Source: a virus. Taken from it: a DNA stretch of 38,996 nucleotides. The position numbers and the translations under genes are program-made. Shown here piece by piece: positions 1 to 38,996 of this stretch (positions are counted from its first letter, which is position 1; each line of letters opens with the position of its first letter). The notes under the pieces were generated by a model. It saw only the letters and a list, made by a program, of their open reading frames with translations. It searched no databases and had not been told where the DNA came from. The stretch lies in IMG/VR virus record IMGVR_UViG_3300025128_000125, positions 1 through 38,996 of that record; one strand, written 5' to 3'.

Positions 1-2
1 CA

Positions 3-2246
3 CTAGATGCCACAACCACAGGCGCAAGTAATGTCGCGGTTGGAAACAACGCTCTCGGAGCAAATACCACTGCTAGTAATAACACCGCCATTGGAACAGA
101 TGCACTGCTTTTAAACACGACAGGTTCCGCTAATGTAGCGGTAGGTCAAGGCGCACTAGACTCTAACACCACGGCTGCAAACAACGTAGCGGTTGGGAAA
201 TCGGCTTTAGCAGCAAACACCACAGGAGCATCAAACGTAGCTGTCGGTGCGCTGGCACTAGACGCAAACACCACTGCTGGTTCTAATGTTGCGGTTGGCT
301 ATGCTGCTTTAACAGCAAACACAACAGGAACAAACAACACTTCAATAGGTACTGGTTCTTTGGAATCAGTCACTACATCATCAGGCAACACAGCAGTAGG
401 AACAAACGCTTTAGAAGCAAACACTGCTGCCAATAACACAGCCGTTGGTTTAGATGCGATGGTAGCAAATACCACAGGTGCAAATAATGTGGCAGTGGGT
501 GGAAATGCCCTAGATGCAAATACAACTGGTGGCTCAAACGTAGCTATTGGTAGAGATGCGCTTGGAGCCAATACCACAGCCGATTCAAATGTTGCAATAG
601 GTAGAGGTGCTTTATATGTTAATACCACAGGTGCAAATAATATTGCTATAGGTAGAAATGCTTTAGTAGCTAACACAACCGCTTCTAGTAACACGGCAGT
701 CGGTACATTTGCTTTAACAGCAAACACCACAGCATCTGACAACACAGCATTTGGATATAATGCCTTAGTTGCAAACACCACAGGCGCAAGTAATACTGCC
801 GTTGGTGTTGAAGCATTAGACGCTAATACTACCGCTTCTTTTAACACCGCAGTAGGTAGAGGTGCTTTAGGTGCAAACACTACTGGCGCAAATAATACAG
901 CAATGGGTAATAATTCTTTGTTGGCTAATACAACAGCAGGAAGTAATACAGCATTCGGTAAGTCTGCTTTACAAGACAACACTGATGGAGAAAATCATGT
1001 AGCAGTTGGTGTAAACGCATTAAATGCAAATACAACTGGCTCTAACTCTGTTGCTATTGGTGTTTCAGCACTAGCAGTGCAAACCACAGCCAATGCAAAC
1101 CTTGCAATTGGTAAAAGTGCTGGAGAAGCAAATACAACTGGAACTGAAAATGTATTTATAGGACACGAAGCTGGTCACGATGTAACCACTGGTGCTGGAC
1201 ACACACTTATTGGTTTTAAAGCTGGAGACAAAATCACAACTGCTTCTCAAAATACGGCAGTGGGAGATGAAGCATTAGGTGCAAATACAGCAGGTGCTAA
1301 AAATACTGCCATTGGTTATAACGCAATGTATGGCAACACAACTGGCGGTGATTGTACTGCGGTTGGTGCAAATGCATTAGATGGATCAAATGCAGCCGAT
1401 GGTAATACTGCGGTGGGTTCAGCAGCACTAGGAGCAAACACAACTGGTGCGCAGAATACAGCAATGGGTACTTATGCTTTGGATGCAAACACAACAACAC
1501 ATTACAGCACAGCTTTTGGGTACGATGCTTTAACTGCTTGTACTTCAGCAGCAAACACTGCTTGCGGTGCTTATGCTGGAACAGCAGTTACAACTGGCGA
1601 TGGAAATACTTTTCTTGGGTTTGAAGCAGGAGATGCAGTCAGCACAGGCACAGACAATACCATGATTGGTAAAAGAGCAGGTGATGATCAAACTACAGGC
1701 AACTCAAATACAGTAGTAGGTTCAACCGCAGATACAGGAACAGGCGGTGCTACTGGTCGTTTAGTTCTTGGTCAAAACACTGCTGGTACAAGTGATGCAA
1801 GAGCAACGCTCGGTTATAACGGAAATAAAGTTGAAATTGATTTAAATGGTTCAGATGAATCTTGGGCAGCATCTTCGGATGAAAGGCTAAAAGAAAACGT
1901 ACAAGATGCGACAGTAGGGCTTCAATTTATTAACGAACTCAGACCAATTACATATCAATGGAAGAAAAAGAAAGACGTTCCAACGGATATGCCACAGTAT
2001 AAAAAAGGTTCTAATGAACCAAGTGTCGGTTTAGAATATGGTGTACAGTATCACGGCTTTATTGCACAAGAAGTTAAAGCAGTTATAGACAAACACGATG
2101 ACGTAAAAGATGGTCAAAATATTTGGAAAACAGGCGATGACGAAGTGCAGAAAATTGCAAAAGGTGGTCTGATACCAATGCTTGTAAAAGCAGTCCAAGA
2201 ACTCTCAGCAGATGTTGAGGAATTAAAATCTAAAACAGAGGAATAA
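3..2246 (+). CDS. Tail fibre with 17-residue repeats and C-terminal S74-type intramolecular chaperone (5' partial)
   Basis: The frame is open from the left edge, so the true start lies outside the window; an internal TTG at 360 is not a convincing start. Most of the protein is a repeat of about 17 residues with the pattern N-(V/T)-A-(V/I)-G-x-x-A-L-x-A-N-T-T, as in left-handed beta-roll or YadA-head-like fibres, so it is probably a trimeric fibrous shaft. From about nt 1872 there is a conserved Ser-Ser-Asp-x-Arg-Leu-Lys-Glu-Asn segment followed by a roughly 125-residue region typical of the endosialidase-type chaperone (Peptidase_S74). In that family the C-terminal domain drives trimer folding and then cuts itself off using a Ser/Lys pair. 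The end is coiled-coil-like (ELSADVEELKSKTEE). Role: host receptor binding. The receptor cannot be read from the sequence. Confidence 0.9.
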   Translation, partial: LDATTTGASNVAVGNNALGANTTASNNTAIGTDALLLNTTGSANVAVGQGALDSNTTAANNVAVGKSALAANTTGASNVAVGALALDANTTAGSNVAVGYAALTANTTGTNNTSIGTGSLESVTTSSGNTAVGTNALEANTAANNTAVGLDAMVANTTGANNVAVGGNALDANTTGGSNVAIGRDALGANTTADSNVAIGRGALYVNTTGANNIAIGRNALVANTTASSNTAVGTFALTANTTASDNTAFGYNALVANTTGASNTAVGVEALDANTTASFNTAVGRGALGANTTGANNTAMGNNSLLANTTAGSNTAFGKSALQDNTDGENHVAVGVNALNANTTGSNSVAIGVSALAVQTTANANLAIGKSAGEANTTGTENVFIGHEAGHDVTTGAGHTLIGFKAGDKITTASQNTAVGDEALGANTAGAKNTAIGYNAMYGNTTGGDCTAVGANALDGSNAADGNTAVGSAALGANTTGAQNTAMGTYALDANTTTHYSTAFGYDALTACTSAANTACGAYAGTAVTTGDGNTFLGFEAGDAVSTGTDNTMIGKRAGDDQTTGNSNTVVGSTADTGTGGATGRLVLGQNTAGTSDARATLGYNGNKVEIDLNGSDESWAASSDERLKENVQDATVGLQFINELRPITYQWKKKKDVPTDMPQYKKGSNEPSVGLEYGVQYHGFIAQEVKAVIDKHDDVKDGQNIWKTGDDEVQKIAKGGLIPMLVKAVQELSADVEELKSKTEE
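27..1740 (+). repeat. Tandem 51-bp coding repeats of the tail fibre
   Basis: About thirty imperfect repeats of 51 bp (17 codons) run through the fibre gene, with occasional 16-codon units. Each unit starts at an Asn codon, carries A-V/I-G near its beginning and A-N-T-T near its end. DNA identity between units is modest, while the amino-acid pattern is strict. This points to selection on a structural repeat rather than recent slippage. Confidence 0.85.
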
Positions 2247-2249
2247 AAA

Positions 2250-2570
2250 ATGGCAGTAACTAAAACGCTTGTAAAAGCAATCCCTCATGTAAAATCTAGT
2301 AAAGTGGAAGAATGGCATTTGTCTATGAAGTATGAAAATGACAGCGAAGGCGATGCGACTTATTACACTAATACTTTTCATACTGTAGCAGTTGCAGCAG
2401 ATGGTGATTTTACTAAAGCAGCAAAAAGTTCATTTAATCTAGCAGCACTGACAGCAATGTTCGATACTGCAAAATGGGATGGTGTTTTTGCGAGTCAAGT
2501 GGATTCAGTAATTACAAATCCACCTGCATCAGCAGTACCAGACAACGATTTTTCAGTACCTTCTAGTTAA
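2250..2570 (+). CDS. Small protein of unknown function behind the tail fibre
   Basis: This 106-residue protein starts 3 bases after the fibre stop codon. I do not recognise the family. It has no signal peptide, no membrane segment and no cysteine, and looks like a compact soluble protein with a beta-rich middle followed by an Ala/Phe-rich helix. The tight spacing behind the fibre suggests co-translation and a possible role in fibre attachment or assembly, but this is inference from position only. Confidence 0.7.
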   Translation: MAVTKTLVKAIPHVKSSKVEEWHLSMKYENDSEGDATYYTNTFHTVAVAADGDFTKAAKSSFNLAALTAMFDTAKWDGVFASQVDSVITNPPASAVPDNDFSVPSS

Positions 2571-2572
2571 GC

Positions 2573-3295
2573 ATGGCTGACAAAGAGGCAGTGCCTTTAG
2601 AGGAATCGGATATTAATGTTAATATCTGGACAATGCCTTCTGTTTTCGTATTGGAAACTCAAATGCCAGATGGAATGGTCGAGGACTTAAATTCATACTT
2701 AGACGATTTAAGGAAACAAGACGACAAAGAATCTTTAGCCAATTCATTAGTCGGTCAAATTGCTCATGGTGAGCAATTAAACATGGACCCAGAGCATGAG
2801 AAGGTTAGGCAGTATTCTAAATTTGTAACCAGTTTAGGTGCTGAATACATCAATCATTTTATGAAAGAAACAGGACAATCTTTATCCAAAAACAGGCAAG
2901 TAGCCGTAGACGAAACGTGGTCGGTACACAGTTATGCTGGCGACTACAACCCAATACACGATCATGGCACTAAAACGATTATGGGTATATCAACAACTGC
3001 TTGGACTAAAGTACCGCAACAAATATTGGACCAACCCGCTGCCGGAAGTCCCTTATACAACAAATATCAATCATCCGGCGTATGTGATGGATATTTAGCT
3101 TTCAACTACGGCCGCAATGAAATTATGAATGTAGAACGATTAAGACCGCCACAAAGTTTTGAAGTACAGCCCAAAGTTGGTAAGCTGTATTTATTTCCTT
3201 CTTGGTTATCTCACATGGTTTATCCGTTCAAAGGCGAAGGAGAAAGACGAACAGTTGCTTCAAATCTTAATTGTTGGGAAGTAGAACCAGCATGA
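2573..3295 (+). CDS. 2OG-Fe(II) oxygenase-like protein
   Basis: This 240-residue protein resembles the phage and marine-bacterial 2-oxoglutarate/Fe(II) dioxygenase family (2OG-FeII_Oxy_5 type). Visible signatures are W116-S-V-H119, then N126-P-I-H129-D130-H131 supplying the proximal metal ligands. A distal F208-P-S-W-L-S-H214 motif follows, with R225/R226 likely binding the 2OG carboxylate. Family members hydroxylate proteins or small molecules, coupled to decarboxylation of 2-oxoglutarate. The substrate is unknown. The gene starts 3 bases after the preceding stop and belongs to the fibre transcription unit, so a virion or fibre protein is a possible target. I am sure of the fold class, not of the reaction. 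Confidence 0.82.
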   Translation: MADKEAVPLEESDINVNIWTMPSVFVLETQMPDGMVEDLNSYLDDLRKQDDKESLANSLVGQIAHGEQLNMDPEHEKVRQYSKFVTSLGAEYINHFMKETGQSLSKNRQVAVDETWSVHSYAGDYNPIHDHGTKTIMGISTTAWTKVPQQILDQPAAGSPLYNKYQSSGVCDGYLAFNYGRNEIMNVERLRPPQSFEVQPKVGKLYLFPSWLSHMVYPFKGEGERRTVASNLNCWEVEPA

Positions 3296-3299
3296 TTTT

Positions 3300-3316
3300 T
3301 ATAATTATTTAAGGAG
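3300..3316 (+). promoter_or_regulatory. Possible -10 element (TATAAT) and strong ribosome binding site
   Basis: A perfect TATAAT occurs at 3300-3305 in the 28-base gap between two genes, followed by AAGGAG at 3311-3316, 7 bases before the ATG at 3324. No good -35 hexamer lies at 16-18 bases (the nearest, TTGGGA, is 20 bases upstream). The ribosome site is convincing. The promoter is speculative, but this is the only gap that could start transcription of the membrane-protein and curli genes downstream. Confidence 0.3.
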
Positions 3317-3323
3317 AAGAGTA

Positions 3324-3500
3324 ATGCAAACTTTTGCAAATATGATCGCATTAATAATGGCAATCATTAGTGTGAGCAGCATCATAGCTGCGGTTACTAA
3401 AACACCGAAAGACGATGTGTGGATTGGCAAGCTATATAAATTAATAGATTTATGTGCTTTGAATATTTACCGGGCCAAAATGAAACCAGGAGATAAATAA
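3324..3500 (+). CDS. Small single-span membrane protein
   Basis: A 58-codon gene with a clear AAGGAG ribosome site 7 bases upstream. The N-terminal 25 residues are hydrophobic (FANMIALIMAIISVSSIIAAV), predicting one membrane span, followed by a short soluble tail with several Lys and Asp. The stop codon overlaps the next ATG by one base. I do not recognise the family. Its place at the head of a run of tiny membrane proteins suggests a holin, antiholin or other membrane effector. Confidence 0.6.
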   Translation: MQTFANMIALIMAIISVSSIIAAVTKTPKDDVWIGKLYKLIDLCALNIYRAKMKPGDK

Positions 3501-3664
3501 TGGCTTATGGATTATCAGATTGGTTTAAAATAAGATTCTTAGGCTATGAATCAAAAAAGGTTCGGGCCAGAAATGAAGACGGAACCTATGTGGGCGATGA
3601 TAAATCGACCGATGATGTCAATGAGGCCTACAAAACAGTTGCCGTTAAAAAAAAGAAGAAATAA
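3500..3664 (+). CDS. Small charged protein of unknown function
   Basis: This 54-residue protein starts inside the previous stop codon (TAATG overlap) and itself overlaps the next gene by one base. It is hydrophilic and ends in a run of lysines (KKKKK). The overlaps on both sides and the intact frame support a real gene. The family is not recognised. The Lys-rich tail could bind nucleic acid or acidic phospholipids, but this is only compositional. Confidence 0.55.
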   Translation: MAYGLSDWFKIRFLGYESKKVRARNEDGTYVGDDKSTDDVNEAYKTVAVKKKKK

Positions 3665-3846
3665 TGGCTGATTTAGAGAAAGCAATGACAAGGATTGCAG
3701 CACACGAAAGGGAGTGCAGTTTACGCTATCAAAACATTGAAAAAAGACTTGAGGACGGCTCCAAAAGATTCGATAAGCTAGAAAACATGATTTGGGCTGT
3801 TTATCCATTTATTGTCGCAGTAGTAGGATTGGCTGCAATGTTATGA
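3664..3846 (+). CDS. Holin-accessory-like protein (coiled coil plus one membrane span)
   Basis: This 60-residue protein has a charged helical region (residues 1-40, coiled-coil heptads such as IEKRLEDGSKRFDKLEN) followed by one C-terminal membrane span (about 42-60, WAVYPFIVAVVGLAAML). This layout matches XhlA-type haemolysin/holin-accessory proteins of phage lysis modules. The topology is visible in the sequence; the lysis role is inferred from layout and neighbours. Confidence 0.6.
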   Translation: MADLEKAMTRIAAHERECSLRYQNIEKRLEDGSKRFDKLENMIWAVYPFIVAVVGLAAML

Positions 3847-4232
3847 ATCAACATCCAGGACAATTCCAAGGAGACATGGACCGCAATGAAGTGGAAATGG
3901 ACCTTAATAAGTTCATGGCGATGGTACAAGAGATAGGCGAACTTAAAGACAAGATCAGAGATTTAGAAGACGTCAAGAATAACAACCCTTTTCAAAAAGT
4001 TATTTTTATAGCACAAGCAGTCGACTCATGGAGAATCTTTCCAAGAGCCTTCTTGTCTATTTATATGTATTTGTTGTACTACACGACATTTTGGTTTATG
4101 GACTTGGCTGAACCTTCCTTTGAGCAATCTGGACTAATTTCTATAGTCGTAGGAGCCGGGGCCGCTTGGTTCGGACTGTACGCGGGAACCAGCGGATCTA
4201 GCAAGAGCTTTAAAGGCGAAGGCAAAGACTAA
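3843..4232 (+). CDS. Two-span membrane protein, holin-like
   Basis: I chose the ATG at 3843 because it overlaps the previous stop (ATGA), the junction style used throughout this genome. A longer frame upstream would run deep into the previous gene. The 129-residue product has a charged N-terminal helix (1-50) and two hydrophobic segments (about 69-87 and 98-115) separated by a short acidic loop, with a hydrophilic Gly/Ser/Lys tail. Two spans with a charged tail fit class II holins. The family is not recognised with certainty. Confidence 0.6.
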   Translation: MNQHPGQFQGDMDRNEVEMDLNKFMAMVQEIGELKDKIRDLEDVKNNNPFQKVIFIAQAVDSWRIFPRAFLSIYMYLLYYTTFWFMDLAEPSFEQSGLISIVVGAGAAWFGLYAGTSGSSKSFKGEGKD

Positions 4233-4528
4233 TGGAACAAGCCATTGGCTTGATTAGCGATCTCGGTTTACCTATCGCAAGCGGCCTCATCATGGGCTAC
4301 TTTATATTTCTAATTATGCGCCAGCTCATGGGTGGCCTAGTCGATGATATACAAATGATACAAGGAATCACAAAAATGTTGATTACCCGAGCATCCATAA
4401 TGAATAACGATATTATTCGGATTGATACAATCGTGTCGAGTGCTTTGAATATGCCTCCAGATTTGAACCGAATTGCCAGAGCTGAAAACTTTGTAGAAGA
4501 TGGAAAGATCGATGCCAGGAGAGATTAA
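4232..4528 (+). CDS. Single-span membrane protein, holin-like, paralogue A
   Basis: This 98-residue protein overlaps its neighbours by one base on both sides. One membrane span (about 12-34, LPIASGLIMGYFIFLIMRQL) is followed by a helical cytoplasmic or periplasmic domain. It resembles the next gene along its length: a Gly-x-Pro before the span, G-Y-F-x-F-x inside it, and a downstream D-(I/M)-I-R-(I/L) helix. The two look like diverged duplicates. A role in lysis or membrane scaffolding is inferred from position. Confidence 0.6.
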   Translation: MEQAIGLISDLGLPIASGLIMGYFIFLIMRQLMGGLVDDIQMIQGITKMLITRASIMNNDIIRIDTIVSSALNMPPDLNRIARAENFVEDGKIDARRD

Positions 4529-4779
4529 TGGATATTGTCGATCTCGTTCAAAAGTTTGGTTTTCCAACAGTCATGGCCATAGGCCTAGGCTATTTTGTTT
4601 TTTTTGTTTGGCAGACAATTACTAGAATTATTGATCCAGCTGTAGACGAGATGCGAGTCACAATCATAAGGCTCACTGACCAGCTTCGACTGCTAGACCA
4701 GGATATGATACGATTGAAAGAGAAAGTCGATACAGTGGTGCGGCTTAGAGAGCAAGAGAAAAATGAAAAAAAGGAATAA
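4528..4779 (+). CDS. Single-span membrane protein with coiled coil, holin-like, paralogue B
   Basis: This 83-residue protein has a membrane span at about 12-34 (FPTVMAIGLGYFVFFVWQTI) and a long charged coiled coil to the C-terminus. It is similar to the preceding gene product, suggesting tandem duplication. Its last codons overlap the start of the csgF-like gene by 17 bases, so it is probably co-translated with the curli genes. Whether it belongs functionally to the lysis set or to the curli set is open. Confidence 0.6.
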   Translation: MDIVDLVQKFGFPTVMAIGLGYFVFFVWQTITRIIDPAVDEMRVTIIRLTDQLRLLDQDMIRLKEKVDTVVRLREQEKNEKKE

Positions 4780-5236
4780 CTATTGGTTATATGTGGCTAT
4801 CTTTTTATCACCGAATGTTATATCGGATGAGATCGTCCATCAATTCAAAAGCCCAAGTTTTTCTGGTATTGGGAGCTCCTCACATTATTTAACGATCGAT
4901 GAGCAAGAAAAAACCAGGCGTGACGAAATTGCTCAAGAAGTAGAAGACGCTTTAAAAGAAGCAGAACGTGAAGCCGAGAACACAACGCTTGCAAAATTTT
5001 TACGGAACCTAGAATCCAGAATTTACTCGCAGCTCTCCAGAGACATTGCAGAATCGTTATTTAACTCAGAAAGCGGTGGCACTGGTGGGACCATAGATCT
5101 CGAAGGCAATACCATAAGTTTTGTAAACGATGGTATCAACATAACATTGACAGTGATTGATTCAGATGGAAATATCACAGAAATAATAATTCCAGTGGGG
5201 ATATTTGGCGTATGTACTGGCGAGTGCGGTATTTAA
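4763..5236 (+). CDS. csgF: CsgF-like curli assembly factor
   Basis: This 157-residue protein starts with a signal peptide (about 1-21). The mature N-terminus then reads H-Q-F-K-S-P-S-F-S-G, matching the conserved CsgF N-terminal peptide F-x-N-P-x-F-G that plugs into the CsgG channel. The middle is an extended charged helix ending in a segment like the CsgF LxNFxxxIxSQIxxxL region, and the C-terminus has the beta-rich T-I-D-L-E-G-N-T-I pattern seen in CsgF. In curli systems CsgF is exported through CsgG and links the nucleator to the pore at the cell surface. The middle helix is longer than usual (157 against about 138 residues in E. coli), and the two Asn of the plug motif are Ser here. The end overlaps csgG by 25 bases. 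Confidence 0.88.
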   Translation: MKKRNNYWLYVAIFLSPNVISDEIVHQFKSPSFSGIGSSSHYLTIDEQEKTRRDEIAQEVEDALKEAEREAENTTLAKFLRNLESRIYSQLSRDIAESLFNSESGGTGGTIDLEGNTISFVNDGINITLTVIDSDGNITEIIIPVGIFGVCTGECGI

Positions 5237-6033
5237 TAGTTTTATTGCCAATATTGCATGGCTGTGCAAGTTTTGCACCTGTAGGCAATACTGGTTGTGC
5301 CAGCTTTTTACAATGTGTTGAGGAAGCAAAAATTGTGCATCCAACACATGAAAAACTAGTTAATTTTCCGCCACCCAATCAAAAAGCAGTTGTGGCCGTA
5401 TATAAGTTTCAAGATTTAACTGGCCAGCGCAAGAGCTCACAAAAAATGGCATTATTCAGCACCGCAGTTACCCAGGGAGCTGACCATTATTTAATTGATT
5501 CTTTAAGAAGCGCGGGCAAAGGTAATTGGTTTGTAGTCGTTGAACGTAATAACTTAGACGCTCTGACTCGGGAACGGCAGCTCATAAAAACTACCAGGCA
5601 ATCTTATGATGGTGAAAATGGCAACACTTTGAAACCGCTTTTATTTGCTGGCATTATAATTGAAGGCGCGATTATACAGTATGATACGAATATTGGTACT
5701 GGAGGAAACGGAGCTCGATACTTAGGCATTGGATCAAATAACCAGTGGCGCAAAGACGAAATCACTGTTTCATTGCGAGCTGTGTTGGTGCAAACGGGCG
5801 AAGTCATATTAAATACTATGGTTTCAAAAACAATATTAAGCGCTGGCGTGAGCAGAGATGTGTTTCGTTTTATAGAAATGGGCACTGAGCTTGTAGAAAT
5901 CGAAACAGGTTATAGTGAAAATGAAGCCATGGGATATGCGACAAAAGTGGCAATAGAAGAATCCGTGTATAATTTAATTAAAATAGGTATTGACGAAAAA
6001 TTGTGGGACATTAGTTATGAAGAAAATACTTAG
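5212..6033 (+). CDS. csgG: CsgG curli secretion channel (outer-membrane lipoprotein)
   Basis: This 273-residue protein matches CsgG along nearly its whole length. It has a lipoprotein signal with Cys18 (L-H-G-C, His at -2 being atypical), the P-P-P-N-Q-K-A-V-V-A-V-Y start of the periplasmic domain, F-Q-D-L-T-G-Q, F-S-T-A-V, V-E-R-N-N-L, I-I-I-E-G-A-I-I-x-Y, G-G-x-G-A-R-Y-L-G-I-G, S-K-T-I-L-S, V-F-R-F-I and I-D-E-K-L-W-D. CsgG forms a nonameric outer-membrane pore that secretes unfolded curlin. In the constriction loop the Phe (F82, E. coli F56) is kept, but the adjacent Asn is Leu81, the loop is one residue longer and no Tyr is present. The gene overlaps csgF upstream and the curlin gene downstream. 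Confidence 0.96.
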   Translation: MYWRVRYLIVLLPILHGCASFAPVGNTGCASFLQCVEEAKIVHPTHEKLVNFPPPNQKAVVAVYKFQDLTGQRKSSQKMALFSTAVTQGADHYLIDSLRSAGKGNWFVVVERNNLDALTRERQLIKTTRQSYDGENGNTLKPLLFAGIIIEGAIIQYDTNIGTGGNGARYLGIGSNNQWRKDEITVSLRAVLVQTGEVILNTMVSKTILSAGVSRDVFRFIEMGTELVEIETGYSENEAMGYATKVAIEESVYNLIKIGIDEKLWDISYEENT

Positions 6034-6700
6034 TTTAATTTTGTTGTTTGCTGTATCTACAGTTTACGCTGGCAATAATGATATTTATATCACTCAGTCT
6101 GGAACCGGGTTGACTATGAATATAGATCAGATCGGTGGCACAAACAAAGTTGGTACATCACAAGCGAGAGCAACATTTACAGGAACATCAATGACTGTCG
6201 ATATTGACCAAGTGGGTGACAGTAACACCATGGCTGCTTCTGTGGCCCAAGGTAATAGCACCAGTTTTACAGCTACAACAACGGGTGATAGTAATACAAC
6301 CACATTGGCATTGGGTGCGAGTGGAGATGTAGCAAACACTGATTTTGATTATGCGGCCACTGGTGATTCAAACACAGTGACATTCACACAAGGTGCGGCG
6401 GCAACCGCAACCGCTGGTAATCAAGACATCGTAATTGCCGGGAACTCAAACGATCTCAATGCAACATGTGAAGTGGTTGGCTGCATAAATAATTGGGATG
6501 TAGATGGCGATTCTAATGACATTGATACGACACAAACAGGAAACTCTGACCATTCAATCACAGCTGAGATCGACGGATCCACGAACAACATAGACATCGA
6601 TCAAACAAATAGCACAGGCAGTGTTTCAGACGTTGTGGTAATTACATCGACCACCAGTAATGCAACGATAGACATAGATCAGTGCACAAGTGGCTGCTAA
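6017..6700 (+). CDS. Curlin-like repeat protein 1 (CsgA/CsgB type)
   Basis: The ATG at 6017 overlaps csgG by 17 bases and begins a clean signal peptide (MKKILSLILLFAVSTVYA, cut after A18). An upstream in-frame ATG lacks this. The 209-residue mature protein is made of curlin-like strands: I-D-Q-I-G-G-T-N, I-D-Q-V-G-D-S-N, T-G-D-S-N-T, I-D-T-T-Q-T-G-N-S, I-D-I-D-Q. These follow the S/I-x-Q-x-G-x-x-N logic of amyloid curlin, alternating with Thr/Ala-rich spacers. It carries four cysteines in two close pairs (C151/C156 and C223/C227), which E. coli CsgA lacks. It should be exported through the neighbouring CsgG and polymerise outside the cell. Whether it is the major subunit or the nucleator cannot be decided. 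Confidence 0.85.
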   Translation: MKKILSLILLFAVSTVYAGNNDIYITQSGTGLTMNIDQIGGTNKVGTSQARATFTGTSMTVDIDQVGDSNTMAASVAQGNSTSFTATTTGDSNTTTLALGASGDVANTDFDYAATGDSNTVTFTQGAAATATAGNQDIVIAGNSNDLNATCEVVGCINNWDVDGDSNDIDTTQTGNSDHSITAEIDGSTNNIDIDQTNSTGSVSDVVVITSTTSNATIDIDQCTSGC

Positions 6701-7773
6701 TCCTAGCGTCACTGGCTTTCAATGTTTATGCACAAGTAGGCGAGATATCTGAGCTCAGAGGCAATGGAGAAGTTTTACGAGCAGATGAAACGGATAAACT
6801 TCTCGCAAGAACTTCTTTGGACATTCTTAGTTATGACGATGTTCGGACTGGCAATGGTAGGCTTGGCATTACGTTTCTCGATTCTTCTGTCATTCGCCTT
6901 ACTGAGCACTCTAAAATCATTATTGATGAATATATCTATGATGCTAACCCGTCTAAAAGCAAAATGGCACTCAAGATGGCCAGCGGAACAGCTCGTTTTA
7001 TTACTGGCGCCCTGGGAAGAATAGACAAAGAAAACATCTCCATTGAGACACCAAGCGCTTCAATTTTTATTAGAGGCACTGACTTTACAACCACAGTCGA
7101 TGAGCTCGGCCGCTCACTTATTATTTTGTTACCCAATCCAGACGGCAGCTCATCCGGATCCATTAGTGTGGAAACGATAGCCGGGACCGAGGTTTTAAAT
7201 CAACCCTTCCAGGCAACGATGGTCAGTGTTGCAGAAAGCCCACCGACAAAAGCAGTTACATTAGTCAACATGTCTTTGAATTTTATAGACAATCTTTTAA
7301 TTGTTAATCCACCGGATGAAGTGGAGCGAGCTGTCGAAGATCAAAGCAGCTCATCCAGCAATGTCTTGGACGCTGATTTTTTAGAAGAGAATGACCTAGA
7401 CGACGACAGCGGTTTGTCGGAAGATGATCTGCAAGAGGAAATAACCAGGCTTGATATTGATTTACTGGCCGTCGATTTTCTACAAGATCTACTTGAAATC
7501 ATTGAAGATTTAGGTAAAAAAGAACAAGACGCTAGTGAGATTGATGGCGTCAGAATAGAAGGAATCATTGCTGGATTTGACCAAGATGCACAAGTATATA
7601 CGTTTGTGGAAGGCGAAATCTTAACTTTGGTTAGGCAAGTGGAAAACACCATTGATTTAGAATTAGATAAATCCGGTGGATATAATATACAGATACTTTC
7701 TGCTGGTAAGCAGATAAACATAACCACCAATGGAGGCGGTGAAAATGAAATTATTATCAATCAGTCTGATTAG
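6682..7773 (+). CDS. FecR-domain periplasmic protein
   Basis: I chose the GTG at 6682 because it gives a typical signal peptide (MHKWLLILASLAFNVYA) and overlaps the curlin gene by 19 bases. The 363-residue product has a FecR-type domain at about 45-150: V-R-T-G-N-G-R-L-G-I, L-D-S-S-V-I-R-L, I-x-T-P-S-A-S-I-F-I-R-G-T-D-F. A beta segment follows, then a very acidic stretch (about 215-280). The last 13 residues, ending I-I-I-N-Q-S-D, resemble a curlin strand. FecR domains sense or transmit envelope signals, and such proteins often sit beside CHASE2-cyclase genes in bacterial genomes. Here it is wedged between two curlin genes, suggesting it monitors or anchors the amyloid. No membrane span other than the signal peptide is visible. 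Confidence 0.85.
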   Translation: MHKWLLILASLAFNVYAQVGEISELRGNGEVLRADETDKLLARTSLDILSYDDVRTGNGRLGITFLDSSVIRLTEHSKIIIDEYIYDANPSKSKMALKMASGTARFITGALGRIDKENISIETPSASIFIRGTDFTTTVDELGRSLIILLPNPDGSSSGSISVETIAGTEVLNQPFQATMVSVAESPPTKAVTLVNMSLNFIDNLLIVNPPDEVERAVEDQSSSSSNVLDADFLEENDLDDDSGLSEDDLQEEITRLDIDLLAVDFLQDLLEIIEDLGKKEQDASEIDGVRIEGIIAGFDQDAQVYTFVEGEILTLVRQVENTIDLELDKSGGYNIQILSAGKQINITTNGGGENEIIINQSD

Positions 7774-8458
7774 TATATTTTCTTTTGTTGCTGTTGCGGG
7801 CGACAACAATGTTGAGGTCAGAACGAAAGGCAGCTCATCGCTAATACATATCGATCAAATTGGCACCAGTAATACTGCAAGAGTTTGGTGCGGCTTATCG
7901 CAAGGCACTTACACCACACATAATTGCAGCAATGCCACGATTGATATTGACCAGGAAGGAACGAGCAACACGGCAAGAGCTTACAGCCAAGTAGCCAACC
8001 ACACAGGAAATGAATACAAGATTGACCAGGACGGCAACGATAACTTTGGTTATATCGATGCAGACGATGATGGAAATGATATGGATGTTGTGCAGAATGG
8101 CAACAACAACGATGCAGAAATCTACATGCAAGGCGATAATAACGTGTATTCCATAACTCAAACTGGCGATGATAAAGAAGGCGAGATCCGTGCTTTTGGC
8201 GACAGCTCCAATTTTTCTATCAATCAATCCGGAACGGGAGAACATTACGCCAAGATTTATGCAAGCACTTCGGCTGATAACAACGATGCCACAATCACAC
8301 AAACAGGCAGCGGGGATCATTACATGAGATTAAATTTCTACACAGATGATTACGATGTCACCGCAAGTCAATCGGGAACAACCAATAAATCAATCACAGT
8401 AAATTATAACTGCACCAATAATTGCAATAAAACATTGACGATTAATCAAGGTGATTAG
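7745..8458 (+). CDS. Curlin-like repeat protein 2 (CsgA/CsgB type)
   Basis: The ATG at 7745 overlaps the FecR gene by 29 bases and gives a signal peptide (MKLLSISLISIFSFVAVA, cut after A18). The 219-residue mature part has clear curlin strands: I-D-Q-I-G-T-S-N-T-A-R, I-D-Q-E-G-T-S-N-T-A-R, I-D-Q-D-G-N-D-N, V-V-Q-N-G-N-N-N-D-A, I-T-Q-T-G-D-D, I-N-Q-S-G-T-G, I-T-Q-T-G-S-G, ending T-I-N-Q-G-D. It is closer to canonical curlin than protein 1. It has cysteine pairs C49/C61 and C223/C227. The middle is rich in Asp, so the fibre could be strongly acidic or bind cations. It should be a CsgG substrate. It overlaps the cyclase gene by 8 bases. Confidence 0.88.
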   Translation: MKLLSISLISIFSFVAVAGDNNVEVRTKGSSSLIHIDQIGTSNTARVWCGLSQGTYTTHNCSNATIDIDQEGTSNTARAYSQVANHTGNEYKIDQDGNDNFGYIDADDDGNDMDVVQNGNNNDAEIYMQGDNNVYSITQTGDDKEGEIRAFGDSSNFSINQSGTGEHYAKIYASTSADNNDATITQTGSGDHYMRLNFYTDDYDVTASQSGTTNKSITVNYNCTNNCNKTLTINQGD

Positions 8459-10217
8459 AACCATACAACTAGGTTTTTTGCTCATTTTGTTAGGAGCTCC
8501 TTTAGTTCAACAATGGGCTCCATTAGAAATACTAAAACTCAAAACATTTGATACATTGGTTCCAGAACAAAAACCCTCTGGATATTTCTCAATACTAAAC
8601 ATTACGGAAGACGACGTAGAAAAAGAAGGCGGTTATCCGTTTCCACGAAACCGCCTGGCAAAAATTCAAAATGAATTATTAGATCAAGGCGCCTTGGGAG
8701 TTGGCTGGGTAATCTCTTTTCCACAGAATGACAGATTTGGTGGTGACTCAGAGTTTGCAAAAAGCCTAGCAGCTGCACCAAGCGTATTGGCTACATTTGA
8801 AAACGACAATGGCGAATACCCAATGACAACCGGAACAGTGATTTTGGGCCAAGACCATGGCGGTTTCAAAGCAAAAGGCGTGGTGCAGAACATACCGATA
8901 TTAAGAGAAGCAGCATACCAGGGCATTGCGGTAGCACCCACAGAAGTAGATCAGCTGGTAAGGCGTATGCCATTGTTGCTCAGAACACCAGATGGCTGGG
9001 TGAGCGCATACGGAACCGAAGTCTTAAAAGTCCTTGCTGGTGCCGATACTTATGTAATTAAAACCTCCGATGCTGGAATCCAAGAGGTCCGAGTTAAAGG
9101 CTTGCCTCCTGTCAAAACAGACACCCTGGGAAGAAAATGGATTAGCTGGGTTGATACGCCACAATTTTCATTAAATGATATTAGACAGACTGAGCTCATC
9201 AAAGGTCGTTTTATTTTTGTTGGTGTAACGGCCAAAGGCATCATGCCACAGGTTGCGACACCAGCTGGCCTATTGGAACCGCATAAAATACAAGCTGCGC
9301 TTTCTGAGTCAATTTTAATTCAAGACAGCCCAATTATCCCAGACTATGCTTTGTTGGCAGAAATAGCACTGTTTTTGCTCTCAGTAAGCTGTATTTGGCT
9401 CGTATTAAACGTATTTGGCATTACCCTTGGTCTAGTATCTTATGGGCTGATAAACGCTCTAATCGCTTATTTTGGCTACCAAACCATACAAAAAGGCCTT
9501 TTAATTGATGTTACCTGGACATTAACTGCTGGTTTTATCGTAGGTTTTGTCGCTTTTTATCTAAATTTCAGAAAACAATATAAACTGAGACAACAGATCA
9601 AAAAACAATTTGAGCATTATTTGGATCCAAGACAAGTTAAGCAGCTCCAAAAAAATCCAGATCTGTTGAAGCTGGGCGGAGAAAAAAGATACTGCACTTA
9701 TCTTTTTACAGATCTTCGTGGTTTTACAGCTCTCAGTGAGAAATTATCTCCAGAAGAAGTAACCGAAATAATGAATAAAACTTTGACAGTCCAGGTAAAC
9801 GCTGTGCAAAAACTAGGAGGAATGACCGACAAATTTATTGGAGATGCTGGGATGTTTATTTTTGGAGCTCCTCTGGATCTCGAAGAACATGAAACCAAAG
9901 CTGTTCAAGCGGCCATAGACATACAAAAAGGAATAGACGAGCTCAACAAAACATTATCCAATCCAGTCCAAGTGGGCGTCGGCTGTCAATCCGGTAATGC
10001 TGTCATAGGTAACATGGGATCTGACACTCGATTTGATTATTCAGCAATCGGTGATCCAGTTAATACTGCGGCGAGATTAGAAAGCGCAACAAAAGACGTA
10101 GGTGTAGATATATTGATTGGTGAGAACACTGCAAAGAATTGCAAACTTGTATTAAAATCACTAGAATCGATTAAAGTAAAAGGTAAAAAGGATGAGCTGC
10201 CAATATGGACAGTATAA
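8451..10217 (+). CDS. CHASE2-domain membrane adenylate cyclase
   Basis: The product is 588 residues with a GTG start. An N-terminal span (about 3-20) is followed by a periplasmic CHASE2 sensor (about 30-290), three membrane spans (about 299-319, 322-342, 352-372) and a class III nucleotide cyclase domain (about 408-588). Metal-binding Asp are D421 (F-T-D-L-R-G-F-T) and D465 (I-G-D-A-G). K461 and S531 occupy the adenine-recognition positions, with Ser where CyaB-type adenylate cyclases have Thr. N538 and R542 stabilise the transition state, so all catalytic positions look intact. It should make cAMP from ATP in the cytoplasm under control of a periplasmic cue, plausibly the FecR protein two genes upstream. 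It is the last gene of the curli set and overlaps the next gene by 13 bases. Confidence 0.93.
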   Translation: MIRTIQLGFLLILLGAPLVQQWAPLEILKLKTFDTLVPEQKPSGYFSILNITEDDVEKEGGYPFPRNRLAKIQNELLDQGALGVGWVISFPQNDRFGGDSEFAKSLAAAPSVLATFENDNGEYPMTTGTVILGQDHGGFKAKGVVQNIPILREAAYQGIAVAPTEVDQLVRRMPLLLRTPDGWVSAYGTEVLKVLAGADTYVIKTSDAGIQEVRVKGLPPVKTDTLGRKWISWVDTPQFSLNDIRQTELIKGRFIFVGVTAKGIMPQVATPAGLLEPHKIQAALSESILIQDSPIIPDYALLAEIALFLLSVSCIWLVLNVFGITLGLVSYGLINALIAYFGYQTIQKGLLIDVTWTLTAGFIVGFVAFYLNFRKQYKLRQQIKKQFEHYLDPRQVKQLQKNPDLLKLGGEKRYCTYLFTDLRGFTALSEKLSPEEVTEIMNKTLTVQVNAVQKLGGMTDKFIGDAGMFIFGAPLDLEEHETKAVQAAIDIQKGIDELNKTLSNPVQVGVGCQSGNAVIGNMGSDTRFDYSAIGDPVNTAARLESATKDVGVDILIGENTAKNCKLVLKSLESIKVKGKKDELPIWTV

Positions 10218-10444
10218 AAAAAGCTGTTAAAAAGTTTTTTACTTGGATTATAAATTTATTAAGACCAAGGTACGAAGTTACAGTGTCCTGGAACAAAGAG
10301 TATGGCGATGCCGATGATAGAATTTACATATCGAAAAGAGTCATGGTTCAAAAAGATAGGCACTTAAAATTTATAGATGAGGATAATAAATTGATTGAAT
10401 ACAGAAGCGCTGGCGGCCTCAACTACATAATCAAAAGATTATAA
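10205..10444 (+). CDS. Small basic protein of unknown function
   Basis: This 79-residue protein overlaps the cyclase end by 13 bases and the spanin start by one base. The N-terminus (residues 1-22) is an amphipathic, Lys-rich helix with aromatic residues, which could lie on a membrane surface; the rest looks like a small beta domain. The family is not recognised. It bridges the curli/cyclase genes and the spanin genes, so its function could belong to either. Confidence 0.6.
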   Translation: MDSIKKAVKKFFTWIINLLRPRYEVTVSWNKEYGDADDRIYISKRVMVQKDRHLKFIDEDNKLIEYRSAGGLNYIIKRL

Positions 10445-10839
10445 TGCAACAGTTACTTATAGGAATTATATTGGTATTGGGTGCCCTCTCTTATTGGCTA
10501 TATAACGAAAACATTGTTTTACAAGCCAATAATAAAAGCCTGGAGGGAGCTGTTGCAATCCAAGAAGAGACAATCAAAACCTTGGAGAATGATTTTCAAC
10601 TCCAAACACAACAGCTCCAAGACATGACAGTTAAAAGTCAAGCGGCAATGAGAGAGCTCAACAGATACACTCAGTTTATTCAGAATTATAAATTAACAGC
10701 TAAAATACTTGCAGATCCGGTAGAAATGCAGAGGAAAATAAATAATGGCACAAAACATATCATGGAAGACATCGAAAAACTCAGCAGCACTGTTGATAAT
10801 CTCGATGATGGCTTGCAGTTGCAGTCTAATTCCAACTAA
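10444..10839 (+). CDS. Rz-like inner-membrane spanin subunit
   Basis: This 131-residue protein has one N-terminal membrane span (about 3-20) followed by a long periplasmic coiled coil rich in Gln, Glu and Lys (about 27-125). This is the topology of Rz i-spanins. A second gene with a lipoprotein signal starts inside it in another frame, the lambda-like Rz/Rz1 nested arrangement. i-Spanin pairs with the o-spanin lipoprotein to fuse inner and outer membranes in the last step of lysis. Assignment rests on topology and architecture rather than sequence identity. Confidence 0.78.
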   Translation: MQQLLIGIILVLGALSYWLYNENIVLQANNKSLEGAVAIQEETIKTLENDFQLQTQQLQDMTVKSQAAMRELNRYTQFIQNYKLTAKILADPVEMQRKINNGTKHIMEDIEKLSSTVDNLDDGLQLQSNSN

Positions 10840-11134
10840 AGAAATACAGGTTACATCGAAGCCAATAGACAGAACGATTGTCCAGCCTGTAATGCCTAGG
10901 GAAATAGATCTCAAGGAAGTCAGATGGTTGACCATTACGCCAGAAAACTACACAGAACAATTTAAAATCATCGAAGAACAAGAAGGTGAGCTTGTATTTT
11001 TAGCAATGACAGTGCCGGATTACGAAGTGATGGCCTACAACATGCAAGAGCTCAAACGATACATCACTGAGCTCAAAGATGTCGTAGTATATTATAGAAT
11101 GGTTACAACCAAAGAAGGAGAAACAAATGAGTGA
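10745..11134 (+). CDS. Rz1-like outer-membrane spanin lipoprotein
   Basis: This 129-residue protein starts 95 bases before the end of the Rz-like gene, in another frame. Residues 12-26 form a hydrophobic signal ending M-M-A-C-S-C, giving a lipobox with C24 (or C26) as the lipidated cysteine. The mature part has prolines near the start (S-K-P, Q-P-V-M-P-R), as in o-spanins, and then a helical C-terminus. It is longer than lambda Rz1. Together with the upstream gene it forms the envelope-disrupting complex of a Gram-negative phage. It overlaps the nuclease gene by 8 bases. Confidence 0.75.
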   Translation: MAQNISWKTSKNSAALLIISMMACSCSLIPTKEIQVTSKPIDRTIVQPVMPREIDLKEVRWLTITPENYTEQFKIIEEQEGELVFLAMTVPDYEVMAYNMQELKRYITELKDVVVYYRMVTTKEGETNE

Positions 11135-11540
11135 TGCGCCAGATGCTTTTGTATATAACGCAACCCTAGACAGAATAATAGATGGGGACACCTTGGATTG
11201 TGTGCTGGACCTAGGATTTTCAGTCAGATTGCACAAACAAAGAATACGACTTGCCGGGATCGATACCCCGGAGAGTCGCATCAACACAAAAAGATATCCA
11301 GAAAGAGCACAAGAAAAGGTCTTAGGATTGAAAGCAAAAGAACGATTAAAGGAGTTATGTAGTGGTAAATTCAAAGTTAAATCGCTTGGCAAAGGTAAAT
11401 ACGGACGTATCTTGGGTATTCCGTACAGTGAAGATGGTCGGGATATCTGCGCTATTCTTATTGATGAACAGTTGGCTGTTGAATATCACGGCGGTAAAAA
11501 AGTCGCTAAGATTAGATCGGACGGAACATGGGGAGTATGA
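11127..11540 (+). CDS. Staphylococcal-nuclease-like (thermonuclease) protein
   Basis: This 137-residue protein matches the SNase fold: D-G-D21-T-L-D near the start, R41-L-A-G-I-D46-T-P-E49, and K-Y-G-R94. These correspond to the Ca-binding Asp residues, R35, E43 and R87 of micrococcal nuclease, so the catalytic set is present. It cuts DNA or RNA without strong sequence preference. No signal peptide is visible, so it should act in the cytoplasm, for example in host nucleic acid breakdown, or be released at lysis. It sits between spanin and lysozyme genes, overlapping the spanin gene by 8 bases. Confidence 0.9.
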   Translation: MSDAPDAFVYNATLDRIIDGDTLDCVLDLGFSVRLHKQRIRLAGIDTPESRINTKRYPERAQEKVLGLKAKERLKELCSGKFKVKSLGKGKYGRILGIPYSEDGRDICAILIDEQLAVEYHGGKKVAKIRSDGTWGV

Positions 11541-11541
11541 A

Positions 11542-12000
11542 ATGAAAATATCCGAAGAGGGAAAGGCACTCATCAAAAAATTTGAAGGGTGCCCACAGAA
11601 AGATGGTGTTTGTTATAGTTATCAAGATAGCGTAGGAGTTTGGACGTGTGGATTCGGCTTTACAAAAGGCATTAATGAAAACACAAAAATGACTATGGAA
11701 GAAGTCGAAAAAAGATTCGATGAAGAATTGGAAGAGTTTGAGACTTATTTGGAAAAATATATTGAAGTTGAGCTTACACAAAATCAATGGGACGCAATTA
11801 TGGCATGGACTTGGAATCTTGGGCCTTCAAACCTAAAGTCCTCTACTATGCTTAAAGAAATTAATGCCAAGAATTTTGCCAGAGTACCAAGCGAGATGCG
11901 ACGATGGAATAAGGCCGGAGGAAAGACATTGGATGGCTTGATCCGTAGGCGTGAGGCAGAAAGTTTGTTATTTATGAATGAACCATGGCACGAGATTTAG
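11542..12000 (+). CDS. GH24 (T4/R-type) lysozyme, endolysin
   Basis: I chose the ATG at 11542, one base after the nuclease stop, because residue 1 onward matches lysozyme; a longer in-frame extension lies inside the nuclease gene. The 152-residue enzyme shows the GH24 catalytic triad E15 (K-K-F-E-G), D29 and T35 (Y-Q-D-S-V-G-V-W-T-C-G-F-G), with the T4-like spacing of six from Asp to Thr. Q-W-D-A-I-M-A-W-T-W-N-L-G is the usual second motif. It cleaves peptidoglycan glycosidic bonds. There is no signal peptide, so export would need a holin, consistent with the holin-like genes upstream of the curli operon. C17, C24 and C36 near the active site are notable. Confidence 0.93.
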   Translation: MKISEEGKALIKKFEGCPQKDGVCYSYQDSVGVWTCGFGFTKGINENTKMTMEEVEKRFDEELEEFETYLEKYIEVELTQNQWDAIMAWTWNLGPSNLKSSTMLKEINAKNFARVPSEMRRWNKAGGKTLDGLIRRREAESLLFMNEPWHEI

Positions 12001-12002
12001 CG

Positions 12003-12089
12003 ATGTGTAATACTACGTCTAGGCGGTTTCGCTTAGAGTCGGGTGGTCTTTTACGTCACTACCTTGCCCCCCGGCTCGCTTATGAGTGA
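12003..12089 (+). CDS. Possible 28-residue leader peptide overlapping the terminase start
   Basis: An ATG two bases after the lysozyme stop opens a 28-codon frame rich in Arg, Leu and Gly that ends at TGA 12087-12089, just past the terminase ATG at 12082. It fills exactly the gap that would otherwise be non-coding, in a genome whose genes all overlap this way, and no Shine-Dalgarno precedes the terminase ATG. This suggests translational coupling. It is very short and no family is recognised, so it may also be chance within a structured leader. Confidence 0.4.
   Translation: MCNTTSRRFRLESGGLLRHYLAPRLAYE
12018..12077 (+). other. GC-rich structured segment before the terminase gene
   Basis: Two possible hairpins sit here. 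The first is an 8-bp stem at 12018-12025/12030-12037 with loop GTTT and one G-T pair. The second pairs 12036-12043 (GAGTCGGG) with 12070-12077 (CCCGGCTC), 8 bp with one G-T. The terminase ATG follows 4 bases later. The segment is clearly more GC-rich than its surroundings and lacks a T tract, so it is not an ordinary terminator. It could control terminase translation or be part of the packaging site. Confidence 0.45.
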
Positions 12090-13566
12090 AGTTTCCTACA
12101 AAGATTTTGATATTCTGTCTGAGCAAGATAAAGCCGAGGCGCTTGCTTTAATTAATCGATACGATCAATTAGAGAAACAAGACAGTTGCCAATCCGATTT
12201 CATGTCGTTTATCAAACACATGTGGCCAGATTTTATTGAAGGCCGACATCATAAAATAATAGCAGATAAATTCAATCGAATTGCAGATGGTAAACTCAAG
12301 AGATTGATTGTTTGTTTACCGCCCAGGCACTCAAAATCAGAGTTTGCATCTACTTTTTTTCCGGCTTGGATGATGGGCAGAAGAGGCGACTTAAAAATTA
12401 TTCAGACAACACACACAGCGGAACTTGCTGTAAGGTTTGGCCGTAAAGTCAGAAACCTTATTGGCAGCGAAGATTACCAACATGTTTTTCCAGAGCTACA
12501 GTTACAAGCGGATAACAAATCAGCTGGCCGTTGGACGAGCAACCAAGAAGGTGAGTTTTTCGCAGCTGGCGTGGGTGGTGCAATTACAGGCCGTGGTGCT
12601 GATCTTTTGGTTATTGATGATCCTCATTCAGAGCAAGATGCAATGTCACCAAAAGCCTTAGAGTCCGCATACGAATGGTACACTTCTGGTCCAAGGCAGC
12701 GTCTACAACCAGGCGGAATAATCGTGATAGTAATGACACGTTGGAGCACCAAAGATTTGGTTGGAAAAGTATTAAACAGGCAAGGCGAGGATCATGCCGA
12801 TCAATGGGAAGTGATTGAGTTTCCAGCAATTATGCCAGAATCAGAAGATCCTTTATGGCCAGAATTTTGGAAAAAAGAGGAGCTCCTGGGTGTTAAAGCA
12901 TCTTTGCCAATATCCAAATGGAATAGCCAATGGATGCAAAACCCAACTGCGGAAGAAGGCTCTATTGTTAAAAGAGAATGGTGGAATCGATGGGAAAACC
13001 CAGATATACCGCCATATTCTTATGTAATTCAAAGTTATGACACCGCTTTTTCAAAAAAAGAAACAGCTGATTATTCAGCAATTACAACCTGGGCAATATT
13101 CAACAGAGAAGAAGGCGAGGCAGATGAAATTATATTACTTGATGCAAAAAGAGTGCGAGTAGATTTTCCAGAGCTTAAAAGAATGGCATTAGAAGAATAT
13201 AGATATTGGGAGCCAGATTGTGTTTTAATTGAAGCCAAAGCGTCTGGAACACCATTGACACATGAGCTGAGAAGAATGGGCATACCTGTAACTTCTTATG
13301 CGCCGAGCAGAGGCCAGGATAAAATTGCTAGGATGAACAGTGTTGCACCCATATTTGAGTCTGGCATGGTATGGGCACCAGAGAAAGATTTTGCAGATGA
13401 AGTGATTGAAGAGATGGCATCCTTCCCTTTCGGCGATTATGACGACTTTTGCGATAGTGCTACAATGGCATTGATGAGATTTAGACAAGGCGGTTTTATA
13501 TCTTTGAATGAAGACTACCAAGATGAGGTGAGATTATTAAAGAAGAACAGAACAGTATATTACTAA
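12082..13566 (+). CDS. terL: Terminase large subunit
   Basis: This 494-residue protein is the DNA-packaging ATPase/nuclease. The ATPase domain shows a Walker A-like C78-L-P-P-R-H-S-K-S86 and Walker B L-L-V-I-D179-D180. A coupling motif follows around V-M-T-R-W. The C-terminal RNase H-like nuclease has the acidic residues D320 (S-Y-D-T-A-F), E384 (V-L-I-E-A-K) and D455/D458 (Y-D-D-F-C-D-S). It translocates DNA into proheads at the portal and cuts concatemers. I chose the ATG at 12082 over a GTG 39 bases upstream because the extra residues fall in the structured leader and look unrelated to the family. No small terminase subunit is recognisable nearby. Confidence 0.95.
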   Translation: MSEVSYKDFDILSEQDKAEALALINRYDQLEKQDSCQSDFMSFIKHMWPDFIEGRHHKIIADKFNRIADGKLKRLIVCLPPRHSKSEFASTFFPAWMMGRRGDLKIIQTTHTAELAVRFGRKVRNLIGSEDYQHVFPELQLQADNKSAGRWTSNQEGEFFAAGVGGAITGRGADLLVIDDPHSEQDAMSPKALESAYEWYTSGPRQRLQPGGIIVIVMTRWSTKDLVGKVLNRQGEDHADQWEVIEFPAIMPESEDPLWPEFWKKEELLGVKASLPISKWNSQWMQNPTAEEGSIVKREWWNRWENPDIPPYSYVIQSYDTAFSKKETADYSAITTWAIFNREEGEADEIILLDAKRVRVDFPELKRMALEEYRYWEPDCVLIEAKASGTPLTHELRRMGIPVTSYAPSRGQDKIARMNSVAPIFESGMVWAPEKDFADEVIEEMASFPFGDYDDFCDSATMALMRFRQGGFISLNEDYQDEVRLLKKNRTVYY

Positions 13567-13574
13567 AAATATTT

Positions 13575-13739
13575 GTGACGAGTTTTGAATTGGACGGGAA
13601 AGACTATGCTGGACCAAACATACATGCACAAAATTTAGAAGACGCGGAAACGATCGCAGATTATCATGGTTTGTCTGTTGACGGCGAGCTGACAGATTTA
13701 ATTGATATGGATTATCATAGTCCAAGAGTGCTACACTAA
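13575..13739 (+). CDS. Small protein between terminase and portal
   Basis: A GTG start at 13575 gives a 54-residue acidic protein beginning T-S-F-E-L-D-G-K-D-Y-A-G-P-N-I-H-A, with a helix rich in Glu/Asp and ending H-S-P-R-V-L-H. The frame fills the gap between terminase and portal. The residues just upstream (I-F-V) extend the pattern, so the true start may be a rarer codon slightly upstream. I recall similar small proteins in marine phages, but the function is unknown. Confidence 0.55.
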   Translation: MTSFELDGKDYAGPNIHAQNLEDAETIADYHGLSVDGELTDLIDMDYHSPRVLH

Positions 13740-13745
13740 TTAGAT

Positions 13746-16238
13746 ATGGCGATTGACAAACAATTAGGAACCGAAAGCAATCCAGATGTAAGAACTCAAG
13801 GATCCGCTGTAGAGGTTTTTCCCGATACAACTCGGGAAGATCAAATTGCAGAAGCAGCACAAATATTGGTCGATAATGAACAAATTTTTATTGACGATGA
13901 GATAGAACAAAGTCAGCCACAACCCACAGATGATTTTAACGCCAACCTAGTCGATTTTCTATCGGATGATATTTTGCAAAGTATTTCTGGTGATTTATTG
14001 AGCTCTATTAAAGGCGACAAACAATCCAGAAGCGATTGGGAAAAAACTTACACAGAAGGCCTAAAATATTTAGGAATGAAATTTGACGAAGGCAGATCAC
14101 AGCCTTTTGAGGGCAGCTCTGGTGTTATTCACCCGATTTTGGCAGAAGCAACAACCCAATTCCAAGCCCAGGCTTATAAGGAAATGTTGCCAGCTAAAGG
14201 TCCAGTAAAAACAGAAATTGTAGGAGCTCGCACAATCGAAACAGAGAGCCAAGCCGAAAGAGTCCAGGAGTTTATGAATTATTACATTATGAATGTAATG
14301 GAGGAATATGATCCAGAGCTCGACCAAATGTTATTTTATTTGCCATTGGCTGGATCGACATTCAAAAAAGTTTATTTTGATTTTGTTTTAAACAGAGCAG
14401 TTTCTAAATTTATAACTCCAGAGGATCTGATTGTGCCTTACGAGGCCACAGATATCAGCTCTGCTGAGAGAATTACACATGCGATCAGCATGTCTTCAAA
14501 CGAGATCAAAAAACAACAACTTACTGGTTTTTACGCAAATGTAGATATCGGATCTGATTCTTACTCAGAAGATATGTCCGATGTCGAAGAAGCAATCGAT
14601 GAAATACAGGGTGTCTCACCTTCTTATAAAGAAAACCGGAACAGAACAGTTTACGAAGTCCACACAGTATTGGATATTGAAGGCTTCGAGGACATGGACC
14701 AAGAAGGCAGAACAACCGGATTGAAGCTGCCTTACATTGTCACAATAGAAGAAGACTCTGAAAAAGTATTGTCAATTAGAAGAAATTACCTTCCAAATGA
14801 TATGCTCAAAAATAAGATTAATTATTTTGTGCAATACAAGTTTATGCCAGGACTCGGTTTTTATGGCCTAGGACTTTCGCACATGATCGGCGGCTTATCA
14901 AAAGCATCAACATCAATACTTAGACAACTCATTGATGCCGGAACATTGGCGAATTTACCAGCTGGCTTTAAAGCCAGAGGAATGAGGATCCGGGATGAAG
15001 ATGATCCATTGCAACCAGGCGAGTTTAGAGACATTGATACTACTGGCGGATCGCTAAGAGAAAATTTAATCCCGCTGCCGATTAAAGAGCCAAGCAATGT
15101 ATTGATGCAATTATTAGGAATCTTGGTTGATTCTGGCAAACGATTTGCGGCCATAGCTGACATGAATGTGGGCGACATGAATCAAGCAATGCCTGTGGGA
15201 ACCACAGTCGCTTTATTGGAACGTGGAACGAAAGTGATGAGCGCAATCCACAAAAGATTGCATCACTCTCAAAAAGTAGAGTTTGGCTTATTGTCTAAAG
15301 TGTTTTCGGAATCTTTACCGCCTGTTTATACATTCCAAAATGGCACAGCTCCAAGCGAAATTAAACAACAAGATTTTGATGATCGGGTAGACATCATACC
15401 AATATCAGATCCCAATATATTTTCACAAAGCCAAAGAGTAACTTTGGCCCAAGAGTTATTACAAATGGTGCAGTCAAATCCAGAGATACATGGTCCGATG
15501 GGCATTTATGAGGCATACCGAAGAATGTATGCAGCATTAGGCGTCGATAATGTAGAATCATTGATACAGCCACCGCCAGACATGACGCCAAAACCAATAG
15601 ATGCGGGAACAGAAAACTCTACTTTATTACTAGGCCAACCAGCTCAAGCATTTCCAGAGCAGAATCACCAAGCCCATGTTGAAACCCACAAAAGTTTATT
15701 TTTTACAGATTTGGTTAAACAAAGTCCCCAGGTGCAAGCATTGATTATTAGTCATTGCATGCAACATCTACAATTTATGGCCAGCCAAATTGCTCAAGAA
15801 CAAATGCCAGAAGAGATGAAACAAAGAATTGTAGAGATCCAAGCACAGATGCAGCAAGTCCCACAAGAAGAAGCACAAATGATCGGCCAACAAATACAAA
15901 TGATGATGGAGCAGATGAGCTCTAGCATCATGGCTGAACTTGCCTCTGAGTTTTTACAATCTATAGGGATGAGCGGTGGCGAAGATCCATTGGTTGACAT
16001 AAGAAAGAGAGAATTAGATCTTAAAGACAAAGAGCTGGATCTTGAAAATCAACAATTCTCACAGAAACAAAATCAAAGAGCTCAAGAAAAAATGATCGAT
16101 GCGGAATTGCAAGCGGAGCGCATGAATGTGCAAAAATCAATAGCAGATGATAAACTCGAAGTGGCGATTGACAGATTGAAACAAAATGCAGATCTGAAAT
16201 TGTTTGAATTAGAAAATAAAATTAGAGGCTTGTTATGA
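13746..16238 (+). CDS. Portal protein
   Basis: This 830-residue protein follows the terminase, the usual position of the portal. It has a long mixed body, with features such as F-E-G-S-S-G-V-I-H-P-I, Y-Y-I-M-N-V-M-E-E-Y-D-P and a G-L-G-F-Y-G-L-G-L-S-H-M-I-G-G region. A long C-terminal helical domain (from about residue 640) is rich in Gln, Glu and Met with coiled-coil repeats. Size and helical tail fit large podovirus-type portals with a barrel extension. Twelve copies would form the DNA entry ring at one capsid vertex and bind the terminase. Its stop overlaps the next ATG. Confidence 0.85.
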   Translation: MAIDKQLGTESNPDVRTQGSAVEVFPDTTREDQIAEAAQILVDNEQIFIDDEIEQSQPQPTDDFNANLVDFLSDDILQSISGDLLSSIKGDKQSRSDWEKTYTEGLKYLGMKFDEGRSQPFEGSSGVIHPILAEATTQFQAQAYKEMLPAKGPVKTEIVGARTIETESQAERVQEFMNYYIMNVMEEYDPELDQMLFYLPLAGSTFKKVYFDFVLNRAVSKFITPEDLIVPYEATDISSAERITHAISMSSNEIKKQQLTGFYANVDIGSDSYSEDMSDVEEAIDEIQGVSPSYKENRNRTVYEVHTVLDIEGFEDMDQEGRTTGLKLPYIVTIEEDSEKVLSIRRNYLPNDMLKNKINYFVQYKFMPGLGFYGLGLSHMIGGLSKASTSILRQLIDAGTLANLPAGFKARGMRIRDEDDPLQPGEFRDIDTTGGSLRENLIPLPIKEPSNVLMQLLGILVDSGKRFAAIADMNVGDMNQAMPVGTTVALLERGTKVMSAIHKRLHHSQKVEFGLLSKVFSESLPPVYTFQNGTAPSEIKQQDFDDRVDIIPISDPNIFSQSQRVTLAQELLQMVQSNPEIHGPMGIYEAYRRMYAALGVDNVESLIQPPPDMTPKPIDAGTENSTLLLGQPAQAFPEQNHQAHVETHKSLFFTDLVKQSPQVQALIISHCMQHLQFMASQIAQEQMPEEMKQRIVEIQAQMQQVPQEEAQMIGQQIQMMMEQMSSSIMAELASEFLQSIGMSGGEDPLVDIRKRELDLKDKELDLENQQFSQKQNQRAQEKMIDAELQAERMNVQKSIADDKLEVAIDRLKQNADLKLFELENKIRGLL

Positions 16239-16546
16239 CAACATCATACAAATTAGAAGCGGTTAAAAATCTTAAAGCTGAAAAAGAAGCTGAAAGGATT
16301 AAAGAAGCCGAAGAACTCAAAGCTGCTCAAGATGCAGAGGAGAAAAAACACCAGGCAAATCTTGATCGGATAGCCAATAAAATGGCTAGAATTGAAGCTG
16401 GATTGCCTGTTGAAGAGGAAGTGGTTGAAAAACCAGCTCCTAAAAAAGCTGCGGCTAAGAAAAAAGCACCAGCTAAGAAAAAAGCAACGGCTGCTAAGAA
16501 AAAACCAGCGGCTAAGAAAAAAGGTAGACCAAAAAAATCAAAATAA
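16235..16546 (+). CDS. Lysine/alanine-rich histone H1-like protein
   Basis: This 103-residue protein has an acidic/basic helical first half (1-60) and a second half of repeated K-K-A/A-A-K-K-K/P-A-K-K-K units, closing with K-G-R-P-K-K-S-K, which resembles histone H1 tails or AT-hook-like sequences. It overlaps the portal stop by 4 bases. It could bind DNA or the negatively charged capsid interior. I do not know its family. Confidence 0.75.
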   Translation: MTTSYKLEAVKNLKAEKEAERIKEAEELKAAQDAEEKKHQANLDRIANKMARIEAGLPVEEEVVEKPAPKKAAAKKKAPAKKKATAAKKKPAAKKKGRPKKSK

Positions 16547-16729
16547 ATGGATGATATTTCTTTAATCGATAAGGTTAAAAGACTAATCGAGCGCAGAGAG
16601 GAACAGATACAAGAAACTCTCATGTCGGGTAGTCTAAAAGATATGGAACATTATAAATATTTGCAAGGAGAGCTTTCTGCTTTATACTATATTGCAAACG
16701 AAATTAGTGACATAGGAAAGGATATATAA
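16547..16729 (+). CDS. Small helical protein of the head gene cluster
   Basis: This 60-residue, almost fully helical protein (V-K-R-L-I-E-R-R-E-E-Q-I-Q-E, M-E-H-Y-K-Y-L-Q-G-E-L-S-A-L) starts directly after the previous stop and overlaps the GroES-like gene by one base. Small proteins of this type occur in phage head clusters. The function is not known; a chaperone or head-assembly accessory role is inferred from place. Confidence 0.65.
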   Translation: MDDISLIDKVKRLIERREEQIQETLMSGSLKDMEHYKYLQGELSALYYIANEISDIGKDI

Positions 16730-17169
16730 TGTCGGAAGCAGCAGAAAACAACATTATGGCAAAAAAGGTAGCAGAGGCTTATGTTGATCCAACAGACTTA
16801 GTTTTAGATCCAGAAAAGCTGGATTCCTCAATATTAGAAAGGATGCCACAACCCACAGGTTGGCGTATGTTGGTATTGCCTTATGCTGGTAAAGTAAAAA
16901 CAAAAGGCGGAATTGTACTGGCACAAGAAACAGTCGATCGTGAAGCATTGGCAACAGTTGTTGCTTATGTGGTAAAAATGGGGCCGCAATGTTACAACGA
17001 TGAATCCAGGTTTGGAGACAAGCCTTGGTGTGAAGAAAAACAATGGGTTTTAATCGGACGCTACTCTGGTTCGAGATTTAAACTTGAGGATGGTGCAGAG
17101 GTCAGAATCATTAATGATGATGAAGTAATAGCCACAATACTCAATCCAGATGATATAGTGAGCTTATGA
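16729..17169 (+). CDS. GroES-like co-chaperonin
   Basis: This 146-residue protein has a GroES/Cpn10 pattern after a 45-residue N-terminal extension: P-T-G-W-R-M-L-V-L-P-Y, K-V-K-T-K-G-G-I-V-L-A (start of the mobile loop), a T-V-V-A-Y-V-V-K-M-G segment, W-V-L-I-G-R-Y-S-G, and D-D-E-V-I-A-T-I-L. The GroES-like fold forms a heptameric lid for GroEL. Phage versions (gp31 of T4 is the classic case) replace host GroES to fold the coat protein. Its position six genes before the capsid gene, within the head cluster, supports this. It overlaps the next gene by 4 bases. No large chaperonin gene is present, so it would use host GroEL. Confidence 0.82.
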   Translation: MSEAAENNIMAKKVAEAYVDPTDLVLDPEKLDSSILERMPQPTGWRMLVLPYAGKVKTKGGIVLAQETVDREALATVVAYVVKMGPQCYNDESRFGDKPWCEEKQWVLIGRYSGSRFKLEDGAEVRIINDDEVIATILNPDDIVSL

Positions 17170-18098
17170 CAGATAACGAAGTAAAAGAAATCCAGCAACC
17201 AGAGGTTGAGGATATCGAGGTAGAAGTGACTGACAATGAGGCGCCAGCCGAAGCATCGACCGATGATGAGTTAGAACAATATACAAAAGGTGTTTCTAAA
17301 CGAATTAATAAATTAAACGCTAGAAATAGAGCAACCGAAGAAAGAGCACAGCAATTAGAAACGGCCCTCCAACAAAGAGAGTCAGAAGTGCAAACTTACT
17401 ATCAACATGCTCTCCAAGCACAACAAAATCTTTTAGCAAAAGAAGAAGAAAATGTTGAGGTTAAAGAAAGAGAGGCAAATGAGCTCTACAAAAGAGCACA
17501 TACAGCTGGCGATGCTGATTTAATGTCAAAAGCCGATAGTTTGAAAAACGAGGTTTCTATACAAAAAGAGAAAATTCGTATCGCAAAACAAAATCAAGAA
17601 CAATCTCAGCAGCAAGCGCAATATACTCAATATCCGCAAAACGTACAGCAATCGCAACAACCAAATCAACAACAAACTCAACAAGAGGTTAAGCCAACAA
17701 ATGAAGCATTGGATTGGCAGTCACAAAATAATTGGTATGGAAAAGATCCAGAGCCAACACAATATGCTTACTTTACTCATGTGAATTTAGTTAATGAAGG
17801 ATTTGAACCAGACTCCGAAGAGTATTATAGTGAGTTAAATACAAGAATTTATAAAGTTTATCCGGATCTTAGATCCGATAATGCCGGACAAAAAGAGGAA
17901 AGGCCCGCTGTGCAAAGAGTCACCTCTGCTTCCGTTGGGAGTCGGCAAAAAACACAAGGCAAAAAGAACGGCGTATCATTCACAAAAAGTGAAGTCGAGA
18001 CTCTCCGTGGGATAAAACCATATGGCATGACAGATGATGCCTGGTTGAAATCCGTTGCTAAAGAAAAACAAAAAATAGCAAGCCGGGAGGCAAAATGA
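17166..18098 (+). CDS. Scaffold-like coiled-coil head assembly protein
   Basis: This 310-residue protein has a very acidic N-terminus (1-45), a long coiled coil (about 50-145), a Gln-rich low-complexity stretch (about 145-180), a short folded part around W-Q-S-Q-N-N-W-Y-G, and a basic C-terminus (K-K-N-G-V-S-F-T-K-S). Acidic coiled-coil proteins directly upstream of coat genes are usually internal scaffolds that guide prohead assembly through a basic C-terminal helix. The assignment rests on composition and position, not on sequence identity. Confidence 0.7.
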   Translation: MTDNEVKEIQQPEVEDIEVEVTDNEAPAEASTDDELEQYTKGVSKRINKLNARNRATEERAQQLETALQQRESEVQTYYQHALQAQQNLLAKEEENVEVKEREANELYKRAHTAGDADLMSKADSLKNEVSIQKEKIRIAKQNQEQSQQQAQYTQYPQNVQQSQQPNQQQTQQEVKPTNEALDWQSQNNWYGKDPEPTQYAYFTHVNLVNEGFEPDSEEYYSELNTRIYKVYPDLRSDNAGQKEERPAVQRVTSASVGSRQKTQGKKNGVSFTKSEVETLRGIKPYGMTDDAWLKSVAKEKQKIASREAK

Positions 18099-18574
18099 CT
18101 GAATCAAATAATGAACCGATACATACCAGAAAATCTCGTGAGTCCGAGTCTCACGCTAAAACATCTCGTAGACAACCTTGGAGGCCAGTAAGAAAACTTG
18201 AAACACCTCCGGCACCAGAAGGATATGAATATCGTTGGATAAGAGAATCCATGCTGGGGCAAGAGGATAAAGCGAATGTGGCAAGAAGAATCCGCGAAGG
18301 TTGGGAGCTCGTAAGAGGTTCTGATTTACCCGATGAATATTCTTACCCCGTTGCAGAAACAGGTAGACATGCTGGTTTAATTTATAGCGAAGGACTATTA
18401 TTGGCGAAAATACCTTCACAGACTCGAGATGAACGTAATGAATATTACGAAGAACAAACCCGTCTTAGAACTGAGGCCTTGGACAACAATATGTTTAACG
18501 ATGCCAGAAAAGATGGAAGATATGTGAAGTATGACTCCAATCGAAAGTCCAATGTTACTTTTGGGAAAAAGTAA
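18095..18574 (+). CDS. Head-cluster protein of unknown function
   Basis: This 159-residue hydrophilic protein is rich in Arg and Glu, with central motifs P-E-G-Y-E-Y-R-W-I-R-E-S and G-W-E-L-V-R. It overlaps the scaffold-like gene by 4 bases. Proteins of this kind (about 150 residues with a Y-x-W-I/V-R core) are frequent just before coat genes in marine phage contigs as far as I recall. The function is unknown, and it has no membrane segment or enzyme motif. Confidence 0.68.
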   Translation: MTESNNEPIHTRKSRESESHAKTSRRQPWRPVRKLETPPAPEGYEYRWIRESMLGQEDKANVARRIREGWELVRGSDLPDEYSYPVAETGRHAGLIYSEGLLLAKIPSQTRDERNEYYEEQTRLRTEALDNNMFNDARKDGRYVKYDSNRKSNVTFGKK

Positions 18575-18598
18575 CAAACATAAATAGGAGTAAATCTT

Positions 18599-19186
18599 AT
18601 GGCAAATAAAGATGCCGCTTTTGGTTTAAAGCCTGTTCGTGAAATGGGCGGAGCACCCTACTCTGGAGGTCAATCCAGATATAGAATTGCTAGTGGCGCC
18701 ACAACTCCAATTTACCAAGGCGACTTGGTAACACAGCTAACAGCTGGAGTTTTAGGACGTCATGCCGCAACTGGTACTGTTCCGATTGTCGGAGTGTTTA
18801 ACGGAGTTTCATACACCGATCCCACTACAGGCGAACAAGTCTTTAAAAACTATTATCCTGGCAGTATTTCTGCTTCGGATATCATTGCAAGCGTGATTGA
18901 CGATCCTAATGTTGTCTTTGAAGTACAAGCAGACGATACCTTCCCGGTAGCTGATCTGTTTGGAAACTTTGACATCGTGGATGGTTCTCCCGTTGGCGAT
19001 ACTAAATCTGGAAGATCCAATGCAGAGCTAGATGTAACTACTGGTGCTACGACCGCGACGTTACCGCTCAAATGTATTGACATTTCCCAGGATCCCGATA
19101 ACGACGACGTAGCGTCAAGCAACACCAATGTTCTATGTGTGATTCAAAACCACATCATGGGGCAGAAAGGTGCTGGTTTAGCATAA
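18599..19186 (+). CDS. Probable head decoration/structural protein
   Basis: This 195-residue, beta-rich protein (G-L-K-P-V-R-E, Y-R-I-A-S-G-A-T-T-P-I-Y-Q-G-D-L-V) has a clear ribosome site (GGAG at 18588-18591, 8 bases upstream). It precedes the capsid gene by 11 bases. Gly/Thr/Ser-rich proteins at this position usually decorate the capsid surface. No known motif beyond this layout is visible. Confidence 0.7.
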   Translation: MANKDAAFGLKPVREMGGAPYSGGQSRYRIASGATTPIYQGDLVTQLTAGVLGRHAATGTVPIVGVFNGVSYTDPTTGEQVFKNYYPGSISASDIIASVIDDPNVVFEVQADDTFPVADLFGNFDIVDGSPVGDTKSGRSNAELDVTTGATTATLPLKCIDISQDPDNDDVASSNTNVLCVIQNHIMGQKGAGLA

Positions 19187-19197
19187 GGAGATAAATA

Positions 19198-20115
19198 ATG
19201 GCTATTTCAAGAGCACAACTAGCGAAAGAGCTTGAGCCTGGGCTAAATGCACTTTTTGGAATGTCCTACGACTCTTATGACAGAGAATATGAAGATATTT
19301 TCGTCACAGAAGATTCAAGTAGAGCATTTGAAGAAGAGGTGTTGATAACAGGATTCGGTTCTGCACCCGTTAAATCTGAGGGTCAAGGAGTTGTCTTCGA
19401 CAACGCATCTGAAAGTTACAGCGCAAGATATACGCATGATACGATTGCACTTGCATTTGCACTTACAGAAGAGGCGGTAGAGGATAATTTATACGATTCC
19501 TTAGGCAAACGATATGTTAAAGCATTGGCCAAATCTATGGCTAATACTAAAGAAACCAAAGGAGCCGACGTGTTGAACAACGCTTTCTCATCCAGTTTTA
19601 CTGGAGGCGATGGCGTATCACTCATTAACACTGCTCACCCACTTTCCGGTGGAGGAACAGCTGCTAATAGAGCGACAACTATGGCGGATCTCAATGAGGC
19701 TTCCTTAGAAGATGCTTTAATTGACATTTCAACCTTTACAGACGACAGAGGATTAACTGTTTCTGTTCAAGCGGAAAAAATGATTATTCCGCCGCAACTC
19801 GTTTTTGTTGCAGACAGAATCTTAAACTCTGCGAATAGATCTGGAACAGCTGATAATGACATCAACGCGATTAGAAACACTGGAGTATTACCAGGTGGCT
19901 ACGCGGTCAATCATTATCTTTCTGATCCGGATGCTTTCTTCCTCCTTACTTCTGTCAATGGAGCGGGCGAAGGTCTAAAAATGTTCCAAAGATCTCCAAT
20001 GGAGACTTCTATGGAACCAGACTTTTCAACTGGCAACATTAGATATAAGGCTAGAGAAAGATATTCCTTCGGTTTCTCTGATTGGAGAGGAATCTATGGA
20101 TCTCAAGGTGCATAA
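19198..20115 (+). CDS. Major capsid protein (HK97 fold, Mu gpT-like)
   Basis: This 305-residue protein has a strong ribosome site (AAGGAG at 19186-19191). The N-terminal helix A-I-S-R-A-Q-L-A-K-E-L-E-P-G-L is followed by the F-x-E-E-V-L-I-T-G-F-G region, a long spine-type helix (R-Y-V-K-A-L-A-K-S-M-A-N-T-K-E-T) and a P-domain-like strand region (I-I-P-P-Q-L-V-F-V-A-D). The C-terminus is R-Y-K-A-R-E-R-Y-S-F-G-F-S-D-W-R-G-I-Y-G, as in Mu gpT-like coat proteins. It builds the icosahedral shell. A strong terminator follows, as expected for a highly expressed coat gene. Confidence 0.9.
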   Translation: MAISRAQLAKELEPGLNALFGMSYDSYDREYEDIFVTEDSSRAFEEEVLITGFGSAPVKSEGQGVVFDNASESYSARYTHDTIALAFALTEEAVEDNLYDSLGKRYVKALAKSMANTKETKGADVLNNAFSSSFTGGDGVSLINTAHPLSGGGTAANRATTMADLNEASLEDALIDISTFTDDRGLTVSVQAEKMIIPPQLVFVADRILNSANRSGTADNDINAIRNTGVLPGGYAVNHYLSDPDAFFLLTSVNGAGEGLKMFQRSPMETSMEPDFSTGNIRYKARERYSFGFSDWRGIYGSQGA

Positions 20116-20153
20116 TTTGAAGTCGTAATACACTTTATTACTCAGTATTACAA

Positions 20154-20181
20154 AAGAGGGCCCTTACGGGCCCTTTTTTTT
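20154..20181 (+). terminator. Rho-independent terminator behind the capsid gene
   Basis: A perfect 7-bp stem AGGGCCC/GGGCCCT (20157-20163 and 20168-20174) with loop TTAC is followed by eight T (20174-20181). An A run precedes the stem, so it can extend further. It lies 41 bases after the capsid stop and should end the head transcript. Confidence 0.95.
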
Positions 20182-20194
20182 GGCCTGTAAATAA

Positions 20195-20257
20195 TTGCAA
20201 AATAATGTAAATAAATAATTGCATATAATTGCAAACTCTGGCATATTACAAATATGT
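20195..20257 (+). promoter_or_regulatory. Promoter/operator copy 1 (paired TTGCA boxes plus TATTAC)
   Basis: TTGCA occurs at 20195, 20219 and 20229. The last two start exactly 10 bases apart, and TATTAC follows 9 bases after the final TTGCAA (20244-20249), then ATATG. The same arrangement recurs at 20698-20735 upstream of the next transcription unit. Two sites on one face of the helix suggest an operator or a phage-specific promoter. From the first box of the pair, TTGCAT-19-TATTAC is also a weak sigma70-like promoter. The ribosome site AGGGGG (20281-20286) follows. Confidence 0.6.
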
Positions 20258-20291
20258 TCTTTTTAATTAATAATAAATATAGGGGGATCCC

Positions 20292-20618
20292 ATGGAACGA
20301 ATGATGTATATAACCTGTAACACTGACAATGAAGTCAATACCTACACCAAGACTGTTAGCAAGGGTGCAAACTTTTACGAAAGATTTGATCCTGTTGCCG
20401 AATGGAACGGAATGGCAGAAAGGCTTGGCAAAGATCCAGATGAGGAAACTTTAATCACGTTGGTTGGTATTTACAATGGTGGTGGCGCTTATACTTGGGA
20501 GCACATACCGATTGATGAGATCAAGCCTGGTGATCCGTTGAGGTTGTCAAGAGTAACCCACAGACCATCTGTGATGGGCATGACACCAATCAATCCAGAT
20601 GGTGAAAACCATGAGTGA
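20292..20618 (+). CDS. Small protein in its own transcription unit
   Basis: This 108-residue soluble protein has a strong ribosome site and stands alone between two terminators and two similar promoters. It contains the pattern F-D-P-V-A-E-W-N-G-M-A-E-R-L-G-K-D-P and a Thr/Gly-rich turn. The family is not recognised. Independent control by duplicated promoter elements is unusual in this otherwise polycistronic genome and hints at a regulatory or early role. Confidence 0.72.
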   Translation: MERMMYITCNTDNEVNTYTKTVSKGANFYERFDPVAEWNGMAERLGKDPDEETLITLVGIYNGGGAYTWEHIPIDEIKPGDPLRLSRVTHRPSVMGMTPINPDGENHE

Positions 20619-20635
20619 GCTGCACACCAAAAAAG

Positions 20636-20660
20636 AAAGGGCCTTTCGGGGCCCTTTTTT
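20636..20660 (+). terminator. Rho-independent terminator behind the lone gene
   Basis: An 8-bp stem AAAGGGCC/GGCCCTTT (20636-20643 and 20650-20657) encloses a TTTCGG loop (effectively a TTCG tetraloop closed by a T-G pair) and is followed by T at 20655-20660. It begins 17 bases after the stop codon. Confidence 0.92.
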
Positions 20661-20697
20661 ACGTCAAAAAAAAGATGAAAATAATGTATATAATTAG

Positions 20698-20735
20698 TTG
20701 CACATAGTTGCAATCTTTAGTATATTAAATATGTG
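20698..20735 (+). promoter_or_regulatory. Promoter/operator copy 2 (paired TTGCA boxes plus TATTAA)
   Basis: TTGCA at 20698 and 20708 (10 bases apart) is followed 9 bases after the final TTGCAA by TATTAA (20723-20728) and ATATG. This repeats copy 1 with the same spacing. Upstream, AATAATGTA also recurs in both regions, and TTTAATTAA follows both. It should drive the clamp-like gene and those after it. Confidence 0.6.
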
Positions 20736-20769
20736 AGACATTTAATTAACAAACCAATAGGAGAAAAAA

Positions 20770-21414
20770 ATGGCTGAAATAAGAAATATCAATGCCGAGA
20801 TGCTAGGCCGGGCAACAGCTTTTGCTGCCAAGGCCACAGACGTAAGATTCTACTTGCATGGTGTTCATATCGAAAGGAACCCAGCTGGCGGAGTCTACAT
20901 CATAGCGACAAATGGACACATATTGTGTGTCTATAATGATCCCGATGCTGAACCAAGTGCGGATTTCAAAGAGGTGACATTGAGCCTCAAAAATCCCACC
21001 CCAGGTTCACGGGCCAATCACCCATACTTCAATTATTTGAAAAAATCCAGTGAGCGTATTCACATAGTAAAGTCCGATTACAAAATGGGTGGGGATGATG
21101 TTTGGCTTGTAAATCGTGAGGAGATCACGGCCTTTGACTGCCACTACCCAGATTGGAGGAGAGTGGTTAATCCCGGTTTGGAGATCACCGAAACAATCGG
21201 TTTTGATCCCAGATACTTGGCGATGATTAAAAACTTCATGTTGAAAAGTGAGGGTGGCAAATATATGGGCATCAACCTTGTTGGTGGGACCACCAGGGGA
21301 GCAAGCATTTGGGAGTCAGATCACGGGCTTCTCTTGATTATGCCAATGGAGCCAAAAACCAGAGACACAAACGAATTATTAATAATTGATCCAGAGATCG
21401 AGGAGGTAGCGTAA
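20770..21414 (+). CDS. Two-domain sliding-clamp-like protein (DnaN domains II-III)
   Basis: This 214-residue protein resembles the second half of the bacterial beta clamp. D-V-R-F-Y-L-H-G-V-H-I-E corresponds to the clamp D-V-R-Y-Y-L-N-G motif, and A-T-N-G-H-I-L-C-V to A-T-D-G-H-R-L-A. Y-P-D-W-R-R-V-V matches F-P-D-Y-R-R-V-L, and the end L-L-I-M-P-M resembles the clamp C-terminus V-V-M-P-M. Domain I is missing, so a ring would need three copies, as in T4 gp45 or PCNA. It should tether a polymerase or other DNA enzyme to DNA. It has its own promoter and an AGGAGAA ribosome site. I am fairly sure of the homology, less of the oligomer. Confidence 0.75.
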   Translation: MAEIRNINAEMLGRATAFAAKATDVRFYLHGVHIERNPAGGVYIIATNGHILCVYNDPDAEPSADFKEVTLSLKNPTPGSRANHPYFNYLKKSSERIHIVKSDYKMGGDDVWLVNREEITAFDCHYPDWRRVVNPGLEITETIGFDPRYLAMIKNFMLKSEGGKYMGINLVGGTTRGASIWESDHGLLLIMPMEPKTRDTNELLIIDPEIEEVA

Positions 21415-21611
21415 TGGAATATGTAATTTATAAGTGTAAAGGATATGAACCATTAGGAGGCGAGTGGTATGACTTTTCGGAATTACCGCAAGAACGTAAC
21501 TACATCAAATTTGGAGTTATGAACAGCGGGACCAAGAGAAAAGCAATCAACAATGCCAAAAGAATAATCGGTGATAAAAAAGCCAAAATCATAGTTAAGG
21601 AGGTAGCGTAA
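21414..21611 (+). CDS. Small basic protein of unknown function
   Basis: This 65-residue protein overlaps its neighbours by one base on each side and shares the GGAGGTAGCGTAATG junction with the preceding gene. It is rich in Lys, Tyr and Gly with a K-R-K-A-I-N-N-A-K-R-I-I helix. The family is not recognised. Confidence 0.65.
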   Translation: MEYVIYKCKGYEPLGGEWYDFSELPQERNYIKFGVMNSGTKRKAINNAKRIIGDKKAKIIVKEVA

Positions 21612-21811
21612 TGGCTGAAATAAGATTAACAGTTGATGAAATATTTGAATTGACAGAAATGGTAAGTATTAGAATGGAATCAGATAGAGATTTAATACCT
21701 TTATATGAAAAACTTGCTAAACATTTACCAAAACCTAAATCCTATACAAGTGCAGATTTAGATTATGAAATTCCTTTATATGAACCAAAAATAATCAAGG
21801 AGAAAAGCTAA
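21611..21811 (+). CDS. Small helical protein of unknown function
   Basis: This 66-residue protein has an excellent GGAGG site inside the end of the previous gene and overlaps the next by one base. Residues 1-40 look helical (V-D-E-I-F-E-L-T-E-M-V), and the tail is rich in Pro, Tyr and Lys. It begins M-A-E-I-R like the clamp-like protein two genes upstream, but the rest differs. No function can be assigned. Confidence 0.62.
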   Translation: MAEIRLTVDEIFELTEMVSIRMESDRDLIPLYEKLAKHLPKPKSYTSADLDYEIPLYEPKIIKEKS

Positions 21812-22065
21812 TGGCACTAGAAACTAAAATTAAGTCAATCATTGATCCACTCATAGAAGAAGTCAGAGAAACGTGTTTCGTGGAGGGTGCCAACCCTTCC
21901 GATGCTGAGTGCTTTGGTTTGATTATGAGCAAATACATGGTATGGAATTGCGAAAATATTGTTGGAGCAACACTAGATGCTCTTGAAGATTCCAATTACC
22001 ATAGTCTCAATACGGCTTTTGAAAAGACCTACAACGATTGGGCAAACCATAGGGATGTTGCATAA
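21811..22065 (+). CDS. Small acidic protein of unknown function
   Basis: This 84-residue helical acidic protein has three cysteines (C22, C34, C47) and a W-N-C-E-N core. An AAGGAG ribosome site lies 9 bases upstream within the previous gene. The family is not recognised. It may be a small regulator of host or phage nucleic-acid metabolism given the neighbours, but this is a guess by position. Confidence 0.62.
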   Translation: MALETKIKSIIDPLIEEVRETCFVEGANPSDAECFGLIMSKYMVWNCENIVGATLDALEDSNYHSLNTAFEKTYNDWANHRDVA

Positions 22066-22066
22066 T

Positions 22067-22576
22067 ATGACTGAAATAAACAAAATATTTGTCGATATGG
22101 ATGGAGTCTTAGCCGACTTTGAAAAAGGTATTGAGCTGCCGATGTTTCTCAACGGCCCGTTTACCAACAAAGACGACTACGACTCCCGGAAGAAAGAATT
22201 ATCCGATAAAGGATTGTTTGCAGCTTTGCCACCGATGCCCGGCATGGAGCTCCTGGTAAATCATTTGAAGAATACCGGGATCCCTTGGGAGATCCTAACG
22301 GCCTCTGGCGCAATCAACAGATCTGTGGTTGTCAAAGACAAGATCACTTGGGTAAACAAATACATACATCCAAAGCCGATAGTCACCTCTACATTAAGAG
22401 GCGCAGACAAGGCGGTTTATGCCAGGCCATCTCACGTCCTCATCGATGATAGAAAATCAAACATCGATGCCTGGACCGGAGCTGGTGGTATCGGAATCCT
22501 ACATACTACAGCTGAGAGCACAATAGAGCAGCTCGAATTACTCGGTATAAGCTCTGTTGCACAAATGACCGCCTAG
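22067..22576 (+). CDS. HAD-family 5'-nucleotidase-like phosphatase
   Basis: I chose the ATG at 22067, one base after the previous stop; a longer frame would overlap the upstream gene. The 169-residue protein has the HAD motif I D10-M-D12-G-V-L-A-D-F, a motif II L-T-A-S-G, a lysine before the last motif, and motif IV L-I-D-D-R. The size fits the C-type cap family of 5'(3')-deoxyribonucleotidases. These dephosphorylate nucleoside monophosphates and would adjust nucleotide pools during infection. It is the last gene of the small promoter-driven unit. Confidence 0.82.
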   Translation: MTEINKIFVDMDGVLADFEKGIELPMFLNGPFTNKDDYDSRKKELSDKGLFAALPPMPGMELLVNHLKNTGIPWEILTASGAINRSVVVKDKITWVNKYIHPKPIVTSTLRGADKAVYARPSHVLIDDRKSNIDAWTGAGGIGILHTTAESTIEQLELLGISSVAQMTA

Positions 22577-22603
22577 TAGTATCATCAAAGTGTAGAATAA
22601 ATG

Positions 22604-22624
22604 TTGCGGGCATGGTGCTCGCAA
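22604..22624 (+). other. Hairpin between nucleotidase and structural genes
   Basis: TTGCGGGC (22604-22611) pairs with GCTCGCAA (22617-22624), 8 bp with one G-T, loop ATGGT. No T tract follows, so it is a poor terminator. It could be an RNA processing or stabilising element ahead of the structural transcript, since a strong AAGGAGGG site and the next gene follow within 30 bases. Confidence 0.5.
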
Positions 22625-22651
22625 TGGTCTATTTATAAGGAGGGACTATTT

Positions 22652-23362
22652 ATGACTACACATTTCACTTCGGGTGTTACCAATGTTGGGACTGATACAA
22701 CACTAGGTAAAATAAAAATGCCCGCACCACACAAGTATCATTCATACTTCAATGATTTCGATACTTATCTCGCGTCCGATTGGACAATCACAACAACTGA
22801 GGACGGAACTGGGTCTGCTACAGAGGCACTAGCCGATGGCGATGGTGGTTTACTACTCATTACCAATGCAGCTGGCGACAATGACCATGACTTTTTCCAA
22901 CTGGTTAAAGAAGGTTTTAAATACGAAACTGGCAAACAGTTGGCTTTCAATATGAGGTTTAAAACCAGTGATGCTACGCAATCAGACATTGTAGCTGGTT
23001 TACAACTGACTGACACGACGCCTTTGGATGTTACAGATGGTATTTTCTTTTTGAAGTCTGACGGCGGAACAACTGTTACTTTCATCGTTGAAAAAGACAG
23101 CACGCAATCTACTTTGGATTTGCCAAACGCTTTGGCCGACGATACTTTTATGACTATAGGTTTTGTTTATAGTCCTAAAGATCAGAAGTTTCATGTCTTC
23201 CAAAACAATGTTTTGGCGGGCACTGTAGTAAGCACTAATGCTCCAGATAATGAAGAGATGACTCTTTCATTTGGCATACAAAATGGTGCTGCTGCTGCTA
23301 AAACTTTGACAGTCGATTATGTTGGAGCCATGAAAGAGCGTACAGCAGTTACAGAGCTGTAA
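22652..23362 (+). CDS. Probable virion surface protein, jelly-roll/lectin-like
   Basis: The start at 22652 is set by a strong AAGGAGGG ribosome site (22637-22644). The 236-residue protein is beta-rich with Asp/Thr/Gly loops. Its layout (D-F-D-T-Y, T-I-T-T-T-E-D-G, F-N-M-R-F, V-A-G-L-Q-L, F-M-T-I-G-F-V, F-H-V-F-Q-N-N) is reminiscent of concanavalin/laminin-G sandwiches used for binding sugars or decorating capsids. No catalytic motif is visible. It opens the second structural operon. The fold guess is from pattern only. Confidence 0.65.
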   Translation: MTTHFTSGVTNVGTDTTLGKIKMPAPHKYHSYFNDFDTYLASDWTITTTEDGTGSATEALADGDGGLLLITNAAGDNDHDFFQLVKEGFKYETGKQLAFNMRFKTSDATQSDIVAGLQLTDTTPLDVTDGIFFLKSDGGTTVTFIVEKDSTQSTLDLPNALADDTFMTIGFVYSPKDQKFHVFQNNVLAGTVVSTNAPDNEEMTLSFGIQNGAAAAKTLTVDYVGAMKERTAVTEL

Positions 23363-23372
23363 GGAGTAGATT

Positions 23373-23774
23373 ATGGCTGATGCAGTAACTTCACAAACTA
23401 TCCAAGATGGTGAGAAGACTGCCATACTGAAATTCACCAATGTCTCTGATGGCACTGGTGAATCAGCTGTTAAAAAAGTAGATGTCTCTGCCCTGGCAAC
23501 AAACAGTGCCGGGCAAACATGCACATCTGTTTCAGTAGCAAGAATCTATTGGGCCACATTTGGTATGAGTGTCAAACTAGAGTTTGATGCAACATCCAAT
23601 GTCCTTTTGGTTCATTTGCCAGCTGACAGCACCGGGGACGAATACTATGATTTATTTACTGGTATTCCGAACAATGCTGGAAGCGGAGTAACTGGAGACA
23701 TTGATTTAACAACTGCTGGACACAGTAGCGGCGATGCTTACACGATCATTTTGGTTCTTAATAAGAACTATTAA
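23373..23774 (+). CDS. Small beta-rich structural protein
   Basis: This 133-residue protein has an AAGGAG site 6 bases upstream. Its sequence alternates hydrophobic strands with Thr/Ser/Gly loops (T-A-I-L-K-F-T-N-V-S-D-G, V-A-R-I-Y-W-A-T-F-G), as in small virion proteins that decorate heads. I recall similar proteins beside coat-gene regions of marine phages. Function not proven. It overlaps the next gene by one base. Confidence 0.68.
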   Translation: MADAVTSQTIQDGEKTAILKFTNVSDGTGESAVKKVDVSALATNSAGQTCTSVSVARIYWATFGMSVKLEFDATSNVLLVHLPADSTGDEYYDLFTGIPNNAGSGVTGDIDLTTAGHSSGDAYTIILVLNKNY

Positions 23775-24067
23775 TGGCGACTACGAAGGATGTAAAAAGA
23801 TCTCCCAGCGGTAGGCTTTCCTACCGCGGGGAAACTTTTTCTGGTTTCAACAAACAAAAAAGGACTCCAGGCAAGAACAAAAAATTTGCTGTCTTGGCTA
23901 AAAAAGGCGACCAGGTAAAAATTGTTCGATATGGGGATCCAAAAATGACAATTAAAAAAAGCCAACCCGCTCGTAAAAAAAGTTTTAGGGCCAGGCATAA
24001 TTGCGATTCGGTCCAAAAGAAAAAGGATGTTTTTACAGCTGGATATTGGTCTTGTAAAAATTGGTAA
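23774..24067 (+). CDS. Lys/Arg-rich small protein with C-terminal Cys motif
   Basis: This 97-residue basic protein has the pattern F-S-G-F-N-K-Q-K-R-T-P, K-K-F-A-V-L, V-R-Y-G-D-P, F-R-A-R-H-N-C-D and ends Y-W-S-C-K-N-W. I recognise this as a family common in marine phage genomes, where it is annotated only as conserved unknown. The H-N-C-D and W-S-C-K-N-W cysteines could bind a metal. It starts the run of four small basic proteins. A role in packing DNA or the internal capsid is possible but unproven. Confidence 0.75.
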   Translation: MATTKDVKRSPSGRLSYRGETFSGFNKQKRTPGKNKKFAVLAKKGDQVKIVRYGDPKMTIKKSQPARKKSFRARHNCDSVQKKKDVFTAGYWSCKNW

Positions 24068-24073
24068 ATAATT

Positions 24074-24535
24074 ATGTCACAAAAGAAAATAAAAAAAGTA
24101 GTCAAAGGTTTAAAAAAAGCAAGCAAACTACATGCTGGCCAGGCTAAAACCCTTGAGTCTATTAAGATGAAAAAGGGCGGTGGTGCAAAATCTAAAACAC
24201 CATCTAATGTAGCAAGCCCATCCCTGTACGCAAGAGCCAAGGCAAAGGCTAAGAGAAAGTTTGACGTTTATCCGTCTGCTTATGCCAATGCTTATATGGT
24301 TAAAGAATACAAAAAAATGGGCGGCAAATATAAAGGCGCCAAAAAAGCAGCTGGAGGAGAGATGAGTTTAAAAGCAGTGCCATCTAAAAATAAAGGATTG
24401 TCAAAACTACCAAAGAAAGTCCGTAATAAAATGGGCTACATGAAAAATGGTGGCTCTGTAATGATGGTCCAAGGCAGAGGTTGTGGCGCGATGATGGAAT
24501 CAAAGCGCAAAAAAACCAAAGTGCCTAGAGCGTAA
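24074..24535 (+). CDS. Lysine-rich protein with K-F-D-V-Y-P-S-A-Y-A-N motif
   Basis: This 153-residue protein is very basic. Its middle has the S-L-Y-A-R-A-K-A-K-A-K-R-K-F-D-V-Y-P-S-A-Y-A-N-A-Y motif, which I recall from many marine phage contigs. The end has G-R-G-C-G-A-M-M-E-S-K-R-K-K. The N-terminal half is a lysine-rich linker. It overlaps the next gene by one base. It probably is a DNA-binding or internal virion protein. No known function. Confidence 0.72.
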   Translation: MSQKKIKKVVKGLKKASKLHAGQAKTLESIKMKKGGGAKSKTPSNVASPSLYARAKAKAKRKFDVYPSAYANAYMVKEYKKMGGKYKGAKKAAGGEMSLKAVPSKNKGLSKLPKKVRNKMGYMKNGGSVMMVQGRGCGAMMESKRKKTKVPRA

Positions 24536-24831
24536 TGAGCTTAACCAAGTGGTTTAAAGAAGATTGGGTTGATATCGGATCCCCAAAGAAAGGCGGCGGA
24601 TTTAAAAAATGCGGCAGACCTAAAGCAAAGAAATCTAAAAGAAAATATCCAAAATGTGTGCCAGCTGCAAAAGCGGCCAGCATGACAAAATCACAAAGAA
24701 AATCTGCGGTCAGTAGAAAAAGAGCAAAAAAACAAGGGGTTGGTGGAAAGCCAACCAATGTTAAAACTTTTGCGGCCACAGGTGGTATGATAAGATCTAA
24801 ACCTAACATGGGATTATTCGGTAGGAGATAA
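24535..24831 (+). CDS. Lysine-rich protein with W-V-D-I and K-Y-P-K-C-V-P-A motifs
   Basis: This 98-residue protein begins S-L-T-K-W-F-K-E-D-W-V-D-I-G, followed by G-G-G-F-K-K-C-G-R, K-Y-P-K-C-V-P-A-A-K-A and G-G-K-P-T-N-V-K-T-F. I recognise this layout from small conserved phage and marine bacterial proteins of unknown function. The two cysteines (C-G-R and K-C-V-P) could form a metal site. It belongs to the cassette of basic proteins. Confidence 0.72.
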   Translation: MSLTKWFKEDWVDIGSPKKGGGFKKCGRPKAKKSKRKYPKCVPAAKAASMTKSQRKSAVSRKRAKKQGVGGKPTNVKTFAATGGMIRSKPNMGLFGRR

Positions 24832-24833
24832 AA

Positions 24834-25133
24834 ATGAAAAAATCCAAATATATGGCTGGTGGCGGTGCAATGAAAGGCACAAAATACAAAGCCAAAGGTG
24901 GTGGGATGAAAACCACAAAATACATGGCCAAAGGTGGCGCGGCTGCTAAAGCAGAAAGATCTGCGACTGGATTTGGCAACATGCCCAAATCTGTGATGTC
25001 TGCACTCACAGGTCAAGGAACTAGAAAAGCTGGTTCTACGCCTATGTTGAAAGGTGCAAAAGGTATGGCCAAAGGTGGCGCCATGAAAGGCACAAAATAC
25101 AAAGCCAAAGGCGGAGGCTTGTACGGAAGATAA
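24834..25133 (+). CDS. Gly/Lys/Met repeat protein
   Basis: This 99-residue protein consists of repeats of the type K-Y-M-A-G-G-G-A-M-K-G-T-K-Y-K-A-K-G-G-G and K-T-T-K-Y-M-A-K-G-G, with a non-repeat middle (residues 38-75). It ends G-G-L-Y-G-R. Similar Gly/Lys/Met-rich tails occur in marine phage head regions. It is likely disordered and could bind nucleic acid. Its repeats are nearly identical at the DNA level (see the repeat entry). Confidence 0.7.
   Translation: MKKSKYMAGGGAMKGTKYKAKGGGMKTTKYMAKGGAAAKAERSATGFGNMPKSVMSALTGQGTRKAGSTPMLKGAKGMAKGGAMKGTKYKAKGGGLYGR
24870..25111 (+). repeat. 29-bp exact direct repeat inside the Gly/Lys/Met gene
   Basis: The same 29 bases (ATGAAAGGCACA...CCAAAGG) occur at 24870-24898 and 25083-25111, in frame, coding for M-K-G-T-K-Y-K-A-K-G. 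The identity at codon level suggests recent internal duplication or gene conversion. Confidence 0.85.
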
Positions 25134-25153
25134 AATAAAAGGAGTTAAATTAA

Positions 25154-25849
25154 GTGGCGTATTTAATTTCAAACATCCCACAGTTTAAATGCTGGGTAAG
25201 AAGAGAGTTTACGGCTAATCACCAAAACTATCACGGCGAATATCTGCATGCTTTGGCATTTGCAGTAAATACAATTCCGGACCGATCACTTTCTTTCCAG
25301 GTGGTTTTTACTGGTTGCGAAACTGATTTCGAAAATTATCCAGATGAGAATGTGCATGGCGGGGCTATGTGGGCCAGGATGCCAATACAAGCGCTTGTTG
25401 CCGATATTCCTTTAGAAGAATGGCCAGAGCCTATGGAAGATCATTTAGCGCAGCCTTGGGACTGTTTGAGTCACCATCACAGCGTGGTTTCTTTAGATCG
25501 GGTAAGCTCAAGCCCTTGGTATTGTAAAATAGGCGGTGAATTTTACCTGGGTAAATACATGTTTACAGTAGATTATACCGAACATTCAATCGCGGATGAT
25601 CCAGCTCAACACAAACAATCTCATGTGCTATACTTGACTGATGCTGGTCCCTGGACTGGTAATTTTGTTGCGCTGCCTAATAATAGAGTCAGAGCCACAA
25701 ATCCAGCTTTATGGAGAACTGGTGAAGGCGCTCCAGATTTTTCGCCTTCGCAATGGGTTCACTCTGCGGAGCAGCATGAGAGCTATACAGATCCGATAAT
25801 AACATTTGACAATCTATACGCTCCAGATGAAGATATTGAAAAAGAGTAA
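25154..25849 (+). CDS. Structural protein of unknown function
   Basis: This 231-residue protein has a GTG start preceded by AAGGAG (10 bases upstream). It is rich in His, Trp and aromatic residues, with motifs W-V-R-R-E-F-T, Y-H-G-E-Y-L-H-A and F-Q-V-V-F-T-G. The clustered His-rich parts (S-H-H-H-S-V-V) could bind metal. The place between head and connector genes suggests a virion or head-completion role. I do not know the family. Confidence 0.68.
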   Translation: MAYLISNIPQFKCWVRREFTANHQNYHGEYLHALAFAVNTIPDRSLSFQVVFTGCETDFENYPDENVHGGAMWARMPIQALVADIPLEEWPEPMEDHLAQPWDCLSHHHSVVSLDRVSSSPWYCKIGGEFYLGKYMFTVDYTEHSIADDPAQHKQSHVLYLTDAGPWTGNFVALPNNRVRATNPALWRTGEGAPDFSPSQWVHSAEQHESYTDPIITFDNLYAPDEDIEKE

Positions 25850-25851
25850 TT

Positions 25852-26547
25852 ATGGCAACTTCGGGAAGCAAAAATTTTGAACTAGATGTAGCAGATTACG
25901 TCGAAGAGGCATTTGAGCGCTGCGGAATTGAGCTCAGAACTGGTTACGATCTAAAAACGGCAACCAGGAGCTTAAATTTAATGTTGGCAGAATGGTCGAA
26001 TCGCGGCCTAAACCAATGGTCTATTAAAGAGAAAACTGTGGCCATGGTTAAAGATACAACCACATACAATGTTGACAGCACCAATGGAACAGCCGCAATC
26101 GATGTTTTGGATGTCTTTATAAGAGAAACTATTGGATCTGAGGCCACAGATCTTCCAATGTCCAGGTTAAGTAGAGCGGAGTATTCTCACATAACCACAA
26201 AATCAACAACCGGGAAGCCAAATCAGTTTTTTGTAAATAAACAGCTAACGCCAACTATTTCTGTGTGGCCCGCTCCAGATAAAAACAGCACCTATACTAT
26301 TTATATGAACGTGCTTACTAGAATGGATGATGCGGATGCTGGGGCTAATACACTTGATATGCCGTTTCGTTTCTATCCTTGTTTAGCAGCTGGCCTAGCT
26401 TATTACATATCATTGAAAAAAGCTCCAGACAGAACACAAATGTTGAAAGCCTTGTATGAAGACGAATTTGCCAGAGCCTTGGCACAAGACGAAGATCGAT
26501 CTTCTTTTAATATTTCACCTAACTTGAGAAGTTATAACAGCGCGTAA
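25852..26547 (+). CDS. Head-tail adaptor (P22 gp4-like)
   Basis: This 231-residue protein has a helical N-terminal half (D-V-A-D-Y-V-E-E-A-F-E-R-C-G, T-A-T-R-S-L-N-L-M-L-A-E-W-S-N) followed by a small beta domain (F-F-V-N-K-Q-L-T-P-T-I-S-V-W-P-A-P) and a helical end. The R-S-L-N-L-M-L-x-E-W pattern and W-P-A-P motif match podovirus head-tail adaptors that sit under the portal. It overlaps the next gene by one base. Confidence 0.75.
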   Translation: MATSGSKNFELDVADYVEEAFERCGIELRTGYDLKTATRSLNLMLAEWSNRGLNQWSIKEKTVAMVKDTTTYNVDSTNGTAAIDVLDVFIRETIGSEATDLPMSRLSRAEYSHITTKSTTGKPNQFFVNKQLTPTISVWPAPDKNSTYTIYMNVLTRMDDADAGANTLDMPFRFYPCLAAGLAYYISLKKAPDRTQMLKALYEDEFARALAQDEDRSSFNISPNLRSYNSA

Positions 26548-26858
26548 TGGCTTTTGCATCTGGAAAATACTCTTACGGAATTTGTGACATAACTGGTTTT
26601 CGTTACAAGCTCCAGGACATGAAAAAAACTTGGGACGGACTACTTGTAGGACCAGATCAATGGAGCCCAAAACATCCACAGCTTATGCCAAAAAATGCAC
26701 CAAATGATCCACAGGCTATTAGAAATGCACGACCGGACGTCGATGAAGACAACACAAAATTTTTGGTTTATACAAATGTGGGCGACGGCAAGTTAGGCGC
26801 TGTCTTGGACACATTTTCTGTGACAACAAGCGTCGGTGAGGTTACAGTAACGACATGA
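26547..26858 (+). CDS. Small conserved tail/connector protein
   Basis: This 103-residue protein begins S-G-K-Y-S-Y-G-I-C-D-I-T-G-F-R-Y-K-L, a pattern I recall from many phages, and continues W-D-G-L-L-V-G-P-D-Q-W-S-P-K-H-P-Q. It sits between two adaptor genes and overlaps the second by 4 bases. Probably part of the connector or neck; function unproven. Confidence 0.7.
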   Translation: MAFASGKYSYGICDITGFRYKLQDMKKTWDGLLVGPDQWSPKHPQLMPKNAPNDPQAIRNARPDVDEDNTKFLVYTNVGDGKLGAVLDTFSVTTSVGEVTVTT

Positions 26859-27499
26859 GTTTCACCTATGCAACATTAAAAACAGCAATTCAAGATTATC
26901 TTGAGGTTTCTGAGTCTACTTTTACGACACAATTACCGACTTTTATCAAAGAGTCTGAGGATCGTATATTCTCTTTTGTGCAGCTCCCAGAGCAAAGAAA
27001 GAATGTCCAGGGCACATTGACAACAGGAAATCGTTTTTTAGCAACACCAACTGATTTTTATGCGCCGATGAGTTTGGCAATTATCAGCTCAAGCACATAC
27101 GATTACTTAGATTTTAAACACCCGTCATTTATCAAAGAATATTCTTCGGGCACGACTCGTGCGACGCCTAAGTATTACTCTTTATTTGACGAAGCAGCTT
27201 TTGAGGTGTCTCCGCTACCGGATGCGGATTATACTGTTGAGCTGCATTATTTAAACAAACCAAATTCCCTCACAGATGGTAGTGACAGCGGTACAACATT
27301 TTTATCTACGGATTATCCGGATGCTTTGTTGTATGGCTCTTTAGTGGAAGGTGCAATCTTTTTAAAAGAACCCGCCGATGTCGTTGCCCAGCTCGAGGGC
27401 AGATTTAAGGAGGCGGTAGGTAGAATGAAAAATACCTCAGAAGGTCGTGGCACCCGCGACGAGTATCGATACGATTCAGTCCGCTCTAATGTGAGCTGA
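26855..27499 (+). CDS. Second head-tail adaptor-like protein
   Basis: This 214-residue protein has an N-terminal helical part (T-L-K-T-A-I-Q-D-Y-L-E, F-I-K-E-S-E-D-R-I) and a beta-rich centre with F-E-V-S-P-L-P and Y-T-V-E-L-H-Y-L-N-K-P. The end is helical (G-R-F-K-E-A-V-G-R-M-K). This is the layout of phage adaptor proteins that bind the portal or tail tube. It forms a pair with the gp4-like gene. Confidence 0.72.
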   Translation: MSFTYATLKTAIQDYLEVSESTFTTQLPTFIKESEDRIFSFVQLPEQRKNVQGTLTTGNRFLATPTDFYAPMSLAIISSSTYDYLDFKHPSFIKEYSSGTTRATPKYYSLFDEAAFEVSPLPDADYTVELHYLNKPNSLTDGSDSGTTFLSTDYPDALLYGSLVEGAIFLKEPADVVAQLEGRFKEAVGRMKNTSEGRGTRDEYRYDSVRSNVS

Positions 27500-28218
27500 T
27501 GGATCGCATAGAGTCACTAGAAGGCAAAAGAGTAGCAATAGTTGGATTAGGGATTTCCCAGGTTGATTTTGCTATCGGTTTGCAAAACGGAAGAGAATGG
27601 GATGAAATTTGGTGCATCAACTCAGCTGCGGCCACATACCCATGTGATAGAATTTTCATGCTGGATCCAGCAAGCAGATTTTATGATTCTGACGACGCTG
27701 GGAAACAAACTTCGGTTATGTGTCGTTTACTTGACGAAACTGAAAAGCCAGTTTACACATGCGAGCTCGATCCCAGAATAAAGAATCCAGTCTTATACCC
27801 GGTAGAAGAAGTATGCAATGACACAAAATGTGCATACTTGAATACGACTGTGGCTTATACAATCGCATTTGCTTTGTGGAATAAGGTTGGGAGAATCGAT
27901 CTTTATGGCATTGATTTTTCATACAAAGAGAACATGCATTTTGCGGAGGCTGGAAGGGCTTGTGTTGAGTTTTGGATCAGCAAATGTATGAGTGCTGACA
28001 TTTTAGTGGGGATCAGCGGTAGATCCACAGTCTTAGACTCGAATGTTCCGGCCACAGAGAAACTTTATGGTTTTCATAGGCTCGATAAACCTTTGGTTGC
28101 CATACCACACGAGGGCAAGTTTATTATTGGTCCCTTTGACGAAATCAATGACAAGCTCGGAGAGCTTGGTTTGAAAATAAATGAAGACGTGGTGCCTCCA
28201 GAGCCATACAAAGGATAA
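27499..28218 (+). CDS. Rossmann-like protein of the tail region (DUF115-like)
   Basis: This 239-residue protein starts V-A-I-V-G-L-G-I-S-Q-V-D-F, a Rossmann-type glycine loop. It has I-W-C-I-N-S-A-A-A-T-Y-P-C-D-R-I-F-M-L-D-P, then D-L-Y-G-I-D-F-S-Y and E-A-G-R-A-C-V-E-F-W, resembling DUF115/MptE-like proteins that act on nucleotide or sugar substrates. An enzyme in the tail module is odd; it may modify virion components. Family assignment is uncertain. Confidence 0.62.
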   Translation: MDRIESLEGKRVAIVGLGISQVDFAIGLQNGREWDEIWCINSAAATYPCDRIFMLDPASRFYDSDDAGKQTSVMCRLLDETEKPVYTCELDPRIKNPVLYPVEEVCNDTKCAYLNTTVAYTIAFALWNKVGRIDLYGIDFSYKENMHFAEAGRACVEFWISKCMSADILVGISGRSTVLDSNVPATEKLYGFHRLDKPLVAIPHEGKFIIGPFDEINDKLGELGLKINEDVVPPEPYKG

Positions 28219-28220
28219 AT

Positions 28221-28508
28221 ATGAGCGTAGAAGGTGATTTTGTTTTAGGGAATGTCTCTGTTTCAACCACAGAATATAAGGGGCACGATGCTGAATTTTG
28301 GGCTGCACAGGCCACAAAAAAGATATGTGATATATCAGATAGTGCACCCGATCATATAAAACAACAAGCTCGTGCTTTTCAAAACCAAGTTTATACTGTA
28401 ATCTTATATACAATAAAGAACGCGATTAAGTCACAGAACACAACTTATGCCAATTTATTAAAAGAACAGGGCCATGAAGACATGGCTAAAATATTGAGGG
28501 AGCTTTAA
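28221..28508 (+). CDS. Small helical protein of unknown function
   Basis: This 95-residue protein starts 2 bases after the preceding stop codon and ends directly before the next ATG. It has a helical middle (A-E-F-W-A-A-Q-A-T-K-K-I-C-D-I) and a helix at the end (A-N-L-L-K-E-Q-G-H-E-D-M-A-K-I-L). The function is unknown. Such proteins occur in tail modules near adaptor genes. Confidence 0.65.
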   Translation: MSVEGDFVLGNVSVSTTEYKGHDAEFWAAQATKKICDISDSAPDHIKQQARAFQNQVYTVILYTIKNAIKSQNTTYANLLKEQGHEDMAKILREL

Positions 28509-28937
28509 ATGGCAATTACATCGGCAATAGCAACAAGTTTCAAACAAGAATTGTTGGTTGGAACTCACAATTTTACCAACTCAAGTGGAAACAGCTTCAA
28601 ATTGGCTTTATATACAAGCTCGGCTACTTTGGGAGCTGGGACAACAGCGTATGTCACCACAGGGCAAGCGACTGGTACCAATTATACAGCTGGCGGAGCC
28701 GCTTTAACGAATGTCACGCCAACCACATCTAGCACAACGGCTTTTTGTGATTTTGCAGATTTGACGTTCAGCAATGCAACAGTTACAGCTAGAGGCTGTT
28801 TAATCTACAACGATACACAATCAGACAAAGCCGTTTGTGCGATTGATTTCGGCGGAGATAAAACATCGACAGCTGGTGACTTTACAGTTGTCTTTCCAAC
28901 CGCAGATGCTTCAAACGCTATTATTCGTTTAGCATAA
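28509..28937 (+). CDS. Tail-region structural protein
   Basis: This 142-residue protein is rich in Thr, Ala, Gly and Ser with beta-type repeats (F-K-L-A-L-Y-T-S-S, T-N-Y-T-A-G-G-A-A-L, F-A-D-L-T-F-S-N-A-T-V-T-A-R-G). The pattern F-K-L-A-L-Y-x-S is common in phage structural proteins from many marine contigs. It precedes the tail stabiliser gene. No catalytic motif. Confidence 0.7.
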   Translation: MAITSAIATSFKQELLVGTHNFTNSSGNSFKLALYTSSATLGAGTTAYVTTGQATGTNYTAGGAALTNVTPTTSSTTAFCDFADLTFSNATVTARGCLIYNDTQSDKAVCAIDFGGDKTSTAGDFTVVFPTADASNAIIRLA

Positions 28938-28966
28938 GGTCAACAAGGATATGTTAGAATCTAACG

Positions 28967-30859
28967 ATGCCTCTGACCAAATTAAACTTTAAGCCAGGAA
29001 TAAACAAAGAAGAAACCGATTACTCAAACGAAGGCGGTTGGGTTGACGGCGACAAAATTCGTTTCCGCAAAGGTCGTGTTGAAAAAATAGGCGGTTGGCA
29101 AAAATATTCATCCGGCACCATAATCGGTTCTCCACGAGCCTTACACTCTTGGATTTCTTTAGGTGGCAGTAAATATCTTGGAATTGGCACCACCAATAAG
29201 TATTACATCGAAGAAGGCGGAACCTATAACGATGTAACACCAATTCGCAAAAATACCACCAATGCAGCTACATTCGCTGCAACCAATGGATCTTCAACTT
29301 TGACAGTCACCGATGCCAGTCATGGAGCTGTTAATGGTGATTTTGTTACATTTTCAAGCGCAGTTTCTTTAGGTGGCCTGGTCACAGCTGCGGTTTTAAA
29401 CCAAGAATATCAAATAAACCTGGTCACAGGCACCAACACATACGAAATAACAGCCAAAGACACTTCTGGTGATACAGTAACCGCCAATGCAAGCGATTCT
29501 GGCAACGGCGGATCGGCGACAGATGCAGCATACCAGGTAAATTCTGGCCTAGATGTATATGTCGAATCGACGGGTTGGGGTGTTGGCACTTGGGGCGCCG
29601 GAACTTTTGGTTCATCCACAGCGCTTTCAGACACAAATCAATTAAGGCTTTGGACACACGATAATTTTGGTGAAGACCTTATTATTAATCCCCGTGCTGG
29701 AGACATATATCGTTGGGTTGAGAATGACGGATTGAGCACCAGAGCAGTAAAATTGTCTTCTGTTTCCGGTGCAAACTTAGTGCCCACTAAAGGTTTGCAA
29801 GTGATTACCTCAGAAACCGACAGGCATTTGATAGTATTGGGTGCTGATCCGATTAGTGGGAGCTCCAGAACAGGAAGCATTGATCCAATGTTGGTGGCAT
29901 TTAGCGACCAAGAAAATGCACTGGAATTTGAGCCGCTTAATACAAACACAGCTGGATCTCTTCGATTGTCCTCTGGTTCTTCTATTGTAGGAGGCTTGAA
30001 AGCAAGACAAGAGATTCTTATTTGGACTGATACATCTCTGTATTCAATGAACTTTATTGGGCCTCCGCTTACTTTCTCTATGAATTTAATCAATGAAGGC
30101 GCTGGACTAATTGGGCCTAAAGCCGCAGTCAATTCACCGAAAGGCGTGTTTTATATGTCTAAAAAAGGGTTTTACTTTTATAACGGAGCAGTAGAAAAAT
30201 TGCCGTGTTCTGTCCAGGACTATGTTTTTGGTGATTTGGATGAGGGACAGGCTTACAAATGTTTTGCTGGCCTTAATGAAGAGTTTTCCGAGGCTTGGTT
30301 TTTTTATCCATCTTTGACAGATAGCGGAACGGAAATATCCAGATATGTCATTTACAATTACGAAGAAAATTCCTGGAGCATTGGATCTTTAGAAAGATAC
30401 AGCTGGATTGCCGCGGGTGTTTTCAATAAACCATTGTCTGCTGGAGAAGCGTCTTCAACCAAATATATCTATGAACATGAAAAAGGCTATAACAACGATA
30501 CCAGCTCAATGGATGGTGTTTTTGTTGAGTCTGCGGATATCGACATATCGGATGGTGATAGATTTGCATTTTTAAAACGAATATTGCCGGACATACTTTT
30601 TGTCAATGACACCGGAACCAGTCAAGATCCGGCTATAAATATTGTCGTAAAACAAAGAGATTTTAGTAATCAAACACTTGTCACAAATTCGACCACGAAA
30701 ATTACTTCGAGCAGCACTTACGGATCTTTAAGGTCCAGAGGCCGACAATTTGTGTTTCGGTTTGAATCAGACGACGACAACGATGAGGCAGATAGAAAAA
30801 ATTACAAATGGAGATTGGGTAATACGCGAGTAGACATACAGCCGTCGGGGAGAAGGTAG
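28967..30859 (+). CDS. P22 gp10-like tail stabilisation protein
   Basis: This 630-residue protein has the N-terminal P-L-T-K-L-N-F-K-P-G-I-N-K-E-E-T-D-Y and G-W-V-D-G-D-K-I-R-F-R-K-G-R-V-E-K-I-G-G-W, typical of the podovirus packaged-DNA stabilisation family. A beta-propeller-like body of repeating W/F-x-G strands follows. It should form the hexameric nozzle below the adaptor and keep the DNA in the head. The start is 1 base after a 13-bp inverted repeat. Confidence 0.82.
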   Translation: MPLTKLNFKPGINKEETDYSNEGGWVDGDKIRFRKGRVEKIGGWQKYSSGTIIGSPRALHSWISLGGSKYLGIGTTNKYYIEEGGTYNDVTPIRKNTTNAATFAATNGSSTLTVTDASHGAVNGDFVTFSSAVSLGGLVTAAVLNQEYQINLVTGTNTYEITAKDTSGDTVTANASDSGNGGSATDAAYQVNSGLDVYVESTGWGVGTWGAGTFGSSTALSDTNQLRLWTHDNFGEDLIINPRAGDIYRWVENDGLSTRAVKLSSVSGANLVPTKGLQVITSETDRHLIVLGADPISGSSRTGSIDPMLVAFSDQENALEFEPLNTNTAGSLRLSSGSSIVGGLKARQEILIWTDTSLYSMNFIGPPLTFSMNLINEGAGLIGPKAAVNSPKGVFYMSKKGFYFYNGAVEKLPCSVQDYVFGDLDEGQAYKCFAGLNEEFSEAWFFYPSLTDSGTEISRYVIYNYEENSWSIGSLERYSWIAAGVFNKPLSAGEASSTKYIYEHEKGYNNDTSSMDGVFVESADIDISDGDRFAFLKRILPDILFVNDTGTSQDPAINIVVKQRDFSNQTLVTNSTTKITSSSTYGSLRSRGRQFVFRFESDDDNDEADRKNYKWRLGNTRVDIQPSGRR

Positions 30860-31171
30860 ATGAGCAAATTGCTTCCGACTAGACTGCCAATCGCAGATGG
30901 GGCTAATGTTACGGCCGATACCTTTAATCGTTTGGTAAGAATTTTAGAGATTAACCTGGGCGCAGTCGATCCAGATAGAATAAAAATTTATAATTCGACC
31001 GAGATTAGTGAATTGCAATTTGCTACTGGAGCGATTATATTTAATTCTACAGTAGAGGTTCACCAAGCCTTTGATGGAACAGAGTTTAGAAATCTGTATG
31101 AACATCAAACATACTTGACTGGATTATCTGCTACAATGAGTTTAGGTAGTGTCACAGTGAGCATAACATGA
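30860..31171 (+). CDS. Small structural protein
   Basis: This 103-residue protein has the pattern L-P-I-A-D-G-A-N-V-T-A-D-T-F-N-R-L-V-R-I-L-E followed by beta strands. It starts directly after the stabilisation protein stop and overlaps the next gene by 4 bases. It may be a tail needle or tip accessory from position; no family is recognised. Confidence 0.65.
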   Translation: MSKLLPTRLPIADGANVTADTFNRLVRILEINLGAVDPDRIKIYNSTEISELQFATGAIIFNSTVEVHQAFDGTEFRNLYEHQTYLTGLSATMSLGSVTVSIT

Positions 31172-33102
31172 GTGCACTTGAAGACAGTTTAAGAAAAGTT
31201 TATAAATTACCGAGCGTGACAACAGAGAGCACGAGGCCCGCTGTTGACAATTTTCTCCTTACCAGAGAAATGATGGAAAACCCGCCGCCGAAGGAAAATT
31301 TACCTTTTGATCCCAATAATCCTCCAGAGATTACACCTTTTGGAGAGCTCCCAGGTGACAAAGATCCCATGGATGAGATGGATGCAGAAACCAGGCAAAG
31401 ATTGGACGAATTGCTTGGCAAGGCCGCAGCTCAACAAATGGCACCAATGGCACCATTGGCAGAACGGCTCAAAGCAGCTGGCACTGGAGAAGACACAGCA
31501 TTGGCGCACTTACGGCCCGGCGAGATAGTAATACCGCCCGAGTTCATGGAAGACAGCGAGTTTGAAGGCGCATTAGAAAGAAAATTCAGAGAGTTTAATA
31601 TCAACCCAGAAGAGGCCGTAGTCGGCATGGGGATTGCAAGTCTAAACCCACAAACAGGCTTAGAACAGTTTGGTTTCTTCAAAAAGATATTCAAAGGCAT
31701 CAAAAAAGTCGTTAAGAAAGTTGCTCCAGTAGCTATGTTGATACCCGGTGTTGGCACAGCATTGGGCGGTGTTTTAGGCGGCATTGGTGGCTTGGCTACA
31801 AAAATACCTGGCATCGGTGGAGCTTTAGGAAAAATAGGCAGCACTGTTATGGGCGGGATTGCTAATCTTGGCATACCCGGCATATCTTCCATAGCGGGAG
31901 GCACAGCTGGCGGTTTCGGTGGTATTAAAGGTGCGCTTACTACAAAAGCTGGTTTATTCGGTGGCGGTCCGTTTTCGGGTTTAGCGGGTGCTCCAGATTA
32001 TTATGCTGGGGGACCGGGTTCTGATCCACAATCGATTGCAAAACAACAAGTAAAAACACAATTAGAGCAAGCCAGAGCACAAGCTGTTGCTGCTGGAAAT
32101 ATGGAAGACGTTGCTAAAATCGACGCTTATCTTGCAATGCCAGAGAATCAAGTAGCGGAAACCGGAATGTTTGGTGGAACACTTGGGCCAAAATTAAAAA
32201 ATTTCTTTTTAGGGACAGGCCAAGGCCAAGGTCAAGGCGGCGGCGGTCTTGGTGGTTTACTAGGCGGCGGCGGTGGCAGCGGTCTTGGTGGGTTTGCTAA
32301 AGATCTTGGAATTGGCGCTTTGGCTGCTGGTTTAGGTAAACTGGCTTATGAAGATGCGAAGAATCAAAAAGGCGTACCTCTGACACCTATGGTTATGGAG
32401 AGCCCTACCGGGCGATACAACCTAGAAGCTGAGATCGCTAGAAGACAAGGATTGGCCGCACCAAATCCTGTTGAGTTTGGTTTATTGCCGGAAGGCACAA
32501 TACCAGAGCTATCTGGTGGACAACCAAGAATGGCTGCAATGGGCGGAGCTGTCGAAGATCTTACAGGCGGGATGGCACGAGGTTTGCGAGAAGGTGGAGC
32601 TGTCAATCCTGGTGGTTCAGCAGAAGAAGCTGCAATGAATTTTATTATCAGAGCAGAAGGAGATCCAAGATTAAAAAACACGCCAGAATATAAAATAGCA
32701 GTTAGGTTATTGAAACAAGAAAAGATTAGCTTAGAGCCACAAAGTAAAGGCATTGCCTCTATGCCAGCTATGATGTACGGCGGTCCTGTGATGGCTTTTG
32801 CCCAAGGCGGAGCTGTGCAAATGCAAGAAGGTGGCGGCATGGATCCGAGTCAGTTTCCAAGAATGGATGGCGACATCAATGGCCCAGGCACAGAAACCAG
32901 TGACGATATACCCGCCATGCTATCAGACGGAGAATTTGTAATGACTGGCCAAGCGGTCAGAGGTGCTGGTACTTATGATATGGCCATGGATCCAAAAGGC
33001 ATTATTAGTTTGGTTCCTACTTTTGAAGAGGACAGAGAAAGAGGCATGGACCTTATGTATAAGATGATGGATGCTTTTTCAACAGGCGCGGAGTCTAGCT
33101 AG
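31168..33102 (+). CDS. Large Gly-rich internal/ejection-type protein
   Basis: This 644-residue protein has an N-terminal Pro/Glu-rich part, a L-R-P-G-E-I-V-I-P-P-E-F motif and a hydrophobic glycine-rich segment (about 175-280) of the kind that could cross a membrane (G-G-V-L-G-G-I-G-G-L). A further Gly-rich linker and D-I-P-A-M-L-S-D-G-E-F-V-M-T-G-Q-A-V-R-G-A-G near the end follow; the latter motif is frequent in phage tail/ejection proteins. It could be delivered with the DNA to form a trans-envelope channel. It also carries an R-A-E-x-D-P-x-L-K module shared with a gene downstream. Confidence 0.72.
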   Translation: MSALEDSLRKVYKLPSVTTESTRPAVDNFLLTREMMENPPPKENLPFDPNNPPEITPFGELPGDKDPMDEMDAETRQRLDELLGKAAAQQMAPMAPLAERLKAAGTGEDTALAHLRPGEIVIPPEFMEDSEFEGALERKFREFNINPEEAVVGMGIASLNPQTGLEQFGFFKKIFKGIKKVVKKVAPVAMLIPGVGTALGGVLGGIGGLATKIPGIGGALGKIGSTVMGGIANLGIPGISSIAGGTAGGFGGIKGALTTKAGLFGGGPFSGLAGAPDYYAGGPGSDPQSIAKQQVKTQLEQARAQAVAAGNMEDVAKIDAYLAMPENQVAETGMFGGTLGPKLKNFFLGTGQGQGQGGGGLGGLLGGGGGSGLGGFAKDLGIGALAAGLGKLAYEDAKNQKGVPLTPMVMESPTGRYNLEAEIARRQGLAAPNPVEFGLLPEGTIPELSGGQPRMAAMGGAVEDLTGGMARGLREGGAVNPGGSAEEAAMNFIIRAEGDPRLKNTPEYKIAVRLLKQEKISLEPQSKGIASMPAMMYGGPVMAFAQGGAVQMQEGGGMDPSQFPRMDGDINGPGTETSDDIPAMLSDGEFVMTGQAVRGAGTYDMAMDPKGIISLVPTFEEDRERGMDLMYKMMDAFSTGAESS

Positions 33103-35157
33103 ATGGCTATTATTGATAGTATTAGAGATGCAATGATGAGACAAAGGCAACGAGTAAAACCGCCTAGCATTAGTCCACTTAGTCCTATTGTTTCGCCAGT
33201 TGAAAGGCAAATGACGCCACGTCAACTAAGAGGCAGAAATAGGAACCCGGCAAATATTAGAAGGCCAAATCCTGGTACCACAACTGAGCAACTGATATTT
33301 GCAGATCCAAATATTAGGCTGCCTTTTGAAAATATCCCGCCAAGAAAAGAGTTTCTTCAACCTCCGCGTCTACCAAGTATAGAGCAGATGCCTAGAGTCG
33401 AAGCTCCCTTGGATGCAGTAGATGATCGAGGAGTGCCTATCTTCGGAAGGAAAGATATGTTTACTGGGCCTATGATACCGCCCTCAACTATGCCACAACC
33501 AGGTCTTCCAGAAGGTATTGATCCTGGAGGCCATTACTTTACCGATCCGATAACCGGAAATCAGATGTATCAACCTCCCATGCCTACTTTGGCACCTGGG
33601 ATGATGGGTGCTCAAGTGATGCCGCCTTCGATTGATTTGACTACAGGGCAACCTAGGGACACAAGACTGCCTATACAGCAACCAATGATACCACCACAAC
33701 CTATTGAGCAAAGACTGCCTAGTATTGAGCAAATGCCACAACCTGTAGAGCAAATGCCACTACCTATTGGACAAGAACCGCAACCAATGATGCCGCCAAT
33801 TCCTAGAACAGATGGGATGATCGGTGATTTACCGCCGGATGTAGGTGTTGATATTTCACCACCAGCACCACAGGTGATTCCACCAACAGAAACGACACCG
33901 CCGCCGGACACTGCTCCAGTAACAACAGGAACAGGACCAGCGCCAGCGCCAGCGCCAGCGCCAGCCACAAGTAGTGTAGCTCAAGCGCCAGGGCCGTATG
34001 CAGCTGGTGTAAAACAAGTTTCAACAAAACTAGATCCTTTGACTGAGCAATTATTATTCGGCATTGGCGGAAAAGGTGGTTTCATACCCGGAGCCATGAG
34101 AGCCGCTGAGAAGACTTTTTATGACGATCAAGGCAACCCTATAGTCATTGATGAAAAAGTGGCTGGTTTCAGCCCAGATCAGCTCGCAGCGATGCAAATG
34201 CAACGACAGTCACTTGGGATGCAAGACCCATATTTACAAGAAGCAGCGGGCGCCTATGGAGCTGGAACGCAAGCATTGGAAGAAGGATTACAAAGAGGCC
34301 GTACAGCCGCAATCGGTTCACTAGAGGCCACAAGAGGCGGTGTAGGATCTTTACAACAAGGATTGGGTGAATCTGCCGACATTTTGAGAGGCACGATTGG
34401 CGGATATGATCCGAGCATGACCGAACAATTTTATGATCCGTATGAAGATCGCGTGGTTCAACAAACCATTAGCGATATAATGGAAAGGGGAGCACAAGGC
34501 GATGTTGCAGCGAGAGCTGGAGATATCGCAAGAGGCGGAGAGTCAGCCTTTGGCTCCAGAGCTCGTTTGGGCGCCTCAGAGCGCCAAGAAGCGCTCGGAA
34601 GGGGATTAGCAGAAGCAGTCAGCGGAATACGATCTAGGGGCTTCTCAGAGGCTCAGAGGACTGGTTTGGGTGAATTTGCAAGACAAAGAGCTGCTGAAAG
34701 AGCGGCTTCTGCTGGTTTAGCTGGTTTAGCCGGGCAAGGATTCGGTGGATCGCAAGCATTGGCTGGAGCTCTCAGTGGACTCGGTGGAACCGAGCAACAA
34801 ATCGGACAACAAAGATACAGCGGTCAATTCGGCCTTGGTTCTAGCTTACAAGGCCTAGGAGCGCAAGCAGCTGGCGCCTCGGCTTCTGATATAGCTGCTT
34901 TATATGGCATGGGCGGTCAACAACAAGGACAAGCTCAACAGATGTTGGATGCACAGCGCAGAAACTTACAACAAAGACAAATGACTCCGTTGCTTCAATA
35001 TCAAGCATTGCAGCCGTTTGTCAGCATGGCACCAGCCGGACAATTCCAAACTATCACGGACTTTGCGCCGAAGCCTAGTGCAACACAGATTGGTATTGGA
35101 ACAGGTCTGTCAACTTTCGGAGCATTGGGTAATCTATATGGCAGCGGAGGAAGTTAA
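33103..35157 (+). CDS. Large Pro/Gln/Gly-rich internal virion protein
   Basis: This 684-residue protein has a Pro/Met/Gln-rich first half (repeats like S-I-E-Q-M-P and P-A-P-A-P-A-P) and an Ala/Gly/Arg/Gln-rich second half (about residues 320-660) of helical repeats. Low complexity, absence of enzyme motifs and position among ejection-type genes suggest an internal core or ejection protein. It overlaps the next gene by one base. Confidence 0.7.
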   Translation: MAIIDSIRDAMMRQRQRVKPPSISPLSPIVSPVERQMTPRQLRGRNRNPANIRRPNPGTTTEQLIFADPNIRLPFENIPPRKEFLQPPRLPSIEQMPRVEAPLDAVDDRGVPIFGRKDMFTGPMIPPSTMPQPGLPEGIDPGGHYFTDPITGNQMYQPPMPTLAPGMMGAQVMPPSIDLTTGQPRDTRLPIQQPMIPPQPIEQRLPSIEQMPQPVEQMPLPIGQEPQPMMPPIPRTDGMIGDLPPDVGVDISPPAPQVIPPTETTPPPDTAPVTTGTGPAPAPAPAPATSSVAQAPGPYAAGVKQVSTKLDPLTEQLLFGIGGKGGFIPGAMRAAEKTFYDDQGNPIVIDEKVAGFSPDQLAAMQMQRQSLGMQDPYLQEAAGAYGAGTQALEEGLQRGRTAAIGSLEATRGGVGSLQQGLGESADILRGTIGGYDPSMTEQFYDPYEDRVVQQTISDIMERGAQGDVAARAGDIARGGESAFGSRARLGASERQEALGRGLAEAVSGIRSRGFSEAQRTGLGEFARQRAAERAASAGLAGLAGQGFGGSQALAGALSGLGGTEQQIGQQRYSGQFGLGSSLQGLGAQAAGASASDIAALYGMGGQQQGQAQQMLDAQRRNLQQRQMTPLLQYQALQPFVSMAPAGQFQTITDFAPKPSATQIGIGTGLSTFGALGNLYGSGGS

Positions 35158-35942
35158 TGGCAATTACACGGGCACAAATACCGGAGCAAATTGACGTATT
35201 CCAGGAAGGTGGTGGCGCAACAAGCATTACACCCGAAGATATACTGGCTATTTACGGCCAGCTGGAAAGTCAGCCTGTAACACCACAAGACATACAGGCC
35301 CAGGCAGATATGATGTCTGGTTTATTTCCACAACCTAGAAAGTCAAACATTTATGATTTAGCGTCTGCTGTTGGTGCTGGCATGGTTGCTGGTGCCTCAG
35401 ATCCAGGTGGTTTTGGTGTTGGTTTAACAGCGGGCCTCCAATCTTTTAATGAAAGAGCTGAAAAAATAAAAGCTGAGAAAGACAAAATGAGACAGGAGCT
35501 CGCTATGTTGGCGTATCAACAGGTCGAAGCCAAGCGTAAAGAGCAGCTGGAGATGTCAAAAGAAATATTAGAAATGCAGTTTGAAGCAGCCCTAGAAGGA
35601 GCTGGTGGAGCGGATTTTGGTAGCTCAACTTTAGGCAAAGCACTTGCATACATTGTGAGAGCAGAAAAAAATCCAGCGCTAAAAGATCAACCAGAATATG
35701 CTGTGGCTGTGGCCATAGCAAAACAAGAAAAAACTTCTGTCATACAAACTGAGGAAGGGGCACAGACTGTTAAAATACCAGGCATAGATATTGACAGGAT
35801 TTTTGAAAATAAAGGCGTACAACAACCGCCTCCGTCCACGATCACGATTGGTGGTAAAGTTTATACTTCTGCTGGCAGAAAAGACGCCAAGGGTGGCAAC
35901 ATATATACCGATCCAGACGGCAATGAGGTTGTCATAGAATGA
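35157..35942 (+). CDS. Internal virion protein, helical
   Basis: This 261-residue protein has an N-terminal linker (S-I-T-P-E-D-I-L-A-I-Y-G-Q-L), a Gly/Ala-rich segment (A-S-A-V-G-A-G-M-V-A-G-A-S), a long coiled coil (about 100-150) and the R-A-E-K-N-P-A-L-K-D-Q-P-E-Y module at about 160-195. It ends in a beta hairpin. The glycine-rich part could insert into a membrane. It is likely a partner of the other internal proteins. It overlaps the next gene by 4 bases. Confidence 0.65.
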   Translation: MAITRAQIPEQIDVFQEGGGATSITPEDILAIYGQLESQPVTPQDIQAQADMMSGLFPQPRKSNIYDLASAVGAGMVAGASDPGGFGVGLTAGLQSFNERAEKIKAEKDKMRQELAMLAYQQVEAKRKEQLEMSKEILEMQFEAALEGAGGADFGSSTLGKALAYIVRAEKNPALKDQPEYAVAVAIAKQEKTSVIQTEEGAQTVKIPGIDIDRIFENKGVQQPPPSTITIGGKVYTSAGRKDAKGGNIYTDPDGNEVVIE

Positions 35943-36538
35943 ACGAACAAACTTTCACTATAAGAGAAGTAGTCCCAGAGTATGACGTAACGCCCATTCA
36001 AGGAACCAAAAAATTAAAGGATCCGTTTACTGGTGAACAAAAGAAACAAGCGGGTTTTGCGGTTCGTATGGAAAATGCGGTAAAACAGTTAGAGGCTTTG
36101 GAAAACTCTGGTTTTAATCCAGTTAATGTTTATGACATGGTGATAAGTAACTTGCCAGTTGTGCCGGACGCCATTGAAAGATATCTTAATACACCAAAGT
36201 TTAAGCAATATGAAAGAGCAAAAATTGATTTTTCTACTGCACAATTAAGGCAAGAAACAGGTGCGGTGATAAACGAAAGCGAGATCGATTGGATTGATCG
36301 GACGTATTTTCCTCAATTTGGTGACGATCAACAAACATTGATAGACAAAAGAGAAGCCCGAAGAAATGCTTTAGCAGCCATGACAGGCCAAGCGGGTGAG
36401 GCATACACCAGGACAAAGAAAATTGTCCAAGCAAGTGGCGCTGGTCCAGTAGAAGAAGATGCACTTGAAGAGTTAAGAAAAAGAGCTAAAACAGATCCAG
36501 AAATAAAGAAAAAATTAGAAGAACGCGGTTTATTATGA
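35939..36538 (+). CDS. Internal virion/assembly protein of unknown function
   Basis: This 199-residue protein is mostly helical, with F-A-V-R-M-E-N-A-V-K-Q-L-E and R-Q-E-T-G-A-V-I-N-E-S-E-I motifs and a Lys/Arg-rich helical C-terminus (E-L-R-K-R-A-K-T-D-P-E-I-K-K-K-L-E-E-R). The R-x-E-x-G-A-x-I-x-x-x-E motif occurs in several phage internal proteins I recall. No enzyme motif. It overlaps the next gene by 4 bases. Confidence 0.65.
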   Translation: MNEQTFTIREVVPEYDVTPIQGTKKLKDPFTGEQKKQAGFAVRMENAVKQLEALENSGFNPVNVYDMVISNLPVVPDAIERYLNTPKFKQYERAKIDFSTAQLRQETGAVINESEIDWIDRTYFPQFGDDQQTLIDKREARRNALAAMTGQAGEAYTRTKKIVQASGAGPVEEDALEELRKRAKTDPEIKKKLEERGLL

Positions 36539-38937
36539 GCAATGATTTTGAATATTTAGAAGACAGTATTTTGCTTTCGATGCTCGATGAAGACATTGAG
36601 CCTGGTAATTTTGAAGACGATTTGTTGGACAGAATTGCACAAGAGAGGCTTTTGGAGTCAATCGATACAAAAACAGGAGCTCCAGCAAATGTCAGAGCTG
36701 CGGTTAGCGGCGCACAAAGTCCAGATGATAGATTGGCAACATTGAAACAGTTTTACCCAGATGCTTTGCCTGTCAATGTTTTAGATCCAGAGAATGGATC
36801 AGCTAAGTTTGGTTTTGGTAATTTTGTTTTTACCAACCCAGAAACAGGCCAGCTGACATTGTTTGACGAAGATTTAAGGATATTTGGCATGCCCGTTCCT
36901 GGTTTAAGAGATTTTGTTGATGTGGGCCCAGAGATAGCTGAAACAGGCGGTGCAATCGGCGGTGCAATCGCTGGTGGAATTTTAGGAGCTCCAGCTGGTC
37001 CTGTAGGAATCGGCACCGGAATAATTGCTGGCGAAGGTTTGGGATCTGCAACTGCAAGAGAGGCTTACTTAGGCATCTTAGATTATTTTGGTGAAACCAT
37101 TGATACAAGATCGGGCGGTGAAAGATTTGCAGATTTTGGGACCACTGGTGTGATTAACGCCGTTGGCGGCCCGATTTTGAGCAAAGTATTTCAAGGAGTT
37201 AAATTTGTTGCTGGTCAACCGATAAGATACATGACTGGCGCCATGTCAAAAGATGCTAAAAAAGCGAAAGAGGCTTTTGAGGCCACAGGGATCACAGATC
37301 CCTCTGCTGGTATGGTTACTGCCAATCCAACAGTAAATCTCATGGAGCAAGGAATGGCAGCAGCTCCTACTTCAACGAAGATCATGCACGACAATGCGGC
37401 TCAAGTTATCAATCAAATGGACACTTTTGCAAAAGACTTGGCAGAAAGATACGGCGGTATCAGAACGACCTCCGAAGCAGCAGAGGAGCTCATGTCAAAC
37501 GCCAGGAGAGCAAGAGTCAGATACGACAACCAAGTAGATAGTATGTATCGAGAGGTAGATCAGTTTATTCCAGAGGGCTTAGTTTCCAATGCAGACAACA
37601 CAGTAAAGTTTGTTGAAAAATATTTGGCGCAAGCAAAAACAGCGACAGGTAAAGACACTGTTGATCCGGCATTAAGGTTGGCTGAAAAAGTATTGCAAGA
37701 TGCAAAAGATGGTGTATTGACTTATAACCAGCTTAAAAACTTTAGGTCGAGTGTGATGCACAATCTTAGATCAGCCACAGCTGCGGGCGCTAAGTTAGAT
37801 GCACCAGGTCGAAAGATTAAAGAATTGGTTGGCCCATTAACAAAAGACTTGAATGAATTGGTAGCCAGAGCAGATAGCCCAGATGCTTCGGATTTGTATA
37901 AAGCTGCAAACGCTTTTGTAAAAGCAAACACAGGGAAAGCGGGCGGTCTGACTTACCTAGACAATGTGATTACAAAAGGGGATGTTCGGGCCACAGACGC
38001 TTTGAATTACGTCCTCAGAGGCGCAAAAGATGGTGGTGAGGATCTCTTAAAATTAAGAAAAATGTTAAATGCAGACGAATACAATGTCATGTCTGGATAT
38101 ATGCTTGGTCGAATGGGATTGCCGACTCCTGGATTGGCAGCAGCATCCGAATTGGGTGAGGGAGCTGTAAGAGAAGGATCCGAATATATAGCCGAGCAAG
38201 GTTTTTCGCCAAGAACATTTATTACAAATTGGAACAGATTGAGCAAAGAGGCCAAAGAAGCGCTGTTTAAAAACACAGAACATGCTGACTTGGTTCCAGA
38301 ATTAGATAACCTGGTTTTTGTTATTGATCGTGTTGGAAAATCAGCACAACAAATGGCAAACCCAAGTGGCACAGCAAGAGTAATGGGTGCGCTTAGTATG
38401 TTGACAGTAGGTGGTGCGGATGCGCTTGGCAAAGTAGCTGGATCCGAAGGATTTGAATATGGATTTGGCGCTTTGGTTGCGCCTTATGCTTCTGCGAAGC
38501 TATTTACTAACAAACAATTTGTGAATTGGTTGACAGAAGGCATTGAAAAAGCGGCCTACGATCCAAATACTTTTGGTCAACATGCGCGAAGACTTTATCA
38601 AATCTATGAGCTCAACCCAGACATTCGTGAAGAAATTAGAACCATAACCGAAGGTTTAGGCCACGACAGTATAGAGCCTATGCCGTATCAAAAATCAAGC
38701 TCTGCTCCAGAGCAAACAACAGCAGCTCCAAACGAGAAAAATTTTAGGGATGTTTCAAACGCTGAGATTGCTGGAAAGTTATTGCCAGATGTTGCCTTGG
38801 TAGACGACATACAATCTTTTGACGTGCCGACAGTAAGTGATGCAAGTCTGGCCATGTCGCCGACCATCCTTCCGGATGAAAGAGATCGTGAGATCGCAAT
38901 GCGGCAAACGCCTGGCGGTATAGCTGGTTTGATTTGA
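36535..38937 (+). CDS. Largest internal/ejection-type protein
   Basis: This 800-residue protein has an acidic N-terminus and a hydrophobic Gly/Ala-rich stretch (about 137-172, G-G-A-I-G-G-A-I-A-G-G-I-L-G-A-P) that could cross a membrane. Long helical regions (about 250-520) and a disordered C-terminus follow. It resembles the large internal virion proteins that leave the head with the DNA. No lytic transglycosylase motif is visible to me. The stop overlaps the next ATG. Confidence 0.72.
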   Translation: MSNDFEYLEDSILLSMLDEDIEPGNFEDDLLDRIAQERLLESIDTKTGAPANVRAAVSGAQSPDDRLATLKQFYPDALPVNVLDPENGSAKFGFGNFVFTNPETGQLTLFDEDLRIFGMPVPGLRDFVDVGPEIAETGGAIGGAIAGGILGAPAGPVGIGTGIIAGEGLGSATAREAYLGILDYFGETIDTRSGGERFADFGTTGVINAVGGPILSKVFQGVKFVAGQPIRYMTGAMSKDAKKAKEAFEATGITDPSAGMVTANPTVNLMEQGMAAAPTSTKIMHDNAAQVINQMDTFAKDLAERYGGIRTTSEAAEELMSNARRARVRYDNQVDSMYREVDQFIPEGLVSNADNTVKFVEKYLAQAKTATGKDTVDPALRLAEKVLQDAKDGVLTYNQLKNFRSSVMHNLRSATAAGAKLDAPGRKIKELVGPLTKDLNELVARADSPDASDLYKAANAFVKANTGKAGGLTYLDNVITKGDVRATDALNYVLRGAKDGGEDLLKLRKMLNADEYNVMSGYMLGRMGLPTPGLAAASELGEGAVREGSEYIAEQGFSPRTFITNWNRLSKEAKEALFKNTEHADLVPELDNLVFVIDRVGKSAQQMANPSGTARVMGALSMLTVGGADALGKVAGSEGFEYGFGALVAPYASAKLFTNKQFVNWLTEGIEKAAYDPNTFGQHARRLYQIYELNPDIREEIRTITEGLGHDSIEPMPYQKSSSAPEQTTAAPNEKNFRDVSNAEIAGKLLPDVALVDDIQSFDVPTVSDASLAMSPTILPDERDREIAMRQTPGGIAGLI

Positions 38938-38996
38938 TGGCCCGAGATTACGCCAAAGAATACAAAAACTATCACTCGCGGCCAGAGCAGATTAAA
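38937..38996 (+). CDS. Start of a small basic protein, HNH-like family (3' partial)
   Basis: An ATG overlapping the previous stop by one base (TGATG) opens a frame that runs to the window edge, 20 codons, beginning A-R-D-Y-A-K-E-Y. I recall small phage proteins starting R-D-Y-x-K-E-Y-x-N-Y-H-S-x-P-E-Q that continue into an HNH-like H-H-K-D-G-N-P motif, but that part lies outside the window. Confidence 0.5.
   Translation, partial: MARDYAKEYKNYHSRPEQIK

Follow-up and report, generated by a model that had tools for sequence, protein, structure and literature searches.

A unit made of a terminator and a putative promoter occurs twice in the window (the whole 38,996-nt stretch of DNA analyzed here, from an uncultivated marine phage, IMG/VR record IMGVR_UViG_3300025128_000125, positions 1 to 38,996), and we propose that each copy acts as a transcription boundary, at which an intrinsic terminator closes the upstream transcript and a sigma70-type promoter restarts transcription. 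Terminator 1 would close transcription of the capsid gene, and promoters P1 and P2 would serve an accessory island, a moron-like insertion that separates the capsid gene from the decoration gene. An operator role would fall to a second TTGCA box in the promoter spacer. Some 20 kb away, the same promoter-operator, P3, would drive a further accessory island, and the two islands would thereby form one regulon. The likeliest regulator would be a 57-69-aa protein encoded divergently from P3. We consider this explanation as a whole likely, and its core, a terminator plus a sigma70-type promoter for the island, very likely. Nearly all knowledge of such phages comes from metagenomes, and the timing of accessory versus virion genes in viruses without their own RNA polymerase is poorly understood.

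Duplicated Unit of a Terminator and a Putative Promoter

Self-BLASTN of the window returned a single non-coding duplicate, a 107-nt repeat in which terminator and promoter are joined (20152-20257 versus 20631-20734, 74.8%, E=2e-10); the remaining duplicates are repeats within coding genes. This bears out the first-pass annotation, which had described the unit as the only clear duplicated regulatory sequence of the window. Copy 1 sits 3′ of the capsid gene and copy 2 sits 3′ of a 108-aa ORF, with a spacing of 479-481 nt between the copies and an AT-rich leader after each terminator. The elements are as follows.

20152..20181, + strand: intrinsic terminator 1 (12-bp hairpin at 20152-20179, -18.7 kcal/mol, GGGCCCTTACGGGCCC plus T8)
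20199..20273, + strand: promoter P1 (-35 TTGCA at 20219-20223, second TTGCA at 20229-20233, -10 CATATT at 20242-20247)
20633..20660, + strand: intrinsic terminator 2 (hairpin of -16.2 kcal/mol, GGGCCTTTCGGGGCCC plus T6)
20678..20752, + strand: promoter P2 (-35 TTGCA at 20698-20702, second TTGCA at 20708-20712, -10 TATATT at 20721-20726)

Both copies have the GC-rich hairpin and T run of an intrinsic (Rho-independent) terminator, and no other strong GC-core terminator of this kind occurs on the + strand of the window; the two strong terminators claimed from initial inspection are thus present. The same arrangement had also been said to follow each of them, and a 75-nt direct repeat (20199-20273 and 20678-20752, 76%) does lie in the same register behind both; the leaders agree at 46 of 60 bases, more than in any of 100 surrogates, which reach 35 at most. 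Two details of that description need correction: the gap between the second TTGCA and TATTA is ten bases rather than nine, and the ATATG listed as part of the shared arrangement is 2 nt off register between the copies. Likewise, the term "lone gene" fits copy 1, which is followed by one 108-aa ORF (20292-20618), but not copy 2, which is followed by several genes spanning 20770-22576.

P1, P2, and P3 have a common layout, with TTGCAN as the -35 element, 16-17 nt, and a YATATT-type -10 element before a gene; in both P1 and P2 the spacer between the -35 hexamer and the -10 is 17 nt. The hexamers, a spacing within 16-18 nt, and the gene start behind them conform to sigma70-type promoter architecture, with a moderate match to consensus. 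A generic sigma70/terminator scan of the window gave promoter-like matches at background level and ranked P1 and P2 no higher. When 26 distinct P3 sites of other contigs, none from the window, were used for training, the resulting model scored P2 at 56.0 bits and P1 at 26.2 bits and nothing else in the window above -5 bits, with a maximum of -11.0 bits on 20 order-2 surrogates. Leave-one-genome-out models placed P1, P2, and P3 of five contigs at 48-62 bits (in the window, 48.6 bits for P1 and 62.4 bits for P2), compared with a surrogate maximum of 12.2; the variant P1 of relative G003 scored 16-21 bits. In other contigs, the sites returned by the position models lie solely at capsid-adjacent and regulator-adjacent positions. 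Random occurrence of the motif inside genes, which the first-pass annotation had named as evidence against its reading, was not observed: in the window, the position models return P1 and P2 and no further site.

Other TTGCA pairs were considered and rejected. Minus-strand TTGCA-N5-TTGCA at 3325 and 10130, found also in relatives, is missing the flanking motif, and a minus-strand pair in the relative G001 (oriented position 48847) has no -10; a tRNA was looked for at the latter site and not found.

Association of the Putative Promoter with an Accessory Island

The genes around and behind the two units are the following.

19198..20115, + strand: major capsid protein gene (phrog_371 major head protein, E=5.5e-24)
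20292..20618, + strand: 108-aa ORF, first island gene (full-length matches of 93-100% identity in 12 related contigs)
20770..21414, + strand: 214-aa protein, first gene behind P2, with partial similarity to the DNA polymerase III beta clamp
21414..22576, + strand: remaining island, comprising 65-, 66-, and 84-aa proteins without assigned function and an NT5C-type 5′-nucleotidase
22652..23362, + strand: decoration-like structural gene, which lies directly behind the capsid gene in island-less relatives

The 108-aa gene, for which PHROG, Pfam, and NCBIfam searches gave no match, is bracketed on both sides by terminator-promoter units. The 214-aa protein matches phrog_3007 (E=4.5e-23), the processivity factor family phrog_947 (E=8.5e-6), and dnaN (4e-4), and the 5′-nucleotidase matches NT5C with E=2.4e-8.

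Megablast of the window against deposited phages gave no nucleotide match. Both copies of the unit are kept in contigs with a near-identical capsid gene, and two P2 alleles differ around the -10 with both boxes and the 17-nt spacing retained. More distant relatives carry a single unit about 101-108 nt behind the capsid gene, followed by different cargo with an NT5C-type nucleotidase gene last, and island content varies among relatives. In island-less relatives, the gene order is capsid, terminator, structural gene, with no TTGCA pair. The capsid-to-decoration gap is 125-150 nt in three loci (L017, L020, and L028) versus 2540 nt in the window, and spans 1338-2540 nt where the island is present. 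In three contigs chosen through presence of the small candidate regulator protein (G008, G009, and G015), the capsid gene is 90-93% identical and P1 lies behind it. In nine capsid relatives that lack this protein, the parts read contain no intergenic motif, and the two motif hits read from those nine fall inside 659- and 716-codon frames.

Sequence sufficed for this comparison in 73 distinct loci: the promoter is present in 7 of 7 loci with the nucleotidase island and in 0 of 66 without it (Fisher test, p=6e-10, a value that overstates strength and independence because the compared loci are related). That the presence of the promoter tracks the small-gene island supports the proposal, made from the window alone, that a promoter or operator lets the small genes be transcribed apart from the structural ones. 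The island also has the hallmarks of a moron, being present in some relatives and absent at the same junction in others, and having its own putative promoter and terminator, as the 7/7 versus 0/66 count and the flanking of the 108-aa gene on both sides indicate. With promoters of their own, the island genes could therefore differ from the virion genes in the timing or level of their expression. Use of P1, P2, and P3 by the host RNA polymerase is suggested by analogy with HTVC027P, a cultured relative that has no polymerase gene and depends on that of its host (PMC12753301).

One capsid relative (93%) with P1 is a contig binned as Candidatus Pelagibacter, and binning of phage contigs is weak evidence for host.

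A Second Slot and a Candidate Regulator

The closest long relative, G001 (capsid 100% identical), has a third copy, P3, situated 19.6 kb 3′ of P1. The window ends about 60 nt past its last gene, short of the position of the regulator and P3 in G001, and neither is seen in this genome for that reason. Divergently from P3, about 850 nt away, a conserved 57-69-aa protein is encoded, and this distance holds in nearly every contig that is long enough; the protein was found in 49 contigs, and 26 distinct adjoining P3 sequences were extracted. The cargo of P3 includes homologues of island genes of the window, namely of the 65-aa protein (57%), the 84-aa protein (40%), and the 214-aa clamp-like protein (35%, behind P3 in L151 and L153).

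The small protein's own promoter reads TTGTAT-N17-TAGAAT and contains a weaker box pair, TTGTA-N6-TGYA; in the register of the second box, 15 of 25 forms have a clean TGYA and 21 have TG. In G003, the capsid-side promoter and the small-protein promoter have 14 of 15 bases in common over the box pair (TTGCATATTTGTGTA / TTGTATATTTGTGTA). This weaker pair suggests that the protein regulates its own expression, probably by repression.

Sequence searches of the small protein against Pfam, PHROGs, NCBIfam, and PDB gave no family, and none emerged from deposited phages and bacterial genomes. Two AlphaFold2 models and two Foldseek searches yielded no fold match, and hhalign to ribbon-helix-helix sequences and controls indicated no family. 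CopG/Arc-type ribbon-helix-helix repressors are very small proteins with phased TG(C/T)A boxes overlapping the -35. The candidate resembles them in its very small size, in the phased boxes that overlap the -35 at its putative sites, and in the apparent box pair of its own promoter, but differs in lacking a profile or structural match and in a predicted monomer of three helices with no strand (pLDDT 77, pTM 0.40) in place of a beta-alpha-alpha fold, and a ribbon-helix-helix reading would rest on pattern only. Given the absence of a family match and the three-helix model, assignment of the regulator is the weakest step of our explanation, and we offer the small protein only tentatively as the ligand of the second box. 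It is similarly conceivable, if somewhat doubtful, that an undescribed small phage protein family controls a phased-TTGCA promoter-operator at two slots in this marine phage lineage, with the unit serving as a standard docking site through which incoming genes join one regulon.

An 80-84-aa conserved partner gene with weak FAN1-HTH similarity overlaps the candidate regulator in G001, G002, and G003 (in G001, oriented 40756-41007, minus strand; L112).

The Second TTGCA Box

The second TTGCA lies 10 bp, or one helical turn, downstream of the first, within the -35/-10 spacer, at a position where sigma70 alone needs nothing. In an alignment of the 26 distinct P3 sites, both TTGCA boxes are nearly invariant and the -10 is conserved; the second box carries 2.0, 2.0, 2.0, 1.5, and 2.0 bits, whereas some spacer columns carry 0.5-0.6. 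Because it is as conserved as the -35 and is unneeded by sigma70, the second TTGCA points to an operator, an assignment that we hold to be reasonably probable. A box between the -35 and the -10 is in the usual position for a repressor. A weaker TGTA or TATA also occurs 10 bp 5′ of the first box in copy 2 and in many relatives, and the sites therefore resemble up to three phased boxes.

The tandem TTGCA could instead serve a host OmpR/PhoB-class response regulator as its operator, coupling island expression to the state of the host. This class binds 10-11-bp direct repeats overlapping the -35, and a one-turn direct repeat in that position would suit class II activation. The motif, however, tracks a phage protein and P3; the post-capsid promoter is missing from capsid relatives, among them the cultured SAR11 phage HTVC023P; and the TTGCA repeat seems unlike the Pho box, which is of the TGTCA type and 11 bp. 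We therefore regard a host response regulator as unlikely. Slightly harder to maintain is the proposal that these are plain constitutive host sigma70 promoters and terminators with no dedicated regulator, the second TTGCA being a by-product of common descent. Strong unregulated promoters often serve early phage genes, and the 16-17-nt spacing is enough for sigma70. Against this proposal, the second box is conserved like the -35 amid spacer columns of low information, and it persists in P1, P2, and P3 despite diverged surroundings.

Highly variable cargo between conserved units, and the occurrence of some gene families in both slots, would be expected if the repeated unit were kept mainly as a recombination linker for cargo swaps between slots, with transcription secondary. 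This is improbable, as most relatives have a single unit per slot and conservation is focused on the -35, the second box, and the -10 instead of forming uniform homology. An iteron-like replication origin or partition site, which short phased repeats in AT-rich DNA close to a clamp-like gene might suggest, is very improbable given just two or three boxes, each time placed 16-17 nt ahead of a -10 and immediately ahead of the start of a gene, and sites at several places per genome.

Comparison with Known Systems

Regulation through an operator-bearing sigma70-type promoter would have a partial parallel in the middle promoters of phage T4, which join a host sigma70 -10 with a phage-specific MotA box around -30. 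The sites described here likewise combine a sigma70-type -10 with an apparently phage-specific box; unlike those of T4, they have a pair of boxes spaced by one turn, the first of which is at -35, and the ORFs read gave no sign of a MotA or AsiA homologue, short of a dedicated search.

As in the morons of tailed phages, small variable genes lie between conserved virion genes with their own putative promoter and terminator; orfs 8-10 of SPP1 form such a moron segment within late genes, bracketed by transcription signals (PMC6316719). What appears new relative to known morons is that one promoter-operator is common to two insertion slots with overlapping cargo; in addition, and unlike morons, it shows linkage to a small conserved protein, and one island contains the unit twice.

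The window capsid protein is 61.6% identical to that of Pelagibacter phage HTVC023P over 99% of the protein, and this relatedness of the capsid (59-62%) would ally the window with the HTVC023P-type pelagiphages (HTVC023P and HTVC027P). Further likenesses are the mosaic temporal classes of HTVC027P (PMC12753301) and the curli/FecR/cyclase gene set reported for the group (PMC9599517). Unlike the lineage of the window, HTVC023P has neither the post-capsid TTGCA-pair promoter nor the small protein, and the searched text of the genome paper on this group is silent on promoters and terminators (PMC9599517).

The island-marking promoter offers a sequence handle for host-takeover or counter-defence genes among uncharacterised small ORFs, and the linked small candidate regulator offers a testable protein.

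A Predicted Pseudoknot in the Capsid 3′ UTR

A second RNA-level element lies in the same region, behind the capsid gene.

20120..20151, + strand: predicted H-type RNA pseudoknot in the capsid 3′ UTR, just before terminator 1 and outside the duplication
20120-20123 and 20132-20135, + strand: stem 1 (AAGT / ACTT)
20125-20131 and 20145-20151, + strand: stem 2 (GTAATAC / GTATTAC)

A scan of the collection in which stem 1 (GAACG...CGTTT) and the loop (TTACTCAA) were fixed and stem 2 was left free matched at least 120 stretches. Among the matches listed, stem 2 could be judged in 13 distinct forms and is complementary in all of them, 12 pairing at 7/7 positions and one at 6/7, and the printed contexts lie behind an apparent capsid gene end and ahead of a terminator-like hairpin. 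Across 18 pseudoknot forms, standard pairs fill 179 of 180 pair cells, and each stem-2 pair, as well as 2 of the 4 stem-1 pairs, is found in two to four Watson-Crick types; since most of these forms were picked by a search demanding complementarity, the scan with free stem 2 is the only unbiased test of pairing. A pseudoknot with a conserved TTACTCA loop is also found just past the capsid stop codon in L008, L009, L023, L039, L064, and L080. An Rfam search of the pseudoknot gave no family match. These data suggest that a covarying pseudoknot, placed past the capsid stop codon and ahead of the terminator, is widespread in marine viral contigs, and we would guess that it protects the 3′ end of the capsid mRNA.

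In a distant relative, a known RNA element, Mu-gpT-DE (RF03012), lies right after the capsid terminator (L054, 2048-2100). Look-alikes behind the capsid gene in many relatives (60-70% identical capsid) fell below the Rfam threshold, and an Rfam scan of the window gave no match, Mu-gpT-DE included.

Additional Observations

Near the end of G001 (L112, about 2350-2850), a GC-rich stretch with repeated GCTGC/GCAGC words is followed by an isolated TTGCA pair without a -10; lying near a possible small terminase subunit gene, this stretch could be a packaging or origin region. In the window, genes for CsgG, curlin-repeat proteins, FecR, and a CHASE2 adenylate/guanylate cyclase stand in a row at 5212-10217; these curli-FecR-cyclase genes are not new, because they are already described in PMC9599517. 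A small gene at 24834-25133 is built of KGGAMKGTKYKAKGG repeats, which self-BLASTN detects at 24861-25117.
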